Source of the DNA: Streptomyces sp. NBC_01276
Lineage (GTDB): Bacteria > Actinomycetota > Actinomycetes > Streptomycetales > Streptomycetaceae
NCBI RefSeq assembly: GCF_041435355.1
Contig: NZ_CP108442.1
Location: 2,852,001 to 2,916,000, forward strand
Direction of reading: 5' to 3'
DNA: 64,000 nt
The notes beneath the pieces are model-generated. The model was not told the DNA's origin. It made no database searches and saw only the letters and a program-made list of their open reading frames with translations. How positions within the stretch are numbered: position 1 is the stretch's first letter; each line of letters starts with the position of its first letter. Positions 1 to 64,000 of the stretch are shown one piece after another. The position numbers and the translations under genes are program-made.

Positions 1-214
1 GGAAGTCGCCGTCGGCGCGCGGGAAGTAGTGGTCCGTGACCAGCGGGCTGCCGTCGGCGGCCGGCACCCGCAGCCCCGGCTCCCACCCGACGTCGTACCG
101 CTTGGCCGGGAGGCCGCGCCAGGTCGCCCTCATCATCCGCGAGGCCAGCGGCGGCTTACCGGAAGGCATCGCCCAGGTCGTCCTCGGCGCAGGACCGTGC
201 GTGCGTGTTGCCAT
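1..214 (-). CDS. CocE/NonD-type hydrolase, N-terminal fragment
   Basis: This is the first 71 codons of a gene that runs off the left edge. The start is ATG at 214, preceded by GGAGGAGGGG at good spacing. After a basic, polar stretch the fragment reads RYDVGWEPGLRVPAADGSPL then VTDHYFPRADGDF. That is the beta-strand opening of the X-Pro dipeptidyl-peptidase (S15) / CocE-NonD esterase fold, just before the usual LLVRTPYGR block, which lies outside the window. The catalytic Ser-Asp-His residues cannot be seen. It is divergent from the TetR gene at 311, with a palindrome between them, so local repression is likely. The family name is inferred from this N-terminal pattern only. Confidence 0.6.
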   Translation of the reverse strand, partial: MATRTHGPAPRTTWAMPSGKPPLASRMMRATWRGLPAKRYDVGWEPGLRVPAADGSPLVTDHYFPRADGDF

Positions 215-233
215 CGTTCCCCTCCTCCATGTC

Positions 234-246
234 CGTACAGTGTACG
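234..246. promoter_or_regulatory. TetR-type operator palindrome
   Basis: CGTACAGTGTACG is a perfect 6+1+6 palindrome. It lies 19 bp upstream of the hydrolase start and 64 bp upstream of the TetR start. The core resembles the GTGTACGNCGTACAC operators near 31.1 kb, which also sit beside a TetR gene. The likely ligand is the TetR product encoded at 311; that is inference from position. Confidence 0.55.
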
Positions 247-310
247 AGAATACAGGATGCTTGGATGAGGCCCGCAAGGGCCGCCCTGATCAAGGAAGGG
301 AGCATGGACC

Positions 311-1027
311 ATGCCCCGTAGAGGAGGGGCCGATGCCGCAGGCATCGACCCCGAGCAGCTCTGGCTGGGTTCCGACCAGCCCCGCAGGGGGCGCAAGCCC
401 GCCTACAGCAGAGAGACGATCACCGCGGCGGCCGTCGCCCTGGCGGACGCGGAGGGGCTCGAAGCGGTCACCATCCGGAAGGTCGCCGCGCAGGTCGGAG
501 CCGGCGCCATGTCGCTCTACAGCTACGCCCCCGACAAGGAGACGCTGCTGGAGCTGATGGTCGACCACGTCAGCGGCGAACTGCCGGCCGCGCACGCGCC
601 CACCGGCGACTGGCGCGCCGAGCTGAAGGCCATCGCGCACCTCCAGCGCGCCCACATGCTGCGACACCCCTGGCTGCCCGCCGCTCTGGCCACCCACCGC
701 ACCCCCGGCCCCAACACCCTGGCCTTCCTGGAACGCGCGCTCGCCGCCCTGCGGCCCACGGGGCTGGACGGCGCGGCGAAGCTGGAGGTCTTCGCCCAGC
801 TGACCGCGTTCGTGGCCGGGCACGTCGGCCACGAGATCGCGCGGGCCGCGGCCTCGCAGTCCCCCGACCGGGCCGCGGCGGAAGTCCGCTACCTCACCGC
901 CGTCGCGACGGACGGCCGCCACCCGGAACTCGCCGAGGCCCTCGCCGCCCCCGGACGCCCCCTCACGCCCGAAGCCACCTTCGACCGGTTCCTCAACCGC
1001 CTCGTGGACGGGCTCGACACCGGCTGA
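311..1027 (+). CDS. TetR family transcriptional regulator
   Basis: A 238-residue TetR repressor. The HTH is near residues 35-80 (SRETITAAAVALADAEGLEA then VTIRKVAAQVGAGAMSLYSY), in the form with a tyrosine-rich recognition helix that usually goes with a TetR_C_1 ligand domain. The rest is helical and probably forms the ligand-binding and dimer domain. About 20 residues precede the HTH. ATG 311 is used because the ATG at 304 is out of frame and closes after five codons. The gene is divergent from the CocE-like hydrolase, and the 13-bp palindrome at 234-246 is the probable operator for both promoters. The inducer is unknown. A strong hairpin follows the stop. Confidence 0.88.
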   Translation: MPRRGGADAAGIDPEQLWLGSDQPRRGRKPAYSRETITAAAVALADAEGLEAVTIRKVAAQVGAGAMSLYSYAPDKETLLELMVDHVSGELPAAHAPTGDWRAELKAIAHLQRAHMLRHPWLPAALATHRTPGPNTLAFLERALAALRPTGLDGAAKLEVFAQLTAFVAGHVGHEIARAAASQSPDRAAAEVRYLTAVATDGRHPELAEALAAPGRPLTPEATFDRFLNRLVDGLDTG

Positions 1028-1057
1028 TCCCGCGGGGCCGCGGGGCCGCATACGGAA

Positions 1058-1097
1058 ACGGGTCCGGCCCGGGGATCCCTCCCCGGGCCGGACCCGT
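1058..1097. terminator. Bidirectional intrinsic terminator hairpin
   Basis: A perfect 17-bp inverted repeat (left arm 1058-1074, right arm 1081-1097) encloses a 6-nt loop, ATCCCT. It lies between the convergent TetR (ends 1027) and MFS (ends 1149) genes. There is no U-tract, as is usual in Streptomyces. Confidence 0.85.
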
Positions 1098-1148
1098 GTG
1101 GTGTGTGCCGCGTGCCGCGTGCGCACCGCGCGTTCCCGCGCGGGGGAC

Positions 1149-2842
<1,694 letters not shown>

Positions 2843-2858
2843 TCTCGTGGGGAGAGTC

Positions 2859-3449
2859 ATGTCCAGCAGTTCCAGCGGCACCGCTCCGCAGGCCAAGCGC
2901 GGAAACACGCGCCAGCGCATCCAGGACGTCGCGCTGGAACTCTTCGCCGAGCAGGGGTACGAGAAGACCTCCCTGCGGGAGATCGCGGAGCGGCTGGACG
3001 TCACCAAGGCGGCGCTCTACTACCACTTCAAGACCAAGGAAGACATCATCATCAGTGTCTTCGAGGACTCGACGCGGCCGATCGACGAGCTGATCGAGTG
3101 GGCCCAGGGGCAGCCCCGGACGCTGGAGACCAAGCGGGAGGTGCTGCGCCGGTACAGCGAGGCGATGGCGTCGGGCGCACAGCTGTACCGCTTCATGCAG
3201 GAGAACCAGGCGACGATGCGGGAGCTCAGCATCGGCGAGACCGTCAAGAAGCGGCTCTTCACCCTGGTGGAACTGCTGCGCACGGACGAGGGGCCGCTGG
3301 CGGACCAGGTGCGCTGCGTGAGCGCCCTGTTCACCCTGCACGCGGGGATGATGTTCCTCCAGCACGTGGAGGGCGACCCGGAGGAGACCCGCCAGGCCGC
3401 CCTGGAGGTGGCCACCGATCTGATCACCCGCGCCCACCAGGCGCAGTAG
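2859..3449 (+). CDS. TetR repressor of the adjacent exporter
   Basis: A 196-residue TetR protein. The HTH lies at about residues 15-65 (RQRIQDVALELFAEQGYEKT, then SLREIAERLDVTKAALYYHF), an almost consensus AcrR-type DNA-binding domain. The helical C-terminal half should bind the inducer. ATG 2859 is preferred over the upstream in-frame GTG 2847 because GGGGAG sits 4 nt before the ATG. Its last 26 bp overlap the 3' end of the convergent gene 3424-4062. By position it should autoregulate and repress the DHA2 pump; the ligand is unknown. Confidence 0.9.
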   Translation: MSSSSSGTAPQAKRGNTRQRIQDVALELFAEQGYEKTSLREIAERLDVTKAALYYHFKTKEDIIISVFEDSTRPIDELIEWAQGQPRTLETKREVLRRYSEAMASGAQLYRFMQENQATMRELSIGETVKKRLFTLVELLRTDEGPLADQVRCVSALFTLHAGMMFLQHVEGDPEETRQAALEVATDLITRAHQAQ

Positions 3450-4062
3450 CCGTCGCGGGGGCGGTCGGCTCCACGACGGCCGTACCGGCGACCGGCGCGC
3501 CGGGGGCGATGCGGAAGCCGAGGTCGCAGGGCAGGAGCGGGGCGAGGTGGCGGGCCGCGTCGGCGGCGAGGGCGGCCAGCGGCTCCGCGGCGCCGGGCGG
3601 CACCGCCTCGTCCGCCACCCGGCTCTCCCTCCGGTGCACGTTCACCGCGAGCCATCGCTCATCCGCGCCGGCGGGGGCCCGGCATGGCAGGTAGAGACTC
3701 GCCGCATGGTCGTTCGCGTACCCCTCGACCTCCGCCAGCCGGACGGGAGCGTTGCCCCGCACCCGGCTCCGGGCGTCCTCGGGGGTGAGCCAGTGGTAGT
3801 CGCCCCAGAGGGCGCCGCCCCCGGCGGTCATCCGGCACCAGGTACCGCCGTCGGCCCGCACGGGCTCCCGGGACTCCGCGTACCCCTCGCCGCGCGTCCG
3901 CGACGGCAACAACGCGGCGACCTCCCTCCCCGTCAGGACGCCCCCACAGGTCCGGACGGGCACCCGCACGGAGTCCGGGAGCGACACCCACCAGAGCGCG
4001 GACCCCATCAGCACGACGGCGAAGACCGCGCCGGCCAGGTTCCGTCTGACATCCACCACCAT
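3424..4062 (-). CDS. Membrane-anchored hypothetical protein
   Basis: A 212-residue protein with one N-terminal hydrophobic helix (about residues 9-28, AGAVFAVVLMGSALWWVSL) and then a soluble, probably extracytoplasmic domain. That domain has four widely spaced cysteines that could pair. ATG 4062 is chosen because AGGA lies 8 nt upstream; GTG 4095 would add 11 residues. It runs tail-to-tail into the TetR gene, overlapping by 26 bp. I do not recognise a family. Weakly conserved-looking blocks are the WCRM stretch near residue 76 and the C-terminal LLPCDLGFR. No catalytic motif is visible. Confidence 0.75.
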   Translation of the reverse strand: MVVDVRRNLAGAVFAVVLMGSALWWVSLPDSVRVPVRTCGGVLTGREVAALLPSRTRGEGYAESREPVRADGGTWCRMTAGGGALWGDYHWLTPEDARSRVRGNAPVRLAEVEGYANDHAASLYLPCRAPAGADERWLAVNVHRRESRVADEAVPPGAAEPLAALAADAARHLAPLLPCDLGFRIAPGAPVAGTAVVEPTAPATATAPGGRG

Positions 4063-4150
4063 GCCCGCATCCTGACCGCCCGGACGGGCACTCACGCCCG
4101 AACAGCCGTTCTGTCAGGGGATGTTCACCCGGCAGAGGCCTGCGGACCGC

Positions 4151-4618
4151 TCACCACTTGAGCAGCACTCCGCGCCAGGTCCACCCGGCGGCGAGGACGG
4201 CGTCCCGCAGGGGGTCCTTCATGTCCCGCGAGTCGAACCGGAACGTCTCGACCAGGTGTCGGCGGCCATCGGGGCCCTTCTCGAACTGCCACTTCCTGGC
4301 GACCATGACTCCGCCCCCGCGGCCGTACTGCCGCCCGGAGTACTCGTGCGATATCTTCCCCCACTGCTCTTCGAGCGCCCGCACCTCACGGGTCGCCGGG
4401 ACCAGCCGCATCCGGATCTTGACGGTCAGGTCCAGCCGCGGAACGTGCCGGTCCGCCACTAGGTCGGCCTTCTCCTTGGGAAAGCCGTGGCGCACCTGGA
4501 ACACCGCGTCGGGCCCGTTGAGCGCGAGCAGCGCTTCCCGCACCTCCATGGTCGGCAGGGGCCTGACCCCGGCGGCGGGATGCTTCGTACCGGTCCACCT
4601 GTCCCAAAGACGCCCCAT
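4151..4618 (-). CDS. Hypothetical protein, 155 residues
   Basis: A soluble protein of 155 residues with no signal peptide or membrane helix, rich in charged and aromatic residues. The middle (VKIRMRLVPATREVRALEEQ) and the end (FRFDSRDMKDPLRDAVLAAG then WTWRGVLLKW) look like a compact alpha/beta fold. I recognise no domain. Codon use matches its neighbours, so it is probably expressed. ATG 4618 lies 2 nt after the stop of a 30-codon reading frame (4621-4713) and could be translationally coupled to it. Confidence 0.65.
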   Translation of the reverse strand: MGRLWDRWTGTKHPAAGVRPLPTMEVREALLALNGPDAVFQVRHGFPKEKADLVADRHVPRLDLTVKIRMRLVPATREVRALEEQWGKISHEYSGRQYGRGGGVMVARKWQFEKGPDGRRHLVETFRFDSRDMKDPLRDAVLAAGWTWRGVLLKW

Positions 4619-4620
4619 CG

Positions 4621-4713
4621 TCAGACCCCCGCTCCGCTGTTCGGGCGCACCGTGCGCACGAAGTCCTGGAAGTCAACCAGGACGTCCCTGTACTGCGCCG
4701 CAGGGGAGGTCAC
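4621..4713 (-). CDS. Possible 30-residue small protein
   Basis: GTG 4713 opens a 30-codon frame, TSPAAQYRDVLVDFQDFVRT then VRPNSGAGV, ending in TGA 2 nt before the ATG of the 155-residue gene. GGGGGG lies 8-9 nt upstream. The middle could form an amphipathic helix. It may be a leader peptide or the eroded end of a larger gene; codon bias over 30 codons is weak evidence. Confidence 0.3.
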   Translation of the reverse strand: MTSPAAQYRDVLVDFQDFVRTVRPNSGAGV

Positions 4714-4756
4714 CTGGTCCGCCCCCCTGCATGCGGACGCGCCCGATCAAAGAAGT

Positions 4757-5254
4757 TCATCGGGCCGGGAGATACCCAACGGCGCCGTCCCGGGGCAGGC
4801 TCGCCCAGGTCCGCGTACCGCCTCCGGGCTCCCGGGACTCCCCGAACCCCCACGCCCCGCCGCAGTCCCGCACGACGGCCGCCATCACCCGCAGCCCCGC
4901 CCGCCGCCGGGCCTCACAGTGGGCGGCCAGGCGGGGGTGGGCGTGGGGGGCGTGGGCGTCGTAGACGCTGAGCCGCAGTGCGTCGTCGCGGTACCGGACG
5001 GAGAGGTAGAGGCTCCGGCCGGGCTCCAAGTCCCAGGTGGCGGCGATCAGCTCCCCGGCGACCTGCACGGCGGCGGGGGCGAGGGCGTCGAGCCGGTAGG
5101 CGTGCAGCACGGACCGTACGGCGCCGCGCGCGATCTGGCCGCTGTACGGGGCTGCGGGCACGGTGAGGCTGCACGCGAGCCCGTCGGGCGCGGGCGGCTC
5201 GCACGGACCCTCGGCGGGCCGGGGCGGCGGGCAGGACGAAAGGGGGCTGGGCAT
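4757..5254 (-). CDS. ATP-binding protein of the anti-sigma/HATPase_c_2 type
   Basis: A 165-residue protein resembling the small single-domain histidine-kinase-like ATPases abundant in Streptomyces. An N-terminal strand-helix precedes HAYRLDALAPAAVQVAGELI, which is the N-box helix with its usual NAV-type asparagine replaced. It continues through LYLSVRYRDDALRLSVYDAH (G1-like strand) to a C-terminal GGGTRTWASL G2/strand. The ATP-binding glycines look degenerate compared with true kinases. ATG 5254 has AGGGAG 6 nt upstream; the longer reading frame from 5374 lacks this. It is divergent from the XRE regulator. Small ATPases of this type commonly neighbour XRE/DUF397 pairs in Streptomyces, which suggests a partner-switch role. 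Confidence 0.7.
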   Translation of the reverse strand: MPSPLSSCPPPRPAEGPCEPPAPDGLACSLTVPAAPYSGQIARGAVRSVLHAYRLDALAPAAVQVAGELIAATWDLEPGRSLYLSVRYRDDALRLSVYDAHAPHAHPRLAAHCEARRRAGLRVMAAVVRDCGGAWGFGESREPGGGTRTWASLPRDGAVGYLPAR

Positions 5255-5393
5255 GACGGACTCCCTGAAGTCGGCTTGGACGAAGGCGAGTTCGACGCGC
5301 ACGGATGGCCGACGCGGAACGGGGAGCGTGGCTCGTCGCCGAGGCCCGAGGCATGCTGCGGCGATGCACTTCAACTCCCCTGCGTGGGCGGTG

Positions 5394-5451
5394 CGTTACC
5401 TAACGTAGCGTGAATAGGGGTCTATTGACCACCTCATTGAGGAAGTATGGC
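5394..5451 (+). promoter_or_regulatory. Promoter and small palindromes upstream of the XRE gene
   Basis: TTGACC (5425-5430) and TATGGC (5446-5451) make a -35/-10 pair with a 15-nt spacer. The -10 ends 5 nt before ATG 5457, so the XRE transcript may be leaderless. CCTCATTGAGG (5432-5442), a perfect palindrome inside the spacer, is a candidate autoregulatory site. CGTTACCTAACG (5394-5405) is a second palindrome nearer the divergent ATPase gene. Confidence 0.4.
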
Positions 5452-5456
5452 CACGC

Positions 5457-6344
5457 ATGGATTCGAGCACCGCGACACGGCAGACTGCGTCCATGCCGCC
5501 ACGCACCGCACCGACCGAACGGCAGAAACGACTGGGCGCCGAGCTGCGCCGCATGAGGGTCGCCGCAGACGTATCTGCTGAATCGGCGGCCGGACTTCTG
5601 GGAGTCGACCGGTCGAAGGTCTCCGCCATCGAGCAGGGCATCCGAGCCATCAGCGAGGAGCGGCTGCGCTCCCTGGCGTGTCACTGCGAGTGCGCCGACG
5701 AGGAGTACATCGAGGCGCTCGTCGCCATGACGCAACCTCGGCGCCGCGGCTGGTGGGAGCGCTATCGCGGCTCACTGTCGGCTCCGATACTGGACATTGC
5801 CGAGCTGGAGGCACACGCCACACGCATGAGGTGCGCCCACTCGGTGCACATTCCCGGACTGCTCCAGACCAGCGACCACGCGTTGGCCCTCTTCCGCCTC
5901 GTCGTACCCGCCCTCCCCGAAAAGGAGGTCGCCCTTCGGCTCGCCCACCGGCTGGAGCGCCAGCAGGTGCTGGAAGGCGATGCCGCGCCCGCGTACGTCA
6001 CGGTCATCCACGAGGCGGCGCTGCGGATGCAGTTCGGCGGACCGAAGGTGGCGCGGGCACAGCTGGAGCAGCTCAACCTCTCAGCCGAGAAGGACAACAT
6101 CACCTTGCGCGTCCTGACCTTCAAGGCCGGGGGATTCCCGGGCGCCGGGCAGACCGTCAACTACCTGGAGGGACCCGTACCGCGCCTCGACACCGCACAG
6201 GTGGACAGCACGCACGGGCCGGACTTCCTGCATACCGAAGCCCAACTAGCCAAATACCGAGCCCAGCTGGACTGGATGGAGAGCCTCAGCCTCTCCCCCG
6301 AGGCGTCTCGGGACTTCATCCACAGCCTGGCCCGCCAACTCTGA
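5457..6344 (+). CDS. XRE family regulator with DUF5753 domain
   Basis: A 295-residue regulator of the type found in dozens of copies per Streptomyces genome. The N-terminal XRE helix-turn-helix (about residues 20-75) reads LGAELRRMRVAADVSAESAA then GLLGVDRSKVSAIEQG. The C-terminal DUF5753 domain begins with RYRGSLSAPILDIAELEAHA, contains HSVHIPGLLQTSDHALALF and ends near residue 285. ATG 5457 fits a possible leaderless promoter; ATG 5493 is an alternative. The stop is 11 nt before a DUF397-type partner gene. Homologous pairs act in development and antibiotic control, with the small partner as antagonist; that role here is inferred. Confidence 0.92.
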   Translation: MDSSTATRQTASMPPRTAPTERQKRLGAELRRMRVAADVSAESAAGLLGVDRSKVSAIEQGIRAISEERLRSLACHCECADEEYIEALVAMTQPRRRGWWERYRGSLSAPILDIAELEAHATRMRCAHSVHIPGLLQTSDHALALFRLVVPALPEKEVALRLAHRLERQQVLEGDAAPAYVTVIHEAALRMQFGGPKVARAQLEQLNLSAEKDNITLRVLTFKAGGFPGAGQTVNYLEGPVPRLDTAQVDSTHGPDFLHTEAQLAKYRAQLDWMESLSLSPEASRDFIHSLARQL

Positions 6345-6355
6345 GAGGACGGCCG

Positions 6356-6553
6356 ATGGCCGACATCACCTGGGAAGACGCCTTCTGCGGCGAAGGAGCG
6401 AGCTGCTACCGGATCGGGGTCGACGGGGACGGGAACAGCTACATCGCCGTCGCGGGAGCGGAGGCGGCCTACCTCACCGACTCGACGGAATCGCTGCGCC
6501 AGCTGATCCGCGACATCAAGGCCGGGAAGGCGGACCATCTGCTGGAGGGGTGA
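6356..6553 (+). CDS. DUF397-type small partner of the XRE regulator
   Basis: A 65-residue acidic protein with ATG 6356 and GAGAGGAC upstream. It reads ITWEDAFCGEGASCYRIGVD near the start and TDSTESLRQLIRDIKAGK near the end, which follows the DUF397 layout (aromatic start, Gly/Cys-rich turn, terminal helix). It lacks the usual RDSK strand, so it is a divergent member. Being 11 nt downstream of the DUF5753 regulator, it is almost certainly co-transcribed. Proteins of this family are thought to bind and antagonise the XRE partner. Confidence 0.78.
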   Translation: MADITWEDAFCGEGASCYRIGVDGDGNSYIAVAGAEAAYLTDSTESLRQLIRDIKAGKADHLLEG

Positions 6554-6569
6554 CCTCCGGGCCTCCGGA

Positions 6570-7394
6570 TCAGCCCGCCCCGGCGGCGAGGAAGGCGGTC
6601 AGGCCGTCCACGTAGAGGTCGGGGTGGGAGACGTGCGGGACGTGGCCCGCGCCCTCCAGCACCCTGACCCGCGCCTGCGGCAGCGCGGCGGCGAGCCGGT
6701 CGGTGATCACCGGGAACCAGGGCGGGCTCTCGGTGCCCCGGGTCAGCAGCACGGGACCGGTGTAGCGGGAGAGGCGGGTGAGGTCCAGGTCGGCCCAGGC
6801 CGGGTCGGCCTGCTCGTCCGCGAAGGTGGGCGCGTTGGCCACGTACGTCTCGCGCAGCGGCTCCGGCAGCCGGTCCCACGCCCCCGGGCCGAAGGCGACC
6901 TCCTCCACGAAGCGGCGGGCCCCCGCCCGGTCGCGGCCCGCGCGCAGCTCGGTGAGGACCCCCTCGATCCGGAGCCGGGTGGCTTCCATCAGCGGCCGGA
7001 GGGCAGGGTCGTCGGCGACGACGCCGAGGAGCGGGGGCTCGTGGGCGGTGACGCTGCGGAAGAGCTCCGGGCGGCGGGCGGCGAGGCCGAGGGCGGTGGA
7101 GGCGCCGAAGGAGTTCCCGGCCACGTGCGCCGGAGCGAGGCCGAGGGCCTCGATGAGGGCGGCCAGGTCCTCCTCGTCCTCCACCCGGCTGCCCGGCCCC
7201 GGCGGGCGCTCGCTGCGGCTGTGGCCCCGGCGGTCGTAGGCCACGACGCGCAGCGGCGCGCGCTCCGCGAGGCGGGGCACGACGGCCCGCCAGCCGTCGT
7301 GGTCGCTCCAGGAGCCGTGGACCAGGACGAGGGGCTCCCCGTCCCCGGTGGCCTCGTGGAAGAGGGTGGTGCCGTTCACGCGGACCTGTGCCAT
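6570..7394 (-). CDS. Alpha/beta hydrolase
   Basis: A 274-residue soluble hydrolase. The oxyanion-hole strand reads LVLVHGSWSDHDGW near residues 22-35. The nucleophile elbow is GNSFGAS (Ser near residue 95). The catalytic His is in GAGHVPHVS near the C-terminus, and the acid is probably in the preceding LLTRGTESP strand region, where it is less clear. The helical cap lies between. ATG 7394 is used; GTG 7412 is in frame but has no better ribosome site. It is 27 nt downstream of the DUF1348 gene on the same strand, so the two form an operon controlled from the double palindrome at 7871-7910. The substrate is unknown; small esters or lactones would fit the size. Confidence 0.88.
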   Translation of the reverse strand: MAQVRVNGTTLFHEATGDGEPLVLVHGSWSDHDGWRAVVPRLAERAPLRVVAYDRRGHSRSERPPGPGSRVEDEEDLAALIEALGLAPAHVAGNSFGASTALGLAARRPELFRSVTAHEPPLLGVVADDPALRPLMEATRLRIEGVLTELRAGRDRAGARRFVEEVAFGPGAWDRLPEPLRETYVANAPTFADEQADPAWADLDLTRLSRYTGPVLLTRGTESPPWFPVITDRLAAALPQARVRVLEGAGHVPHVSHPDLYVDGLTAFLAAGAG

Positions 7395-7421
7395 GACTCC
7401 ACAGAACCGCACCCGGCGGGA

Positions 7422-7847
7422 TCAGGCGAGCCGGCGCTCGGCGGCGGTGATCGGGACGTCGTTGATGCTGGCCTCGCGGCGGCGCATCAGGCCGTCGGGG
7501 TCGAACTCCCACTGCTCGTTGCCGTGGCTGCGCCACCACTGGCCGGCGGTGTCGTGCCACTCGTACTCGAAGCGGACCGAGATGCGGTTTCCGGTGTACG
7601 CCCACAGCTCCTTGCGGAGCCGGTAGTCCAGCTCCCGCTGCCACTTGTCGGCGAGGAAGGCGCGGATCTCGGCCCGGCCGGTGAGGAAGCGGTCGCGGTT
7701 GCGCCAGACGGAATCCTCCGTGTAGGCGAGGGCGACGCGTTCGGGATCGCGGCTGTTCCAGGCGTCCTCGGCGGCCTGGACCTTGGCGTGGGCGGTTTCC
7801 TCGGTGAAGGGCGGAACGGGCGGGCGGGCGGCAGTGGTTCCGGACAT
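7422..7847 (-). CDS. DUF1348 / SnoaL-like NTF2-fold protein
   Basis: A 141-residue protein of the NTF2-like fold. It has the DUF1348 pattern of helix [20 protein letters not shown], then [20 protein letters not shown], ending with [20 protein letters not shown]. Proteins of this family are about 150 residues long and often neighbour oxidoreductases or hydrolases. The enzymatic role is unproven. It is the first gene of an operon with the alpha/beta hydrolase. The start ATG 7847 lies only 24 bp from the nearer operator palindrome, so repression by the divergent TetR is very likely. Confidence 0.88.
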
Positions 7848-7870
7848 GCGGAAGTCCCCTCTCGGTCGTG

Positions 7871-7910
7871 GAGAACGATCGTTCTCAAGCCTAGGAGAAC
7901 GATCGTTCTC
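7871..7910. promoter_or_regulatory. Two tandem perfect 16-bp operators
   Basis: GAGAACGATCGTTCTC occurs at 7871-7886 and again, identical, at 7895-7910. The centres are 24 bp apart, a little over two helical turns. The pair fills most of the gap between the DUF1348 and TetR genes. The sequence is a perfect palindrome of the AGAACGATCGTTCT class seen for TetR repressors. The TetR gene at 7942 is the obvious source of the binding protein. Confidence 0.88.
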
Positions 7911-7941
7911 TCCGCAAGGCCGTTTGGGCTACGCTGCCCCC

Positions 7942-8472
7942 ATGGACGAGGAAGAGGCCCGCACCCGGCTGCTGGACGCGGCGGAGGAGCTGTTCTACGC
8001 GCACGGCATCCAGGCCGTCGGCATGGACCGCATCCGCGCGGGCTCGGGGGTGCCGCTCAAGCGGCTGTACCGGATCTTCCCGGCGAAGGAAGCCCTGGTC
8101 ACGGCCTATCTGGAGCGGCGCGACCGGCGCTGGACGGGGAGCCTGCGGGAGGCGGTCAAGGGGGCCCCGGAACCGCTCGGCGCGGTCTTCGACTGGCTGG
8201 AGCGGTGGTTCTCGGAGCCGGGCTTCCGGGGCTGTGCCTTCCTGAACGCGTACGGGGAGCTGGGCGACGGCGGGCCGCCCGGGATGCTGGACGCCGTACG
8301 CCGCCACAAGGCGGACCTGCGCGCGCTGCTCGCGGAACTCGTCCCGGACTCCCCCGCCACGGCCGACGACCTGCTGATCCTGATCGAGGGCGCGATCACG
8401 GTGGCCGCCCTCTCCCCGGGCCCGGAGCCGGCGCGCAGGGCGCGCGCGATGGCGGAACGCCTGACGGGCTGA
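7942..8472 (+). CDS. TetR family repressor
   Basis: A compact 176-residue TetR protein. The HTH is at residues 5-55 (RLLDAAEELFYAHGIQAVGM then DRIRAGSGVPLKRLYRIFPA), and the arginine-rich recognition helix is of the type that reads AACGnnCGTT half-sites. The domain after it has LERWFSEPGFRGCAFLNAYG, a motif common in the YjdC/TetR_C_33 group. ATG 7942 follows the second operator by 31 bp, and no closer ribosome site is evident. It is expected to repress itself and the divergent DUF1348/hydrolase operon. Its 3' end runs into an 8-bp tandem repeat. Confidence 0.9.
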   Translation: MDEEEARTRLLDAAEELFYAHGIQAVGMDRIRAGSGVPLKRLYRIFPAKEALVTAYLERRDRRWTGSLREAVKGAPEPLGAVFDWLERWFSEPGFRGCAFLNAYGELGDGGPPGMLDAVRRHKADLRALLAELVPDSPATADDLLILIEGAITVAALSPGPEPARRARAMAERLTG

Positions 8473-8517
8473 CGGGTTGACCGGCCGACCGGCCGACCGG
8501 CCGACCGCCTAACCGCC
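8462..8517. repeat. Degenerate 8-bp tandem repeat across two stop codons
   Basis: Seven consecutive octamers fit TGACCGGC with one to three changes each: tgacgggc, tgacgggt, tgaccggc, cgaccggc, cgaccggc, cgaccgcc, taaccgcc. The array starts in the last codons of the TetR gene, contains its TGA stop (8470-8472), and ends over the TAG stop of the convergent OmpA-like gene. Confidence 0.8.
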
Positions 8518-9147
8518 GGTGCTGCGGGGGAAGGTGATCTCGACGCGGCGGTTCTTCTTGCGGCCTTCCTCGGTGCTGTTGTCGGCGATCGGGTAGTCCT
8601 CGCTGTAGCCGCGGACGTCGTAGGTGACCCCGGGGGCGGTGACGGTCTTGGCCAGCTCCGCCTGCACGGCGTCGGCGCGCTGCTTGCTGAGCTCCTTGCC
8701 GTGCTCGTAACTGCCCTGGTCGTCGGTGAAGCCGAAGACGCGGACGCGGGTGGCCTTCTGGGTGTTGATCTCGTTGGCGATGGCCTGGATGCGGGCGGCG
8801 GCCTGGGCGTTGAAGACGGCGCTGTTCTCGGGAAAGAGGACCTCGGACTGCAGGGCCATCATCACGGTCTGATTGGTCTCCTGCCGCCGCTGCTCCCCGC
8901 CGAGGTCCTCGACGACCTCGGCGATGTCGAGCACCTTGGCGGGGGCGAGGGTCCCGCCCTGGGGGATCTTCAACCCCGGGGAGGCGGAGTCGATCGGCAC
9001 GGGCGCGGAAGCGGACGGCTCGGTGCCGGGCGGCGCGGACGGCTTCACGTCGTCTGCGTGGGCGGCGGTGGCGCCGATCAGGTGGGCCCCGGCGATGATC
9101 AGGGCCGAAACGGCTGTGGCGGCGGCTGCGCGGTGGCGTGTGGTCAT
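8509..9147 (-). CDS. OmpA-domain secreted protein, last gene of the Tad locus
   Basis: A 212-residue exported protein with a signal peptide to about residue 31 (ATAAHA). A Pro/Ser-rich linker follows, then an OmpA/MotB peptidoglycan-binding domain (about residues 100-210). Diagnostic residues are visible: FGFTDDQGSYEHGKELSKQR, with the Asp that contacts diaminopimelate, and KKNRRVEITF with the paired Arg. In Gram-positive cells such a domain would hold the protein to the wall. It lies 4 nt downstream of a lipoprotein gene at the end of the Tad cluster, so a wall anchor or stator for the pilus is plausible. That role is inferred. Confidence 0.88.
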   Translation of the reverse strand: MTTRHRAAAATAVSALIIAGAHLIGATAAHADDVKPSAPPGTEPSASAPVPIDSASPGLKIPQGGTLAPAKVLDIAEVVEDLGGEQRRQETNQTVMMALQSEVLFPENSAVFNAQAAARIQAIANEINTQKATRVRVFGFTDDQGSYEHGKELSKQRADAVQAELAKTVTAPGVTYDVRGYSEDYPIADNSTEEGRKKNRRVEITFPRSTGG

Positions 9148-9151
9148 GGGG

Positions 9152-9736
9152 TCACCCGGAGAGTTTGACGGTGGCCGTGGCGAAGGTGGGGAGGTTGAAG
9201 TCCACCTCGGTGGTGGTGGCGGGAGGTACGGGGAACTGTGCGAAGAAGGGAACGGTCTCGCCTGCGGCGATACGCGTGATGCCGCTCGTGCAGAGACACC
9301 TGCTCTCGGTGTCCCGGAGCACGTAGTAGCGTTTCTTGCCGGCCTTGTCGGTCAGCGTGGCGCCGGCCACGGACGCGGCGCTCGCGCTCTTCTCATCACC
9401 GCGCCAAGCCGCTGTCTGCACGAACGCCGACGTTCCACCGTTCTTGATCTGCCCGCTGATGGTCAGGAATCCGCCTTGATCACGGACGGCGGAGTTCAGC
9501 GTGAGGACAATCCCCTCCGGACCAGCCGACGTTGCGATCACCTCGACCGGCGCCGAACTCTGACCTGCGGCCGACGGTGACTTCTGCGGCTTGCCCGCAG
9601 AAGTCTGCCCGGCTGACGGCGCCTGTGGCTTGGGCTTCGCGTCATCACCGTTGCCACACCCGGCCAAGGCGAAAGCCATGACGGCCACGACAGCGACAGC
9701 TCCTGTGCGCACCTTCACCACGTGCCGAATCCTCAT
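9152..9736 (-). CDS. Secreted lipoprotein of the Tad locus
   Basis: A 194-residue lipoprotein with a signal sequence ending in ALAGC (lipobox Cys27). A low-complexity Lys/Pro/Ser/Ala linker follows, then a beta-rich domain: VLTLNSAVRDQGGFLTISGQ, YYVLRDTESRCLCTSGITRI and a C-terminal VDFNLPTFATATVKLSG. The C-L-C pair is unusual and could form a strained disulfide or bind metal. ATG 9736 has AAGGAAG upstream. It stands between the TadG-like gene and the OmpA-like gene, with no room for separate promoters, so it belongs to the pilus operon. I know no named family; OmpA-lipoprotein pairs at the end of Tad loci suggest envelope anchoring. Confidence 0.82.
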   Translation of the reverse strand: MRIRHVVKVRTGAVAVVAVMAFALAGCGNGDDAKPKPQAPSAGQTSAGKPQKSPSAAGQSSAPVEVIATSAGPEGIVLTLNSAVRDQGGFLTISGQIKNGGTSAFVQTAAWRGDEKSASAASVAGATLTDKAGKKRYYVLRDTESRCLCTSGITRIAAGETVPFFAQFPVPPATTTEVDFNLPTFATATVKLSG

Positions 9737-9768
9737 CTACGCCGCTTCCTTATCTGTCTCGTGCACCA

Positions 9769-10416
9769 TCAGTCGACCAGTCGGACCTTGAACAGGGCCC
9801 TGGCCAACTTGTCCCAGGGTTCGGGCTTTGCAGGATCGAAGGTGAGGTCGTCAGCGCCCTCGCACACGATCGAAATCGACCCGGGCTTCTCAGGCCCACC
9901 CGTCGGCGTCCCTCCAGAGGACGGCGTGGCGGTGGGGACGGGGGTGGACATGGGGGCGGCCCCGAGGTGGCACCGCGGTTCGACCTCCGCAGTGGCCTCT
10001 GCCCTGCCGTGGACTCCGGCCGTTCCCGGGATCACGGAATCACCGACGGTTCCGTTCGTGACGACAGCTACTTTGAATCGCAGCCCGAGCGGCGTGCAGG
10101 TCGCCACAGCATCGTTCTGAGCCGCAAAACTCTCGGCTCCGGCACAGGCACGTGACAGGTCGAAGCGATTCCCCGCGAGCAGGGCCTCCCAATCCGCAGG
10201 CGGGAGGGTGGTGAGGTCAAGCCCTGGGACCAGGTGACTCCTCGCGTCACGGGCCGCCGCCAGTGCCGCCGCGTCCGCCGCTCCCTGCCCGTTGCTGCGC
10301 GTCACCGACGCCTGGCCGACCACGAAGAAGGCGAGCGCGGCGAAGAGCAGGCACGCCACCATCACGATGTAGATGGGGAATGCCTGCCCCAGGTCACGCG
10401 ACGTCTTCCCTATCAC
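9769..10416 (-). CDS. TadG/TadE-like pseudopilin with vWA-less C-terminus
   Basis: A 215-residue protein starting at GTG 10416, which overlaps the flp stop by 4 bp (GTGA). The N-terminus reads DLGQAFPIYIVMVACLLFAA LAFFVVGQASVTRSNGQGAA, a single hydrophobic helix after a G-Q junction like that of prepilin-peptidase substrates. This is followed by DAAALAAARDARS, the helix typical of TadE/TadG-like (Rv3654c-type) proteins. The remainder is extracytoplasmic, with cysteines and a Pro/Thr linker before SISIVCEGADDLTFDP. It lacks the large vWA domain of classical TadG. It is probably a minor pilin or assembly factor of the Flp pilus. Confidence 0.82.
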   Translation of the reverse strand: MIGKTSRDLGQAFPIYIVMVACLLFAALAFFVVGQASVTRSNGQGAADAAALAAARDARSHLVPGLDLTTLPPADWEALLAGNRFDLSRACAGAESFAAQNDAVATCTPLGLRFKVAVVTNGTVGDSVIPGTAGVHGRAEATAEVEPRCHLGAAPMSTPVPTATPSSGGTPTGGPEKPGSISIVCEGADDLTFDPAKPEPWDKLARALFKVRLVD

Positions 10417-10658
10417 CCGGCGGTGATGTCCTCGACGGCTTGGGAAATCCGGTTGGTGATCGCCGTCCCGATACCCGATCCGACGATCGCCCCGATGATG
10501 ACGATCACCACCAGGATGATGCCCAGGTACTCGAACGCGGTCTGCCCCCGGTCGAGGTTCGCGTAGCGCTTGCGGAGGCGTGTCACCGCCGTGTCCGTCC
10601 AGTCGTTCAGGCGGAGCTTCGCCTCGACCGATGCCTTCAGCAGCCTGTTGTGTGACAT
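10413..10658 (-). CDS. flp: Flp-type major prepilin
   Basis: An 81-residue prepilin. A long basic leader of 38 residues ends in DRG and is followed by QTAFEYLGIILVVIVIIGAI. This gives a processing site G38/Q39, the conserved Glu at mature position 5 and the Tyr at 6 that define Flp pilins, then one hydrophobic helix and a short tail. The mature protein is about 43 residues. The leader is longer than in proteobacterial Flp but usual for actinomycetes. GGGAGGG precedes ATG 10658. A 110-bp gap with a possible promoter separates it from the regulator genes, so it can be made at higher level than the assembly proteins. Confidence 0.92.
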   Translation of the reverse strand: MSHNRLLKASVEAKLRLNDWTDTAVTRLRKRYANLDRGQTAFEYLGIILVVIVIIGAIVGSGIGTAITNRISQAVEDITAG

Positions 10659-10698
10659 GGGGGTTCCCTCCCGGGCCGGTGCCGCTGTTGATTTGCGG

Positions 10699-10728
10699 AC
10701 GGTACGACGAGTTACCGGTCGTCACCAA
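10699..10728 (-). promoter_or_regulatory. Possible separate promoter for flp
   Basis: On the minus strand TTGGTG (10728-10723) and TACCGT (10704-10699) are spaced by 18 nt, about 34 nt upstream of the flp ribosome site. A separate promoter would allow more pilin than assembly proteins. The match is moderate. Confidence 0.35.
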
Positions 10729-10768
10729 GGGTCCCGGGGCCCAAATACGGACCCACTGCGTACTCCGT

Positions 10769-11455
10769 CTACCCATGACCGGTCACCCCTGGACGGGCGG
10801 TTCCCAGCCAGCGGGCTATCGCCTCGCTGCGGGAGGTGCTCCGGAGTTTGGCGAAGATGCGGTTGATGTGGTTCTTGACCGTCTTCTCGCTGATGAAGCA
10901 GGCGCCGGCGATCTGCTGGTTGTTCATGCCGGACGCGATCAGATCCATGATCTCCACCTCCCGCGAACTCAGCCCGAAAGCAACGGAGTTGTGCACGCGC
11001 TCCGTAGACTGTCCCACATTTCGTTGCTGTTGCGAAGAGGACCGGAGTTCCGCGAGCACGACGGTCGCCGCCGTCGGGGTGAAATGGGCGCGGCCGGCGC
11101 GGGTGTCACGGACCGCGCGCAGGAGGTCGTCGGGCGTGAACTCGCCGTGGACCAGGTAGCCGCCCGCGCCCAACAGCAGTGCCTCGCGGACGACATCGGC
11201 CTCCTGGCTGTACGTCAGCATCAGCACCGGTGCCAGGCACACCAGGTGCGGCAGGGCCGAGATGCCGTCGACTCCCGGCATGCGGACGTCCAGCAGGATC
11301 ACGTCCGGACTGTGGAGCCGGGTCAGGTGCAGGGCCTCGTGGCCGTCCTGGGCCTCCGCCACGACCACGAGGTCGGCGGTGGTGGCCAGGAGGCTGCTCA
11401 GGCCCGCGCGGACGACCGGGTTGTCGTCCGCGATCAGGACGCGCAGGGCGGTCAC
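10769..11455 (-). CDS. NarL/FixJ-type response regulator in the Tad locus
   Basis: A 228-residue two-domain regulator. The receiver has the acidic pair D10-D11, phospho-acceptor D56 (VILLDVRMPG) and a conserved Thr (MLTYSQ). The lysine after beta-5, normally in LLKD, reads V-H-G, so phosphorylation dynamics may be unusual. The LuxR-type HTH near residues 160-220 reads GLSSREVEIMDLIASGMNNQ then QIAGACFISEKTVKNHINRI. GTG 11455 overlaps the kinase stop by 4 bp, so it is coupled to the kinase at 11452-12591. Its position between tadC and flp points to control of pilin expression. Confidence 0.93.
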   Translation of the reverse strand: MTALRVLIADDNPVVRAGLSSLLATTADLVVVAEAQDGHEALHLTRLHSPDVILLDVRMPGVDGISALPHLVCLAPVLMLTYSQEADVVREALLLGAGGYLVHGEFTPDDLLRAVRDTRAGRAHFTPTAATVVLAELRSSSQQQRNVGQSTERVHNSVAFGLSSREVEIMDLIASGMNNQQIAGACFISEKTVKNHINRIFAKLRSTSRSEAIARWLGTARPGVTGHG

Positions 11456-12591
11456 GTGCGGCCCCCCGTCGGCAGGGTCAGGCGGACCCGGGTGCCGGTG
11501 CCCGCGGTGCGGGGGCCGACCTCGAAGGCGGCGCCGATGGCGTGCGCGCGTTCCCTCATGCCGAGGACCCCGAAATGCCCGGCCGGCATCACGGGGGGCA
11601 GGCCGACCCCGTCGTCCTCGACCGTCACCGTGAGCGTCGACGGCCCCGCGCACACCGACATCTCCACCCGCGAGGCCCCGGCGTGGCGGCGGGCGTTCTC
11701 CACCGCCTCCCCGGCGACGGAGAGCAGCTGGTGCACCACCCCCGGGGGAAGGACGGGCAGCGTGCCCGTGGTGTGGAGTTCCGCGCCCAGGGCGCGCAGC
11801 CCCGGCAGGAGGGCGGGGCCGGGCACGCGCAGCTCCGTCAGCAGGGCCCGGGACTCCGCAGAGGCGCGGCGGGCCGCGTCCGCGACGAGTTCCGCCTGGC
11901 GGCGGATCGCCGCCGGGTCGGGGGTCCGGGCCAGGGCGTCGGCCGCCAGTGCCAGGCCGTGCAGGGTCTTGGCCACCGAGTCGTGCATCTCCCGGGCCAT
12001 CCGCTCCCGCTCGTCCCGGACCGCCTCGGCCGCCGCCAGGCTCCGTACGGCCGCCCCGAAGCGCAGCAGCAGCTCCCGCAGCCCGGATCCGGCGGCCCCG
12101 GCCACCACGCACAGCAGGCAGAGCACGAAGCCGCCGCCCAGCGCGGCCACCGCCACCGCCTGCGCGGCCGCGTACACCGCCGAGCCCCGCCATCCGTAGA
12201 CCAGCCCGGCCAGCAGCGGGGTGCACAGGGCCACCAGCCCGACCGGGGAGGTGGGGGTGGCCACGATCAGCAGGAGCCCGCTCAGGACCATGTCCACCGC
12301 CAGCAGCCAGCGGTGGCGCAGCAGCAGCGGCCCGAAGCGCTCCCAGTCGCGGAAGAGGACGTAGGACAGCATGAAGGTGGCCAGCAGCGCGCCGGACACC
12401 AGGTAGGCCGGCGCTCCGGGCGCGGTGCGGCCCAGTGCGAAAGGCGCACCAAGAGCGATCATGACCAGCCGGAACGCGAAGACCTGGCGGCTCAGCGCCT
12501 GGAGGGCACTGGCCTGGACCATGAAGGAAGGAGCGGAAACCGCGTTCCGCCCCTCCGCCCCGTGCATCGCCGGTAAGTGCAGTGCGGTCAT
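11452..12591 (-). CDS. Sensor histidine kinase of the Tad locus, with a TTA codon
   Basis: A 379-residue NarX/HisKA_3-type kinase. Four to six N-terminal membrane helices (about residues 35-175) form the sensor. The HisKA_3 dimerisation helix reads ERERMAREMHDSVAKTLHGL, with phospho-acceptor H203. The HATPase domain has an N-box VAGEAVENARRHAGAS and the G-box VEDDGVGLPP, ending near residue 376. It starts 6 nt after the tadC stop and overlaps the response regulator gene by 4 bp. Codon 6 is TTA (12574-12576), the only clear in-frame TTA I found in the window, so translation should need the bldA tRNA. Signal unknown. Confidence 0.93.
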   Translation of the reverse strand: MTALHLPAMHGAEGRNAVSAPSFMVQASALQALSRQVFAFRLVMIALGAPFALGRTAPGAPAYLVSGALLATFMLSYVLFRDWERFGPLLLRHRWLLAVDMVLSGLLLIVATPTSPVGLVALCTPLLAGLVYGWRGSAVYAAAQAVAVAALGGGFVLCLLCVVAGAAGSGLRELLLRFGAAVRSLAAAEAVRDERERMAREMHDSVAKTLHGLALAADALARTPDPAAIRRQAELVADAARRASAESRALLTELRVPGPALLPGLRALGAELHTTGTLPVLPPGVVHQLLSVAGEAVENARRHAGASRVEMSVCAGPSTLTVTVEDDGVGLPPVMPAGHFGVLGMRERAHAIGAAFEVGPRTAGTGTRVRLTLPTGGRT

Positions 12592-12597
12592 GGCCGC

Positions 12598-13500
12598 TCA
12601 CCCGCCCCCGAGCAGTGCGCCGAAGTCCACGTTGGCTCCGTAGACGAACCCGCAGACGAGCAGGATCAGGGTGCCCGGCAGCATGAACATGGTCACCGCG
12701 AACGTCGCCTTCGGGACGGCCCGCGCCGCACGTCGGCGGGCGTTCTGCGCGTCGGTGCGCCGCATGTCCTCGGCGATCGCGATGAGGGTGTCCACGATCG
12801 GGGAGCCCAGTTCCTCGCCCTGTTGGAGGGCGGTGACGAACTGGGCGACCTGTTCGGAGTCGTTGCGCCTGCGCAGCTCGTCGAAGGCCTGGCGGCGACT
12901 GACGCCCATGTCCATCCGTTGCAGGGTGATGCGGATCTCGTCCGACCAGGGCCCTTCGTACTTGTCCGCCACCCGGTCCAGCGCCTGCCGGAAGCCGAGC
13001 CCGGCACTGACCACCACCGCCAGCACGTCAAGGAAGTCCGGGAGGATCCGCTCGATGTGGTCCCGGCGCACCCGGACGGCCGACCACAGCCCGAACTCGA
13101 TCCAGAACAGTCCGAAAGCGACCATGAGGAGTGCTGCTATCCATTGCCCGTTCATGAGCATGGCCAGGGCGCCGAGTCCGCCCAGGAATCCGTAGACCGC
13201 GCGCCGGGCGGCGTAGCGGTCGATGGTGAGGCCGGCCGGGTTGCCCGCCATGTCGATCTGGCGGCGCTTGCGGGCCACCTGCTTGGCGCCCATCAGGCGC
13301 AGCACCAGCGGCGCCCAGCGGATGCCGAGGCGGTCCACGAGCGAGCCGACGGCGGTGGTGCGGGTGGCGCCGACCTCCAGGGCCAGGGCCAGGTCGGTCG
13401 GGAGTTTGACGTCGGCGCGGTAGAGGCGGATGCCGTGCAGGGCACCGAAGACGGACAGGGCCACGGCCAGGGCGAGGAGGAGGGGGAGGTAGGCGGTCAT
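12598..13500 (-). CDS. tadC: TadC, Flp pilus inner-membrane platform protein
   Basis: A 300-residue polytopic membrane protein with a type II secretion F (GspF/TadC) domain in its C-terminal half. The central part reads ILPDFLDVLAVVVSAGLGFR QALDRVADKYEGPW and then QFVTALQQGEELGSPIVDTL, the usual GspF helices, followed by two C-terminal membrane segments. There is one helix at the N-terminus and a pair near residues 105-145. ATG 13500 is used. It stands between tadB and the kinase gene in one transcription unit and pairs with TadB to form the platform on which TadA acts. Confidence 0.92.
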   Translation of the reverse strand: MTAYLPLLLALAVALSVFGALHGIRLYRADVKLPTDLALALEVGATRTTAVGSLVDRLGIRWAPLVLRLMGAKQVARKRRQIDMAGNPAGLTIDRYAARRAVYGFLGGLGALAMLMNGQWIAALLMVAFGLFWIEFGLWSAVRVRRDHIERILPDFLDVLAVVVSAGLGFRQALDRVADKYEGPWSDEIRITLQRMDMGVSRRQAFDELRRRNDSEQVAQFVTALQQGEELGSPIVDTLIAIAEDMRRTDAQNARRRAARAVPKATFAVTMFMLPGTLILLVCGFVYGANVDFGALLGGG

Positions 13501-13516
13501 CGCGGCGTCAGCCCCC

Positions 13517-14455
13517 TCACACGTCGATCTTCGACAGCCGGCGGATCAGGACGAAGCCCAGCGCGAAGAGCCCCAGGGCGACGATCACCGCGACCTGGCC
13601 GACCAGCGCGCCGGTCATCCGGTCCAGGGCGCCCGGCATCATCGCGTTCACCAGCAGCAGCGACCCCAGTCCGATGGCCGGTACCAGGTACGCCGTCACC
13701 GTCACCTGCGAGAGCTGCGTACGGATCTCCCGGCGGGTCTCCTTGCGCTGCTCCAGGGTCACCGTGAGGTTGCGCAGGCTGCCCACGATGGCTCCGCCCG
13801 CGCGGGCGGAGAGGACCAGGGTGGAGACGAGGACGACCAGTTCGCGGGACGGGAGCCGGTCGACGATCTCCCCGAGGGACTCCTCGATGGAGTGCCCGAC
13901 GGCGAGCCGGTCCGCGACCCGGGCCAGTTCCTCGCCCGCCGGGGCCTCCAGTTCCTCCGCCGCCATGCCGATGGCGGTGCGCAGGGCGAGGCCGGCCTGG
14001 GTGGCGTTGGCGAGGATCCGGGCCAGTTCGGGGAGCTGGTTGATGAAGCGTTCCGTGCGGCGGGCGCGCTGCCAGTTCAGGAAGGCGTTGGCGGACCAGA
14101 GGCCGATCAGTCCGGCCACCGGCCCAAAGAACGGGGCCAGCAGGGAGGAACAGACCAGCCATGTGCCCGCGACGGCCAGCAGCATGTAGACGAAGAACTC
14201 ACCCGGGGTGAGGTCCAGCCCTGTGGTCGCCAGTTTCAGTTCGATGCGGCGGCCCAGCGCCGTCCGGCGCAGGCGGCGGTCGACGCCGCGGAAGCGGCGC
14301 CTGCGTCCGGTCGGCGGGGGTTCGCCGCTCGCCGAGAGGCGTTCGATGAGGGCGGCGCGCTGGGCGAGCCCGGCCGAGTAGGCGTGCACCCCGAGGGCCG
14401 TGAACAGCCCGGCGAGCAGGGTGGCGCCGAGGGTGAGGAGGACGAGGTGGTTCAC
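13517..14455 (-). CDS. tadB: TadB, Flp pilus inner-membrane platform protein
   Basis: A 312-residue membrane protein with the GspF/TadB domain. An N-terminal helix is followed by a basic cytoplasmic stretch, two helices near residues 85-130, then QLPELARILANATQAGLALR TAIGMAAEELEAPAGEELAR, ending with two further helices. ATG 14455 overlaps the tadA stop by 4 bp (ATGA). This overlap and the 16-bp gap to tadC show a single operon. It is the second platform subunit of the Tad machine. Confidence 0.92.
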   Translation of the reverse strand: MNHLVLLTLGATLLAGLFTALGVHAYSAGLAQRAALIERLSASGEPPPTGRRRRFRGVDRRLRRTALGRRIELKLATTGLDLTPGEFFVYMLLAVAGTWLVCSSLLAPFFGPVAGLIGLWSANAFLNWQRARRTERFINQLPELARILANATQAGLALRTAIGMAAEELEAPAGEELARVADRLAVGHSIEESLGEIVDRLPSRELVVLVSTLVLSARAGGAIVGSLRNLTVTLEQRKETRREIRTQLSQVTVTAYLVPAIGLGSLLLVNAMMPGALDRMTGALVGQVAVIVALGLFALGFVLIRRLSKIDV

Positions 14456-15798
14456 AGGACGGTCCGGGGGGTGAGCGGGTCGAGGAGGGCGTCGGGCTGT
14501 GCGACGCCGAAGGCCTGGGGGATCGGCTGGCTGTTCATGTAGAGGCGCTCCGCGATCCGGCGGGGAAGGGGGGCGTACGCGAAGTAGCCGTGCACGCGTC
14601 CGTCGGCGCCCATGGGCTGGGCCACGTAGCGGCAGACGGTGGTGATCCGGAAGGGCTCGCGGCCGTGGGATTCGAGGATGGAGATCTCCGTGATGCGGCG
14701 CGAGCCGTCACCGAAGCGGGTGAGCTGCACGATGACGTTGACGGCGCTGTTGATCTGGTCCTGGAGCGCCTCGAAGGGGATCTCCACCTCGGACATGGAG
14801 GCGAGGGTCTGCAGGCGGGTGAGCGCGTCCGAGGAGCTGTTGGCGTGGACGGTGGCGAGGGAGCCGTCGTGGCCGGTGGACATGGCCTGGAGCATGTCGA
14901 GGGTCTCGCCGCCGCGGACCTCGCCGACGATGATCCGGTCGGGGCGCATGCGCAGGGAGTTGCGTACGAGGTCGCGGATGGTGATCTGGCCCTTGCCCTC
15001 CACGTTCGCGGGGCGGGATTCGAGGCGGATCACGTGCGCCTGCTGGAGCTGGAGTTCGGCGGAGTCCTCGATGGTGATGATGCGCTCGCCCTCCGGGATC
15101 AGGCCGGAGAGGGCGTTGAGGAGGGTGGTCTTGCCGGTGCCGGTGGCCCCGGACACGATCAGGTTCAGCTTCGCCTGCACCAGCCCGGACAGGAGCAGGA
15201 GCATCTGCTCGTCGAGGGAGCCGAGGGCGATCATCTCGGGCAGGGTGAAGGCGCGCGGGAACCGGCGGATGGTGAGGGTGGCGCCGGTGAGGGAGAGCGG
15301 CGGGATGATGACGTTGACGCGCTCGCCGCTGGGCAGGCGCGCGTCGACCATCGGATTGGCCTCGTCCACACGGCGGTTGACGGTGGAGACGATGCGCTCG
15401 ATGGTCTGCATCAGCTGCTCGTGCGAGGCGAAGCGGATCGGGAGCTGCTCCACCCGGCCGGAACGCTCGACGAAGATCTGGTCGGGGCCGTTGACCATGA
15501 TCTCGGAGATCGAGGCGTCTTCGAGGAGCGGTTCGAGGACACCGAGCCCGAGGGCCTCGTCGACGACGCGGCGGATCAGCTGGGCGCGCTCGGCGGTGGA
15601 CAGGACCGGGCCCTCGCGGCTGATGATGTGCCCGAGTACGCGTTCCAGCCGCGCGCGGCGCTCGGCGGGCGCGAGCGCGGACATCTCGGCGAGGTCGATC
15701 TCTTCGAGGAGCTTGGCCCGGTACGAGGAGACCAGGCGGCCGTCCTCGCGGGGGCTGTGGCGGTCGTCGGGGGTGCTGACCCGGGAACGCAGGCTCAC
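14452..15798 (-). CDS. tadA: TadA/CpaF secretion ATPase
   Basis: A 448-residue cytoplasmic hexameric ATPase of the type II/IV secretion family. An N-terminal helical domain is followed by ISEIMVNGPDQIFVERSGRV, the usual CpaF N-domain. Walker A is GATGTGKTT (Lys223), the Asp box is near TIEDSAELQL, Walker B is DRIIVGEVRGGET, and the His box is STGHDGSLATVHANS. All key residues are present. GTG 15798 overlaps the TadE-like stop by 4 bp. It powers assembly of the Flp pilus. Confidence 0.95.
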   Translation of the reverse strand: MSLRSRVSTPDDRHSPREDGRLVSSYRAKLLEEIDLAEMSALAPAERRARLERVLGHIISREGPVLSTAERAQLIRRVVDEALGLGVLEPLLEDASISEIMVNGPDQIFVERSGRVEQLPIRFASHEQLMQTIERIVSTVNRRVDEANPMVDARLPSGERVNVIIPPLSLTGATLTIRRFPRAFTLPEMIALGSLDEQMLLLLSGLVQAKLNLIVSGATGTGKTTLLNALSGLIPEGERIITIEDSAELQLQQAHVIRLESRPANVEGKGQITIRDLVRNSLRMRPDRIIVGEVRGGETLDMLQAMSTGHDGSLATVHANSSSDALTRLQTLASMSEVEIPFEALQDQINSAVNVIVQLTRFGDGSRRITEISILESHGREPFRITTVCRYVAQPMGADGRVHGYFAYAPLPRRIAERLYMNSQPIPQAFGVAQPDALLDPLTPRTVL

Positions 15799-16166
15799 GG
15801 TCGGGCTCCGTCCGGGTCGGTGTTGGGCATGACGGCCGTGGCCCTGGCCGGGTCGATGTGCAGTCCGGGGATGATCGAGTTGATCGGTATCGTCACGGTC
15901 GCCGTGATCGCGTCCCCGCCGCTCGGGACGGAGACGGTCGCCGCGAGGCCCTCGCGGATCGCGGCGTGACCGGCGGCCTCACCTCGGCCCCGGTGCTGGG
16001 CCTCGACCCGGGCCGCGGTCCGCGCGGCGGTGTCGGCCTGCTCGTGGACGTACGCGATCCAGCCCAGCTGGATCGCACACAGTGCGACGAACAGCAGGAT
16101 CGGGACGAAGCCGATGTATTCGATGGCCACTTGGCCGCGGTCGGAGCGGATGCGCCGCCTTCTCAT
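15795..16166 (-). CDS. tadE: TadE-like pseudopilin
   Basis: A 123-residue protein with the TadE signature DRGQVAIEYIGFVPILLFVA: a G-Q processing junction, a Glu at position 5 of the predicted mature chain, and one hydrophobic helix. A helix with AARTAARVEAQHRGRGEAAG and a short beta-rich domain follow. It starts 1 nt after the stop of the other TadE-like gene and overlaps tadA. It is probably a minor pilin processed by the prepilin peptidase. No peptidase (TadV) gene is visible in this window. Confidence 0.88.
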   Translation of the reverse strand: MRRRRIRSDRGQVAIEYIGFVPILLFVALCAIQLGWIAYVHEQADTAARTAARVEAQHRGRGEAAGHAAIREGLAATVSVPSGGDAITATVTIPINSIIPGLHIDPARATAVMPNTDPDGARP

Positions 16167-16167
16167 G

Positions 16168-16551
16168 TCATTCCTCCCGCTCCATCGCCGCGCCGGCCGT
16201 GCCGTCGATGGCGCCGAAGCCGAGCCCCGGGAAGAGGACGGGGATCTCCAGTCTGACCTTCGCCTTGTACAGGTTCCCGGCCGGACCGCACTCGACGGAC
16301 ATGTTCCAGGCGCCCCCCACGTACTTGCGGGCCGCCGTGTCGCACTCCCCGTCCCCCTTCACCGCGCCCGCCCGCGCCCCCTGGTCGGCCGCGTTGCCCG
16401 CCAGCGAGAAGGCGTACCCGATCAGCACGCACTCCCACACCGCCGCCACGAGCAGCAGGATGAGCGGGACCATGCCGACGAACTCGACGGCCACCTGCCC
16501 CCGGTCCCGGCACCACCCCCGCCCGCCGCGTACGGACCCGCGCGCGGTCAC
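16168..16551 (-). CDS. TadE-like pseudopilin
   Basis: A 127-residue protein with an Arg/Gly-rich leader and then DRGQVAVEFVGMVPLILLLV, again the G-Q junction plus Glu5 of a class III pseudopilin. A domain with two cysteines (CDTAARKYVGGAWNMSVEC), likely disulfide-bonded, follows. GTG 16551 is close to the tadZ stop (3-nt gap). Together with the next gene it forms a TadE/TadF-like pair of minor pilins. Confidence 0.86.
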   Translation of the reverse strand: MTARGSVRGGRGWCRDRGQVAVEFVGMVPLILLLVAAVWECVLIGYAFSLAGNAADQGARAGAVKGDGECDTAARKYVGGAWNMSVECGPAGNLYKAKVRLEIPVLFPGLGFGAIDGTAGAAMEREE

Positions 16552-16554
16552 CGT

Positions 16555-17835
16555 TCAGCCCTCCCGGCCGCGCCGCAGGCGGGCCACCGGGCCGGCCGCG
16601 CGGAGGGCGAGGGCCGCACCGGAGCCGGCGGCGGCGGGGGCCGGGGATCCCGCCGGGGCGTCCGGGGCGGCGAGGAGGCCCAGTTCGCCGGCCAGGGTCC
16701 ACAGGGCCTGCTTCACCGTCGAGCGGTTGTCGAGGTCCTGCACCCGGCCCGCGTCCACCACCGCCTGGAGTTCCTTGAAGGCGGCGGGGACCGGGGTGCG
16801 GGTGGGCCGGGTCTTGGTGATCTTCTCGATCAGGGAGGGCTGTATCTCGGTGTGCTTGCTCCAGCGGTTGACCACCATGGTGGTGTCCTCGGCCTTGCGC
16901 ACCTGGAGCCGTTCCCACATCCGGACCATCCGCTTGGCCGCCCGTACGGCGACCACGTCCGGGGTGGTGACCATGACGGCCAGGTCCGCGAGTTCCACGG
17001 CGGTGGCGTTCGCGCCCGTCACCTGGGTGCCGCAGTCGATGACGACGAGCTCGTAGCGGGCGCGCAGGGCGCCGATGACGTGCCGGGCGGCCCGTTCGTC
17101 GACCTCCTCGCCCCGCTCCCCGTCCGCCGGGGCCAGCAGCAGGGCCAGGCCGGTGCGGTCCTCGTAGACGGCGTCCTGGAGGACGCGCGGGGAGATGTCC
17201 TGGATGCCGGCGAGGTCGGCGATGGAGCGCCGGAACTGCACGTCGAGGTACGAGCCCACGTCCCCGGCCTGGAGGTCCAGGTCCACCAGGGCCGTGCGCC
17301 GGCCCGCCGCGGCGGCGGCCAGCGCGAACTGCACCGCCGTGAACGTGGCGCCCACGCCTCCCTTGGCGCCGGTGACGGTGACCACCCGGCCGCCCGGCCC
17401 GGCGGGCGCCTCGGGGCCGCGGCCCAGGTGGCGGCGTACGCCCGCGGACCACTGGGCGGCGGCCTGGACGCGGGCGGCGAGTTCCTCGTAGGCGAGGGGG
17501 AGGCCGATCAGGCCGCGCGCGCCGGAGTCCATGGCGGCGGAGAAGAGGGCGGGCCCGGCGTCGGAGGAGATCAGCACCACGCCGACCGCGGGGAAGCGCA
17601 GGGCGACTTCGCGGATCAGCTCCAAGGCGGGGACGGGCCCGATCCGCTCGTGGACGAGGACCACCTCGGGCAGTTCGTCCAGGGAGTCCGCGGCGAGCCG
17701 GAACAGGGTGTCCAGGAGGGTCGTGGAATCGGGGACGGGAGCGGCGGGCTCGGCGTCCGGGAGCTGGCTGAGCAGCGCCACGATGGCGCGGGCGGCGTCC
17801 GGGTCGCCGGCCGCGGGGAGGATTCGGGTGGTCAT
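16555..17835 (-). CDS. tadZ: TadZ/CpaE-type pilus localisation ATPase
   Basis: A 426-residue protein with an N-terminal receiver-like domain (about residues 1-130, PEVVLVHERIGPVPALELIR) and a MinD/ParA-type ATPase domain. The deviant Walker A reads TGAKGGVGATFTAVQFA. The signature Lys is present, but the second Lys of KGGVGKT is Ala, as in many CpaE proteins. RRTALVDLDLQAGDVGSYLD and YELVVIDCGTQVTGANATAV are the switch strands. A Gly/Ala-rich tail ends the chain. It lies 7 nt after cpaB and probably positions the Tad machine in the cell. Confidence 0.9.
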   Translation of the reverse strand: MTTRILPAAGDPDAARAIVALLSQLPDAEPAAPVPDSTTLLDTLFRLAADSLDELPEVVLVHERIGPVPALELIREVALRFPAVGVVLISSDAGPALFSAAMDSGARGLIGLPLAYEELAARVQAAAQWSAGVRRHLGRGPEAPAGPGGRVVTVTGAKGGVGATFTAVQFALAAAAAGRRTALVDLDLQAGDVGSYLDVQFRRSIADLAGIQDISPRVLQDAVYEDRTGLALLLAPADGERGEEVDERAARHVIGALRARYELVVIDCGTQVTGANATAVELADLAVMVTTPDVVAVRAAKRMVRMWERLQVRKAEDTTMVVNRWSKHTEIQPSLIEKITKTRPTRTPVPAAFKELQAVVDAGRVQDLDNRSTVKQALWTLAGELGLLAAPDAPAGSPAPAAAGSGAALALRAAGPVARLRRGREG

Positions 17836-17842
17836 CCGGGCC

Positions 17843-18544
17843 TCACTTGTCCCCGTCGAGGGTGTACGTGCGGTCGCTCGGGCCGGGAGTCGAGTCGGTG
17901 CCGGGGGCCACCAGGGCCAGTCGGACGTGCTCGGCGAAGGACTCGGCGTACGCGACGCGCTGGGTGTCCTTGGTGTTCAGGGCGAAGGTGATCGGAACGG
18001 CCTCGGCGGGGCCCTTCCTGTCGCTGTCCTTGTCGAGGGCGGTGAGCTTGCCGACGCCCAGGACGCGGGCGTTGGCGACGATGATGACCGAGCGGGCGGG
18101 GTCGGTGTCCTTGGCGCCCTTGAAGGTGGCCAGGATGTTGACCTTGGCGCCCGAGGTGATCTTGCCGGCCACGCCCGTCGCCGCGTCGATCATGATGGCG
18201 ATCTCCTGCTCCCCGGCCTGGAGCTGCGGCTTGTCGACGAACATGTCGCTCTGGAGCAGCGAGCCCCGCTTCAGGGTGGTGAGCGCGATCTTGCCCTGGA
18301 GCGCGCCCAGGTCGGTGACGGCGGTGTCGGAGAGCCACCGCTTGGGGACCTTGACCTCTTCGAACTGGCCGGCCGTGAGCGGACTGTACGGGGCGATGTC
18401 GCCCTTGACGCGGTAGGCGACCACCTCGGACCCGACCTTGGAGTTGACGTCGCCGATCACGACCAGGACCCCGGCGAAGGCCGCGAGGGCGCACAGGACC
18501 GACAGCAGGAGCAGGATGACGCCGCGGCGCTGGCGTGAGTTCAT
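17843..18544 (-). CDS. cpaB: CpaB/RcpC-type SAF-domain pilus assembly protein
   Basis: A 233-residue protein with one N-terminal helix (GVILLLLSVLCALAAFAGVL) and a SAF domain (DIAPYSPLTAGQFEEVKVPK then GKIALTTLKRGSLLQSDMFV). A C-terminal beta domain (SVIIVANARVLGVGKL) follows. ATG 18544 is preceded by GAGG at 11 nt; no alternative start codon lies between. It is the CpaB/RcpC component that in other bacteria is needed for Flp pilus surface assembly. It is 8 nt upstream of tadZ in the same unit. Confidence 0.88.
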   Translation of the reverse strand: MNSRQRRGVILLLLSVLCALAAFAGVLVVIGDVNSKVGSEVVAYRVKGDIAPYSPLTAGQFEEVKVPKRWLSDTAVTDLGALQGKIALTTLKRGSLLQSDMFVDKPQLQAGEQEIAIMIDAATGVAGKITSGAKVNILATFKGAKDTDPARSVIIVANARVLGVGKLTALDKDSDRKGPAEAVPITFALNTKDTQRVAYAESFAEHVRLALVAPGTDSTPGPSDRTYTLDGDK

Positions 18545-18591
18545 GGGCCGTACTACCTCGCCGTTCTTCGGTTCGTTCGGGGGCGGGCCGG

Positions 18592-19473
18592 TCAGGTTCT
18601 GGAACGGGTGCCGGTACGGGCGGGGGCCTCGGGCGGGGGTGCGGCCAGGGGTGCGGCGCAGAATCCGCAGCGGTCGCCGATGAGCTCGAAGCCGCACCAG
18701 CGGCACTCCTCCCTGCGGACCGAGGCGACCAGCTGGTAGAGCACGGACGGGTCGGGGATGGCGGCGGCGAACTCGACGAGCTTCGGGGTGGCCCACCAGG
18801 CGGCGGAGTCGGCGGGCAGCGGGTTCTCCATGACGCCCTGCACCTGCCAGGCGGGGGCCAGTTCGGCCGTCACCCAGTCGGAGGACAGCGCTCCGCGCGC
18901 GAAGGTGAGGTGGGTGGCGAAGCCGGGTCCCGGCGGCAGCGCGGCCTGCGAGGCGGCTCCGGCGGATCCGAGCCGGGCCAGATGCGGCGTCGGGTGGGCC
19001 AGTACGGCGAACTGGGCGCTCGGCGACCAGGACCGGGCGTGGGCCTTGAGCCCGACGGGGACCCGGTCCAGCTTTGCGACCGTACCCAGCAGCGCGCCCG
19101 CGTGGATGTAGTGGGAGAGCAGCCGGGCGGCGGAGGCGATGACCCCGGGGCTGAAGTCGCAGACGGTGAGCTGGCGCAGCTGACGCACCAGCACGGCGGT
19201 TGCCAGGGGCGGCAGATCGATGTCGAGGAGCGCGATGCGGTCGGTCTCCAGGATGGCCCGGACGGTGTGCAGCCGGCGCACGGTGGCGGGCGGGAGCCAG
19301 GGCGGTACGACGGCCACGAGGTGGCCGTGCCGCTCCAGCAGGGCGGAGGTCTCGGCGAGCGCGCCCTCCAGGTCGGCCTCGCCGGGCGGGCGCAGGACCG
19401 CGGCGCCGGGGGTGTGCCGGTCGGGGGCGGGCAGCACCAGGTCGGCGCTGGTGACAGCGATGGCGGTCGGCAC
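18592..19473 (-). CDS. Tad-locus protein with C-terminal zinc ribbon
   Basis: A 293-residue soluble protein, first gene of the pilus operon. GTG 19473 is chosen because GGGGGGA sits 5 nt upstream; longer frames lack this. The N-terminal half alternates strands and helices (TAIAVTSADLVLPAPDRHTP, HGHLVAVVPPWLPPATVRRL). The C-terminus has CRWCGFELIGDRCGFCA, two CxxC pairs that should bind one zinc. No enzymatic motif is seen. It is followed 47 nt later by cpaB. A regulatory or scaffolding role in pilus biogenesis is a guess from position. Confidence 0.75.
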   Translation of the reverse strand: MPTAIAVTSADLVLPAPDRHTPGAAVLRPPGEADLEGALAETSALLERHGHLVAVVPPWLPPATVRRLHTVRAILETDRIALLDIDLPPLATAVLVRQLRQLTVCDFSPGVIASAARLLSHYIHAGALLGTVAKLDRVPVGLKAHARSWSPSAQFAVLAHPTPHLARLGSAGAASQAALPPGPGFATHLTFARGALSSDWVTAELAPAWQVQGVMENPLPADSAAWWATPKLVEFAAAIPDPSVLYQLVASVRREECRWCGFELIGDRCGFCAAPLAAPPPEAPARTGTRSRT

Positions 19474-19714
19474 GCGAATCCCCCCGTTCACCCTGTACGC
19501 GACGCCTGTTCGCACGGCCGTCACGTACGCGCACATGCTGCGCGACCGCAAACGATCGACGCGCTCCCCCCTTGCCCCAGCACCATAACCGCGCCACCCC
19601 TGGCTGGTCAGGGGCTTGGTGATTCCCGTGCCGGAAGGGCTTGTCACAGGTGGCGGGAAACCCGGACAACAGGGATCGGAAGTCCGAACAGTTCAAGCCA
19701 CTTCGCAAAGACCC

Positions 19715-19743
19715 TTGACACGGGGATTGGTCTGGACCAACTT
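19715..19743 (+). promoter_or_regulatory. DasR-type (dre) operator inside chitinase promoter
   Basis: A -35 TTGACA (19715-19720) is followed at once by ATTGGTCTGGACCAAC (19726-19741), which matches the known DasR responsive element ACTGGTCTAGACCACT at 13 of 16 positions and is a near-perfect palindrome. The -10 would fall near 19738-19743. The element lies about 83 bp upstream of the chitinase start. I see nothing else recognisable in the 350-bp gap 19474-19823. The name rests on motif similarity. Confidence 0.7.
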
Positions 19744-19823
19744 GGCTGCGCCGGCAGTTCGTTCCGGGGGACCCCCACTCCCCCTCCTTCCGCTTCCCCC
19801 CTTCCTCCCCCCACGGAGCCCAC

Positions 19824-21518
19824 GTGAACCGCATACGCTCCCTCGCCCTGCTGGGCGCCGCCACCCTCACCGCGGGCGGGCTGACCGCCCTCGCGGCGGG
19901 CACCGCCCAGGCCGCCGACGTCAACGTCGCCCGCAACGGCGGCTTCGAGTCCGGCCTCGCCAACTGGTCCTGTTCCGGCGGCAGCGGAGCCGTCGTCACC
20001 ACTCCGGTCTACGCCGGCGCGGGCGCCCTGCGCGCCACCCCGGCGGGCTCGGACAACGCGCAGTGCAGTCAGACCGTCACGGTCAAGCCGAATTCCACGT
20101 ACACGCTGAGCACCCAGGTCCAGGGCTCGTACGTCTACCTCGGCGCGACCGGTACCGGCACCCAGGACGTCTCCACCTGGACCCCCGGCTCCGGCTCCGG
20201 CTGGCAGAAGCTGTCGACCACCTTCACCACCGGCCCGAACACCACCCAGGTCACCGTCTGGACCCACGGCTGGTACGGCCAGCCCGCCTACACGGTCGAC
20301 GAGTTCAGCGTCTTCGGCCCGGACGGGGGCGGCGGCACCGACCCCGGCCCGAGCGTGCCGGGCGCCCCCTCGGGGACCGTCGTTTCCGGCCAGAGCGCGA
20401 GCGGGCTCACCCTTTCGTGGAACGCGGTCGGCGGCGCCACCGGCTATCACGTCTACCAGGACGGCGTCCGCGTCCAGACGGCGTCCGGAGCCTCCGCCCA
20501 GATCACCGGGCTGGCCGCCGCCACCTCGTACACGTTCCAGGTGAGCGCGTACAACGCGGCGGGCGAGGGCCCGAGGTCGGCGGCGGTCACCGGCACCACG
20601 ACCGGGGGCGGCGGCCCGAACCCGAACCCGTCGGTGCCCAGGCACGCCCTGACCGGGTACTGGCAGAACTTCGACAACGGCGCGACCGTCCAGAAGATCT
20701 CCGACGTCTCCGCCCAGTACGACATCATCGCCGTCTCCTTCGCCGACGCCACGACCACGCCCGGCGCCATCTCCTTCAACCTCGACTCGGCGGGGCTCGG
20801 CGGGTACACCGTGGACCGGTTCAAGGCCGACATCGCGGCGAAGAAGGCGGCGGGGAAGTCCGTCATCCTCTCCATCGGCGGCGAGAAGGGCACCATCTCC
20901 GTCAACGACTCCGCCTCCGCGAACAACCTGGCGAACTCGGCGTACGCGCTGATGCAGGAGTACGGCTTCAGCGGCATCGACATCGACCTGGAGAACGGCC
21001 TCAACCCGACGTACATGACCCAGGCGCTGCGCGCCCTGGCGGCCAAGGCGGGTCCCTCGTTCGTCCTGACGATGGCCCCGCAGACCATCGACATGCAGTC
21101 CACCCAGGGCGGCTACTTCAAGACGGCGCTGGCGGTCAAGGACATCCTGACCGTGGTGAACATGCAGTACTACAACAGCGGCGCGATGAACGGCTGCGAC
21201 GGCAAGGTCTACTCCCAGGGCTCGGTCGACTTCCTGACGGCGCTGGCCTGCATCCAGCTGGAGGGCGGGCTCGACCCCTCGCAGGTGGGCATCGGCGTCC
21301 CGGCGTCCCCCAGTGGCGCGGGCAGCGGCTACGTCTCCCCGACGGTCGTCAGCAACGCCCTGGACTGCCTGGCCAAGGGCACGGGCTGCGGCTCCTTCAA
21401 GCCGTCGAAGACGTACCCGGGGCTGCGCGGCGCGATGACCTGGTCGACGAACTGGGACGCCAAGGCGGGTAGTGCCTGGTCCAACGCGGTGGGTCCCAAG
21501 GTCCACGGCCTCCCGTAG
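19824..21518 (+). CDS. Secreted multidomain GH18 chitinase
   Basis: A 564-residue exported chitinase. The signal peptide ends near residue 30 (AAGTAQA). A carbohydrate-binding beta-sandwich of the CBM4/16 type follows ([16 protein letters not shown] to about 170), then a Gly/Pro linker, an FnIII domain (about 185-265) and a GH18 barrel (about 275-560). The catalytic strand reads [13 protein letters not shown]386, D388 and acid E390 are present, but the first Asp of DxxDxDxE is Ser383. Substrate-binding Y and W residues occur in NMQYYNSG and [11 protein letters not shown] 19824 has GGAG 6 nt upstream. It hydrolyses chitin outside the cell; the dre site predicts N-acetylglucosamine control. Confidence 0.93.
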
Positions 21519-21643
21519 GCGGTAGGTGTGGGGGTGGCCGGTTCGGGTTCCCCGGAAAGACGGGGTTCTTGACCGGGACATGCCATGAGAGCACGCTGTG
21601 CGCGTCCGCACGGCTACCCCCACACTCCCACCCAGGAGAACGC

Positions 21644-22981
21644 ATGCGGCTCCACCACCGCGGAAGGGCCGCCGTCACGGCGGCCCTCCTCGCGCTCGCG
21701 CTCGGCGCGCCCGCCTACGGCATGAGCGCGACGGCGGCCCCGCCGCCCACCCCGTCCACCGCGACGCAGGACGAGGCCATCGTCCAGTACGAGATCCAGG
21801 GCCCGTCCACCGCCGCCGAACGCACCGCCCTGCTGAGCTCCGGCGTCTCGATCGACGAGGTGGACGCCCGCTCGGTCGTGGTCAGCGCCGACCCCGTGCA
21901 GGCCAAGGAACTGCGGGCCCGGGGCTACCGGCTCACCGCCCTGCCCGGCCCGCCGGACCGGGGCGAGCGCGGCACCAAGGCCAACCCGATGGACTTCCCG
22001 TCGGCGGACTCCAACTACCACAACTACGCCGAGGCGAACGCGGAGATCGACCAGCGGATCGCCCAGTACCCCGGGATCATGAGCAAGCAGGTCATCGGGA
22101 AGTCGTACGAGGGCCGCAACCTCTACGCCATCAAGATCAGCGACAACGTCGGCACCGACGAGGCCGAGCCCGAGGTCCTCTTCACCGCGCACCAGCACGC
22201 CCGCGAGCACCTCACGGTGGAGATGGCCCTCTACCTGCTCAAGGAGTTCGGATCCAAGTACGGCACCGAACCCCGGATCACCGACATGGTCAACAGCCGC
22301 GAGATCTGGATCGTCCCGGACCTCAACCCGGACGGCGGCGAGTACGACATCGCCACCGGCTCCTACCGTTCCTGGCGCAAGAACCGGCAGCCCAACAGCG
22401 GTTCCTCCGCCGTCGGCACCGACCTCAACCGCAACTGGGACTACAAGTGGGGCTGCTGCGGCGGCTCCAGCTCCAGCAAGGGCTCCGAGACCTACCGCGG
22501 CCCCGCCGCCGCCTCCGCCCCGGAGGTCAAGGTGGTCTCCGACTTCGTCCGCAGCCGCGTCGTCGGCGGCAAGCAGCAGATCAAGGCCGCCATCGACTTC
22601 CACACGTACAGCCAGCTGGTCCTGTGGCCCTTCGGCTGGACGTACAACGACACCGCGCCCGGCATGACCGCCGACGACCTCGCCGCCTACAAGAAGATCG
22701 GCACGGGCATGGCGGCCAGCAACGGCTACACGCCCGAGCAGTCGAGCGACCTGTACATCACCGACGGCACGATCGACGACTGGCTGTGGGGCAACCAGAA
22801 GGTCTTCGCCTACACCTTCGAGATGTACCCGTCCGAATCCGGCAGCGGCGGCGGCTTCTACCCGCCCGACGAGGTCATCGACCGCGAGACCTCGCGCAAC
22901 AAGGAGGCCGTGCTCCAGCTCCTGGAGAACGCCGACTGCATGTACCGCTCGATCGGCAAGGAAGCCCAGTACTGCTCCTGA
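21644..22981 (+). CDS. Secreted M14 zinc carboxypeptidase
   Basis: A 445-residue preproenzyme. The signal peptide runs to about residue 32, a propeptide to about 115, and the M14 catalytic domain follows. Zinc ligands H185 and E188 are in HQHAREH and H320 is in [15 protein letters not shown]; the catalytic Glu is E393 in YTFEMYP. The substrate-binding motif [18 protein letters not shown], with a Cys pair, matches the carboxypeptidase T / SG group of Streptomyces. AGGAGAAC precedes ATG 21644. It lies 125 bp downstream of the chitinase on the same strand and is probably a separate unit. It releases C-terminal amino acids from peptides outside the cell. Confidence 0.93.
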
Positions 22982-23017
22982 GCCCCGTACCGCTCCCGGC
23001 CCGGCCGGACGCCGCGC

Positions 23018-23055
23018 GCGGGGGGGGCGCCCCACCGCCAGGGGGGCGCCCCGCC
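23018..23055. terminator. GC palindromes between convergent genes
   Basis: Two copies of the palindrome GGGGCGCCCC (23024-23033 and 23043-23052) lie between the carboxypeptidase stop and the RidA-like stop. Either can pair with itself or with the other to form a strong GC hairpin. This fits a bidirectional terminator. Confidence 0.6.
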
Positions 23056-23062
23056 CGCCCCC

Positions 23063-23473
23063 TCAGCCCAGGACGGCGAGCGCGTCGATCTCGATCAGCA
23101 GCCCGGCCGGCAGCCCCACGTACACCGTGGTGCGGGCGGCCGGGGCCTCCTTGAGGCCCTGCTCCTCGAAGTAGGTGTTGTAGATCCCGTTCATCTCGGC
23201 GAAGTGGGCGGTGTCGGTCAGGTAGACGCGGATCATCATCACGTCGTCCCAGCCCGCGCCGCCCGCCTCCAGCACGGAGCGGACGTTCTCCAGCGTCTGC
23301 AGGGTCTGCTCGCGCAGCGTCGGCCCGGCCGGCGTCGGCGGCTGCCCCTCGACGTGCGGGAGGAAGCCGACCTGGCCGGCGACCTGGAGGATGTTGCCCT
23401 TGCGCACGCCGTGCGAGAACCTCGCGGGCGGCGCGGTGTGGGTGTCGGGGGTGATGGCGGTCTTCTCGCTCAC
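23063..23473 (-). CDS. RidA family (Rid/YjgF) deaminase-like protein
   Basis: A 136-residue trimer-forming protein of the RidA superfamily. It contains NILQVAGQVGFLPHVEGQ, then TLREQTLQTLENVRSVLEAG and AARTTVYVGLPAGLLIEIDA, where the Arg of the ART motif normally binds the imine carboxylate; R120 is conserved. These proteins hydrolyse reactive enamines and imines released by PLP enzymes. GTG 23473 overlaps the IclR stop by 4 bp. The divergent operon encodes a PLP-dependent D-amino-acid enzyme, so this protein probably clears its intermediate. Confidence 0.92.
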   Translation of the reverse strand: MSEKTAITPDTHTAPPARFSHGVRKGNILQVAGQVGFLPHVEGQPPTPAGPTLREQTLQTLENVRSVLEAGGAGWDDVMMIRVYLTDTAHFAEMNGIYNTYFEEQGLKEAPAARTTVYVGLPAGLLIEIDALAVLG

Positions 23474-24252
23474 GGAAGGTCCTCGTCTTCTGGCTCTCGG
23501 TGCGGCTCCGGCGCGGTGCCGGAGTACTCCCGGCTGATGATGTCGGCAGTCCGGCGCACCAGGGGCAACAGCTCCAGCAGTTCTCCGGCGCCGACCACCA
23601 CTCCGGGCGCCGAGACCGACATCGCCGCGACCACCCTCCCGCCCGGCCCGCGCACCGGGGCGCCCACGCAGTTCAGGGCCTCCTCGTGCCCGCCCAGGTC
23701 GGCGGCCCAGCCCTGCTCCCGTACGAGAGCCAGCTCGGCGAGGAACGCCTGCGCGTCCGGGGTCGACCGGGAGGTGTAGCGCGGGTAGTCGATCCGCCCC
23801 GCGAGCGCACGCCGGTCGTCCTCCGGCAGGTCGGCCAGGAGCAGCTTGGCGACGGCGGCGACAGTGAGGGGGACGGGGCGGCCGATGCGCGAGTACATCC
23901 GGACCGGGTAGCGGCTGTCGACCTTGTCGACGTAGACCACCTCGTCGTCCTGGTGCAGGGCGAGGTGGACGGTGTGCCCGGTGAGCCGGTTCAGCTCGAC
24001 CAGGTGGGGATGGGCGACGTCGCGGACGTCGAGGTTCTCGACGGCCTCGGCGGCCAGCGCGAACAGGCGGGCCCCCAGCCGGTAGCGGCCGTCCGGCTGC
24101 CGGTAGGCGAGGCCGTGCGCCTGGAGGGTGCGCAGCAGGCGCAGGGCGGTGCTCTTGTGCACGCCGAGTCCGTCGGCCACCTCGCCGAGGCCCGCCGGTC
24201 CCTTCGCGAGCGCGGGCAGGATCCGCAGCGCCCGCTCCACCGACTGGCTCAT
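23470..24252 (-). CDS. IclR family regulator of D-amino-acid genes
   Basis: A 260-residue regulator with an N-terminal winged HTH (SVERALRILPALAKGPAGLG then EVADGLGVHKSTALRLLRTL) and a C-terminal IclR effector domain (VAKLLLADLPEDDRRALAGR, GGHEEALNCVGAPVRGPGGR). ATG 24252 has GAGGGG 6 nt upstream. An in-frame ATG at 24434 would add a repetitive tail of about 61 residues made by 12-bp and 9-bp tandem repeats, but it has no ribosome site. The gene is divergent from the D-serine-dehydratase-like gene with an IclR-like palindrome between. The effector is probably a D-amino acid or its keto product. Confidence 0.92.
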   Translation of the reverse strand: MSQSVERALRILPALAKGPAGLGEVADGLGVHKSTALRLLRTLQAHGLAYRQPDGRYRLGARLFALAAEAVENLDVRDVAHPHLVELNRLTGHTVHLALHQDDEVVYVDKVDSRYPVRMYSRIGRPVPLTVAAVAKLLLADLPEDDRRALAGRIDYPRYTSRSTPDAQAFLAELALVREQGWAADLGGHEEALNCVGAPVRGPGGRVVAAMSVSAPGVVVGAGELLELLPLVRRTADIISREYSGTAPEPHREPEDEDLP

Positions 24253-24298
24253 GCCACGCCCCTCGTCCCGTCCGCTCGCCCGCGGTCCGCGGGCCTGT

Positions 24299-24410
24299 CC
24301 GTACGCCGGTCCGTACGCCGGTCCGTACGCCGGTCCGCCCCGCTGCCCGCCGGCCCCGCCGGCCCCTTCGGCCCCTTCGGCCCGTTCGGCCCCTTCGGCC
24401 CGTTCCGGAA
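24299..24410. repeat. Two adjacent tandem repeats, 12 bp and 9 bp
   Basis: Around 24299-24345 the unit GTACGCCGGTCC is repeated about three and a half times. Around 24356-24410 the unit CCCTTCGGC (with CCGTTCGGC variants) is repeated five to six times. Both unit lengths are multiples of three. Read on the minus strand they would encode PAYG and AEG repeats in frame with the IclR gene. No spacer structure is present, so it is not a CRISPR. Confidence 0.8.
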
Positions 24411-24464
24411 CCGGGCGCCGTTGACCCGTCGTCATCCGGGATGTTAGACACCACAAGCACCACC

Positions 24465-24491
24465 CGCAACGCTCGTTGCGCATCACGCAAC
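24465..24491. promoter_or_regulatory. Candidate IclR operator
   Basis: CGCAAC (24465-24470), GTTGCG (24475-24480) and CGCAAC (24486-24491) form three alternating half-sites. The last two make the 17-bp palindrome GTTGCGCATCACGCAAC. It sits 19 bp before the D-serine-dehydratase-like start and far from any other gene, a usual place for the operator of a divergent IclR regulator. Confidence 0.65.
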
Positions 24492-24510
24492 AGCACGAGG
24501 AGGCATCCGC

Positions 24511-25791
24511 ATGGCCAGCGACGCAGTCCGACGGCTCGCCGACGAACCGGTCGACCACCGGTTCAAGGGGCTCCCCCCGGACGCCCAGAGCGCCGGCCTC
24601 ACCGTCGGCGAACTCGCCGCCCAGGCCCGCGACCTGTACGACGGCGGATTCACCACCCCCGTCCTGACCCTGGACGCGGAGGCCCTGGAGCACAACCTCA
24701 CCGCCCTCGGCGAGTACGCCCGCCGCCACGACCTCGCCTTCGCGCCGCACGGCAAGACCTGCATGGCCCCGCAGCTCTTCGAGCGCCAGCTCGAACACGG
24801 CGCCTGGGGCATCACCGCCGCCGTCCCCCACCAGGCCCGCGTCTACCGCGCCTTCGGCATCCGGCGGATCTTCCTCGCCAACGAGCTCGTCGACCCCGCC
24901 GCCCTGCACTGGGTGGCCGCCGAACTCGCCGCCGACCCCGACTTCCGCTTCGTCTGCTACGTCGACTCCGTCCGCGGCGTCCAGCTCATGGACCGCGCCC
25001 TCCAGGGCCGCGGCGCCGTCCTCGACGTGGTCGTCGAACTCGGCGCCGGCGAGGGCGCCCGCACCGGCGCCCGCACCGACGACGACTGCCGCGCCGTCGC
25101 CGACGCCGTCGCCGCGACCACCACCCTGCGCCTGACCGGCATCGCCGGCTACGAGGCCGAGGTGCCCGACGCCGACCCGGACTCCGTCCACGCCTACCTG
25201 CGCCGCCTCACCGGCCTCGCCGTCGAGTTCGACAAGGCCGGACGGTTCGCCCCCGACCTGGAGGAGATCGTCGTCAGCGCGGGCGGCTCCGCCTGGTTCG
25301 ACGCCGTCGCCGACGTCTTCGCCGCGATCCCGGAGCTCTCCCGCCCCGTGCTGCGGCTGCTGCGCTCCGGTGCGTACGTCTCCCACGACCACGGCTGGTA
25401 CACCCGGCTGACCCCCTTCAACCGGGTCCCCGAGGAGGGCGGACTGCGCCCCGCCTTCCGGCTGTGGACCCAGGTCGTCTCCCGCCCCTCCCCCACCCAG
25501 GCCTTCGTCAACGCCGGCAAGCGCGACATCGCCTACGACCTCGGCCTGCCCGACGCCGAACTGGTCCGCGACGCGCTCACCGGCGAGGAGCGGCCCGCCA
25601 CCGGGATCCGCGTCGTCAAACTGTCCGACCAGCACGCCTGGCTGGAGACCGGTTCCGCCGACGACGTGCAGGTCGGCGACTGGGTGGCCCTCGGCATGTC
25701 GCACCCCTGCACCATCTTCGAGAAGTGGCCGCTGATCCCGCTGGTGCAGTCCGACGGCACCGTCACCGAATTCGTCCGCACCTTCTTCTGA
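24511..25791 (+). CDS. D-serine dehydratase-like (fold III PLP) enzyme
   Basis: A 426-residue enzyme of the alanine-racemase-fold D-threonine aldolase / D-serine dehydratase family. The PLP lysine is K82 in APHGKTCMAPQ. The metal pair H398 and C400 is in MSHPCTIFEKW, matching the zinc ligands of the eukaryotic-type D-serine dehydratase. The barrel runs from about residue 45 to 290 and the beta domain follows. Often annotated 'amino acid deaminase'. GAGGAG precedes ATG 24511. The next gene, a D-aminoacylase, starts 16 nt later. It probably deaminates or cleaves a D-hydroxy amino acid freed by that enzyme. Confidence 0.88.
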   Translation: MASDAVRRLADEPVDHRFKGLPPDAQSAGLTVGELAAQARDLYDGGFTTPVLTLDAEALEHNLTALGEYARRHDLAFAPHGKTCMAPQLFERQLEHGAWGITAAVPHQARVYRAFGIRRIFLANELVDPAALHWVAAELAADPDFRFVCYVDSVRGVQLMDRALQGRGAVLDVVVELGAGEGARTGARTDDDCRAVADAVAATTTLRLTGIAGYEAEVPDADPDSVHAYLRRLTGLAVEFDKAGRFAPDLEEIVVSAGGSAWFDAVADVFAAIPELSRPVLRLLRSGAYVSHDHGWYTRLTPFNRVPEEGGLRPAFRLWTQVVSRPSPTQAFVNAGKRDIAYDLGLPDAELVRDALTGEERPATGIRVVKLSDQHAWLETGSADDVQVGDWVALGMSHPCTIFEKWPLIPLVQSDGTVTEFVRTFF

Positions 25792-25816
25792 CCGTGGACC
25801 TCTGACCGTGGACCTC
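25789..25816 (+). repeat. 14-bp tandem duplication at a stop/start junction
   Basis: TGACCGTGGACCTC occurs at 25789-25802 and again, identical, at 25803-25816. The first copy holds the TGA stop of the upstream gene plus a dead GTG-GAC-CTC-TGA mini-frame. The second copy holds the GTG start used by the D-aminoacylase gene. Confidence 0.9.
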
Positions 25817-27400
25817 GTCATCCGCGGCGCCCTCGTCGCCGACGGCACCGGCGGGCCCTCCTACACCGCCGACGTCGCCGTCCACGAGGGGCGCATCGCC
25901 GGGATCGGCCGGATCCCGGGCGGCGGACGGCGCACGATCGACGCCCGGGGGCTGGTCCTGGCCCCCGGGTTCGTCGACATGCACGCCCACAGCGACCTCG
26001 CGCTGCTGCGCGACCCTGACCACAGCGCGAAGGCCGCCCAGGGCGTCACCCTCGAAGTCCTGGGCCAGGACGGGCTCTCGTACGCCCCCGCCGACGAGCG
26101 GACCCTCACCGGGGTGCGCACCGCCATCGCCGGCTGGAACGGCACCGGCGAGGACGTCGACTTCGACTGGCGCACCGTCGGCGGCTACCTCGACCGTCTG
26201 GACCACGGCTTCGGCGGACGGGGCATCGCCGTGAACGCCGCCTACCTCGTCCCCCAGGGCACCGTCCGCGCGTACGCCCTCGGCTGGGACGACCGCCCCG
26301 CCACCCCCGCCGAACTCGACCGGATGCGCTCCCTCGTCGCCGAGGGGCTGGAGCAGGGCGCCGTCGGCCTGTCCTCCGGGCTCACCTACACCCCCGGCAT
26401 GTACGCGTCCGGGTCCGAACTCACCGCACTGTGCCGGGTGGTGGCCCGCTACGGCGGCTACTACTGCCCGCACCACCGCTCGTACGGCCGCGGTGCCCTC
26501 GACGCCTACGCCGAGATGCTCGACCTGACCCGCGAGGCCGGCTGCGCCCTCCACCTCGCCCACGCCACCATGAACTTCGGCGAGAACGAGGGCCGGGCCG
26601 GAGAACTGCTGGACCTCCTCGACACCGCCCTCGCCGGGGGCGCCGACCTCACGCTCGACAGCTACCCGTGCACCCCCGGCTGCACCACCCTCGTCGCCCT
26701 GCTCCCCGGCTGGGCCAACGAGGGCGGCCCCGAGGCGGTCCTGGCCCGGCTGCGCGACGACGCCACCGCCGACCGGATCCGCCACGCCATGGAAGTGGAG
26801 GGCGCCGACGGCTGCCACGGGGTGCCCGTGGACTGGTCGACGATCGAGGTCTCCGGGACCGCCTCCGCGGCCCTCGCCGGCCACGTGGGCACCCGCCTGG
26901 ACGGCTGGGACACCGCCCGGCGGCTCCTGCTGGCGGACCGGCTCGGCCCGACCGTCCTCCAGCACGTCGGCCACGAGGACAACGTCCGCACGATCATGCG
27001 CCACCGCGCCCACACCGGCGGCTCCGACGGCATCCTGCACGGCGCGAAGCCCCACCCCCGCGCGTACGGCACCTTCCCGCACTACCTCGGCCGCTACGTG
27101 CGCGAACTCGGCGTGCTCTCCCTGGAGGAATGCGTCGCCCACCTCTCCGGCCGCCCCGCGGCACGGCTGCGCCTGCCCGACCGGGGCCTGGTGCGCGAGG
27201 GGTTCCGGGCCGACCTGGTCCTCTTCGACCCGGAGACGGTCGCGGCCGGAGCCACCTTCGAGGCGCCGCGCGCCCTGCCGCACGGCATCCCGCACGTACT
27301 GATCGACGGCCTTCCCGTCATCCGCGACGGACGCCGTACGGACGTCCTGGCGGGCCGCTCCGTGCGCCGGACTCCCGTTCACCGACGGCCCATACGATGA
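25808..27400 (+). CDS. N-acyl-D-amino-acid deacylase (D-aminoacylase)
   Basis: A 530-residue metal-dependent amidohydrolase. The N-terminal metal motif reads FVDMHAHSDLALL. The D-aminoacylase block GVTLEVLGQDGLSY follows, where the Cys common in this family is replaced by Leu-Gly around QDG. Further motifs are LHLAHATMNFGENEG, LTLDSYPCTPGCTTL and a C-terminal GGSDGILHGAKPHPRAYGTF with the catalytic Asp. The chain ends in the beta domain (GFRADLVLFDPETV). GTG 25808 is the second copy of a tandem duplication. It releases free D-amino acids from N-acyl forms; it overlaps ydcF-like by 4 bp. Confidence 0.9.
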   Translation: MDLVIRGALVADGTGGPSYTADVAVHEGRIAGIGRIPGGGRRTIDARGLVLAPGFVDMHAHSDLALLRDPDHSAKAAQGVTLEVLGQDGLSYAPADERTLTGVRTAIAGWNGTGEDVDFDWRTVGGYLDRLDHGFGGRGIAVNAAYLVPQGTVRAYALGWDDRPATPAELDRMRSLVAEGLEQGAVGLSSGLTYTPGMYASGSELTALCRVVARYGGYYCPHHRSYGRGALDAYAEMLDLTREAGCALHLAHATMNFGENEGRAGELLDLLDTALAGGADLTLDSYPCTPGCTTLVALLPGWANEGGPEAVLARLRDDATADRIRHAMEVEGADGCHGVPVDWSTIEVSGTASAALAGHVGTRLDGWDTARRLLLADRLGPTVLQHVGHEDNVRTIMRHRAHTGGSDGILHGAKPHPRAYGTFPHYLGRYVRELGVLSLEECVAHLSGRPAARLRLPDRGLVREGFRADLVLFDPETVAAGATFEAPRALPHGIPHVLIDGLPVIRDGRRTDVLAGRSVRRTPVHRRPIR

Positions 27401-28431
27401 ACGCCATGGTCGCCGCCTTCGTCCTCCCCGCCCTCCTCTTCCTCGTGTTCTGCGTCAGCGCCTGGAAGGACCGCCGCCGCTTCCGCAACGCGGTCCTGCT
27501 CGGACTGACCTTCGTCTCCCTCTCGTTCGTCATGCTGCTCCAGCTGACGGCGCTGCCGCCGTGGGCCGCGCTGACCCTGTTCGCGCTCGTCTTCTTCGTG
27601 CCCGCGGTCGGCGTGGTGGCCCTCGGCGTCTTCCTGGTCCGCAACGGCATGACCATGGTCCGCAAGGAGGGCGGCCGGCCGGCCAACCTGCTGTCCCTGC
27701 TGGCGGGGCTCGGGATCTTCGCGATGATCGCCCTGCTGGTCACGGTCGCCTGGACCGGCTCCAGGACCCTCGCCGGCATCGCTGCGACCCTCACCCTGGT
27801 CGTCGGCTACGTCTCCTTCGTCTTCCTGTGCTTCTTCGGCTACGCCTTCCTCTACGGCCGCATCAAGGTGCGCGGCGACGTCGACCACGTGGTCATGCTG
27901 GGCTCCGGCCTGATCGGCGGCGAACGGGTGCCGCCCCTGCTGGCCTCGCGCCTGCGCAAGGGCCAGGAGATCTACGAGGCCCAGATCAGCCGGGGCAGCC
28001 GCCCGCCGGTGCTGCTCCCCTCGGGCGGGAAGGGCACCGACGAGAAGGTCGCCGAGGCGCGGGCGATGGCGGACTGGCTGATCGCCGAGGGGGTTCCGGC
28101 CGAGCACATCGTGCTGGAGGACCGGTCCACCACCACCGAGGAGAACATGCTGTTCTCCCGGCAGATCATGGAGGCGGCCGACCCGGGCTACCGGTGCGTG
28201 GTCGTCACCAACAACTTCCACGCCTTCCGCGCCGCGATGATGGCCCGCAAGGCCGGGGTCAACGGACAGGTGCTGGGCTCGCCGACGGCGCGGTACTTCC
28301 TGCCCAGCGCGACGCTGCGCGAGTTCGTCGCGGTGTTCTGGGAGCACAAGGCGGTCAACCTCTGGATCTGCGGAGTGCTGACCGCCCTCGGCGCCGTGGC
28401 CACCCTCACCGCCGCCGGATCCGGGGCCTGA
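27397..28431 (+). CDS. YdcF/SanA family (DUF218) membrane protein
   Basis: A 344-residue protein with four or five N-terminal membrane helices (to about residue 150), a DUF218 domain (VDHVVMLGSGLIGGERVPPL, SGGKGTDEKVAEARAMADWL and RCVVVTNNFHAFRAAMMARK), and a final helix. The GSGL, GGKG and TNNFHAFRA blocks are the family core. Members are linked to cell-envelope barrier function. ATG 27397 overlaps the D-aminoacylase stop (ATGA), so it is the third gene of the operon, although a role in D-amino-acid use is not obvious. Confidence 0.9.
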   Translation: MNAMVAAFVLPALLFLVFCVSAWKDRRRFRNAVLLGLTFVSLSFVMLLQLTALPPWAALTLFALVFFVPAVGVVALGVFLVRNGMTMVRKEGGRPANLLSLLAGLGIFAMIALLVTVAWTGSRTLAGIAATLTLVVGYVSFVFLCFFGYAFLYGRIKVRGDVDHVVMLGSGLIGGERVPPLLASRLRKGQEIYEAQISRGSRPPVLLPSGGKGTDEKVAEARAMADWLIAEGVPAEHIVLEDRSTTTEENMLFSRQIMEAADPGYRCVVVTNNFHAFRAAMMARKAGVNGQVLGSPTARYFLPSATLREFVAVFWEHKAVNLWICGVLTALGAVATLTAAGSGA

Positions 28432-28471
28432 TCCGGGGCCCGGCCCGGGGCCTGATCCGGGGCCCGGCCCG
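28421..28471. repeat. 24-bp tandem repeat, 2.1 copies
   Basis: A 24-bp unit starting CCGGGGCCTGATCCGGGG is repeated exactly at 28421-28444 and 28445-28468, with the start of a third copy. It covers the last codons of the YdcF gene. Its nested CCGGGGCC/GGCCCCGG blocks can fold into stable hairpins and may serve as its terminator. Confidence 0.75.
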
Positions 28472-28559
28472 GGGTCCCGTGCGGTGCCCCGCGCCCCGAG
28501 GTGCGTTCATGGGGCCGGGGCCGGAGTATGGGGGCCTGAGGGGGCACGAGGAGGCACCG

Positions 28560-28745
28560 ATGGACAGTGAAGCGGACCAGCAGCCCACCCGGTCGGACCG
28601 GCTCTTCACGGGCGGGGAGCGACCGTACGACCCCGAGGACCTGGTGATGGCGACCGGGCAGGACGTGACACCGGAGCGGGTCGAGAAGGCGCGCCAACTG
28701 ATGGAGAAGGAGGGGCCGCAGGTCATCGAGCGCTATCTGCCCTAG
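28560..28745 (+). CDS. Small conserved-looking protein, 61 residues
   Basis: An acidic 61-residue protein from ATG 28560, with GAGGAGG 6 nt upstream. It reads DPEDLVMATGQDVTPERVEK then ARQLMEKEGPQVIERYLP, two likely helices. There is no membrane segment or cysteine. I do not recognise a family, but the strong ribosome site and clean stop before a terminator hairpin support a real gene. Nothing shows its function. Confidence 0.7.
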   Translation: MDSEADQQPTRSDRLFTGGERPYDPEDLVMATGQDVTPERVEKARQLMEKEGPQVIERYLP

Positions 28746-28773
28746 CGGCCGCTCGAAGGCACTGCCGACGGTC

Positions 28774-28798
28774 CGGCCCGGGGCCGCACCCCGGGCCG
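28774..28798. terminator. Intrinsic terminator hairpin
   Basis: CGGCCCGGGG (28774-28783) and CCCCGGGCCG (28789-28798) form a perfect 10-bp stem with loop CCGCA, 28 bp after the stop of the 61-residue gene and before the cyclophilin gene. Confidence 0.75.
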
Positions 28799-28865
28799 TG
28801 GTCCCCCGGTGACCCTCTGCGAAGCTGAGAGGCACGTTTCAGCACCGGAAGGAACCGGAACCGTC

Positions 28866-29372
28866 ATGCCCCAGGTGAAGCTGACCACCAGCCTCGGCAC
28901 CATCGTCATCGACCTCTACGAGGAACTGGCCCCGGCATCGGTGGCCAACTTCCTCGGCTACGTGGAGAGCGGCCACTACGACGGCACCGTCTTCCACCGG
29001 GTGATCCCCGGCTTCATGAACCAGGGCGGCGGCTTCACCGCCGACATGCGGCAGAGGCCCACCGGGGAGCCGGTCCGCAACGAGGCGGACAACGGGCTGA
29101 AGAACACCCGGTACACGGTGGCGATGGCCCGGACCAGCGTCCCGCACTCCGCCACCTCGCAGTTCTTCGTCAACACCACCGACAACCCGGCCCTGGACCA
29201 CACCGCCCCGACGCCCGCCGGGTACGGCTACGCGGTGTTCGGCGTGGTCACCGACGGCCGGGACGTGGTCGACTCCATCGCCGCCGTCCGCACCGGCCGG
29301 GCGGGCGGGCACGGAGACGTGCCGCTGGTCCCCGTCGTGATCGAGCGGGCGGCCGTGGTCGTACCGGGCTGA
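28866..29372 (+). CDS. Cyclophilin-type peptidyl-prolyl isomerase
   Basis: A 168-residue cytoplasmic cyclophilin. The family blocks are in order: VFHRVIPGFMNQGGGF (active-site Arg and Phe), YTVAMARTSVPHSATSQFFV (Gln and Phe of the pocket) and YAVFGVVTDGRDVVD. There is no signal peptide. ATG 28866 is used. It catalyses cis-trans isomerisation of Xaa-Pro bonds, mainly during folding. It is a single gene between two intergenic regions. Confidence 0.94.
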   Translation: MPQVKLTTSLGTIVIDLYEELAPASVANFLGYVESGHYDGTVFHRVIPGFMNQGGGFTADMRQRPTGEPVRNEADNGLKNTRYTVAMARTSVPHSATSQFFVNTTDNPALDHTAPTPAGYGYAVFGVVTDGRDVVDSIAAVRTGRAGGHGDVPLVPVVIERAAVVVPG

Positions 29373-29480
29373 CCGGCACGGGCGTCCGGCGGACCCGGCC
29401 ACCCGCCTGCGCGGCCGGTGTGCCGCATCCAGAATCGACGGAGCTCGTTAGCCGTCCGGGGGCCGCGCCACGGAGGTCAG

Positions 29481-29933
29481 ATGAACAGCGTCGCCGTCAC
29501 CGTCGACTGGGACCACCCCACGGACCCGCACCCCGGACCGCGCCTGGACCACGTACGGACGTACGTCGCCAGCGGGGGCGCGGACGGCCACCTGTGGCAC
29601 GGTGTCCCCACCCTGCTGCTCACCACCCTCGACCGGGCGACCGGCCGCACGGCCCGCACGCCGCTGATCTACGGGCGGGACGCCGGCCGCCACCTGGTCG
29701 TGGCCGTCGGCTCGGGCGGGCCGCGCCACCCCGCCTGGTACCGGAACCTCACCGCCCACCCGGAGGTCCGCCTCCAGGTGGGCGCAGACGTCTTCCCGGC
29801 CCGGGCGCGCACGGCGACGGCGCTGGAGCGGGAAACGTACTGGGAGGCCATGGCGGCCCTGTGGCCGCCGTTCGACGACTACCGGGAGGCGTCCCGGCCG
29901 CGGGAGGTCCCGCTGGTGATCATCGAGGCATGA
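29481..29933 (+). CDS. F420-dependent nitroreductase/Ddn family protein
   Basis: A 150-residue protein of the split-barrel deazaflavin-dependent (Ddn/Rv3547-like, DUF385) family. Diagnostic segments are VPTLLLTTLDRATGRTARTP, LVVAVGSGGPRHPAWYRNLT (the flavin-binding AS/GxGG...P.WY.NL motif) and AHPEVRLQVGADVFPARAR. GGAGGTCAG lies directly before ATG 29481. Members use reduced F420 to reduce quinones or nitro compounds. The 3' end overlaps the convergent secreted-protein gene by 14 bp. Confidence 0.9.
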   Translation: MNSVAVTVDWDHPTDPHPGPRLDHVRTYVASGGADGHLWHGVPTLLLTTLDRATGRTARTPLIYGRDAGRHLVVAVGSGGPRHPAWYRNLTAHPEVRLQVGADVFPARARTATALERETYWEAMAALWPPFDDYREASRPREVPLVIIEA

Positions 29934-30303
29934 GGCGCATGCTGGGGCGCTCGGTGGTGAACTTCACCGAGCGGACCTTCATGTCGTCGGTGGCGCGCTG
30001 CCCGTTCGGCCGCAGGACCGTCGTGGGGCTCTCCTCGTTGCAGTCGGCGCCGAGGTAGAGGACCACGTAGGCGTCCGTGGAGTTCTGCGGACCGTAGCCG
30101 GCCGGGGCCTCGTCGGAGGCGATGCCGGAGAGGTTGACACAGGTGTCGTTGGCCGGGTTGCTGAGTGCGGCCTCGTGAACCTGGCCGTCCTCCGCCTGGT
30201 ACGTGTAGTGGAAGTCGCCCTCGGCGGCGAAGGCCGAGCCGGACATCGACAGGGTGATCGCGAGGGCGCCGAGGGTGGCGGCGACGGCGTTGCGGAGCTT
30301 CAT
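29920..30303 (-). CDS. Small secreted protein
   Basis: A 127-residue exported protein with signal peptide MKLRNAVAATLGALAITLSM ending at SAFA (about residue 26). The mature part is acidic with two cysteines (NDTCVNL and GADCNEE) that could pair. It looks like a beta-rich domain: FHYTYQAEDGQVHEAALSNP at the start and VKFTTERPSMRLMPR at the end. I recognise no family. A perfect 28-bp palindrome lies 65 bp upstream and may govern it. Confidence 0.8.
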   Translation of the reverse strand: MKLRNAVAATLGALAITLSMSGSAFAAEGDFHYTYQAEDGQVHEAALSNPANDTCVNLSGIASDEAPAGYGPQNSTDAYVVLYLGADCNEESPTTVLRPNGQRATDDMKVRSVKFTTERPSMRLMPR

Positions 30304-30367
30304 GCGGGGAGTGATCCCTTCTCGAAGATCATCAAGTGGGACTGCGGGGCCGACGTTAGGAGGCCCC

Positions 30368-30395
30368 GCTCGTGGCGAATCGATTCGCCACGAGC
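30368..30395. promoter_or_regulatory. Perfect 28-bp palindrome
   Basis: Positions 30368-30381 and 30382-30395 are exact reverse complements, with core GGCGAATCGATTCGCC. It lies 25 bp downstream of the DUF4386 stop and 65 bp upstream of the secreted-protein start, both on the minus strand. It could be a terminator hairpin for the first or an operator for the second. The lack of a spacer favours a protein-binding site. Confidence 0.75.
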
Positions 30396-30420
30396 CGCCG
30401 ATCCGGCGTGTCCGGCACGA

Positions 30421-31116
30421 TCACCCCTTCGGCCGTCGAGAGCGCTCCAGGGCGGACGACCCGTGCGGCCCGAACCCCCGGGCGATCAGCCACCCCGCGA
30501 ACCCCAGCTCCCAGGCGAACACCGGGAGCGCGGCGAGGGAGCCGGGCACGGAGAGCTGGGCATAGAGCCCGAACATCACGGCGACGGCAGAAGCGCAGAT
30601 CAGCGGCCCCCCGACCAGCCCGAGCAGGGCCAGCGGGCGGGGCACGAGCCGCGCGCGGTAGGCCAGGGACGCGAGCAGGACGGTGTTCATCCCGAGGGCG
30701 ATGTTCGGCCCGAGCAGGAACGTCCAGTCGTGGACGGCCACCAGCGCGGCATCGGCCGCGGCACCGGCCGCGCCCCCGGACTCCCGCCGCAGGGTGACGA
30801 GCCCCAGCACCGCGACGATCCCGACGGCGATGAGGGCCGCCTCCAGCAGCCTCCCGCAGACGTACCCCAGCGCCACCCCCTCGCCGCGGCGCCGCAGCAC
30901 GGGGAACAGCGCCGCCCCGGTACCGGTCACCGCCGCCACCAGAACCACCTCGCACAGGGCCCCGAGCAGCGCCCGCGTGTCGGCGCCCTGCGCGAGCCGG
31001 CCGTCCGCCGCGCCCAGCAGCGGGCGGTACAGGGCGGCCCCCGCGATCGCGGCGACCTCGGTCAGCAGGAACAGCGCCCCGGCGGCCACCGCGGTTCTCC
31101 GGTCCGGACTCATCAT
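30421..31116 (-). CDS. DUF4386 family membrane protein
   Basis: A 231-residue protein with six predicted membrane helices. It has the DUF4386 pattern: TAVAAGALFLLTEVAAIAGA at the start, VAVHDWTFLLGPNIALGMNT in the middle, and PRPLALLGLVGGPLICAS near the end. The length is usual. AGGAGGGGG sits 4-5 nt before ATG 31116. It is divergent from a TetR gene; two identical-type operators lie between, the nearer one only 16 bp from the start. The role is unknown; TetR control suggests a response to a membrane-active ligand. Confidence 0.88.
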   Translation of the reverse strand: MMSPDRRTAVAAGALFLLTEVAAIAGAALYRPLLGAADGRLAQGADTRALLGALCEVVLVAAVTGTGAALFPVLRRRGEGVALGYVCGRLLEAALIAVGIVAVLGLVTLRRESGGAAGAAADAALVAVHDWTFLLGPNIALGMNTVLLASLAYRARLVPRPLALLGLVGGPLICASAVAVMFGLYAQLSVPGSLAALPVFAWELGFAGWLIARGFGPHGSSALERSRRPKG

Positions 31117-31130
31117 CGATCCCCCTCCTG

Positions 31131-31177
31131 GGTGTACGGCGTACACCTGCGGCCGACCATAGGTGTACGACGTACAC
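31131..31177. promoter_or_regulatory. Pair of 15-bp TetR operators
   Basis: GTGTACGGCGTACAC (31132-31146) and GTGTACGACGTACAC (31163-31177) differ only at the central base, and each is a perfect palindrome around it. The centres are 31 bp apart, three helical turns. They occupy the gap between the DUF4386 gene and the TetR gene. Confidence 0.88.
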
Positions 31178-31209
31178 TCGTCAAGGCCGAACGAGGGAAG
31201 GGGCCCGGA

Positions 31210-31938
31210 ATGACCCGGCAGGAAGCCACGCACCGCACCGCGCGACGAACGCCCCTCAACAGGGAGCGCGTCCTGCGGGCCGCCGTCGCGCTGGCCGACG
31301 GAACCGGCATCGACGCGCTCAGCATGCGCAGGCTCGCGCAGGAGCTCGACGTCGTACCGATGGCGCTCTACAAGCACGTGGCCAACAAGGAGGAACTGCT
31401 CGACGGCATGACCGACACCGTCGTCGGCGAGATCGACCCGCCGGGCGCGGGCCCCGACTGGCGGGAGATCGTCCGCGCCCGGATCCTCTCGGCCCGGCGG
31501 GTCCTGCTGCGCCACCCCTGGGCGGCCCGGGTCATCGAGTCACGGACCGGGCCGACCCCGGCGGTGCTGGACTACCTGGAGTCGATGGCCGGGACCTTCC
31601 GGGAGGGCGGCCTGTCCGCCGACCTCACGCACCACGTCATGCACGCCATGGGCAGCCGCCTGCTCGGCTTCAGCCAGGAACTGTTCACCACCTCGGGGCC
31701 GGCGGGGCCCGAGGGCGCCGAGGGCCCTGAGGGCCCCGTGGCGCCGTCCGGCCCCACGGGCGCGGGGCTGGCGGAGCGCTACCCGCGCATCGCGGAACTG
31801 GCCGCGGCGGCCGCGCACGACGGGGACTCCACCGTCGGGGGCGGTTGCGACGACCAGTTCGAGTTCGAGTTCGCCCTGGACCTCCTCCTCGACGGCTTCG
31901 AGAGGCTGCGCGGCCAGGGCTGGACGTCGGCACGGTGA
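31210..31938 (+). CDS. TetR regulator with collagen-like insert
   Basis: A 242-residue TetR_C_1-type regulator. The HTH is at residues 20-65 (RVLRAAVALADGTGIDALSM then RRLAQELDVVPMALYKHVAN). The ligand domain has the family's LLRHPWAARVIESRTGPTPA. Residues 163-186 are a run of eight Gly-X-Y-like triplets rich in Pro and Glu, beginning GPAGPEGAEGPEGP. This is not part of the family and probably forms a flexible loop between helices. ATG 31210 is used. It should repress itself and the DUF4386 gene through the two GTGTAC operators. Confidence 0.9.
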   Translation: MTRQEATHRTARRTPLNRERVLRAAVALADGTGIDALSMRRLAQELDVVPMALYKHVANKEELLDGMTDTVVGEIDPPGAGPDWREIVRARILSARRVLLRHPWAARVIESRTGPTPAVLDYLESMAGTFREGGLSADLTHHVMHAMGSRLLGFSQELFTTSGPAGPEGAEGPEGPVAPSGPTGAGLAERYPRIAELAAAAAHDGDSTVGGGCDDQFEFEFALDLLLDGFERLRGQGWTSAR

Positions 31939-32071
31939 GCGCGGGTGCGGGCGGCGGGGAGCTGCTCTAGCGTCGAAGGGGGAGGGAGGAACCCTCGTAT
32001 CCGCTCGACTTCGCCCTTCCTCCGCGAATCCGGGACACCCGGTTCCGCGGCCGCGCGATTCCGGAGAGCAG

Positions 32072-32356
32072 GTGCCTTCCATGCGCACGTCGACCCGTAT
32101 CGCCGGCGTCCTCACCGGCCTCACCCTCACGCTCGGCGGCGCCGCCCTGGCCGCCCCCGCCGCCCACGCGGACATCCCGGCCTGCACGGGCACGGTCGAG
32201 ATGTCCGGCGTCGCGGTCACCGACACCGTCAAGGCGGCGTGCACCCGTGGCGTGGTCAACGACCTGGCGGGGTGCGTGAACGGGCTGACCGCGGCCGGCG
32301 TCGCCGGCGGCGCCGCGAACGGCGCCTGCCGACAGGCGGCCTACGAGCCGCGCTAG
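32072..32356 (+). CDS. Small secreted protein with four cysteines
   Basis: A 94-residue exported protein. The signal peptide ends at APAAHA (about residue 34). The mature part, about 60 residues, reads IPACTGTVEMSGVAVTDTVK AACTRGVVNDLAGCVNGLTA and ends with GACRQAAYEPR, with four Cys, likely two disulfides. GTG 32072 has GGAGAG at ideal spacing; ATG 32081 is the alternative. No family is recognised. It resembles the small Cys-containing secreted proteins common in Streptomyces. Confidence 0.72.
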   Translation: MPSMRTSTRIAGVLTGLTLTLGGAALAAPAAHADIPACTGTVEMSGVAVTDTVKAACTRGVVNDLAGCVNGLTAAGVAGGAANGACRQAAYEPR

Positions 32357-32470
32357 GCCGTCCGTCCCTTCAGATCGTGCCGGTCGGGCCCGCGTCGTCC
32401 GGTGCGTCGCCGACCCCGCGGGCCGAGGACGCGGCGCTCGTCGTCCTCGGCGTGCGCCGTGGTTGTGCCT

Positions 32471-32496
32471 TCTCAGGCCGGCCCTCTCAGGCCGGC
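32471..32496. repeat. 12-bp direct repeat at a stop codon
   Basis: TCTCAGGCCGGC occurs at 32471-32482 and 32485-32496. The second copy contains the TGA stop (complement of 32487-32489) of the GNAT gene; the first lies just after it. Confidence 0.7.
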
Positions 32497-33071
32497 TCCG
32501 AGCCCTCTTCGCCCAGCGGAGCGACCGGCACCGCCACCGCCGTGTAGGTCCGGCCGTCGACGACGTACTCCCCCAGCGGGATCATCCCGAAGGCGTCGAC
32601 GTGGACCTTCCACGAAGATGCGTTCCCGGCTTCGATGAAGGCCACCAGCAGCCCGGCCCGCCCCACCGCCGCGTCGAGCGCCATCCCGAACAGCCCCCGG
32701 GCCACCCCGTGTCCGCGGAACGCGGCGTCGACCACGACCGGCCCGTACAGCAGCCACGGCACCTCGCCGAGCGGCCGCCCCTGCCAGTCCAGGCCGTCCT
32801 GCGCGTGCAGCAGCCCGAGCACCGCCGCCGGCGGGTCGCCCATGTCCCGGGCCACCGACAGCGCGAGCAGTCCGGCGAGCCGCCCCTGCCCGGCATCGGC
32901 GACCAACAGCTCCCGGTCCCGGGCCATTCCGCGCAGGGTCTCGACCCCGAAGGCCCCCTGCACGAAGCCCTGTTCGGCCCGCTGCTCCTCGGTCAGGGCG
33001 TCGTGGTGATTGGCCGCGAACAGCCCGGCCAGGGCCGGCGCGTCGGCTTCTACGGCATATCGGTAGCGCAT
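32487..33071 (-). CDS. GNAT family N-acetyltransferase
   Basis: A 194-residue acetyltransferase. Motif A for acetyl-CoA reads GPVVVDAAFRGHGVARGLFG (R/Q-x-x-G-x-G/A). The N-terminal strand-helix is YRYAVEADAPALAGLFAANH, and the motif B region has GRAGLLVAFIEAGNASSWKV. The short C-terminal beta strands are TYTAVAVPVAPL. ATG 33071 is used. The substrate is unknown. Three copies of a 13-bp tandem repeat lie in its 5' leader. Confidence 0.88.
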   Translation of the reverse strand: MRYRYAVEADAPALAGLFAANHHDALTEEQRAEQGFVQGAFGVETLRGMARDRELLVADAGQGRLAGLLALSVARDMGDPPAAVLGLLHAQDGLDWQGRPLGEVPWLLYGPVVVDAAFRGHGVARGLFGMALDAAVGRAGLLVAFIEAGNASSWKVHVDAFGMIPLGEYVVDGRTYTAVAVPVAPLGEEGSEPA

Positions 33072-33096
33072 GCCCCCGATGCTGCCACGGGGGTGT

Positions 33097-33135
33097 GGGT
33101 TCGAGGTGCGGGTTCGAGGTGCGGGTTCGAGGTGC
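33097..33135. repeat. 13-bp tandem repeat, three copies
   Basis: GGGTTCGAGGTGC is repeated exactly three times at 33097-33109, 33110-33122 and 33123-33135. It sits between the GNAT start and the macro-domain stop, where the GNAT promoter should be. The copy number may differ between strains. Confidence 0.9.
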
Positions 33136-33144
33136 GGCTGAGGG

Positions 33145-33621
33145 TCAACTCCGGTCGTAGACCGTCACCTCCACGTCCCGGGCGCACAGGGCGTCGGTGA
33201 TCAGCGGTTCGATACGGGACCACTTGCCGCCCGCGAGCCCGCAGCCTATCCGGGGCATGTGGACGCCGGCCCCCAACTCGACGGCGTGGTCGGCCAGGGT
33301 GGCGAGAGCGCGCGCGACGGCGTCGTAGCGGATCGGCGGGCCGCCGCTGCCGGTCCGGATCCCGCGCTGGCCGACCATGTTGGCCACCCACACGTCGGGC
33401 TGCACCCGCACCACCTGCACGGCCCCGAGCCCGAAGTCGTTCCCGCTCCTCCCCCGGTGCCAGGCCCGGAACGCGGCCTCCGGCTCGGGCCAGCGCCGCG
33501 ACACGGCGAGCACGAACCCCTTGCCCCACCCGCCGATGTCGTTGCACACGTGCGCGATCAGCTTCGGCCCCTTGGCCTGCGGACTCGTGGCATCTCCGGC
33601 GATGATCCTGATCGGCTTCAT
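33145..33621 (-). CDS. Macro-domain protein (ADP-ribose binding)
   Basis: A 158-residue single macro domain. It has LIAHVCNDIGGWGKGFVLAV, the ADP-ribose-contacting N-D-x-G-x-W-G-x-G motif of the Poa1/TARG type, and a second loop VHMPRIGCGLAGGKWSRIEP with the catalytic-type GCGLAGG sequence. Proteins of this type bind or hydrolyse ADP-ribose-1''-phosphate or ADP-ribosylated targets. ATG 33621 is used. There is no clear toxin or tRNA-repair partner next to it. Confidence 0.9.
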   Translation of the reverse strand: MKPIRIIAGDATSPQAKGPKLIAHVCNDIGGWGKGFVLAVSRRWPEPEAAFRAWHRGRSGNDFGLGAVQVVRVQPDVWVANMVGQRGIRTGSGGPPIRYDAVARALATLADHAVELGAGVHMPRIGCGLAGGKWSRIEPLITDALCARDVEVTVYDRS

Positions 33622-33653
33622 GCCTCCACGCTAGGCGGCGGCACCGACAACCC

Positions 33654-33794
33654 TCACTGGATGCTCCAGCGGTGCGGGTGCCCGGGATCGGACGGGCAGG
33701 CGAAGACGTTGAGCTCGCCCTGCTCGGGATGCAGCACGCGGGGCTCCACCACGTACCCGGCGTCGAGCGGGCGCGGTGGCGCGGTCCGGGTCAT
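33654..33794 (-). CDS. Small protein, 46 residues
   Basis: ATG 33794 opens a 46-codon frame: RPLDAGYVVEPRVLHPEQGE then LNVFACPSDPGHPHRWSIQ. The composition (Cys, His, Trp) is unlike a chance frame, and codons keep the GC-rich third position. It ends 33 bp before the macro-domain gene's start on the same strand and may be co-transcribed with it. There is no good ribosome site upstream. The function is unknown; the single Cys and several His could bind a metal. Confidence 0.5.
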   Translation of the reverse strand: MTRTAPPRPLDAGYVVEPRVLHPEQGELNVFACPSDPGHPHRWSIQ

Positions 33795-33826
33795 GGGAGG
33801 GGCCTTGTGCAGAGCGGGGCCGGGGC

Positions 33827-33960
33827 GGCGGTGCGCCCTTGGTCCGGATCAGGGGAGGGCTGGGGGCAGCCAGCCCACCCCAAACGGCGATCAGACCGTC
33901 CGGCAGTGACTTCGGGACGGCAGGCGCGTCAGATCGCTACGCGCTTCTCCCGGCTTGGCG
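33827..33960 (+). repeat. Dispersed repeat, copy A (short form)
   Basis: This 134-bp non-coding segment is repeated in inverted orientation at 36432-36820. The first 41 bp match at 39 positions and the remaining 93 bp at about 85, with no gaps. Here the two halves join directly at GGGCTGGGGGC-AGCCAGCCC. It fills most of the 204-bp gap 33795-33998, which otherwise shows nothing recognisable. Confidence 0.85.
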
Positions 33961-33998
33961 TCCGGCGGCCGTCCGGTGCCGGTGTGGTGGGCCGGGGC

Positions 33999-34988
33999 TC
34001 ACGGAGCGAGGGCCTTCAGGAGGGCGCGCTCTCGCTCGGCGCTCAGGCCGGCCCGGCGCGGTCGGGCCAGGCCTGCTTCGCGCTCCCAGTTCAGGGTGTC
34101 CCTCAGCAGCTCGGCCCGGGGGCGGTGGCGCAGGCCGGCCGCGACCGCCGCTGCTCCGCTGCGCGCTCCGAAGCCGGCCCACTCCCGGTCGGGCATCCAC
34201 ATGGCCAGCGATTCCGGCCCCATGAACCGCTCCACGCCCTGCGCGAGCAGCCAGTCGGGGTCGGCCCCCACGACCGGCCCGGTGTGCCCGCCCACCTCCC
34301 GGGACAGGGCGACCCACTCGGCGAAGGGCACGACCGGGCCTACCGCGTCGTACGTGCCGGTCGTCCCCTTCTCGGCGCCGTCCAGCAGCCACGCCGCGAG
34401 GTCCCGGACGTCGATCGCCTGCGTCAGGAGGTCCGGGGAGTCCGGGACCAGCATGGGCGCCAGCGGGTCGCGGGCGGCGCGGGCCACCCAGTAGCCGGTG
34501 CGGCCGCTCCCGTCGCCGGGACCGGCGATCAGCCCGGCCCGCGCGATCAGCAGCCGATCCCCCACCGCGGCTGTGGAGGCCTTCTCGCAGGCCGCCTTCG
34601 CTTCCCCGTACACCTCGCGGCCGACCTCGGCCTGCTGGACCGCCGGAAGGAGCGCGGCCGACTCGTCCGCGCCCGGCCGCCCGTGCTCGGCGTACGCGCT
34701 GACCGACGACACGTACGACCAGTGCCGGGCGCGGCGGCCGAGGGCGGCCAGCGCGCCGCGCACGAAGCCGGGTTGCCAGGACACTTCGACCACGGCGTCC
34801 CAGTCACGGCCCGCCAGGGACTCGTACGCCGTGGGGTCGCGCCGGTCGGCGGCCACCAGACGCGCGCCCTCGGCCACCCCGCCGCTCTCCCCGCGGGCCA
34901 GGCAGGTCACCTGGTGCCCCCGTCCGTGTGCCTGCCGCGAGATCTCGCGGCCCACCCATGCCGTTCCGCCCAGTACCAAGATCTCCAT
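33999..34988 (-). CDS. NAD-dependent epimerase/dehydratase family protein
   Basis: A 329-residue short-chain-dehydrogenase-like protein. The nucleotide-binding motif reads [20 protein letters not shown] (GxxxxGR variant of GxxGxxG). The active-site region around [14 protein letters not shown], then [14 protein letters not shown] has a YGxxK. The C-terminal half is longer and helical. ATG 34988 is chosen as the start of the Rossmann strand. The function is probably an NAD(P)H-dependent reductase of a small or sugar substrate. It is followed by copy A of the dispersed repeat and is divergent from the iron-box membrane gene. Confidence 0.88.
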
Positions 34989-35111
34989 CAGCCCACTGGA
35001 CCACGGCCTGCGGGTCCGGGGCAGGCCCCTTCGCCCAGAGCGGAGCGCGCGTGGGGGTGTGGCGGGGTTCACGGTCTTGGGTCGTGGACGTGGATTGACG
35101 GAAAAGAGTCT

Positions 35112-35130
35112 TTAGGTAAGCCTTACCTTG
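35112..35130. promoter_or_regulatory. Iron box (DmdR1/IdeR-type)
   Basis: AGGTAAGCCTTACCT (35114-35128) is a perfect 15-bp palindrome and fits the TTAGGTTAGCCTAACCTAA iron box at most positions. It overlaps the probable -10 region following TTGACG (35095-35100) of the membrane protein gene at 35179. Repression by the iron-loaded DmdR1-type regulator is expected. Confidence 0.8.
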
Positions 35131-35178
35131 CCTCGACGCGGCAGACAGTGCCGTGACCTTCCCCCGGAGTCAGCTCAC

Positions 35179-35736
35179 ATGTCGTCCCCCGCCGTCAGAC
35201 TTCCCGCCCGTCCTGTCCGCCTGTTCGACTCGTGGTGGACGGTGGCGGCGGGCGCGGTGTGCGCGATGGTCGTGCTGACGGCCGGCCTGTGGTTCTCGCT
35301 CCACATACAGACCGACGAGACGCTGCATTCCGCCGCGCTCTTCGTGCACCTGGCCTCCCTCGTGCTCGGCTTCGGTGCGGTCCTGTCGGCCGACTACTAC
35401 GGGCTCCTCTGGGCCACCGGGCGCTGCACCCTGACCGAGGTGGTCGGTGCGACCGCGCGGCTGCACGTACCCATCTGGGCCGGTCTCGGGGGCCTCGTGG
35501 CGAGCGGCATGATGCTGCGCCCCGACGTGCACTCCCCGCTGACCCTCACGAAGCTCGGGCTGGTCGCCGTCCTCACCCTCAACGGACTCCAGGCGGGCCT
35601 GCTGGGCCGCCGGATGGAGGAAGTGACCTTGCCGGTCGGCGGTCGGCTCCTGCTGTGGGGCGGGGTGACCGCCCTCGTGTCGCAGGCGTGCTGGTGGGGC
35701 TCCGTGGTCATCGGCTTCCTCAACACCAACACCTGA
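35179..35736 (+). CDS. Iron-regulated membrane protein
   Basis: A 185-residue protein with four to five membrane helices. It contains TVAAGAVCAMVVLTAGLWFS, HSAALFVHLASLVLGFGAVL SADYYGLL, a helix after ATARLHVPIWAGLGGLVASG, and a final helix. Histidines within or at the ends of helices (HSAALFVH, LHVP) could bind haem or metal. ATG 35179 lies 49 bp after an iron box, so it is expected to rise under iron limitation. I recognise no named family; a role in iron or haem handling is inferred from the operator alone. Confidence 0.78.
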   Translation: MSSPAVRLPARPVRLFDSWWTVAAGAVCAMVVLTAGLWFSLHIQTDETLHSAALFVHLASLVLGFGAVLSADYYGLLWATGRCTLTEVVGATARLHVPIWAGLGGLVASGMMLRPDVHSPLTLTKLGLVAVLTLNGLQAGLLGRRMEEVTLPVGGRLLLWGGVTALVSQACWWGSVVIGFLNTNT

Positions 35737-35737
35737 T

Positions 35738-36379
35738 TCAGCGCGGTGCGACCGCTTCCAGTTCGTCGACGGTGCCGGACATGATGACGCGGACGTGCTC
35801 GGTGATGTGCTCGGCGGGCCAGTCCCACCAGGCCACCCGCAGGAGGCGGGCGACGTCGGCATCGTCGTAGCGCGTGCGGACGAGGCGTGCGGGATTCCCG
35901 CCCACGATGCCGTAGTCGGGAACGTCGTCGACGACGACGGCGCCCGAGCCGATGATCGCCCCGTGACCGATGCGCACTCCGGGCATCACCATCGTGTCGT
36001 AGCCGAACCAGACGTCGTTGCCGACCACGGTGTCACCCCGGCCGGGCAGTCCGGTGAGCAGGTCGAAGTGCGCGGCCCAGGACCCGCCCATGATGGGGAA
36101 CGGGAACGTGGAGGGACCGTCCATCCGGTGGTTGGCGCCGTTCATGATGAATCGGACCCCGGTCCCGAGGGCACAGAACTTCCCGATCACCAGCTTCTCC
36201 GGCCCGTAGTGGTAGAGCACGTTGCGGGTCTCGAAGGCGGTCGGATCGTCCGGATCGTCGTAGTACGAGTACTCCCCGACCTCGATCAGCCCGGACGTCA
36301 CGAGCGGCTTGAGCAGCACCACGCGCGGCTGGTCGGGAAACGGGTGCAACACCGTCGGGTCCGCGGGCAATTGGTCCAT
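35738..36379 (-). CDS. Vat/CatB-type xenobiotic acetyltransferase
   Basis: A 213-residue left-handed beta-helix acetyltransferase. It begins with a Vat-type N-terminus (LVTSGLIEVGEYSYYDDPDD), followed by FCALGTGVRFIMNGANHRMD with the catalytic His, then the hexapeptide repeats VVGNDVWFGYDTMVMPGVRI GHGAIIGSGAVVVDDVPDYG, and ends in IVGGNPARLVRTRY. This matches enzymes that acetylate streptogramin A or chloramphenicol. ATG 36379 is used; GTG 36391 is in frame. Whether it is a resistance enzyme or a metabolic homologue cannot be told. Its upstream DNA is copy B of the dispersed repeat. Confidence 0.9.
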   Translation of the reverse strand: MDQLPADPTVLHPFPDQPRVVLLKPLVTSGLIEVGEYSYYDDPDDPTAFETRNVLYHYGPEKLVIGKFCALGTGVRFIMNGANHRMDGPSTFPFPIMGGSWAAHFDLLTGLPGRGDTVVGNDVWFGYDTMVMPGVRIGHGAIIGSGAVVVDDVPDYGIVGGNPARLVRTRYDDADVARLLRVAWWDWPAEHITEHVRVIMSGTVDELEAVAPR

Positions 36380-36431
36380 GGTGAGCGCCACGTTAATTGA
36401 CGCCCATGTCCAGCCCCAGACGGATCGCAGC

Positions 36432-36820
36432 CGCCATGCCGAGCGAAGCGCGTAGCGATCCGACGCGCCTGCTGTCCCGAAGGCACTGCCGGACGGTCTG
36501 ATCGCTGTTTCGGGTGGGCTGGCTGCCCCCGGCCCGGGATCTGATGGATGTGGGCCCGTATCTCGGGTCTGGCCAGGCGGGGAGGGCTCGCACATCTCTG
36601 GCTGGCCCCCAGGCCCTCGGTTTCCTCCCGGCCGTTTCCCTGGGGGCTTCCCGACAGTCTTTGGCATTCCGGGGCGGGACGGTCGGTCAAGGGTGGCCGA
36701 AGGCCATCGCGAAGCGACGCGACGAAGGAGCGCCCTTGAGGGACCGTCCCGACACGGAAGGACAGTGGACTGGCGGGACGCCCCCAGCCCTCCCCAGACC
36801 CGGACCAAGGGCGCACCGCC
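36432..36820 (-). repeat. Dispersed repeat, copy B (long form with 255-bp extra segment)
   Basis: This is the inverted counterpart of 33827-33960. Its two ends match copy A at over 90 per cent, but between them lies an extra 255 bp (36536-36790 by this alignment) flanked by the near-identical 11-mers GCCCCCGGCCC (36525-36535) and GCCCCCAGCCC (36780-36790). The extra segment holds an 18-bp inverted repeat (36676-36693 with 36733-36750, 16 matches) enclosing two small hairpins (36694-36706 and 36707-36722). The 486-bp gap 36380-36865 has no gene; outside copy B I see only C-rich sequence. Confidence 0.8.
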
Positions 36821-36865
36821 CACCCCCGACCCCTACCCCACCCAGCACAAAAACCCCCCGGCCCC

Positions 36866-37348
36866 CTAACCCCCCAGCAGCCGCCCCCAGCGCCTGCGCT
36901 CCGTGGCCAGGCAGGCCGTCGCCAGGGCCGTCACGGCCACCGCCGCCCAGGCCGGCCAGGCCGCCCAGGCGGCCGCGACCGCAGCCACCAGCTGGAGCAG
37001 CACCAGCGCCACCGTCACCGCGCCCGGCACCGGGACGATCACCTGGGTCTTGTCGCCGGGCGTGGCGAACAGGGTCGGCAGGCCGATCAGCACGACCACG
37101 GAGCCCGCCGCCGCCCAGGCCGACCAGCCGGCCAGGGCCCAGGGGGTGGCCACCCAGGCGCAGAGCTCCGTGGCGAACCGGAACACGGACGCCACGTCGG
37201 GCGCCCCGGCACCCCCGGGCCCTCCCCCGGCCCCGGCCCCGGCCCCGGCCCCGGCCACCGCATCCCCCACCGCATCCCCCACGACGTCCACCCCTCCGCT
37301 CGCACCGGCCGTTCCGTCGGCCCTCGCACCCGCCGTCGGGTCCACCAC
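36866..37348 (-). CDS. YrdB/DUF2568 family membrane protein
   Basis: A 160-residue protein. The first 55 residues are low complexity (Gly/Ala repeats from CCCCGG hexamers at 37227-37257). The rest is a YrdB-like domain with four helices: FRFATELCAWVATPWALAGW, then VVVLIGLPTLFATPGDKTQV and PGAVTVALVLLQLVAAVAAA. The motif near FATPGDK is typical of the family. GTG 37348 is used; a start inside the repeat cannot be excluded. The role is unknown. Confidence 0.72.
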   Translation of the reverse strand: MVDPTAGARADGTAGASGGVDVVGDAVGDAVAGAGAGAGAGGGPGGAGAPDVASVFRFATELCAWVATPWALAGWSAWAAAGSVVVLIGLPTLFATPGDKTQVIVPVPGAVTVALVLLQLVAAVAAAWAAWPAWAAVAVTALATACLATERRRWGRLLGG

Positions 37349-37579
37349 CCGACCCCGGCCGCAGCCACCCTAGAACCCGCCTCAAGTGACGAGCGCAACA
37401 CCTCCGCCACCCCCGGCCCGGGCCCCACTCATTCCGCAGGTCACGGTGGCGGCGCGCCGCCGTTTCAAAGGGTGGACGGGGCCACCACCCCACCCATCGC
37501 GCGAAACAGGACATTTCCCTACACCACATTCGGCCGAATTGACCAAGCGGGCGGCCGCGGGGGGCCGTAAGCTCCCGTC

Positions 37580-38791
37580 ATGCAGGTGATCCAGTCAACG
37601 AAACTCGCCAATGTCTGCTACGAGATCCGCGGCCCCGTCCTCGAAGAGGCGATGCGGCTCGAAGCTGCAGGTCATCGCATCCTCAAGCTCAACACCGGCA
37701 ACCCCGCGGCCTTCGGCTTCGAGTGCCCGCCGGAGATCCTTGAGGACATGCTCCGCAACCTGGGCAACGCCCACGGCTACGGGGACGCGAAGGGGCTGCT
37801 GTCGGCGCGCCGCGCGGTCATGCAGCACTACCAGACCAAGGGCATCGACCTGGACGTCGAGGACATCTACCTCGGCAACGGCGTCTCCGAGCTGATCCAG
37901 ATGTCGATGCAGGCGCTGCTCGACGACGGCGACGAGGTCCTCGTCCCCGCGCCGGACTACCCGCTGTGGACCGCCTCCGTCTCGCTGGCCGGCGGCACCG
38001 CCGTGCACTACCGGTGCGACGAGCAGTCCGACTGGATGCCCGACCTCGCCGACATCGAGCGCAAGATCACCGACCGCACCCGCGCCATCGTGATCATCAA
38101 CCCGAACAACCCGACCGGCGCCGTCTACGACGACGAGATGCTCCGCGGGCTGACGGACATCGCGCGCCGCCACAACCTGGTCGTCTGCTCCGACGAGATC
38201 TACGACCGGATCCTCTACGACGGCACCACCCACACCAACACCGCCGCGATCGCCCCCGACCTGCTGACGCTGACCTTCAACGGACTGTCGAAGAACTACC
38301 GCGTCGCGGGCTACCGGGCCGGCTGGATGGCCGTCTGCGGCCCGAAGAAGCACGCCGCCTCGTACATCGAGGGCCTGACGATCCTCGCCAACATGCGCCT
38401 GTGCGCGAACATGCCCTCCCAGCACGCCGTCGCCACCGCCCTCGGCGGCCGGCAGTCGATCAACGACCTGGTCCTGCCGGGCGGACGGATCCTGGAACAG
38501 CGCAACGTCGCGTACGACCTGCTCACCCAGATCCCGGGCGTCACCTGCGTGAAGCCGAAGGGCGCGCTCTACGCCTTCCCGCGGCTCGACCCGTCCGTCT
38601 ACAAGATCAAGGACGACCGGCAGATGGTCCTCGACCTGCTGCGGGCCGAAAAGATCATGGTCGTGCACGGTACGGGCTTCAACTGGCCCGAGCCCGACCA
38701 CTTCCGCATCGTGACGCTGCCCAACGCGAAGGACCTCGCGGACGCGGTCACCCGGATCGGCAACTTCCTGGACGGATACAGCCAGCCGTAG
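37580..38791 (+). CDS. alaA: Alanine transaminase-type PLP aminotransferase
   Basis: A 403-residue class I/II aminotransferase, nearly identical in layout to E. coli AlaA (YfbQ). It has LNTGNPAAFGFECPPEILED, YGDAKGLLSARRAVMQHYQT, the cofactor site APDYPLWTASVSLAGG, NPNNPTGAVYDDEML (Asn), CSDEIYDRILYDGTTHT (Asp, Tyr) and the PLP lysine in NGLSKNYRVAGYRAGWM. It interconverts pyruvate/glutamate and alanine/2-oxoglutarate. There is no Shine-Dalgarno sequence, and TAAGCT lies 7 nt before ATG 37580, so the mRNA may be leaderless. Confidence 0.94.
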   Translation: MQVIQSTKLANVCYEIRGPVLEEAMRLEAAGHRILKLNTGNPAAFGFECPPEILEDMLRNLGNAHGYGDAKGLLSARRAVMQHYQTKGIDLDVEDIYLGNGVSELIQMSMQALLDDGDEVLVPAPDYPLWTASVSLAGGTAVHYRCDEQSDWMPDLADIERKITDRTRAIVIINPNNPTGAVYDDEMLRGLTDIARRHNLVVCSDEIYDRILYDGTTHTNTAAIAPDLLTLTFNGLSKNYRVAGYRAGWMAVCGPKKHAASYIEGLTILANMRLCANMPSQHAVATALGGRQSINDLVLPGGRILEQRNVAYDLLTQIPGVTCVKPKGALYAFPRLDPSVYKIKDDRQMVLDLLRAEKIMVVHGTGFNWPEPDHFRIVTLPNAKDLADAVTRIGNFLDGYSQP

Positions 38792-38934
38792 AACAGCCGG
38801 CCACAGAGCAGCCGGCCACGGTGAAGCCGGGGGCGCCCCCGGAAGGCGCTCCAGCTACACTCCACCAGGATTCAACTCAACTTTAGACCGGTTCCAATGT
38901 AGGATGGTCTCCTGACCCAGCAGGAGGCCTCCTC

Positions 38935-39336
38935 ATGTACGAGCCGATCCGCACCAAGCCGGTCGTCCACCATCGCGAGGGCGGCCACCACGGCGCATCC
39001 GACTACCCGCGCCGCAGTCGTGGCGAGGAGCTGGACATCCAGCTCGCCGGACACCTGTCGGCCCTGCTCACCCTGACCGACGAGCTCGCGCTCGACGAGG
39101 CCGCCGAGCAGATCGCCGCCCAGGTGACCCGTCTGCGCGGGGCCCGCCCGGCCCGCGCCGCGGGGGCCTCCGACGAGGACCCGGCGGTGCTGCACCGGCG
39201 CGCCCACGACCTCGCCGCCCGCGCCCTGCTCGTCGCCGCGTCCCGCGCCGACACCGCCGCCGCGATCCTCGCCGCCGAGCGCATGGACGCGCACGCCGCC
39301 GCCCTCGACTCCGTCGACCTGGCCGGCGCCCACTGA
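38935..39336 (+). CDS. Hypothetical helical protein, 133 residues
   Basis: A soluble protein of 133 residues. The first 35 are basic and His-rich (TKPVVHHREGGHHG), the rest Ala/Leu-rich helix (DIQLAGHLSALLTLTDELAL, ARALLVAASRADTAAAILAA). CAGGAGG lies 6-8 nt before ATG 38935. There is no membrane helix and no known domain. It lies between the aminotransferase gene and a terminator, as a single gene. Confidence 0.78.
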   Translation: MYEPIRTKPVVHHREGGHHGASDYPRRSRGEELDIQLAGHLSALLTLTDELALDEAAEQIAAQVTRLRGARPARAAGASDEDPAVLHRRAHDLAARALLVAASRADTAAAILAAERMDAHAAALDSVDLAGAH

Positions 39337-39340
39337 CGGC

Positions 39341-39373
39341 CCCGGTCCGGGGCCGCGGAGGCTCCGGACCGGG
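39341..39373. terminator. Bidirectional terminator hairpin
   Basis: CCCGGTCCGG (39341-39350) and CCGGACCGGG (39364-39373) form a perfect 10-bp stem with a 13-nt loop between two convergent genes. Confidence 0.75.
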
Positions 39374-39400
39374 TGCCACACCCCCGGGCCTACTCGGCGA

Positions 39401-40045
39401 TCAGCCGGTCCCGCGAAGGTTCCAGGTCGTCAGCTCGCCTTCGACCAGGCCGTAGGTGCCCTCGTCGTAGCGGGTCGCGGTGACCTTCAGGACGGCGATC
39501 GGGGACTTCTCGTTCACGAGGCAGACGCTGTCGCCCTCGGCCACGGTCACCTCGGAGCGGGACTGCGTGGCCAGGAGGTCCTTGCAGCCCTGCGGCGTCG
39601 GCGCCGAGGCGTCCGTCCAGAGGGCGGCGGTGCCCTTGACCGTCATCGAACTGGATCCGCTGCGGGCGGCGGCCGGGCGGTAGCCGAAGGTGGAACCGTC
39701 GCCCCTGCGGGGCGGGTTCTGGGTCAGGTCGATGCCCTCCAGCCCGAGGACGATCTTGCCCGACCAGCGGACGGAGGCGGGGGCGCCCGCACCCGTACCC
39801 GCCCCCGTACCCGTGCCGCCCGCGGCCGGACTCGAAGCGGTCTGCGGCGCCGGGAGGGAGACCCCGGTGGGGGGCGCGACGGCCGCCGGGGCGGACGAGT
39901 TGCCGGAGAAGGCGGCGATGGCGCTCGCCACACCGGCGATGGCGCTCACCACGGCGGCCCCGGCCGCCCAGAGCTTGGCCCGCGAAGGCCCCGCGGGGGC
40001 CGGAAACGCCGGCGGCGAGGACGGCGGTTGCGTCGGATCCGACAT
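39401..40045 (-). CDS. Membrane-anchored hypothetical protein
   Basis: A 214-residue protein with a Pro-rich cytoplasmic N-terminus, one membrane helix (LWAAGAAVVSAIAGVASAIA) and a Pro/Thr/Gly linker. An outer domain follows with SGKIVLGLEGIDLTQNPPRR, then CKDLLATQSRSEVTVAEGDS and VCLVNEKSPIAVLKVTATRY. AGGGGGAAAC is directly upstream of ATG 40045. The outer domain looks beta-rich, and two Cys may pair. No family is recognised. It is followed by a hairpin shared with the convergent gene. Confidence 0.8.
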   Translation of the reverse strand: MSDPTQPPSSPPAFPAPAGPSRAKLWAAGAAVVSAIAGVASAIAAFSGNSSAPAAVAPPTGVSLPAPQTASSPAAGGTGTGAGTGAGAPASVRWSGKIVLGLEGIDLTQNPPRRGDGSTFGYRPAAARSGSSSMTVKGTAALWTDASAPTPQGCKDLLATQSRSEVTVAEGDSVCLVNEKSPIAVLKVTATRYDEGTYGLVEGELTTWNLRGTG

Positions 40046-40149
40046 GTTTCCCCCTGAGCTCCCTGAACGACCCCCGAGACGATAGCAATTGAAGGTCATG
40101 AGGAGGGCCGCGATAGGCCTCGATAGGCCGCGCTACGGCCGCCCGGGGC

Positions 40150-40563
40150 TCAGCGGGACGGCGGTGCGGGCGCCACGCCGGCGATCCCGCACCACGGGGC
40201 CGTGGACGGGGGCCAGACCGGGCCGATGGCCTCTGACTGGGCCGGGGCGGCCGGGCTGAGGCCCGGGACGCCGATCAGGGCGCGGGCCGTGCGGGCGTCG
40301 GGGGCGGGGGGTTCGCGGTCGCGGAACTCGACCGTGACGACGTACGAGCCCGTGCCCCGTGCCTCCACCGTCGCCACCACGCGGCGGCTCGCCGGGTCGA
40401 CGCGGCAGGCGGTGACCCGTACGTCCGGCGGGGGCGGGGCGGCGGCGGGGCCGTCACCGCCGCTGGCCCATACGTAGAGGCCCAGTGGGGCGAACACCAG
40501 CAGGCCCGCCACTCCCACCAGGCCGACGAGCCAGCCCTGCCACTTCAACGCGCTCACGCCCAT
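40150..40563 (-). CDS. Membrane-anchored hypothetical protein
   Basis: A 137-residue protein with one N-terminal helix (WLVGLVGVAGLLVFAPLGLY) and an outer Pro-rich beta domain with two Cys (VTACRVDPASRRVVATVEAR, TAPWCGIAGV). GAGGAGGATCG precedes ATG 40563. It is divergent from the substrate-binding protein gene at 40701 and could share a promoter region with that operon. I recognise no domain. Confidence 0.75.
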   Translation of the reverse strand: MGVSALKWQGWLVGLVGVAGLLVFAPLGLYVWASGGDGPAAAPPPPDVRVTACRVDPASRRVVATVEARGTGSYVVTVEFRDREPPAPDARTARALIGVPGLSPAAPAQSEAIGPVWPPSTAPWCGIAGVAPAPPSR

Positions 40564-40700
40564 GGCACGATCCTCCTCGGCCCCCGCCCGGCCCACCAGC
40601 ACCCGCGGGCTCACACAGCATTTCGAAGTGGGACCGCCTGGCCACCCGGCGTTCACCCGACCCGCCGCGGAATGTGGGTTTCCGCGAGCACGCTGCACCC

Positions 40701-41801
40701 GTGAGACGCATCCTGGGAATCGCTCTGGCGGTCCTCCTGATCGGCGGCGTGATCGCCGTCATCGTCATCGGGGGCCACGGGCCAGACCGCACGCCAACGA
40801 AGAGCGTGCGCGGCGTCATCGGGTCGGAGAAGTCCGAGTTCTTCCGCGACCCCGACGTCACCAAGGCCCTCGCGGCCAAGGGTTACACCGTCAGGACCGA
40901 AACATCTGGTTCCTGGGCCATGGACCAGCTCGCCCTCAAGGAGTACGACTTCGCCTTCCCCAGCAGCAGTGAGCCGGCACAGGAGATCGAGTCTGCGGCC
41001 GGAGTCAAGGGCGCGCAGACCACCAAGCCCTTCTTCTCCCCCCTCGTCGTGATCGCCCGCGCCAACGCGGCCAAGGTGCTCGCCGACAACGGGCTCGCGA
41101 GGATGTCGGGGAAGAACTCCGGCACCCTGCTGATGGGGCCCTACCTGAAGGCCGCCGAGGAGGACCGCAACTGGCAGCAGCTGACGGGGGCGAACGCCTT
41201 CGCCGAGCTGGCCGGACGGGTCTTCATCAAGACCACCGACCCCGCCACCTCCAATTCCGGCGCCCTGTTCATCGCCGCCACCTCCAACGTCGCCAACAAC
41301 GGCACCGTCGTCTCCGACGACGCCGGGATCACCCGTACCGCGCCCCTGCTCCGCAAGCTGATCTCGGTCCAGGGAGCACTGGAGCCCAGCACCGACGACC
41401 CCTTCCGGGCGTTCATCAGCGGCAGCGGCGAACCGCTGATCCTCGCCTACGAGTCCCAGGTGGCCTCGCTCCTGATCCAGAAGCAGGCCACCGGGGAGGC
41501 CGCCAACATGGTCGTGCTGTACCCGGACACCACCGTCAACTCCCCGCACACCTTCGTACCGATCAGCGAGAAGGCCAAGGAGCTCGGCACCCTCCTCGCC
41601 ACCGATCCGAAGCTGCGCGAGCTGGCCGTACGCCACGGCTTCCGCCCGCAGGAGGGCGTCGCCGAGTTCACCACCGCGACCGCGCCGTACCCGGGCTACC
41701 TCAATCCGGGGCTGACCGGGATCCGCCAGGTCGGCGCACCGACCGTCAAGGTCCTGATGGCGCTGGCCGCACGCGCCAAGGGGCAGGGGGACACGCCATG
41801 A
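40701..41801 (+). CDS. Membrane-anchored periplasmic-binding-type protein
   Basis: A 366-residue protein with an uncleaved-looking N-terminal helix (ILGIALAVLLIGGVIAVIVI) and a solute-binding fold: GVIGSEKSEFFRDPDVTKAL at the start, then TSGSWAMDQLALKEYDFAFP, and EPLILAYESQVASLLIQKQA later. There is no lipobox. GTG 40701 is the first start after the divergent gene's leader. It is the first gene of an operon with TelA-like and vWA genes, all overlapped by 4 to 14 bp. The ligand is unknown. Confidence 0.82.
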   Translation: MRRILGIALAVLLIGGVIAVIVIGGHGPDRTPTKSVRGVIGSEKSEFFRDPDVTKALAAKGYTVRTETSGSWAMDQLALKEYDFAFPSSSEPAQEIESAAGVKGAQTTKPFFSPLVVIARANAAKVLADNGLARMSGKNSGTLLMGPYLKAAEEDRNWQQLTGANAFAELAGRVFIKTTDPATSNSGALFIAATSNVANNGTVVSDDAGITRTAPLLRKLISVQGALEPSTDDPFRAFISGSGEPLILAYESQVASLLIQKQATGEAANMVVLYPDTTVNSPHTFVPISEKAKELGTLLATDPKLRELAVRHGFRPQEGVAEFTTATAPYPGYLNPGLTGIRQVGAPTVKVLMALAARAKGQGDTP

Positions 41802-42982
41802 CACTGACACCGCCCGAGGACGCCCCGCTCGTCCTCACCGCACCGGAGCCCGTCGCCCCCGTCCGCCGGGAGCAGGCCTCCGGGCTGGTCCCGCTGGAGG
41901 ACGGGGTACGGGAGGAGATGGACCGCCGGGCCGGGGAGTACGTCGGCCGCCTCGCCGCGATCGACGTCCGCTCCCCCGAGTTCGCCACCCGGATCGGCGA
42001 GATCGCCGCGCTGGGGTCGGCCGACATGCGCGACGCCGCGCAGCAGTCGAACCGGATGCTGGACCGGGCCGTGCGCTCGCTCGGCGCCGGGGGTGGCGAC
42101 GCGCAGGGCCGGGTCGCCGGGTCGCTCGTCGAGCTGCGGCGCACCGTCGAGGACCTCGATCCGCGGGACGCGCCCGCCAAGGGGGCGCGCCGGCTGCTCG
42201 CGAAGCTGCCCGGCGGGAACCGGCTGCGCGACCACGTGGCCAAGTACGCCTCCTCGCAGGCCACCCTCAACCGGATCGTCGGCGCGCTGCGCGGCGGTCA
42301 GGACGAGCTGCGCCGCGACAACGCGGCCCTGCACACCGAGCGGGCCCGGCTGTGGGAGACCATGGGCAGGCTCCAGGAGCACGCGGTGCTCACGGAGGCG
42401 CTGGACGGCGCCGTCGAACAGCGGATCGCCGAGACGGAGCGGACGGATCCGCAGGGGGCGGACGCGATCCGCGCGGACGTGCTGTTCCCGGTGCGGCAGA
42501 AGCACCAGGACCTGCTGACGCAACTGGCGGTCTGCGCCCAGGGCTATCTGGCGATGGACGTGGTGCGGCGCAACAACGACGAGCTGATCAAGGGCGTCGA
42601 CCGGGCCGCGACGACCACGGTGTCGGCGCTGCGGATCGCGGTGATGCTGGCCTCGGCCCTGGAGCACCAGCGCACGGTGGTCGAGCAGGTCAACGCGCTG
42701 AAGGGGACGACGGAGGAGCTGATCCGGGGGAACGCGGAGATGCTGGCCACCCGGAGCGGGGAGATCCAGCGGATCGCGGCGGACCCGGCGGTGGGGGCGG
42801 AGACGCTGCGGACGGCGTTCGCGCAGATCTACGAGACCCTCGACGCGATCGACTCCTTCAAGGTGCAGGCCACGGAGAACATGGCGGCGACGGTGGAGTC
42901 CCTGACGGGTGAGCTCCGGTCGGCTTCGGCCCACCTGGCCCGGACGCGGACCGCGGGCGCCCTGGAAGGCGGGGAGCGATGA
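41798..42982 (+). CDS. TelA / toxic anion resistance family protein
   Basis: A 394-residue, almost wholly helical cytoplasmic protein of the TelA family. It has VREEMDRRAGEYVGRLAAID, LRDHVAKYASSQATLNRIVG, LTEALDGAVEQRIAETERTD, the diagnostic FPVRQKHQDLLTQLAVCAQG and a long C-terminal helix pair with LASALEHQRTVVEQVNALKG. ATG 41798 overlaps the SBP stop by 4 bp, and its own stop overlaps the next start by 4 bp. TelA proteins are tied to tellurite and other stress resistance; their molecular role is not settled. Confidence 0.92.
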   Translation: MTLTPPEDAPLVLTAPEPVAPVRREQASGLVPLEDGVREEMDRRAGEYVGRLAAIDVRSPEFATRIGEIAALGSADMRDAAQQSNRMLDRAVRSLGAGGGDAQGRVAGSLVELRRTVEDLDPRDAPAKGARRLLAKLPGGNRLRDHVAKYASSQATLNRIVGALRGGQDELRRDNAALHTERARLWETMGRLQEHAVLTEALDGAVEQRIAETERTDPQGADAIRADVLFPVRQKHQDLLTQLAVCAQGYLAMDVVRRNNDELIKGVDRAATTTVSALRIAVMLASALEHQRTVVEQVNALKGTTEELIRGNAEMLATRSGEIQRIAADPAVGAETLRTAFAQIYETLDAIDSFKVQATENMAATVESLTGELRSASAHLARTRTAGALEGGER

Positions 42983-44649
42983 GCCCGCGTACGGCGCGCA
43001 CGCGCGCGCGGCTGATGGCGGCCGTGGCCCTGGCCGCGACGCTGCTGGGGGCGGCCGGCTGCACCTCCGACGGCCCGTCGGCGGCTTCCGGCGGTGCGGG
43101 TTCCGCGGGGTCCTCGGGGGCCGCGGGGTCTTCGGGCGGCGGGCCGAAGCAGCAGGAGTACAAGGAGGGCCGGCTGCGGGTGCTGGCCTCCAGCGAGCTC
43201 ACCGACATGGAGCCGGTGCTGAAGGCGGCGAAGGCGGCGACCGGCGTCTCGGTCGACTTCACCTGGTCGGGGACGCTGGACGCGGCCGAGCAGGTGGCCT
43301 CCGGCACGGCGGACGGCAAGTACGACGCGATCTGGCTCTCGTCCAACGACTACCTGCGGCTGCGCCCGGAGGCGGCGTCGAAGCTGGCCAACGAGACGCC
43401 GGTGATGTCCTCGCCGGTGGCGGTCGGGGTGAAGCCGCAGGCGCTGGCCCGGCTGGGCTGGAAGCCGCAGGAGGTGACCTGGTCGGCGGTCGAGGAGGCC
43501 GTCGCCGCCGGGAAGCTGACGTACGGAATGACGGATCCGGTGCACTCCAACTCCGGTTTCTCCGCGCTGGTGTCGGTGGCCTCGGGCCTGTCGGGCGCGC
43601 AGTCGGCGCTGACCGACGCCGACGTGCGCACGGCACAGCCGCGGCTGCGGGAGTTCTTCAAGGGGCAGAAGCTGACCTCGGGTTCCTCGGGCTGGCTGGT
43701 GACGGCGTACGCGAAGCGCGACGACGTGGACGCGCTGGTCAACTACGAGTCGGTGCTGCTGTCGATGAACGACCGGGCGAAGGAACCGCTGACGGTGATC
43801 CGGCCGAAGGACGGGGTGGTGACGGCGCACTATCCGCTGACGCTGCTGACGTCGGCCCCGGCCGGCGCGCGGGAGTCGGGCCGGCTGCTGACGGAGTACC
43901 TGCGGGGCGACGCCGCGCAGAAGGCCATCACGGAGAAGACCTTCCGGCGGCCGGTGGCGGCCGGGGTGGCCCCGGCGGCCGGGCTGGACGGGGAGAGACG
44001 GCGCGAGCTGCCGTTCCCGGGCTCGCGGTCGGTGGCGGACGGCCTGCTGGCCTCGTACGAGAACGAGCTGCGCCGGCCGTCGCGCACGGTGTACGTGCTG
44101 GACACCTCGGGTTCCATGGCGGAGCAGGACCGGATCGGCCGGCTGAAGTCGGCGCTCACCGACCTTACGGGCAGCGGCGGTTCGGGGACGGGCGAGCGGT
44201 TCAGGGACCGCGAGGAGGTGACTCTGCTGCCCTTCGGTGACAAGGTGAAGCAGGTGCTGACGCACGTCGTCGAACCGGGGAACCCGGGGCCGGCCCTGGA
44301 GGCGATCCGGGGTGACGTGGGGTCCCTCCGACCGGAGGGGGGCACGGCCGTGTACGGGAGTCTGAAGGCCGCGTACCAGCACCTGGGGCAGGGGAACGCC
44401 GACGCGTTCACCTCGATCGTGCTCATGACGGACGGGCAGAGCGGGGACAGGGTGCAGGACTTCGACTCCTTCTACGCGGGGCTGCCGGAAGGGCAGAAGC
44501 ACACTCCGGTCTTCGCGGTGCTGTTCGGGGACTCGGACCGCAAGGAGCTCACGCACATCACGGAGCTGACCGGCGGCCGCCTCTTCGACGCCACCGACGG
44601 GAACGGTTCGCTGGACGGGGCCTTCGAGGAGATCCGTGGATACCAGTAG
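42979..44649 (+). CDS. Lipoprotein with binding-protein and vWA domains
   Basis: A 556-residue lipoprotein with lipobox LGAAGC (Cys28), a Ser/Gly linker, a type II solute-binding fold (about residues 55-340; RLRVLASSELTDMEPVLKAA, HSNSGFSALVSVASGLSGAQ), and a vWA domain (about 370-545). The metal-binding MIDAS site is complete: D375-T-S377-G-S379 in VLDTSGSMA, and MTDGQSGDR further on. The fusion puts a ligand sensor and an adhesion/scaffold domain on one outer-face lipoprotein. It is translationally coupled to TelA and to the next gene. Confidence 0.92.
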   Translation: MSPRTARTRARLMAAVALAATLLGAAGCTSDGPSAASGGAGSAGSSGAAGSSGGGPKQQEYKEGRLRVLASSELTDMEPVLKAAKAATGVSVDFTWSGTLDAAEQVASGTADGKYDAIWLSSNDYLRLRPEAASKLANETPVMSSPVAVGVKPQALARLGWKPQEVTWSAVEEAVAAGKLTYGMTDPVHSNSGFSALVSVASGLSGAQSALTDADVRTAQPRLREFFKGQKLTSGSSGWLVTAYAKRDDVDALVNYESVLLSMNDRAKEPLTVIRPKDGVVTAHYPLTLLTSAPAGARESGRLLTEYLRGDAAQKAITEKTFRRPVAAGVAPAAGLDGERRRELPFPGSRSVADGLLASYENELRRPSRTVYVLDTSGSMAEQDRIGRLKSALTDLTGSGGSGTGERFRDREEVTLLPFGDKVKQVLTHVVEPGNPGPALEAIRGDVGSLRPEGGTAVYGSLKAAYQHLGQGNADAFTSIVLMTDGQSGDRVQDFDSFYAGLPEGQKHTPVFAVLFGDSDRKELTHITELTGGRLFDATDGNGSLDGAFEEIRGYQ

Positions 44650-45271
44650 GGCGTCCGGCGGCGCGTCGGCCGGGGCCCGGGTGCTCCGGTACCTGGAGTC
44701 GGGCAAGAACCTGGCGGGCGGCGTCGGCGGGCTCGTCGGTCTGGGGCTGACGCTGGCCGGGGTGGCGGGCGCGTACTGGCCCGTGGTGGTCGCGGGCCTG
44801 TACGCGGCGGGCGCCCTGATCGCCCCGCCGGCGCGGATCGACACCCCGTACTTCCCGGATCCGGCCGAGCAGTTGGGCGTCGTACGGGAGGACCTGGGCC
44901 GGCTGCGGGAGTACGTGGCGGAGGTGGAGCTGCCGCCGGCCGCCGAGGGCAAGCTGAGCGAGCTGCTGGACCTGTACGCGGCGCTGCTCGATCCGGGCTG
45001 GGTGGCGGACGTGCTGGCCACGGAGCCGGAGGCGGTGCACAGGCTGTCGCGGGCGATCCGGCTGGACGTGCCGGAGTGCGTGGACACGTACAACCGGACC
45101 CGCTGGTGGACCCGGCTGACGCCGGGCGGGGAATCTCCGGAGCGGCACCTGGAGCGGCAGCTGTCGGTGCTGTTCGAGGAGGCGGAACGCGTGACGGCGG
45201 GCCTCCACGATGTGGAAGCCCGCCGTCAGCAGACGCACACGACCTATTTGGAAGGTCGCAGGGAGCCCTAG
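44636..45271 (+). CDS. Membrane protein of the TelA operon
   Basis: A 211-residue protein with a tight pair of N-terminal membrane helices (GGLVGLGLTLAGVAGAYWPV VVAGLYAAGALIA) and a long helical cytoplasmic part (EDLGRLREYVAEVELPPAAE, LSVLFEEAERVTAGLHDVEA). GTG 44636, with GAGGAG 4 nt upstream, overlaps the vWA gene by 14 bp, so coupling is likely. It may be the membrane partner linking TelA inside to the binding proteins outside; this is inferred from the operon only. Confidence 0.8.
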   Translation: MDTSRASGGASAGARVLRYLESGKNLAGGVGGLVGLGLTLAGVAGAYWPVVVAGLYAAGALIAPPARIDTPYFPDPAEQLGVVREDLGRLREYVAEVELPPAAEGKLSELLDLYAALLDPGWVADVLATEPEAVHRLSRAIRLDVPECVDTYNRTRWWTRLTPGGESPERHLERQLSVLFEEAERVTAGLHDVEARRQQTHTTYLEGRREP

Positions 45272-45343
45272 GTCGGGGAATCCCGCGTCGGTCCTCGGCC
45301 GGGGACAGCCGGCCTCGGTTCTTGGGGGGGGTGGGGCCGGGGA

Positions 45344-47185
45344 CTAGCCCAGGCGCTCGACGAGCGCGTGGTACTGGTCCCACAGCTCCTTGGGGGTGTG
45401 GTCGCCGTAGGTGTTCAGGTGCTCGGGGACCAGGGCGGCCTCCTCGCGCCAGACCTCCTTGTCGACCGTGAGGAGGAAGTCCAGGTCCTCGGCCGGGAGG
45501 TCGAGGCCGTCCAGGTCGAGGGAGTCCTTGGTCGGCAGGACGCCGATGGGGGTCTCCACGCCCTCGGCGGTGCCGTCGAGGCGGCCGACGATCCACTTCA
45601 GGACGCGGCTGTTCTCGCCGAAGCCGGGCCACACGAACTTGCCCGCGTCGTTCTTGCGGAACCAGTTCACGTAGTAGATCTTCGGGAGCTTGGCCTGGTC
45701 CTTGTCGGCCGCGACCTTGACCCAGTGGGCCATGTAGTCGCCCATGTTGTAGCCGCAGAAGGGCAGCATGGCGAAGGGGTCGCGGCGCAGTTCGCCGACC
45801 TTGCCCTCGGCGGCGGCGGTCTTCTCGGAGGCGATGTTCGAGCCGATGAAGACGCCGTGGTTCCAGTCGAAGGACTCGGTGACCAGCGGGACGGCGGAGG
45901 CGCGACGGCCGCCGAAGAGGATCGCGGAGATCGGGACGCCCTTGGGGTCCTCCCACTCGGGGGCGATCGTCGGGCACTGCGACGCCGGGACGGCGAAGCG
46001 GGCGTTGGGGTGCGCGGCCGGGGTCCCGGACTCCGGGGTCCAGGCGTTGCCCTTCCAGTCGATGAGGTGCGCGGGCGCCTCTTCGGTCATGCCCTCCCAC
46101 CAGACGTCGGAGCCGTCGGGGGTGAGCGCGACGTTGGTGAAGACGGTGTTGGCGTACATGGTCTTCATGGCGTTGGCGTTGGTGTGCTCGCCGGTGCCGG
46201 GGGCGACGCCGAAGAAGCCGGCCTCGGGGTTGATCGCGTAGAGGCGGCCGTCCTCGCCGAAGCGCATCCAGGCGATGTCGTCGCCGATGGTCTCGACCGT
46301 CCAGCCGGGGATGGTCGGCTCCAGCATGGCGAGGTTGGTCTTGCCGCAGGCGGACGGGAACGCGGCCGCGACGTACTTCGCCTCGCCCTCGCCCTGCGGC
46401 GGGGTGAGCTTGAGGACCAGCATGTGCTCGGCGAGCCAGCCCTCGTCACGCGCCATGACGGAGGCGATGCGCAGCGCGTAGCACTTCTTGCCGAGCAGGG
46501 CGTTGCCGCCGTAGCCGGAGCCGAAGGACCAGATCTCGCGGGTCTCGGGGAAGTGCGAGATGTACTTGGTCGTGTTGCACGGCCACGGCACGTCTTCCTG
46601 GCCCTCGGCGAGCGGGGCGCCGAGGGTGTGGACGGCCTTGACGAAGAAGCCGTCGGTGCCGAGCTCGTCGAGGACGGCCTTGCCCATGCGGGTCATGGTG
46701 CGCATGGCGACCGCGACGTAGGCGGAGTCGGTGATCTCGACGCCGATCGCGGAGAGCTCGGAGCCGAGGGGGCCCATGCAGAAGGGCACGACGTACATCG
46801 TGCGGCCCTTCATGGAGCCGCGGAATATGCCCTGCTCGCCCGAGAAGATCTCCTTCATCTCGGAAGGAGCCTTCCAGTGGTTCGTGGGGCCCGCGTCCTC
46901 CGCCTTCTCGGAGCAGATGAAGGTCCGGTCCTCGACGCGCGCTACGTCGGAGGGGTCGGAGGCGGCGTAGTAGGAGTTCGGGCGCTTGGCCTCGTCCAGC
47001 TTCTTGAACGTTCCCTTGGAGACGAGCTCCTCGCACAGGCGCTCGTACTCGGCCTCGGAGCCGTCGCACCAGACGACGCGGTCCGGCTGGGTGAGGGCTG
47101 CGATCTCGTCCACCCAGGAGGCGAGCTCTGCATGCTCGGTGGGGAGTGTCGAACCGGAAGTGGGAGCCGCGTTGTCGCGCGCCAC
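45344..47185 (-). CDS. pckG: Phosphoenolpyruvate carboxykinase (GTP)
   Basis: A 613-residue GTP-dependent PEPCK. The kinase-1 P-loop reads [13 protein letters not shown], kinase-2 is around [12 protein letters not shown], and the PEPCK signature is near [14 protein letters not shown]. Guanine-binding aromatic residues are in [20 protein letters not shown]. Length and motifs are complete. GTG 47185 has AAGGAG 5 nt upstream. It converts oxaloacetate plus GTP to phosphoenolpyruvate at the start of gluconeogenesis. The upstream 210 bp hold its promoter and the divergent hemolysin III promoter. Confidence 0.97.
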
Positions 47186-47375
47186 GATTGCTCCTTGTTG
47201 AGGGGTTTGTTTGGTGTATGCCCCGTGGGGGCTGCGACCCGGATGCTTCGCGCTCCGCTCATCCGGTGCCGACCGCACTCATCTGATCATCCGGTGGATG
47301 TGCGCATATGTCCAGAGGGCCTCTCACGTGAGCATTGCCACGTCCGTCAATCTTCCGTAAAGAGCGCTACCGGGA

Positions 47376-47393
47376 ACCTACGGACCCGTAGGT
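47376..47393. promoter_or_regulatory. 18-bp operator-like palindrome
   Basis: ACCTACGG (47376-47383) and CCGTAGGT (47386-47393) are perfect inverted repeats with AC between. The element ends 3 bp before ATG 47397 and overlaps any -10 that could serve that gene, so a bound protein would block it directly. I cannot name the regulator. Confidence 0.65.
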
Positions 47394-47396
47394 AGC

Positions 47397-48101
47397 ATGT
47401 CGGTCATGACTTCTGACGCCGCCGCCGTAGCGGCCTCACCGGCAGCGCCGGGGGTGGAGACCGAGGCCAAGCCCCTGATGCGGGGCTGGCTGCACACCGG
47501 AATGTTCCCCGCCGTGGTGGTCGCGGGCCTGGTGCTGATGGCCTTCACCGACTCCACCCGGGCCCGCGTGGCCTGCGGAGTGTACGTGCTCACCGCCTGC
47601 CTGCTCTTCGGCGTCAGCGCCGTCTACCACCGCGGTACGTGGGGGCCGCGCGGCGAAGCGATCCTGCGCCGCCTCGACCACGCCAACATCTTCCTGATCA
47701 TCGCGGGCACCTACACCCCGCTCACCGTCCTGCTCCTGCCGGACTCCACCGGGCGGACCCTGCTGTGGGCGGTGTGGCTCGCGGCGGCGGCCGGGATCGC
47801 CTTCCGCGTCTTCTGGGTCGGCGCGCCGCGCTGGCTCTACACCCCCTGCTACATCGCGATGGGCTGGGCCGCGGTCTTCTTCCTGCCCGACTTCCTGCGC
47901 ACCGGCGGCATCGCGGTCCTGGTGCTGGTGATCGTGGGCGGCCTGCTCTACAGCGTGGGCGGCGTGATCTACGGCATCAAGCGGCCCAACCCCTCCCCGC
48001 GGTTCTTCGGTTTCCACGAGGTCTTCCACTCCCTGACGCTGGCGGCCTTCGTGGCCCACTACGTCGGCATCTCCCTGGCCGCCTACTCGCACCGGGGCTG
48101 A
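47397..48101 (+). CDS. Hemolysin III / PAQR-type membrane protein
   Basis: A 234-residue protein with seven membrane helices of the hemolysin III (YqfA/PAQR) family. It has ACLLFGVSAVYHRGTWGPRG (Ser and the first His), RRLDHANIFLIIAGTYTPLT (Asp and His) and FFGFHEVFHSLTLAAFVAHY (the HxxxH), the residues that bind zinc in this family. The start is either ATG 47397 or ATG 47406, the latter possibly leaderless. Homologues are amide hydrolase-like and tied to membrane lipid state. An 18-bp palindrome lies directly upstream. Confidence 0.92.
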   Translation: MSVMTSDAAAVAASPAAPGVETEAKPLMRGWLHTGMFPAVVVAGLVLMAFTDSTRARVACGVYVLTACLLFGVSAVYHRGTWGPRGEAILRRLDHANIFLIIAGTYTPLTVLLLPDSTGRTLLWAVWLAAAAGIAFRVFWVGAPRWLYTPCYIAMGWAAVFFLPDFLRTGGIAVLVLVIVGGLLYSVGGVIYGIKRPNPSPRFFGFHEVFHSLTLAAFVAHYVGISLAAYSHRG

Positions 48102-48107
48102 CGGCGG

Positions 48108-48171
48108 GCCGGGGGCGACGCCGCCCCCGGCGCTGCGGGTCAGCGCGGCGGCCGGCGCTGCGGGTCAGCGC
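48108..48171. terminator. Multiple hairpins between convergent genes
   Basis: A 10-bp stem (GCCGGGGGCG 48108-48117, CGCCCCCGGC 48122-48131) is followed by two exact 20-bp copies (48127-48146, 48152-48171), each containing the hairpin GCGCTGCGGGTCAGCGC. The second copy includes the stop codon of the minus-strand gene. Confidence 0.8.
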
Positions 48172-48929
48172 AGGAGGTCGCGGGCCAGGGCGGTCAGTAC
48201 GGCCCGGGTCTTCGTCTCGCCCGTCCGCGGCGGGGTGAGGCCGCGGTCGCGCAGGCCGTCCCCGAGCAGGTCCTGGACCCGGGGCGCGTCGGCGACGTCC
48301 GCGCGGACCGACACCTCCAGGAACCGCAGTCCGCCGTCGGTGGTCCACTCCTCGATCGCCACGGATCCGGGCAGCCCGTCCCAGTCCTGCTTCCACTTGA
48401 CGGCGTGCACCGGGCCCAGCGCCGTCAGGGCGTCGAGGTCCTCCCCGTCCGCGTCGGCCGCCTCCAGCAGTTCCAGTTGCGGCTTGGTGACCAGATCGCC
48501 GAGGGAGCCCCGTTCGGTGTCGAGGGCCTCGTCGAACTCCCGGTCGGCCTCCAGCGAGGCCGCCAGGACAGGGCCGAAATCGGGCCCGGCCCGGTCCTCC
48601 TCGATCCGGTACTCCCAGTGCTCCTCCTCGCGCTCCTCCTGCCAGTGCTGCGGCAGCGGGGTGCACGGGCGCAGTTTGACGGTCAGGTCCGCCTTGTGTT
48701 TGGACCCCGGCCCGGCCTCGTCCCGGCGCAGGCGCAGGACGAGCCCCCGGTCCAGCAGGGGCAGCGCGATCGCGCCGCCTGCCGACTCCACCGGCCGGTC
48801 CCAGAAGTGGACGGCCCGCGAGCGGCCCTCCTCGCGGTCGAGCTCCAGCGCGTCGAACGCCGTCCCGGCCTCCGCTCCGACGAAGCTGATCTTGATTTCT
48901 GCGGCCGTGGCCGTCGGGAGCTGCTTCAT
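48165..48929 (-). CDS. CYTH-like domain protein
   Basis: A 254-residue soluble protein. The N-terminal EIKISFVG strand, a middle strand LVLRLRRDEAGPG and KADLTVKLRPCTPL follow the order of a CYTH/triphosphate tunnel domain (ExExK, then LRxR, then LTxK). The first motif has only E-x-K rather than ExExK, so it may be inactive or diverged. The C-terminal half is acidic and helical, with WKQDWDGLPGSVAIEEWTTD. ATG 48929 is used. The function is not known; the family name is a fold-level guess. Confidence 0.6.
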   Translation of the reverse strand: MKQLPTATAAEIKISFVGAEAGTAFDALELDREEGRSRAVHFWDRPVESAGGAIALPLLDRGLVLRLRRDEAGPGSKHKADLTVKLRPCTPLPQHWQEEREEEHWEYRIEEDRAGPDFGPVLAASLEADREFDEALDTERGSLGDLVTKPQLELLEAADADGEDLDALTALGPVHAVKWKQDWDGLPGSVAIEEWTTDGGLRFLEVSVRADVADAPRVQDLLGDGLRDRGLTPPRTGETKTRAVLTALARDLLR

Positions 48930-49056
48930 GGTGCCGTTATCGCACGGCGGACCGGGACCCGCATTCCGGGCGACGGGGCCGGCCCCGTCCCCGTACCGGG
49001 CCGGTACGGGGGCGGGGGCGGGGCGGGGCCGGGACCGGGACCGGCGGAGGAGCCTG

Positions 49057-51477
49057 CTAGCAGGCGTGACCGTCGCCGTCGGGGTCCAGGCGCAGCGGGT
49101 CGCTGCCGTTGACCTTCATCCGCCGGGGGAACAGGTGGGAGGCCAGCCAGTCGCAGCGCGCCCGGGTGGTCTTCTCGACCTCCGCCGGGAAGTTCGCCGG
49201 GACGCACAGGCTCGCCGTGCCGTAGTGGCGGTCGCAGCCGGCCACGGTCGGGGGGACCGGGGCGGCGTCGCGCTGCTGCGGGTTGGGCTTCGGGGCGGCC
49301 AGTTCGTTCGCGAAGGAGTGTTCGTGGGCGGTCGGTTGGCTGCCCTGTGCGGCCGCGAGCGCCGGGGCTCCGCCGAGGTGGACCCAGGTGGCGACCGAGG
49401 GGACTCCGTTCGCGTCGACGCCGAAGAGCATGTACCAGCCGGGCGGCGCCAGGTTGGGGTTGCTGGTGACGTTGAGGTCGATGGTGGTGTTGTTGACGAC
49501 GGTCATGGGGAGGTCCACGAACCGCTGGTTGGGGTCGGAGGAGTGGGTGACGGCCGCCGGGCGGATCAGTTCCGCCTTGGCGATCGGCCGGTCCACGGTG
49601 ATCCGCTGCGTGTCGCCGTAGACCCACTCGGTGTCGATCACCGAGGTGAGCCGGGGGCGCGGGCCCTTGAAGAGGTACGGCGGGGTGTAGATCGACACCG
49701 CGTGGTTGTACGTGCCGTTGCCCGGGTTGTCCCCGACCGACATGACCCGGCCGTCGGGCAGCAGGAAGGCGCCCGAGTGGTAGGTGCGCGGGATCGGGTC
49801 GGTGGCCAGGCCCGGCTGGTAGGTGTTGTTCGCCGGGTCGAAGAAGGAGGCCTCGAAGACCGGGTCGGCCCGGTCGTGCAGCCCGCCGCCGGTCTCCAGG
49901 ACCTTGCCGTCCGGCAGCAGCACCGCGGACACGTACATCTTGCCCTCGGCGCCGGTCTGCGGGCGCTTGCCGGCGCCCGCGTCGACGAGGCCCTGCGGGA
50001 GGTCGGGGCCCGCGGTGTATCCGGGGCTCGGCTTCTTGAGGTCGATGATGTCGGTGAGACGGTTCGCGGGCGGGTTGCTCTCGTTGTTGCCGCCGCCGAT
50101 GGTGAGCACCCGCTGGTCCTGGGCCGGGGGCAGCAGCACGCTCGCCGACTCGTCGCGCGCGTCCTTCCCTCGCAGTCCGGGCACGTCCGTGACGGTGTTG
50201 GCGTCGTAGTCGTAGATCGAGGAGCCGGATCCGGCCGTGCCGTTGCCGAAGGTGTGGCTGCCGGAGTAGAAGAGCCGGCCGTCCTGCATGAGGATCATCG
50301 AGGGGTACAGGCCCCAGTACGACCAGGTCTGGTTGACCTGGTTCATCGGCAGCCACCTGCCCTGTGCCGCCGAGAACTTCTCCGCCGTGACGTTGCCGGT
50401 GGAGTCCTCCTTCAGACCGCCGAAGGAGATCACGTCGCCGTTGCCGAGGATCGTGGCGGACGGGTACCAGTGGCCGCCGTTCATGTCGTTGGTCTTCGTG
50501 TACGTCTCGGTCGCCGGGTCGAAGACGTACGAGTCCTTCAGCCCCTGGTATCCGATCTTGCCGTCGGCCGACGGGTAGCCCTTGTTGCCGCTCATCACCA
50601 GCACCCGGCCGTCCGCCAGTTGCACGTGGCCGGAGCAGAACATGTCCACCGGCGTCGGGATCGTCCTGACCGAGCCGGCCACCGGGTCGTACACGGCGGA
50701 GGTGAAGGTCCCGGCGTTGAACTGGGATATGTCGTTGCCCGATCCCGCGATCAGCAGCACCTTGCCGTTCCTGAGGACCACGGCGTGCATCGAGCGGACC
50801 GGGTTCTGGGCGGCCATCACCTCCCACTTGCCCTTGGCGCACTGGTCGGGCGTGCCCGTGCAGGCGGGCTGGGGCGGGACGGCCCCGACCTCCTCCACCG
50901 CGTAGTCGTCGGTGGTGACGGTGCCGACGCCGTAGACCGACAGCCCCCAGGTGATCTTGTCGGTGTTCGGCGGGACGGTGGGCGTACGGACCTCCGTGCG
51001 CGCCCAGGCGGCGCTGACCGGCGGGTTCTGCAGGTCGGTCCAGTACTGCCAGCCGGCGGTGGTGTCGTGGCGGAAGACGGTCACGGAGACGTCGGGGGTG
51101 TTCGACTTGTACCAGGCGGACAGGTCGTACTGCCTGCCCGGTGTGACGGTGGGGGCGCAGGTGGCGTTCTCGGTGACCAGGGCCTTGCGGTCGCCGTCGA
51201 CGCGGCGGGTGAGGGAGACCTTCATGGCCTTGGTGCCGCCGTGCGCGTCGGCGACGGTGGCGAAGGTGAAGTCGTTGTCGCCCCAGCCGGACTTCTCCCA
51301 GCAGGAGGGCATGTCGGCGCCGGCCGGTCCGGCGGTCTCGAAACCGGGGTTGGTGAGCAGGTTGGGCGGTCCGGCCGTGGCCTGCTGCGGTGCGGTGAGC
51401 AGCAGGCCGGCGGTCATCGCCCCGACGGCGAGGAGGGCGGCCCGGCGCCCTGACCTCCGTCGGATCTTCCTCTGCAT
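49057..51477 (-). CDS. Secreted copper-radical oxidase (GlxA/galactose-oxidase type)
   Basis: An 806-residue exported enzyme. A signal peptide (to about residue 36) precedes a CBM-like beta domain (about 38-200), a seven-bladed kelch domain (about 215-590), a DUF1929 beta domain (about 600-700) and a C-terminal extension. Copper ligands and the cofactor fit galactose oxidase: cross-link pair Cys281 (DMFCSGH) and Tyr338 (GHWYPSA), axial Tyr566 and His567 (RTYHSG), and His645 (VTHSSDPNQR). The last 90 residues carry five Cys and LDPDGDGHAC, an excalibur-like calcium motif. It ends an operon of three glycosyltransferases, so it probably oxidises sugar ends of the polymer they make. Confidence 0.9.
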   Translation of the reverse strand: MQRKIRRRSGRRAALLAVGAMTAGLLLTAPQQATAGPPNLLTNPGFETAGPAGADMPSCWEKSGWGDNDFTFATVADAHGGTKAMKVSLTRRVDGDRKALVTENATCAPTVTPGRQYDLSAWYKSNTPDVSVTVFRHDTTAGWQYWTDLQNPPVSAAWARTEVRTPTVPPNTDKITWGLSVYGVGTVTTDDYAVEEVGAVPPQPACTGTPDQCAKGKWEVMAAQNPVRSMHAVVLRNGKVLLIAGSGNDISQFNAGTFTSAVYDPVAGSVRTIPTPVDMFCSGHVQLADGRVLVMSGNKGYPSADGKIGYQGLKDSYVFDPATETYTKTNDMNGGHWYPSATILGNGDVISFGGLKEDSTGNVTAEKFSAAQGRWLPMNQVNQTWSYWGLYPSMILMQDGRLFYSGSHTFGNGTAGSGSSIYDYDANTVTDVPGLRGKDARDESASVLLPPAQDQRVLTIGGGNNESNPPANRLTDIIDLKKPSPGYTAGPDLPQGLVDAGAGKRPQTGAEGKMYVSAVLLPDGKVLETGGGLHDRADPVFEASFFDPANNTYQPGLATDPIPRTYHSGAFLLPDGRVMSVGDNPGNGTYNHAVSIYTPPYLFKGPRPRLTSVIDTEWVYGDTQRITVDRPIAKAELIRPAAVTHSSDPNQRFVDLPMTVVNNTTIDLNVTSNPNLAPPGWYMLFGVDANGVPSVATWVHLGGAPALAAAQGSQPTAHEHSFANELAAPKPNPQQRDAAPVPPTVAGCDRHYGTASLCVPANFPAEVEKTTRARCDWLASHLFPRRMKVNGSDPLRLDPDGDGHAC

Positions 51478-51500
51478 GCGGGGTGTCCTTTCGGTGCGGC

Positions 51501-52685
51501 TCAACTCCCGGGTGGGGCCGCCGCACGGGGTTTGCGCGGCAGGTAGACGAGGGCTTCGGTGGCGGCGAAGCGCAGGACGAAGGTGGTCACGAGCGCGAGG
51601 GCCGTCGCGGGCAGGACGCCGAGGCCGAGCCGGGCGACGAACAGCGCGATGAGCGGGATCCGCAGGAGCAGATCGGCGTTGGCGAGGAGGGCGAAACGGC
51701 CGATCCGGTCCGCCCAGTGACGGTGGCGGCGGCGGTCGCGGAAGAGCAGGGTCTCGATGAGGAGGAAGTTCCACAGCACCCCGGCCTGGTTGGCGAGGAC
51801 CTCGGCGGCCAGGTACTGCACCCCGGCGTGGGTCAGGAGCCACAGGGCCAGCAGGTTCGGGGCGAAGCCGGAGAGGCCGATCAGGCCGAAGCCGACCATC
51901 CGGGCGAGCGGGCTCGCGGAGCGCAGGGCGGCCAGGTGCGCGAGGAAGCGGATCCCTTCGCGGGCACCGGACTTGGACTCCCCGGCGAAGCGGTCCTGGA
52001 AGACGAAGGGGACCTCGGCGGTCTTCGCGGGGCGGCAGCGGACGGCCAGTTCCAGCAGGATCTTGTAGCCGAGGGGCTTGAGGGCGTCGGCGCTCACCGC
52101 GGAGCGGCGCATCGCGAAGAAGCCGCTCATCGGGTCGCTGATCCCGCCCAGGGCGCGCGGGAAGAGGCCCTTGGCCAGCCAGGTCGCACCGCGCGAGACG
52201 GCGACGCGGTAGCTCCCGGCGAGGCCCGCCCGGCTGCCGCCGGCGACGTAGCGGGAGGCGACGACCAGATCGGCGCCGGTGCGGGTGCCCTCGCCGAGCA
52301 GTTCGGGGACGAGGTGGGGAGGGTGCTGGAGGTCGGCGTCCATGACGACGATCCACTCGGAGCCGGCCCGCTTGACGCCCTCGACGACGGCCCCGCCGAG
52401 GCCGCCCTCGGCGACCTGCCGGTGCAGGACCGCCACCGGGAAGGGGCAGTCCGCGGCGGCCTTCTCGATCACGGCCGGTGTGTCATCGGTGGAGTCGTCG
52501 ACGAAGAGCACCTCGCAGGGCGGGCCGACGGGCAGCGAGGTGCGGAGTCTGCTCAGCAACTCCCCCACGTTCGCCGCCTCGTTGAAGGTCGGGATGATCA
52601 CTGTGACGCTGCCGGGGGCGGGTGCCCGCCCCGCGGCGGCCTCCGGCGCGTCCAGGGCGCGCGGGGGCCACAGGTCCTCGCTCAT
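51501..52685 (-). CDS. Polyprenol-phosphate glycosyltransferase with GtrA domain
   Basis: A 394-residue fusion. The GT2 DPM1-like domain (residues 25-245) has VTVIIPTFNEAANVGELLSR, VLFVDDSTDDTPAV and the metal site VVMDADLQHPP. The GtrA domain (about 265-385) has four membrane helices, starting MVGFGLIGLSGFAPNLLALW. Such fusions load a sugar on undecaprenyl phosphate and flip it outward. It starts 6 nt after the GT39 gene stop and ends 23 nt before the oxidase gene. The donor sugar is unknown. Confidence 0.92.
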   Translation of the reverse strand: MSEDLWPPRALDAPEAAAGRAPAPGSVTVIIPTFNEAANVGELLSRLRTSLPVGPPCEVLFVDDSTDDTPAVIEKAAADCPFPVAVLHRQVAEGGLGGAVVEGVKRAGSEWIVVMDADLQHPPHLVPELLGEGTRTGADLVVASRYVAGGSRAGLAGSYRVAVSRGATWLAKGLFPRALGGISDPMSGFFAMRRSAVSADALKPLGYKILLELAVRCRPAKTAEVPFVFQDRFAGESKSGAREGIRFLAHLAALRSASPLARMVGFGLIGLSGFAPNLLALWLLTHAGVQYLAAEVLANQAGVLWNFLLIETLLFRDRRRHRHWADRIGRFALLANADLLLRIPLIALFVARLGLGVLPATALALVTTFVLRFAATEALVYLPRKPRAAAPPGS

Positions 52686-52691
52686 GGTGGT

Positions 52692-54524
52692 TCAGCTCCC
52701 ACTCTCGCGGTCGGTGCGGCGGATCTCGACACGGTCCTCGCCCGTACCGAAGACGGCGACCGCGGTCGAATGCTCCAGTGCAGCCTTCACGTTGGGCAGG
52801 TCCGCCGCATCACGACGCACGGTGGGCGAGGAGACGACGTAGTCGATGTCCCGCCATCCGCGCGGCAGGGTCTTGGTGACGGCCGGGTCGAGGTCCGCCT
52901 TGTAGAACCAGATGGCGCCCGTTCCGGGTGCAAAACCGTGGTGAACAGCGTCGAGCCAGAGGGCGTCGTCCACGAGGACGCGGGTGTTCGCCGGTTCGGC
53001 GACCGTGCCGAGCCAGGCGGCGGCCTGCCGGTAGGGGGCGTTCGCGTCGACGGTGAGGGCGGTGCGGTTGCCGTCGTACCAGCGCGGCAGGACGTAGACG
53101 GCGGCGGAGGCGGCGAGGGCGACGGTCAGCGCCCAGCGCGCGCACACCAGGGCGCGGCGCTCCCCCGGGGTGCGGCGGCGGCGCAGGACGGCGTGGGTGA
53201 CGCTGGCCGCCGCCGCGGCGAGGACCAGGGCGAGGAAGGGCAGGGCCTGGATGACGTACATGGCGGGCAGGTAGCCGGAGGGCCGCAGTGCGACGAGCGC
53301 GAGGATCACGGCGGCCAGGGCCGGTCCGGCCAGGGCCCGTGCGGTGACCGACCAGCGGGTGGTGGCCAGCAGCAGGACGGCGCCGGCGAGCCCGCCGAGC
53401 GGCAGGACGGTGTCGTAGTAGAGCCAGGACCGGAACACGCCGTACGAGCCGGAGCCGGGGTCGAGGATGAACCCGGAGCCGGGGCGGCCCATCTGGTAGG
53501 TGATGCCGTCGATCAGGGAGACGTGTCCGGCGCCGGGTAGCAGTTCGCCGTTGAGCAGGGCGTACAGCGGGTACGAGAGCCCGATCAGGGCACAGGCGGT
53601 GACGGCTCCGGTGACGGCGAACTTGCGGGTGTCGCGGTGGCTGTGGCGCCACATCGTCACCAGCAGCGCCGGGAGCACCACCAGCATCGTCTCCTTGGTC
53701 AGGACGGCGGTGGCGGCGGCCAGACCCGAGCCGAAGTGGTGCCAGAGGTGGCGGCTGGGGGACGCGGCGAGGCAGAAGGCCAGCAGCATCCACATCACGG
53801 CGAGGTTGTCGAGGAAGATCTCCCGCTGGAGCACGACGGAGAGCGGGGAGAGCCCGAAGAGGGCCATCGCGAGCCCGGCCGCCCAGCGCGGCAGCCAGAG
53901 CCGGCGGGCGAGCACGTAGATCAGCACCGAGCTGGCACCGGAGACGGCGAGCATCGAGAACCGCATCGGCGCGACCGTCATCCAGTCGGGCACGAAGAGG
54001 GAGGGCAGGTACGTCAGCCCGGCCACCTGGATCCAGCCGAGCGGCGGGTGGTCGTACCAGTAGGTGTAGTGGGCGAGGCCCTTGCCCTGCTGGACGGCCC
54101 AGGCCTGGGCGAGGTACGTGCCCTCGTCGTCGCTCAGGGTCGGGAAGTGGGTGATGTTCCAGCCCTGGACGAGGAGGATCGCCAGCAGCAGGGTGGCGCA
54201 GAGCAGCAGGTCGGGGCGGGAGGAGCGGAAGCGGACCAGGGGCCGGGCGGGCGCGGGAGGGCGGACGCCGAGGCCGCCGCCGGGGCCGGTGCCGGGACCG
54301 CCGGGGCGGCGCTGGGCGGGGACTCTGGGCTCGATGGCGGTGGTGGAGGCGGAGGTTGCGGTGGAGGTTGCGGTGGCGGTCGCGTTCGCGTTCGCGATGG
54401 CGGTCGCGGCGCCCGTGCCGGCCCGGGGGCGGACGGGCAGGGTGGCGGAGGCTTCACCGGCGGAGGCTTCGCCGGGTCCGGGCTGAGGCTGGGGATCAGT
54501 GGCCGTGGGCAGGGTGGCGGTCAC
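52692..54524 (-). CDS. GT39/ArnT-like membrane glycosyltransferase
   Basis: A 610-residue membrane protein of the PMT/ArnT (GT39, GT-C) class. The first loop holds the catalytic-type acidic pair in PTLSDDEGTYLAQAWAVQQG, then TYWYDHPPLGWIQVAGLTYL. About 11-13 helices follow, and a C-terminal outer domain has VLVDDALWLDA and DIDYVVSSPTVR. The first 100 residues are a low-complexity Ala/Thr/Asn tail. GTG 54524 overlaps the upstream GT2 stop by 4 bp. It transfers a sugar from a polyprenol-phosphate donor, possibly made by the next gene's product. Confidence 0.9.
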   Translation of the reverse strand: MTATLPTATDPQPQPGPGEASAGEASATLPVRPRAGTGAATAIANANATATATSTATSASTTAIEPRVPAQRRPGGPGTGPGGGLGVRPPAPARPLVRFRSSRPDLLLCATLLLAILLVQGWNITHFPTLSDDEGTYLAQAWAVQQGKGLAHYTYWYDHPPLGWIQVAGLTYLPSLFVPDWMTVAPMRFSMLAVSGASSVLIYVLARRLWLPRWAAGLAMALFGLSPLSVVLQREIFLDNLAVMWMLLAFCLAASPSRHLWHHFGSGLAAATAVLTKETMLVVLPALLVTMWRHSHRDTRKFAVTGAVTACALIGLSYPLYALLNGELLPGAGHVSLIDGITYQMGRPGSGFILDPGSGSYGVFRSWLYYDTVLPLGGLAGAVLLLATTRWSVTARALAGPALAAVILALVALRPSGYLPAMYVIQALPFLALVLAAAAASVTHAVLRRRRTPGERRALVCARWALTVALAASAAVYVLPRWYDGNRTALTVDANAPYRQAAAWLGTVAEPANTRVLVDDALWLDAVHHGFAPGTGAIWFYKADLDPAVTKTLPRGWRDIDYVVSSPTVRRDAADLPNVKAALEHSTAVAVFGTGEDRVEIRRTDRESGS

Positions 54525-55828
54525 CGGTGGCTGTCCTCTCGGATCGCGGTGGAAGCGGTGGAGGCCGTCGCCCCGGTCAGGTGGGCGCCGGTGTGGCTGG
54601 TCAGTTCCCACTCGTTGCGGCCGCGCTGCTCGCGCCAGACCGCCCGGATCGCGGCGCCCGCCAGCATCACCTGGTAGAAGGGGCCGCCGACGACGAGCTT
54701 GACGTAGTGCACGAAACGGACCCGCAGGCCGTACTGGCGGCCGAAGTCGTGGAGGCCGACGATCTCGAACACGAAGGTCACCAGCGCGGTGATCATGGGC
54801 AGGAAGGTGATGATCGCGATGCCGACCGGCACGTCGAGGAAGACCGCGACGGCGAAGTTCACCGGGATGATCACCCCGGAGGCCGCCTGCATGAAGGGGG
54901 TCATCAGCGTGTAGCGGGCCAGCCAGCGCTGGCCGCGGCCCGGCAGCTGCCGCCAGTCCTTCTTCCGGTAGACCTGGAGGAAGCCCTGGTTCCAGCGGGT
55001 CCGCTGCTTGAGCAGGCTCATCAGCGAGCCCGGCGTCTCCTCGCGGGTGACCATGTCGGAGTCGTAGGCGACGACCACCTTCTTGCCGACGGAGGAGAGC
55101 CGCACGCCCAGGTCACAGTCCTCGGCGAGGCAGTTCTGGTCCCAGCCGCCCGCCTCGCGCAGCACCTCGGTGCGCACGAAGACGGTGTTGCCCCCGAGCG
55201 GGATGAAGCCCTTCTCGGCGTGCAGGTGGAGCCGGGAGCGGAACCAGAAGAAGTACTCCAGGCAGTTGCGCAGGCTGTACCAGCTGGAGTGGAAGTTGAT
55301 CAGCTGTACGCCGCCCTGCACCACGTCCGCCCCGGTGGCCCGGAAGGCGTGGTCGACGTGGGCGAGGAGCTCCGGGTGGACCTGGTCCTCGGCGTCGAAG
55401 ACGCCCACGATGTCGCCCCGGCAGTGCGGGAGCGCGGTGTTGAGGGCCTTCGGCTTGTTCTTCGCCTCGTGGTGGTCGGTGACGACGCGGACCCGTTCGG
55501 GCGCGCGGGCGGCGGCGCGTTCGGCGACGGCCGCCGTCTCGGGGTCGTCGTGGCCGACGATCACGATGATCTCGTAGTCGGTGTGGCTCGATTCGAGGAG
55601 CCGGTCGATCGTGTGCTCCAGGACGGCCTGCTCGTGGCGGGCGGGCAGGAGCAGCGAGAAGGCCAGCCGGCCGCCGCCGTCGGGGCGGTCGAACCGGGTC
55701 GACGCGAGCGTCTCCGGCGTGCGCCACGCGTGCATCTGCCACCACAGGGTGAAGGCGGCCATCCAGAAGAGCGCCAGCGAAATGGCAGCAATGAACACAG
55801 AAGTGTACAAACTGTCCCCCACAGACAT
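54521..55828 (-). CDS. Processive GT2 synthase-like glycosyltransferase
   Basis: A 435-residue membrane protein. One N-terminal helix (VFIAAISLALFWMAAFTLWW) is followed by a GT2 domain with FSLLLPARHEQAVLEHTIDR, the metal-binding GVFDAEDQVHPELL, WDQNCLAEDCDLGVRLSS with the catalytic Asp (ED), and QRTRW (Gln275 to Trp279, the QxxRW of cellulose and hyaluronan synthases). Four C-terminal helices follow. It is shorter than CslA but has all its catalytic motifs. ATG 55828 is used. It is the first gene of the four-gene operon and probably makes a beta-linked polysaccharide. Confidence 0.9.
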   Translation of the reverse strand: MSVGDSLYTSVFIAAISLALFWMAAFTLWWQMHAWRTPETLASTRFDRPDGGGRLAFSLLLPARHEQAVLEHTIDRLLESSHTDYEIIVIVGHDDPETAAVAERAAARAPERVRVVTDHHEAKNKPKALNTALPHCRGDIVGVFDAEDQVHPELLAHVDHAFRATGADVVQGGVQLINFHSSWYSLRNCLEYFFWFRSRLHLHAEKGFIPLGGNTVFVRTEVLREAGGWDQNCLAEDCDLGVRLSSVGKKVVVAYDSDMVTREETPGSLMSLLKQRTRWNQGFLQVYRKKDWRQLPGRGQRWLARYTLMTPFMQAASGVIIPVNFAVAVFLDVPVGIAIITFLPMITALVTFVFEIVGLHDFGRQYGLRVRFVHYVKLVVGGPFYQVMLAGAAIRAVWREQRGRNEWELTSHTGAHLTGATASTASTAIREDSHR

Positions 55829-56050
55829 GCCGCAACCCCAGGCGGCGATCGAAAACCCCCCGGAGGCGGATCACGGGCCCCCCGGCCCGGCGCCTCCGCT
55901 TCCCCCTCGTGCGCACCCCCCAGTGCGCGGCTCGGCGAATCCCGAAGCCATGAGATTAGGCAGGGAACGTGAAGCGGAGGCGCCGCCCAGATAAAAACCA
56001 CGTTTCGGAGTTGATGTACAACAACCGGAATTGACGGTACTCCGGGTACT

Positions 56051-58102
<2,052 letters not shown>

Positions 58103-58299
58103 GCGACCCAGCCTCTCACAACGCCCGGCGCGACCGGCGAAACCCCTCACGGACCCGCCTCACTTGGCCGAATCGCAGTCGTGAGCCATCACGCGGTGGG
58201 CGGCTCCCTCCCCTCCATGTCGGGCGGCCGCGCATCTCGGAACAGTAGGCTGGGCGAAGCAGCGCCGGACCTGCCGAGGCTCCTCGAAGGAGGTACACC

Positions 58300-58866
58300 A
58301 TGACCGCCGAGATGGTGGCGCCCGCGTGGATGCACGCACAGATCAGCGCGGAACAGTACGACTCCTGGTCCGAGGAGCAGTGCGCCGGCATCGAGATCGT
58401 GGACGGGATGGTCGCCGTGAGTCCGAGCGCCTCCAAACGGCACAACCGGCTGGCGCGAGTCCTGGCCAATGCCCTGGACGCCGCCGCGGGCCCGGACTGG
58501 AACGCGGACACGGACTTCGACGTTCGCCTGCAGGACGTTCCGCTCACCAACCGCCGCCCGGACGTCATCGTCTACCGGGCGGAGACCATCGACCTCACGC
58601 CTACCCGACCCGAGCACGTACTCCTGGTCGTCGAGGTCGTGTCGCCCGGCTCGGAAACCACTGACCGGATTGTGAAGGTAGACCAGTACGCCAAGGCCGG
58701 CATCCCCTTCTACTGGCGGGTCGAGCAGGCCGCCACCGGCGTCCCGATCGTCTACACCTACATCCTCGATCCCGCCACCAGGGCGTACCGAGACGGCGAA
58801 ATGTTCACCGGCACGGTCAAGGCCACCGCGCCCTTCTCCCTCACGGTCGATCTCGGGGTCATGTAA
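58300..58866 (+). CDS. Uma2 family (DUF820) restriction-nuclease-like protein
   Basis: A 188-residue protein with the PD-(D/E)xK fold. It has EQYDSWSEEQCAGIEIVDGM, VSPSASKRHNRLARVLANAL, the metal-binding NRRPDVIVYR (Asp), VLLVVEVVSPGSETTDRIVK (Glu-x-Val, then VKVDQYAKAGI with Lys). All nuclease residues are present. AGGAGG precedes ATG 58300. Such genes are scattered in Streptomyces genomes and their targets are unknown. The gene is followed by relics of other genes. Confidence 0.92.
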   Translation: MTAEMVAPAWMHAQISAEQYDSWSEEQCAGIEIVDGMVAVSPSASKRHNRLARVLANALDAAAGPDWNADTDFDVRLQDVPLTNRRPDVIVYRAETIDLTPTRPEHVLLVVEVVSPGSETTDRIVKVDQYAKAGIPFYWRVEQAATGVPIVYTYILDPATRAYRDGEMFTGTVKATAPFSLTVDLGVM

Positions 58867-58991
58867 GGACGGAGAGGTTCTCGCTTCGACATCCGGCCGA
58901 TAGCACTCGGACAGTCGTTGTTCGCGGGCGATCGCAACACTCACCCACCTCCGAGCCAGATGCGCCACGGTTCCGCAGTCAGCTGCCCCGA

Positions 58992-59530
58992 TTGGTGCGA
59001 TCTTCCGTCTATCTGACCTTGATCGGTTTCTGGCCGGGCACCGCTGAACGATCACTTACGGGCCGGCATGGGAAAGCCCCCTTCTCGAAGGCCGTCGTCA
59101 AAGCGCACGCCGTCAGCTACGCCGACCACCTGATCGACGTCCCGCCCCTCCTCGAACAGTTCGCCTTCCTGCTGGTCAAGGATCAGACGAACAAGATCGC
59201 TGGAATCATCACCGTCGCGGCCCTCGCCGCCGAATACGGGGCCACGGCACGGCCGTTCCTCCTCATCGGCGATCTCGACCGGCAGCTGCGTCGGGTCATC
59301 TCGCGGGAGCTGGACCTGACAGAGGTGATCGCTCTTTGCGACCCGGACGGACGACGCAAGCTCACCTCCTGCGACCACTGGGGTACGGCGACTACCAGAC
59401 GGTGCTGAGCAATCAGCAGCAGTGGGACCGGCTGGGCTGGCCGCTCGACCGTAAGGCCTTCGCGGCCCACCTCAACGGACTGCGCGAGATCCGCAACATG
59501 GTCGACCTGCTCCGTCAGTACGGAAGGTGA
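58992..59530 (+). pseudogene. Broken CBS-type regulatory protein gene
   Basis: Read in two frames, this stretch gives one protein-like sequence. From about 59073, VSYADHLIDVPPLLEQFAFL LVKDQTNKIAGIITVAALAA continues to ELDLTEVIALCDPDGRRKLT, then after a single missing base near 59376 the other frame goes on GYGDYQTVLSNQQQWDRLGW to LREIRNMVDLLRQYGR. The middle resembles a CBS pair domain. The join REIRN-MVDLL suggests an internal deletion as well. There is no good start upstream. It is a pseudogene of a CBS-like protein; the parent family name is uncertain. Confidence 0.65.
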
Positions 59531-59808
59531 GTACGGGCGAGCCATGGCCCGGCGGCGCCGAGGACCAGCAGCGCCCAAGACCAGGAGTGCCGAGGGCCGG
59601 CGCTCGTCGGCCTCCGGGCCGACGAGCTGTACCGGCGTACTGTTCCCGCCCTCTACGAACCACACTCCGTGGATCCCGCGGCACCACGCCTACGGTGCAC
59701 GCGGACAGCGCACGACCTGCGTCCCGGCCGACGCACATCCTGCGCCCCTTATCACCGAGACCGGCAGGCATCGCGACGGGTCGAAGCTCTGCGGTAGACG
59801 CGTGATCG
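59531..59808. other. Non-coding relic sequence
   Basis: Short open frames cross this gap on both strands, but none shows a start with a ribosome site or a protein-like composition. I see no domain, hairpin or repeat. It probably belongs to the decayed stretch between the CBS-like pseudogene and the DUF255 relic. Confidence 0.4.
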
Positions 59809-60015
59809 TCAGAGAGACATGACGCACCTGGACTGCTCGGTCTGCGAGTTCACTGGCACCGGGTGGCAGCTCGAATACCCCACGCCGAGCAGCACCGGCA
59901 CCCCCCGCTCCCGTGCCTCGGCGAAGGCCTCCGGGGACCAGGGCCACCAGTCGACGGGATTGTCCGCGTGCTGGAGGAGGTAGGGAGAGGTCTCGTTCGC
60001 GGGGCGGTTCGGCAT
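59809..60015 (-). pseudogene. Truncated copy of the DUF255 thioredoxin gene
   Basis: From ATG 60015 the frame reads [20 protein letters not shown] then [20 protein letters not shown] and [10 protein letters not shown] before a stop at 59809. This matches the first 55 residues of the full protein at 56051-58102. Homology ends in the CxxC motif: C-H-P replaces C-H-W-C-H, apparently through small indels. The rest of the 680-residue gene is missing. It is a relic of a duplicated or displaced gene. Confidence 0.75.
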
Positions 60016-60049
60016 GCGCCCGGCCGGCCGCACCGCCCGGCACCTGACA

Positions 60050-60217
60050 TCAGCGCAGCAGCGGCGCCAGGCCGTCGGTCCAGGTGGCGCGGGTGGTGGG
60101 CCAGTCCGGGGTGCAGGTGTGGGCTCGGGGGGCCAGGTCGGGGTGGCGGGCCGGGGCGGCGAGGAGGGCGGCGCACAGGGTTGCGATCGGCAGGGCGGGC
60201 GTCCGGCGTCGGGGCAT
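60050..60217 (-). CDS. Possible small exported protein, 55 residues
   Basis: ATG 60217 opens a 55-codon frame with a basic start and a hydrophobic stretch ([18 protein letters not shown]), then [20 protein letters not shown]. It could be a small secreted protein. It has no clear ribosome site and lies in a region of gene decay, so it may not be expressed. Confidence 0.3.
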
Positions 60218-60384
60218 GCGTCGAGCGTAGGCGGGCCAACGGCGGGGCCGGGGCGTACATATATGCACGCGGAAGACCGAAGAGGCGTCAACTCCCTCTG
60301 ATCTAGCTCAGATTCCCTCGCGCTCACGATGGTCCCGCCGCACACTTGGCGCACGTTGCACGGAACGCTCCGAGGAGGACGCCG

Positions 60385-63300
60385 ATGCGGGACAGCCATC
60401 GTGTCGAGGCCGAGCGGCTGCTGGTGCGGGCCGTCGAGGAGGAGGTCCGGCGGGCGGATGCCCCGGTCGGCCGGGAGGCCCTGCTGGCGCGCGGACGGGA
60501 GGCCCTGGACGGGCTCGCCGCGGCGGCGGCCGAGGAGTACGGGGCGTACGTGGCGGCCCTGGACGAGGCCGCGGCCGGGGAGGAGTCGCTCGGCGAGGCG
60601 TTCCGGCGCGGGAACACCTCGACGGCCCTGCTGGTGACGGCGGTGGCGGCCGCCGCCGCGGCCGGGGCGGACCTGGCCTTCGGCGTCTCCGCCGGTACGG
60701 CGCTCAGCGCGGGCGTCGTCGTCGGCGTCGCGGGGGCGGCGGCGACGGTGGCGAAGGTGACCGCCGTGCACCTGCCCGCCGCGAACCGCCGCGCCGGGGC
60801 CGCGGGACGCCCCGGCGGGCCGGAGCAGCTGCGGCTCCAGTGGCTGACGGCGCTGGAGGTGCGGGGGATACGGCCCTTCCTGGAGCAGCAGCGTGCGGTG
60901 CGCACCCCGCCGCGCGGCATCCGCAACGGTGCGGCGGCCGGGGGCGGGGGTGCCGGGGCGGGGGCCGGGGCGGCGCAGCCGCTGCGCGGGGCGGACCGCA
61001 GTGCGGAGGCCCGCAGGCGCAGCATGCTGGAGCAGTCGTTCGCGCAGCTGCCGGATGCCGGGGACCTGTTCACGGGCCGGCGGGCGGAGCTGACCCGGAT
61101 CGCCCAGTGGGTGCAGGCCGCCCGGGCCAGCACCGAGACGCGTCCCGTCGTGGTGGTGCTGCACGGCGAGCCGGGGGTGGGCCGTACCGCGCTGGCGCTG
61201 CGGGCGGCGCACGCGCTGCGCGACCAGTTCCGCGGGGCCTGCCTGGTCGACCTGCGCGGTGGTTCGGCTCCCGGTGAGCCCCCGCTGTCGACGCGGGAGG
61301 CGCTGCTGCACCTGCTGAACCGGCTGGGTGCCCCGCGCGAGCAGCTCCTCTTCCGGGAGGGGGCCACGGCGGAGCAGCAGGTGCGCCGGCTCGGCGAGCT
61401 GTACCACCAGCACCTCCAGGGGTTCCCGGTGACGGTGGTGCTGGACGACGCGGTGGACGTGGCGCAGGTGCGGGCCGTGGTGCCGGAGCGGACCGAGAGC
61501 CTGGTGCTGGTGACGGCCCGGGAGCCGCTGGAGCTGCCGGACGACCTGCAGGCGTGGGTGCACCAGCTGCCGGTGGTGCGGCTGGCCGGTGCGGAGGCGG
61601 CCGAGGTGCTGGCCGCCGGGGCGCGGGCGGCGGCCGGGGCGGCGCCGGCCGCCGGGGCCGCTGCGGGGCTGCTGGAGCTCGGCGCGGGGCTGCCGCTGGC
61701 GCTGCGGGTGCTGGCGCCGCTGGGCTCGGCGCGGGCCTCGGACGCGGGGGACGGCTCGCTGGAACACGCCCTGGACCTGGCGTACGTACGCCTACCTGAG
61801 GACCGGCGCCGGCTGCTGCGGCGGCTGCCGCTGGCCGGGCGGGCCTCGCTGGGCGCCGCCGCGGCGGCGGCGCTGACGGGCGCGGACCGGGCGGAGGCCG
61901 GGCGGCTGCTGCGCGAGCTGGCCGGGGCCGGGTTGCTGGACCTCGTGCGCGGGGAGCGGTACCGGATGCACGACGCGGTACGGGCGTACGCGGCCGCGCG
62001 GCTGGCGGCGGACGAGGACCGGGCGGAGGCGGCGGCCGCGCACGAGCGGCTGGTGCGTGACTACGCGCAGCTCGCGGACTCGGTGATCCGGATGGTCGAC
62101 GGGAAGATGTCGACGCGCGCGAACCACTTCGGCGGGCACGGCTTCGCCTCGCTCGACGCGGCGCTGCGGTGGCTGGACGAGGAGTCGAGCTTCATCACGG
62201 CGGCGCTGCGGCATTCGGAGGGGGTGGACCAGCAGGCGGTGCTGGACCTGCTGGGGGCGCTGTGCGACTTCTGTCTGCTGCGCGGGGACCTGTACCGGCT
62301 CGGTGAGATCAACGAGCTGACGCGGGCGGTGGACCAGGGGCGGCTGAACCGTTCGGTGCAGTGGCGCACGGGCATCGCGGCGCGCCAGCTCGGTGAGCTG
62401 GACAAGTCGCGTACGACGCTGACCTCGCTGGTGGACCAGTACAAGGAGGCGGAGCAGGAGGCGGGGGCGGGCATGGCCCTGGTCTCGCTCGGCATCACGC
62501 TGCACCACCAGGGGAACCTGCCGGAGGCGGCGGCGCGGATCCGCGAGGCGCTGGCGCTCCAGCAGGCGCCGGAGCTGGCGGGCGACCGGGCGTGGGGGCT
62601 GCACGCGCTGGCGGCGGTGGAGCGGGACCGGGCGCGGCTGGCGGAGGCGCTGGAGCTGCTGGAGGAGTCGCTGACGCTGCACCGGGAGAGCGAGAGCGTG
62701 CACGGTGAGGCGTGGGCGCACTTCCAGCTGGGGCAGGTCCACCTGCGGCTGGGAGACGTGGCGGAGGCGGAGGCGGAGCTCGGGCTGGCGCTGGAGCTGT
62801 ACGGGCGCACGCGGGACGACCGCGGCCAGGCGTGGGCGCTGACGCAGCTGGGCCGGGCCCGGGTGGTGGACGGTGATCCGGAGCCGGCGCTGGAGCGGCT
62901 GCGGGACGCGCTGGCGCGGCACCGGCTGGCGGAGGACGCCCGCGGTGAGGCGTGGACGCTGTACTACCTGGGGCAGGCGCTGGAGGAGGGCGGGGAGCGG
63001 GACCGGGCGGTGCGGGAGCTGGAGCGGGCGCGGACGATGTTCTCGCGGATGCGGGACGTGTACGGGCTGGCGCACGCCCGCTACCAGTCGGGGCGGGTCA
63101 CGCGTGACCAGCGGGCGGCGCAGACGGGGAACCTGCGCAATTCGGGTTTCGCCCGTCAGTTGCTGGTGGACGCGCGGGCGGATTTCCGGCGGATCGGGCT
63201 GGCCCACGGGGAGGGGTGGACCTGTCTGGAGCTCGCGGTGATCGACGCGGGGAACGGGCGGGTGCCGCAGGCGGTGGGTCTGTGCGAGGAGGCGGCCGGG

Positions 63301-63603
63301 CTGTTCGTCTCGTACGGGGACCGGCGGGGCGAGGACTGGGCGCGGTTCCTGCGCTGCACGCTCCTGCCGTACGTGGTGCCGGCCGCCGTGGAGGAGGCGG
63401 GGGCCGAGCTGGCCCGGCTGGCGGCCGCTGCGCATCCGCTGCGGGACGCGCGGCTGGCGGACTGCCTGGAGACGTACGCGGTGGTCCTGGAGCGGGGTGT
63501 GGACGCGGCGGAGGGCTGGCAGGCGTGGCGTCTGGGCATGGTCCCGGACCTGCGGGCGCGGGAGGTCATGGGCGTGCCGGCGCCGGCCCGCGCGTCGGAG
63601 TGA
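60385..63603 (+). CDS. NB-ARC STAND ATPase with TPR repeats and membrane segment
   Basis: A 1072-residue signal-transduction ATPase. The N-terminal helical part has a hydrophobic hairpin (about residues 77-130) that may insert in the membrane. The NB-ARC core (about 225-560) shows P-loop [10 protein letters not shown], kinase-2 [28 protein letters not shown]-type [14 protein letters not shown] and MHD-type [11 protein letters not shown]. The P-loop lysine is Arg267. At least seven TPR-like helix pairs run to about 1000 ([20 protein letters not shown]). GAGGAGG precedes ATG 60385. It is probably a sensor that oligomerises on a signal; effector and ligand are not evident. Confidence 0.9.
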
Positions 63604-63685
63604 CGGCGGGGGCGCCCGGCGCTCCCGCCCGTGCGGAGGCCGCCCCGCCGACGTGCGGGCGGGACGGCGTACGCGCGGCAGGGGC

Positions 63686-63922
63686 CTACGGCGCCTTCGT
63701 GCCCTCGGCGGCCGGGGCGGCGGTGGCCGCGGCCGGCTCGGGGGCCTCCTGGAAGTCGACCCGGCCCATGTGCCGGCTCATGGACTTCATCAGGCCCCAC
63801 ACGCCGAGGGCGAGGGCGGCGAACACGATGAAGCCCAGGAGTCCGGGGGTCACCTTGTTCTTGTCGAAGGTGTCGGCGGCCAGCGGAAGGAGCTGGGTGA
63901 CTGCTGCCTGCGTAGCGCTCAT
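63686..63922 (-). CDS. Small membrane protein
   Basis: A 78-residue protein with one membrane helix (PGLLGFIVFAALALGVWGLM) flanked by a short N-terminus and a basic then Ala/Pro/Glu-rich tail. ATG 63922 lies 2 nt after the stop of the preceding gene on the minus strand, so the two are coupled. The order of a probable mycothiol amidase gene followed by a small membrane protein is what I recall from Streptomyces chromosomes. The role is unknown. Confidence 0.85.
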   Translation of the reverse strand: MSATQAAVTQLLPLAADTFDKNKVTPGLLGFIVFAALALGVWGLMKSMSRHMGRVDFQEAPEPAAATAAPAAEGTKAP

Positions 63923-63924
63923 AG

Positions 63925-64000
63925 CTACGCATTCTCCCGGATGCCCGCGAAGAGGTCGGACTCGGGGAGGGAAGTGTCGACGAGCGACTTCGCCAGCTCG
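63925..64000 (-). CDS. mca: C-terminal fragment, probable mycothiol conjugate amidase
   Basis: Only the last 24 codons are in the window: ELAKSLVDTSLPESDLFAGI RENA, then stop. The pattern ExDLFAGI at the extreme C-terminus matches my memory of Mca, the zinc amidase that cleaves mycothiol S-conjugates. The coupled small membrane protein downstream fits the same neighbourhood. With so little sequence the call is tentative. Confidence 0.4.
   Translation of the reverse strand, partial: ELAKSLVDTSLPESDLFAGIRENA

Follow-up and report, generated by a model that had tools for sequence, protein, structure and literature searches.

Among described systems, MITEs and mobile insertion cassettes (MICs) have inverted ends, lack a transposase in most copies, carry cargo in some and also occur as small cargo-less copies. 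The gene cassettes of integrons consist of small accessory genes adjoining sites of conserved fold (attC), and REP/REPIN sequences with RAYT are dispersed intergenic hairpins that form inverted pairs. The telomere palindromes of Streptomyces and the terminal repeats of parvoviruses and AAV have branched hairpins, whose loops are small and stable, at their inverted ends. Plasmids carry hairpins in their leading regions and at single-strand origins, which are needed to convert single-stranded plasmid DNA.

The locus described here lies in a 64,000-nucleotide stretch of Streptomyces sp. NBC_01276 (the window; NZ_CP108442.1, positions 2,852,001 to 2,916,000), and all coordinates below are those of the window. 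It belongs to a family that shares features with each of these systems. When compared with MITEs and MICs, the family has long ends (about 430 bp) in which a cloverleaf is combined with repeats of an inner motif, and its sites are common across species, but neither defined termini nor a target duplication nor a partner transposase was found. In contrast to integron cassettes, its sites form inverted pairs dispersed over the chromosome, and an integrase over the family cut-off was not found. Its units are much larger than REP/REPIN sequences and enclose genes, and 11 of the 14 hairpin-rich genomes lack the Y1 transposase. Its hairpins are internal to the chromosome, unlike those of telomeres and parvovirus or AAV repeats, to which they are likened by description rather than by sequence comparison. 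The likeness to plasmid hairpins is one of position and structure, and concerns single cloverleaves on plasmids, whereas the chromosomal cloverleaf of Streptomyces occurs in inverted pairs around cargo. In the literature covered (titles and abstract openings, with subscription journals sparsely represented), the element is named nowhere.

The two ends, their hairpin and the cargo

A preliminary description of the window reported an inverted repeat of two copies, A on the left and B on the right. The repeat is real: by blast, identity is 91.3% over 104 nt for the inner parts and 85.5% over 62 nt for the outer ones, and the inverted pairs 33857-33982/36410-36535 (86% over 126 nt) and 33822-33875/36772-36825 (87% over 54 nt) were recovered. 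Both copies extend beyond the limits first given, A over about 33815-33982 (minus strand) and B over about 36401-36846 (plus strand). At least 32 matches to B were found in the same genome (40 of 70 candidates were scored, and further copies are possible), so that the outcome of no copies elsewhere did not occur. At least six of them, B and five others, are full-length at 91-100%. These multiple copies exclude chance as the source of the match between A and B. The pair had been recognized but taken for independent dispersed repeats; what was missed is that together they bound a single unit with cargo between them, and that they belong to a genome-wide family present in several species. The copies are free of genes as far as could be judged, as was stated earlier, and the open frames crossing B were taken to be chance frames or to prolong the adjacent cargo gene.

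B is an intact right end. Its inner, subterminal repeat motif (36401..36470, plus strand) contains GCGCGTAGCGATC, and in relatives an end can hold as many as five copies of it; the corresponding motif of A lies at about 33921-33982 (minus strand). A long imperfect stem follows in B at 36640..36787 (plus strand), self-complementary at 71.5% over 151 columns, and the fold of 36630-36800 has a z value of -7.24 as DNA and -4.15 as RNA. From other instances and from covariation in related sequences, a cloverleaf head was assigned to 36681..36745 (plus strand), with three short hairpins bearing GNA-type triloops on one stem; B's own head folded alone is weak (z -2.54), with the third arm open. Intact ends in general have subterminal repeats and a long hairpin capped by this cloverleaf of three arms, in which the stems covary and most loops are GNA. 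The cloverleaf hairpin is conserved at intact ends, and within this clade so are the inner repeats. In a hand-chosen set of 21 sequences, 24 double changes were counted against 4.3 in shuffles, and 95.4% of cells were paired against 90.0%. Rfam gave nothing above the gathering score in 33000-37600; its one sub-threshold match lies outside A and B.

Between the ends, the cassette holds three genes (33,983-36,400), all with provisional start codons. The first (33999..35072, minus strand) belongs to the NAD-dependent epimerase/dehydratase family (Pfam PF01370, E 5.6e-9), the second (35128..35736, plus strand) encodes a probable membrane protein, judged from its sequence, with no Pfam match, and the third (35738..36400, minus strand), whose stop lies 1 bp from that of the second, encodes a hexapeptide-repeat protein (PF00132), probably an acyltransferase. 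On the left, the site is flanked by a gene for 158 aa (33145..33621, minus strand), which was matched beside the site in the related genomes G053 and G276 and partly in G180. On the right stands an aminotransferase gene, named from sequence (37580..38791, plus strand), which served as the anchor for the orthologous site. At this same site, G180 has a homologue of the second cargo gene as the only cargo called, G053 has an aldo/keto reductase and a TetR gene according to our reading of its DNA, and G276 has no cargo called. The cargo of G053 was compared as possible homologues of the three genes here and gave no match.

Loss of the left cloverleaf

The cloverleaf and its adjoining sequence are absent from A, between two 11-mers; the motif scan also finds no cloverleaf there. 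As first described, GCCCCCGGCCC (36525..36535) and GCCCCCAGCCC (36780..36790, where the hairpin stem has its foot on the 3' side), both on the plus strand of B, differ by one base, and the join in A retains just one 11-mer, GCCCCCAGCCC. Two options had been offered for the 255 bp between them, an insertion in B or a deletion in A. The filled form is the common one, with at least five other close full-length copies of B in the same genome; the left hairpin is kept at the orthologous locus in two related species, G180 and G053; and of the 27 ends mapped in the genome, none of the 26 others has the join seen in A. Together these results identify the 255-bp piece as the core of the end and not as an inserted element, which rules out the insertion. 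They support a deletion from A between the near-identical 11-mers, and slippage across the folded hairpin would be its source.

Five further ends of this genome lack the cloverleaf by motif scan. Two of these, the left ends of L040 and L043, have a clean gap, with boundaries that differ from those of A. Loss of one cloverleaf would fix a cassette in place. Among the pairs of this genome, cloverleaf loss is associated with cargo (5/6 versus 1/7, p 0.029), an association that may simply reflect the age of the cassettes.

Distribution of the family

The genome of NBC_01276 contains at least 13 pairs in inverted orientation, as well as one end that stands alone. In 120 stretches, each picked solely by one pattern match, neighbouring hairpins were ordered left minus and right plus in 50 of 53 cases, with a median spacing of 883 bp, and all 31 neighbours with the exact pattern had this order. 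The loci of 64 pairs were taken from hit lists, and they are biased to pairs in which both hairpins score well. Genes were called by a simple script based on GC by codon position, which is error-prone. By these calls the examined pairs are intergenic and enclose from zero to a few small accessory genes. The orientations of the genes flanking the pairs are mixed and go beyond convergent, which rules out a terminator limited to convergent genes.

Nine sites with both flanks matching are common to two or more genomes, and the same site in different species encloses different cargo. Cargo is also common to different sites: the same GntR gene occurs at different sites in NBC_01276 and G180 (82.6% over 437 bp), and a 2.1-kb cargo is common to G369 and G180 (71%). 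The nearest hairpin lies within the same genome in 103 of 107 cases, and hairpins of orthologous sites are no closer to each other (0.161) than those of other sites (0.159). Cargo-less copies are genome-specific, some are oppositely oriented, and those of one genome have a common inner loop. At L033, the alignment of NBC_01276 with G180 runs through the right hairpin and its junction on into the neighbouring gene, a continuity that looks like shared descent. At the site between TetR and MaoC genes, 28 of 30 loci have no pair. A terminator-like hairpin was read in the sequence of several pair-less relatives there. The relatives are only about 80-96% alike beside the sites, so that no recent exchange event was caught.

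Plasmids carry cloverleaves of the same kind as single copies. In 8 of the 17 plasmid stretches viewed, a rep-like, ParA-type or mobC/relaxase gene lies next to the cloverleaf, and the other nine show no such neighbour. Actinobacterial DNA contains the cloverleaf, and Alphaproteobacteria have a shorter form of it. On plasmids it may be an undescribed functional single-strand site. No phage similarity was found to a 451-bp query; a 59-nt query gave three weak partial phage matches, and IMG/VR contigs gave one exact pattern match (L391). ISL3 and IS110, neighbours of alphaproteobacterial copies, were considered as carriers; no inverted repeat of at least 16 nt was found around the ISL3 gene.

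How cargo may be exchanged

We consider it probable that A and B form the inverted ends of a single non-autonomous gene cassette whose cargo is exchanged through shared ends. Shared ends would recombine together and so replace what lies between them; a trans-acting recombinase or transposase may drive this, or breaks at the hairpins may be mended by homologous repair. Against this reading, cargo could also be swapped by ordinary homologous recombination in the core genes on either side, and no dedicated machinery was recognized. Among 38 scanned cargo proteins (37 from pairs and one beside a single hairpin, a part of all cargo), no transposase or recombinase recurs, and apart from a single DDE_5 gene in L180 no autonomous partner with the same ends was recognized. 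Copies inspected by eye show no target-site duplication or constant terminus; on the outside they grade into C-rich flanks that vary in length. The Y1 transposase (PF01797) is present in only 3 of 14 hairpin-rich genomes, NBC_01276 included, and in 2 of 14 hairpin-free ones, which leaves a REP/RAYT system unsupported. All 28 genomes tested contain tyrosine recombinases of kinds other than the integron integrase.

One form of such exchange, a serious though tentative possibility, has a hairpin nuclease break the palindromes, after which gene conversion from another copy moves ends and cargo with no dedicated enzyme. Hairpins are homogenized within genomes despite shared sites, the cloverleaf was lost repeatedly (in A between direct repeats), and the inner loop is common to the cargo-less copies of one genome, all as repair of this kind would have it. 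One report (PMC3315005), which we also count in its favour, describes chromosomal rearrangement provoked by a 246-bp interrupted palindrome in E. coli without SbcCD and RecA. Alone, however, such repair explains neither the origin of a pair at a new site, nor the strict minus/plus order, nor the conserved triloops and covarying head. Independent insertion of whole units with their cargo at preferred intergenic targets, as site-specific non-autonomous transposons of the MITE or MIC type served by a transposase from elsewhere, appears somewhat doubtful to us. The long inverted ends with repeated subterminal motifs, the genome-specific and sometimes reversed cargo-less copies, the loci of relatives without a pair and the orthologous hairpins that are no closer than others all fit it, but constant terminus, target duplication and partner element are unseen, and the alignment at L033 suggests shared descent.

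It is quite unlikely that the pairs are neutral, serving merely as bidirectional terminators or insulators while cargo varies by ordinary recombination through flanking core genes. Their intergenic position, the strength of the hairpins and the terminator-like hairpin of pair-less relatives at the TetR and MaoC site speak for this, but flanking genes are not solely convergent, a terminator needs no pairing, subterminal repeats or GNA triloops, and cargo is common to different sites. An integron-like system acting on folded single-stranded sites is highly improbable. Besides the folded hairpins, one cargo protein matches the Cass2 integron-associated domain, and the small cargo is of kinds frequent in integrons; against it, the sites stand in inverted pairs and not in direct arrays, and an integron integrase (TIGR02249) over the family cut-off was found in none of the 28 genomes, all of which have weaker matches, so that a true integron integrase system is unsupported. 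We also regard as unlikely the fuller picture in which inverted sites that fold as single strands, derived from plasmid hairpins, bracket cassettes in the S. lavendulae/virginiae group, with enzyme-assisted, integron-like exchange at docking sites throughout the chromosome and with one lost cloverleaf freezing the cassette.

Exchange through shared ends would provide a concrete carrier for those differences of one to three genes that separate related Streptomyces and often have no clear route. Marked docking sites would then be the places to look for such differences, and the folded DNA end a testable feature. The scanned cargo includes the phosphotransferase (APH), acetyltransferase and glyoxalase families, and the cassettes may therefore matter for the flow of tolerance genes.

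Copies A and B as the ends of one element

The preliminary description reported that copies A and B match on both sides of a 255-bp segment found only in B and bounded by near-identical 11-mers. Re-checking the window sequence confirmed the match, both 11-mers and the 255 bp by which the copies differ, with B extending over about 36401-36846. When the window's own genome (G000, 9.37 Mb; window at C1:2852001-2916000) was searched for further copies, at least 32 matches were obtained with 40 of 70 candidates scored. Detailed mapping resolved these matches to B into at least 13 inverted pairs plus one unpaired end, the minus copy lying left and the plus copy right in every one of the 13 pairs mapped, and A and B form one of these pairs.

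Read from outside to inside, an end starts with a C-rich edge that has no sharp terminus. Next comes a long imperfect stem (36640-36787 in B), on top of which three short hairpins form a cloverleaf; a spacer then separates this structure from inner motifs that contain GATCGCTACGCGC or sequences close to it. Most ends in genome G369 carry one to five inner-motif copies spaced about 103 bp apart, and several G180 pairs carry two, about 66 bp apart; in both genomes the motif orientation is opposite between the two ends of a pair, with one extra reversed copy in the pair L172. Since the pattern fails to match in most pairs of G004, G006, G012, G038, G040, G045 and G053, the inner motif is either restricted to some genomes or diverged elsewhere beyond a pattern match.

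The cloverleaf is present in 21 of the 27 mapped G000 ends and absent from six (A, L039 right, L040 left, L041 left, L042 right and L043 left), and none of the 13 mapped pairs lacks both. The 255-bp difference had been attributed to either an insertion in B or a deletion in A. Because most mapped ends retain the cloverleaf and the left hairpin is intact at the same locus in G180 and G053 (it is decayed in G276), sequence comparison identifies A as the deletion product; the original observation is real and the deletion reading is the correct one. The downstream 11-mer lies at the foot of the stem on its 3' side, as expected if the loss in A occurred by slippage across the folded hairpin, which we infer as the mechanism. 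The boundaries of the clean-gap losses (A, L040 left, L043 left) differ from one another.

In G000, to which this test was confined as the loci in other genomes were chosen for strong hairpins, one cloverleaf is lost in five of six cargo-bearing pairs compared with one of seven other pairs (p 0.029). If movement needs the cloverleaf, pairs that have lost one would be fixed in place; age alone could also cause the association. Cargo-less G000 elements also hold a perfect mid-loop palindrome with arms of 17-22 nt (L031 2528-2574, and at a like place in L032-L036), a type unseen where cargo-less elements from other genomes were scanned.

Fold and distribution of the cloverleaf

Covariation was evaluated in 21 cloverleafs of 67 nt, hand-chosen from 73; those of any other length, or whose first arm differs in form, were excluded. 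In this chosen set, 95.4% of cells are paired compared with 90.0% in shuffles, both-side changes affect 7 pairs and 24 cells compared with 3.0 and 4.3, and the pairing is destroyed by sliding the partners. Most loops follow GNA, in which the middle base varies freely, with exceptions such as AAA in L095 and ACC in L105, and the third arm contains GA/GA mismatches. As this pattern resembles that of very stable DNA mini-hairpins, we lean by analogy towards a cloverleaf acting as a folded DNA strand rather than RNA. Folding tests are compatible with either: the long hairpin outperforms its shuffles as DNA and as RNA alike, and the window's own cloverleaf head alone is only moderately better than its shuffles (z -2.54).

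An exact-pattern scan of genome contigs yielded at least 120 stretches, 80 of them named; these are mostly from Streptomyces (S. goshikiensis, S. virginiae, S. lavendulae, S. toxytricini, S. katrae and others), with Actinomadura, Nocardia, Mycobacterium, Intrasporangium and Janibacter also represented. Within 120 stretches, 68 have a single hairpin only, and neighbouring hairpins are -/+ in 50 of 53 cases (median gap 883 bp), the rest being one +-, one ++ and one --, the last of which, 1 bp apart, may be one split hit; with the exact pattern alone, the count is 31 of 31. On contig 1 of G369 (38 hairpins; 40 of 78 G369 candidates scored), all 12 neighbours within 4.5 kb are -/+. With ten candidates scored per genome, B was matched in 19 of a sample of 61 genus genomes, the window's own included, and four or more times in 10 of the 19. 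The exact cloverleaf pattern also occurs in one IMG/VR contig (L391 7679-7713).

Among 17 plasmid stretches viewed, a single cloverleaf lies upstream of mobC and a relaxase gene in Cutibacterium and Gulosibacter, upstream of mobC in Micromonospora and upstream of a relaxase gene in Verrucosispora (L396 3501-3552, L397 3501-3555, L398 3501-3555, L399 3501-3553), in identical orientation relative to these genes on all four actinobacterial plasmids. In L396 and L398 the gene immediately before it is annotated as 'recombinase family protein'. In Paenarthrobacter, Arthrobacter and Pseudonocardia plasmids, it is beside, or one gene from, a ParA or other ATPase gene. On a 1,579-bp Curtobacterium plasmid it lies 30 bp behind a presumed rep gene (L103 770-822; PF02486 match below cut-off), a position that points to a possible part in single-strand replication. 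Nine of the 17 stretches have no mob, rep or ParA-type neighbour. A natural guess is that the plasmid cloverleaf is a candidate single-strand origin or leading-region site. On plasmids of Alphaproteobacteria (Acidiphilium, Sinorhizobium, Skermanella), a cloverleaf-like hairpin that is shorter and differs in its stem bases lies close to transposase genes (L097, L098 and L101, about 4001-4067). Two kinds of enzyme were screened for: of 14 hairpin-rich genomes, 11 lack a Y1 transposase, and no integron integrase exceeded the cut-off in 28 genomes, all of which gave weaker tyrosine-recombinase matches.

Cargo and its sites

The inter-hairpin distance is below 1 kb in 34 of the 64 pairs analysed and greater in 30; it is only a rough sign of cargo, as the short L040, L042 and L043 carry a gene, and in some long pairs our simple gene caller called none. 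Forty proteins were compared with Pfam: 37 encoded within pairs, one next to L127's lone hairpin and two from flanking genes. Cargo matches include PadR with alpha/beta hydrolase, glycosyltransferase, DUF2867, GntR/UTRA regulators, SnoaL, MarR, glyoxalase-family proteins, NUDIX, HAD, GDSL, GNAT, CYTH, phosphotransferase (APH) with an NmrA-like protein, an AraC/GyrI protein with a Cass2 match, and one DDE_5 transposase; several scanned cargo proteins gave zero matches.

At nine sites a pair is common to at least two genomes that match on either flank, and the cargo differs at five: beside a polysaccharide deacetylase (L038, L165, L188), beside DUF6325 (L043, L133, L185), L042/L189, L167/L184 and the window site. 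Cargo is present in one genome only at L032/L180, and convincing cargo is lacking at L031/L197, L035/L134/L181 and L132/L135/L196. At the window site, G000 carries an epimerase, a membrane protein and a hexapeptide protein; G180 the membrane protein only (79.6% over 686 bp; left neighbour matched in part); and in G053 the DNA reads as an aldo/keto reductase gene plus one of TetR type. No cargo was called in G276, the right hairpin of G038 is near a contig end, and the cloverleaf is absent at the other 14 of the 18 fetched loci, including G045, which is shortened by a contig end. At the TetR|MaoC site, a pair is present in two of 30 loci (G180, G053) besides the window's genome. TetR was recognised in 21 of these loci; in the 19 of the 21 that lack a pair, the two genes are just 86-380 bp apart, and G276 looks to keep a stem remnant. 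In G369, the aminotransferase neighbourhood has a pair (L166 1782-5134) on its opposite side, the right flank of this pair matching sequence past the window's aminotransferase; this neighbourhood has therefore been used more than once.

Similar cargo is also found at different sites. The GntR cargo of L042 (G000) and L188 (G180) is 82.6% identical over 437 bp, L171 (G369) and L186 (G180) have 2.1 kb in common at 71%, and L173 has pieces in common with L182 and L179. The cargo of many different sites also contains a short module of about 270 bp that seems to encode a small protein (about 80 aa); it is present in L166, L168 and L171 of G369 and in L179, L182, L183, L186, L188 and L189 of G180.

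For 103 of 107 hairpins the nearest hairpin is in the same genome, and for none of the 107 is it at the orthologous site. The mean distance is 0.161 between orthologous sites, 0.159 to other sites of other genomes and 0.096 between sites of one genome. Because distances are smallest within a genome and no smaller at orthologous than at other sites, the hairpins, judged by sequence distance, behave as genome-wide families even though their sites are common to several genomes. Such homogenisation would arise if copies convert each other or if each lineage refilled the same sites; it fits both alike and taken alone does not choose between them. Conversion and refilling both imply traffic between sites, and this traffic would carry cargo too. 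A and B belong to a family of hairpin-ended gene cassettes with putative exchange.
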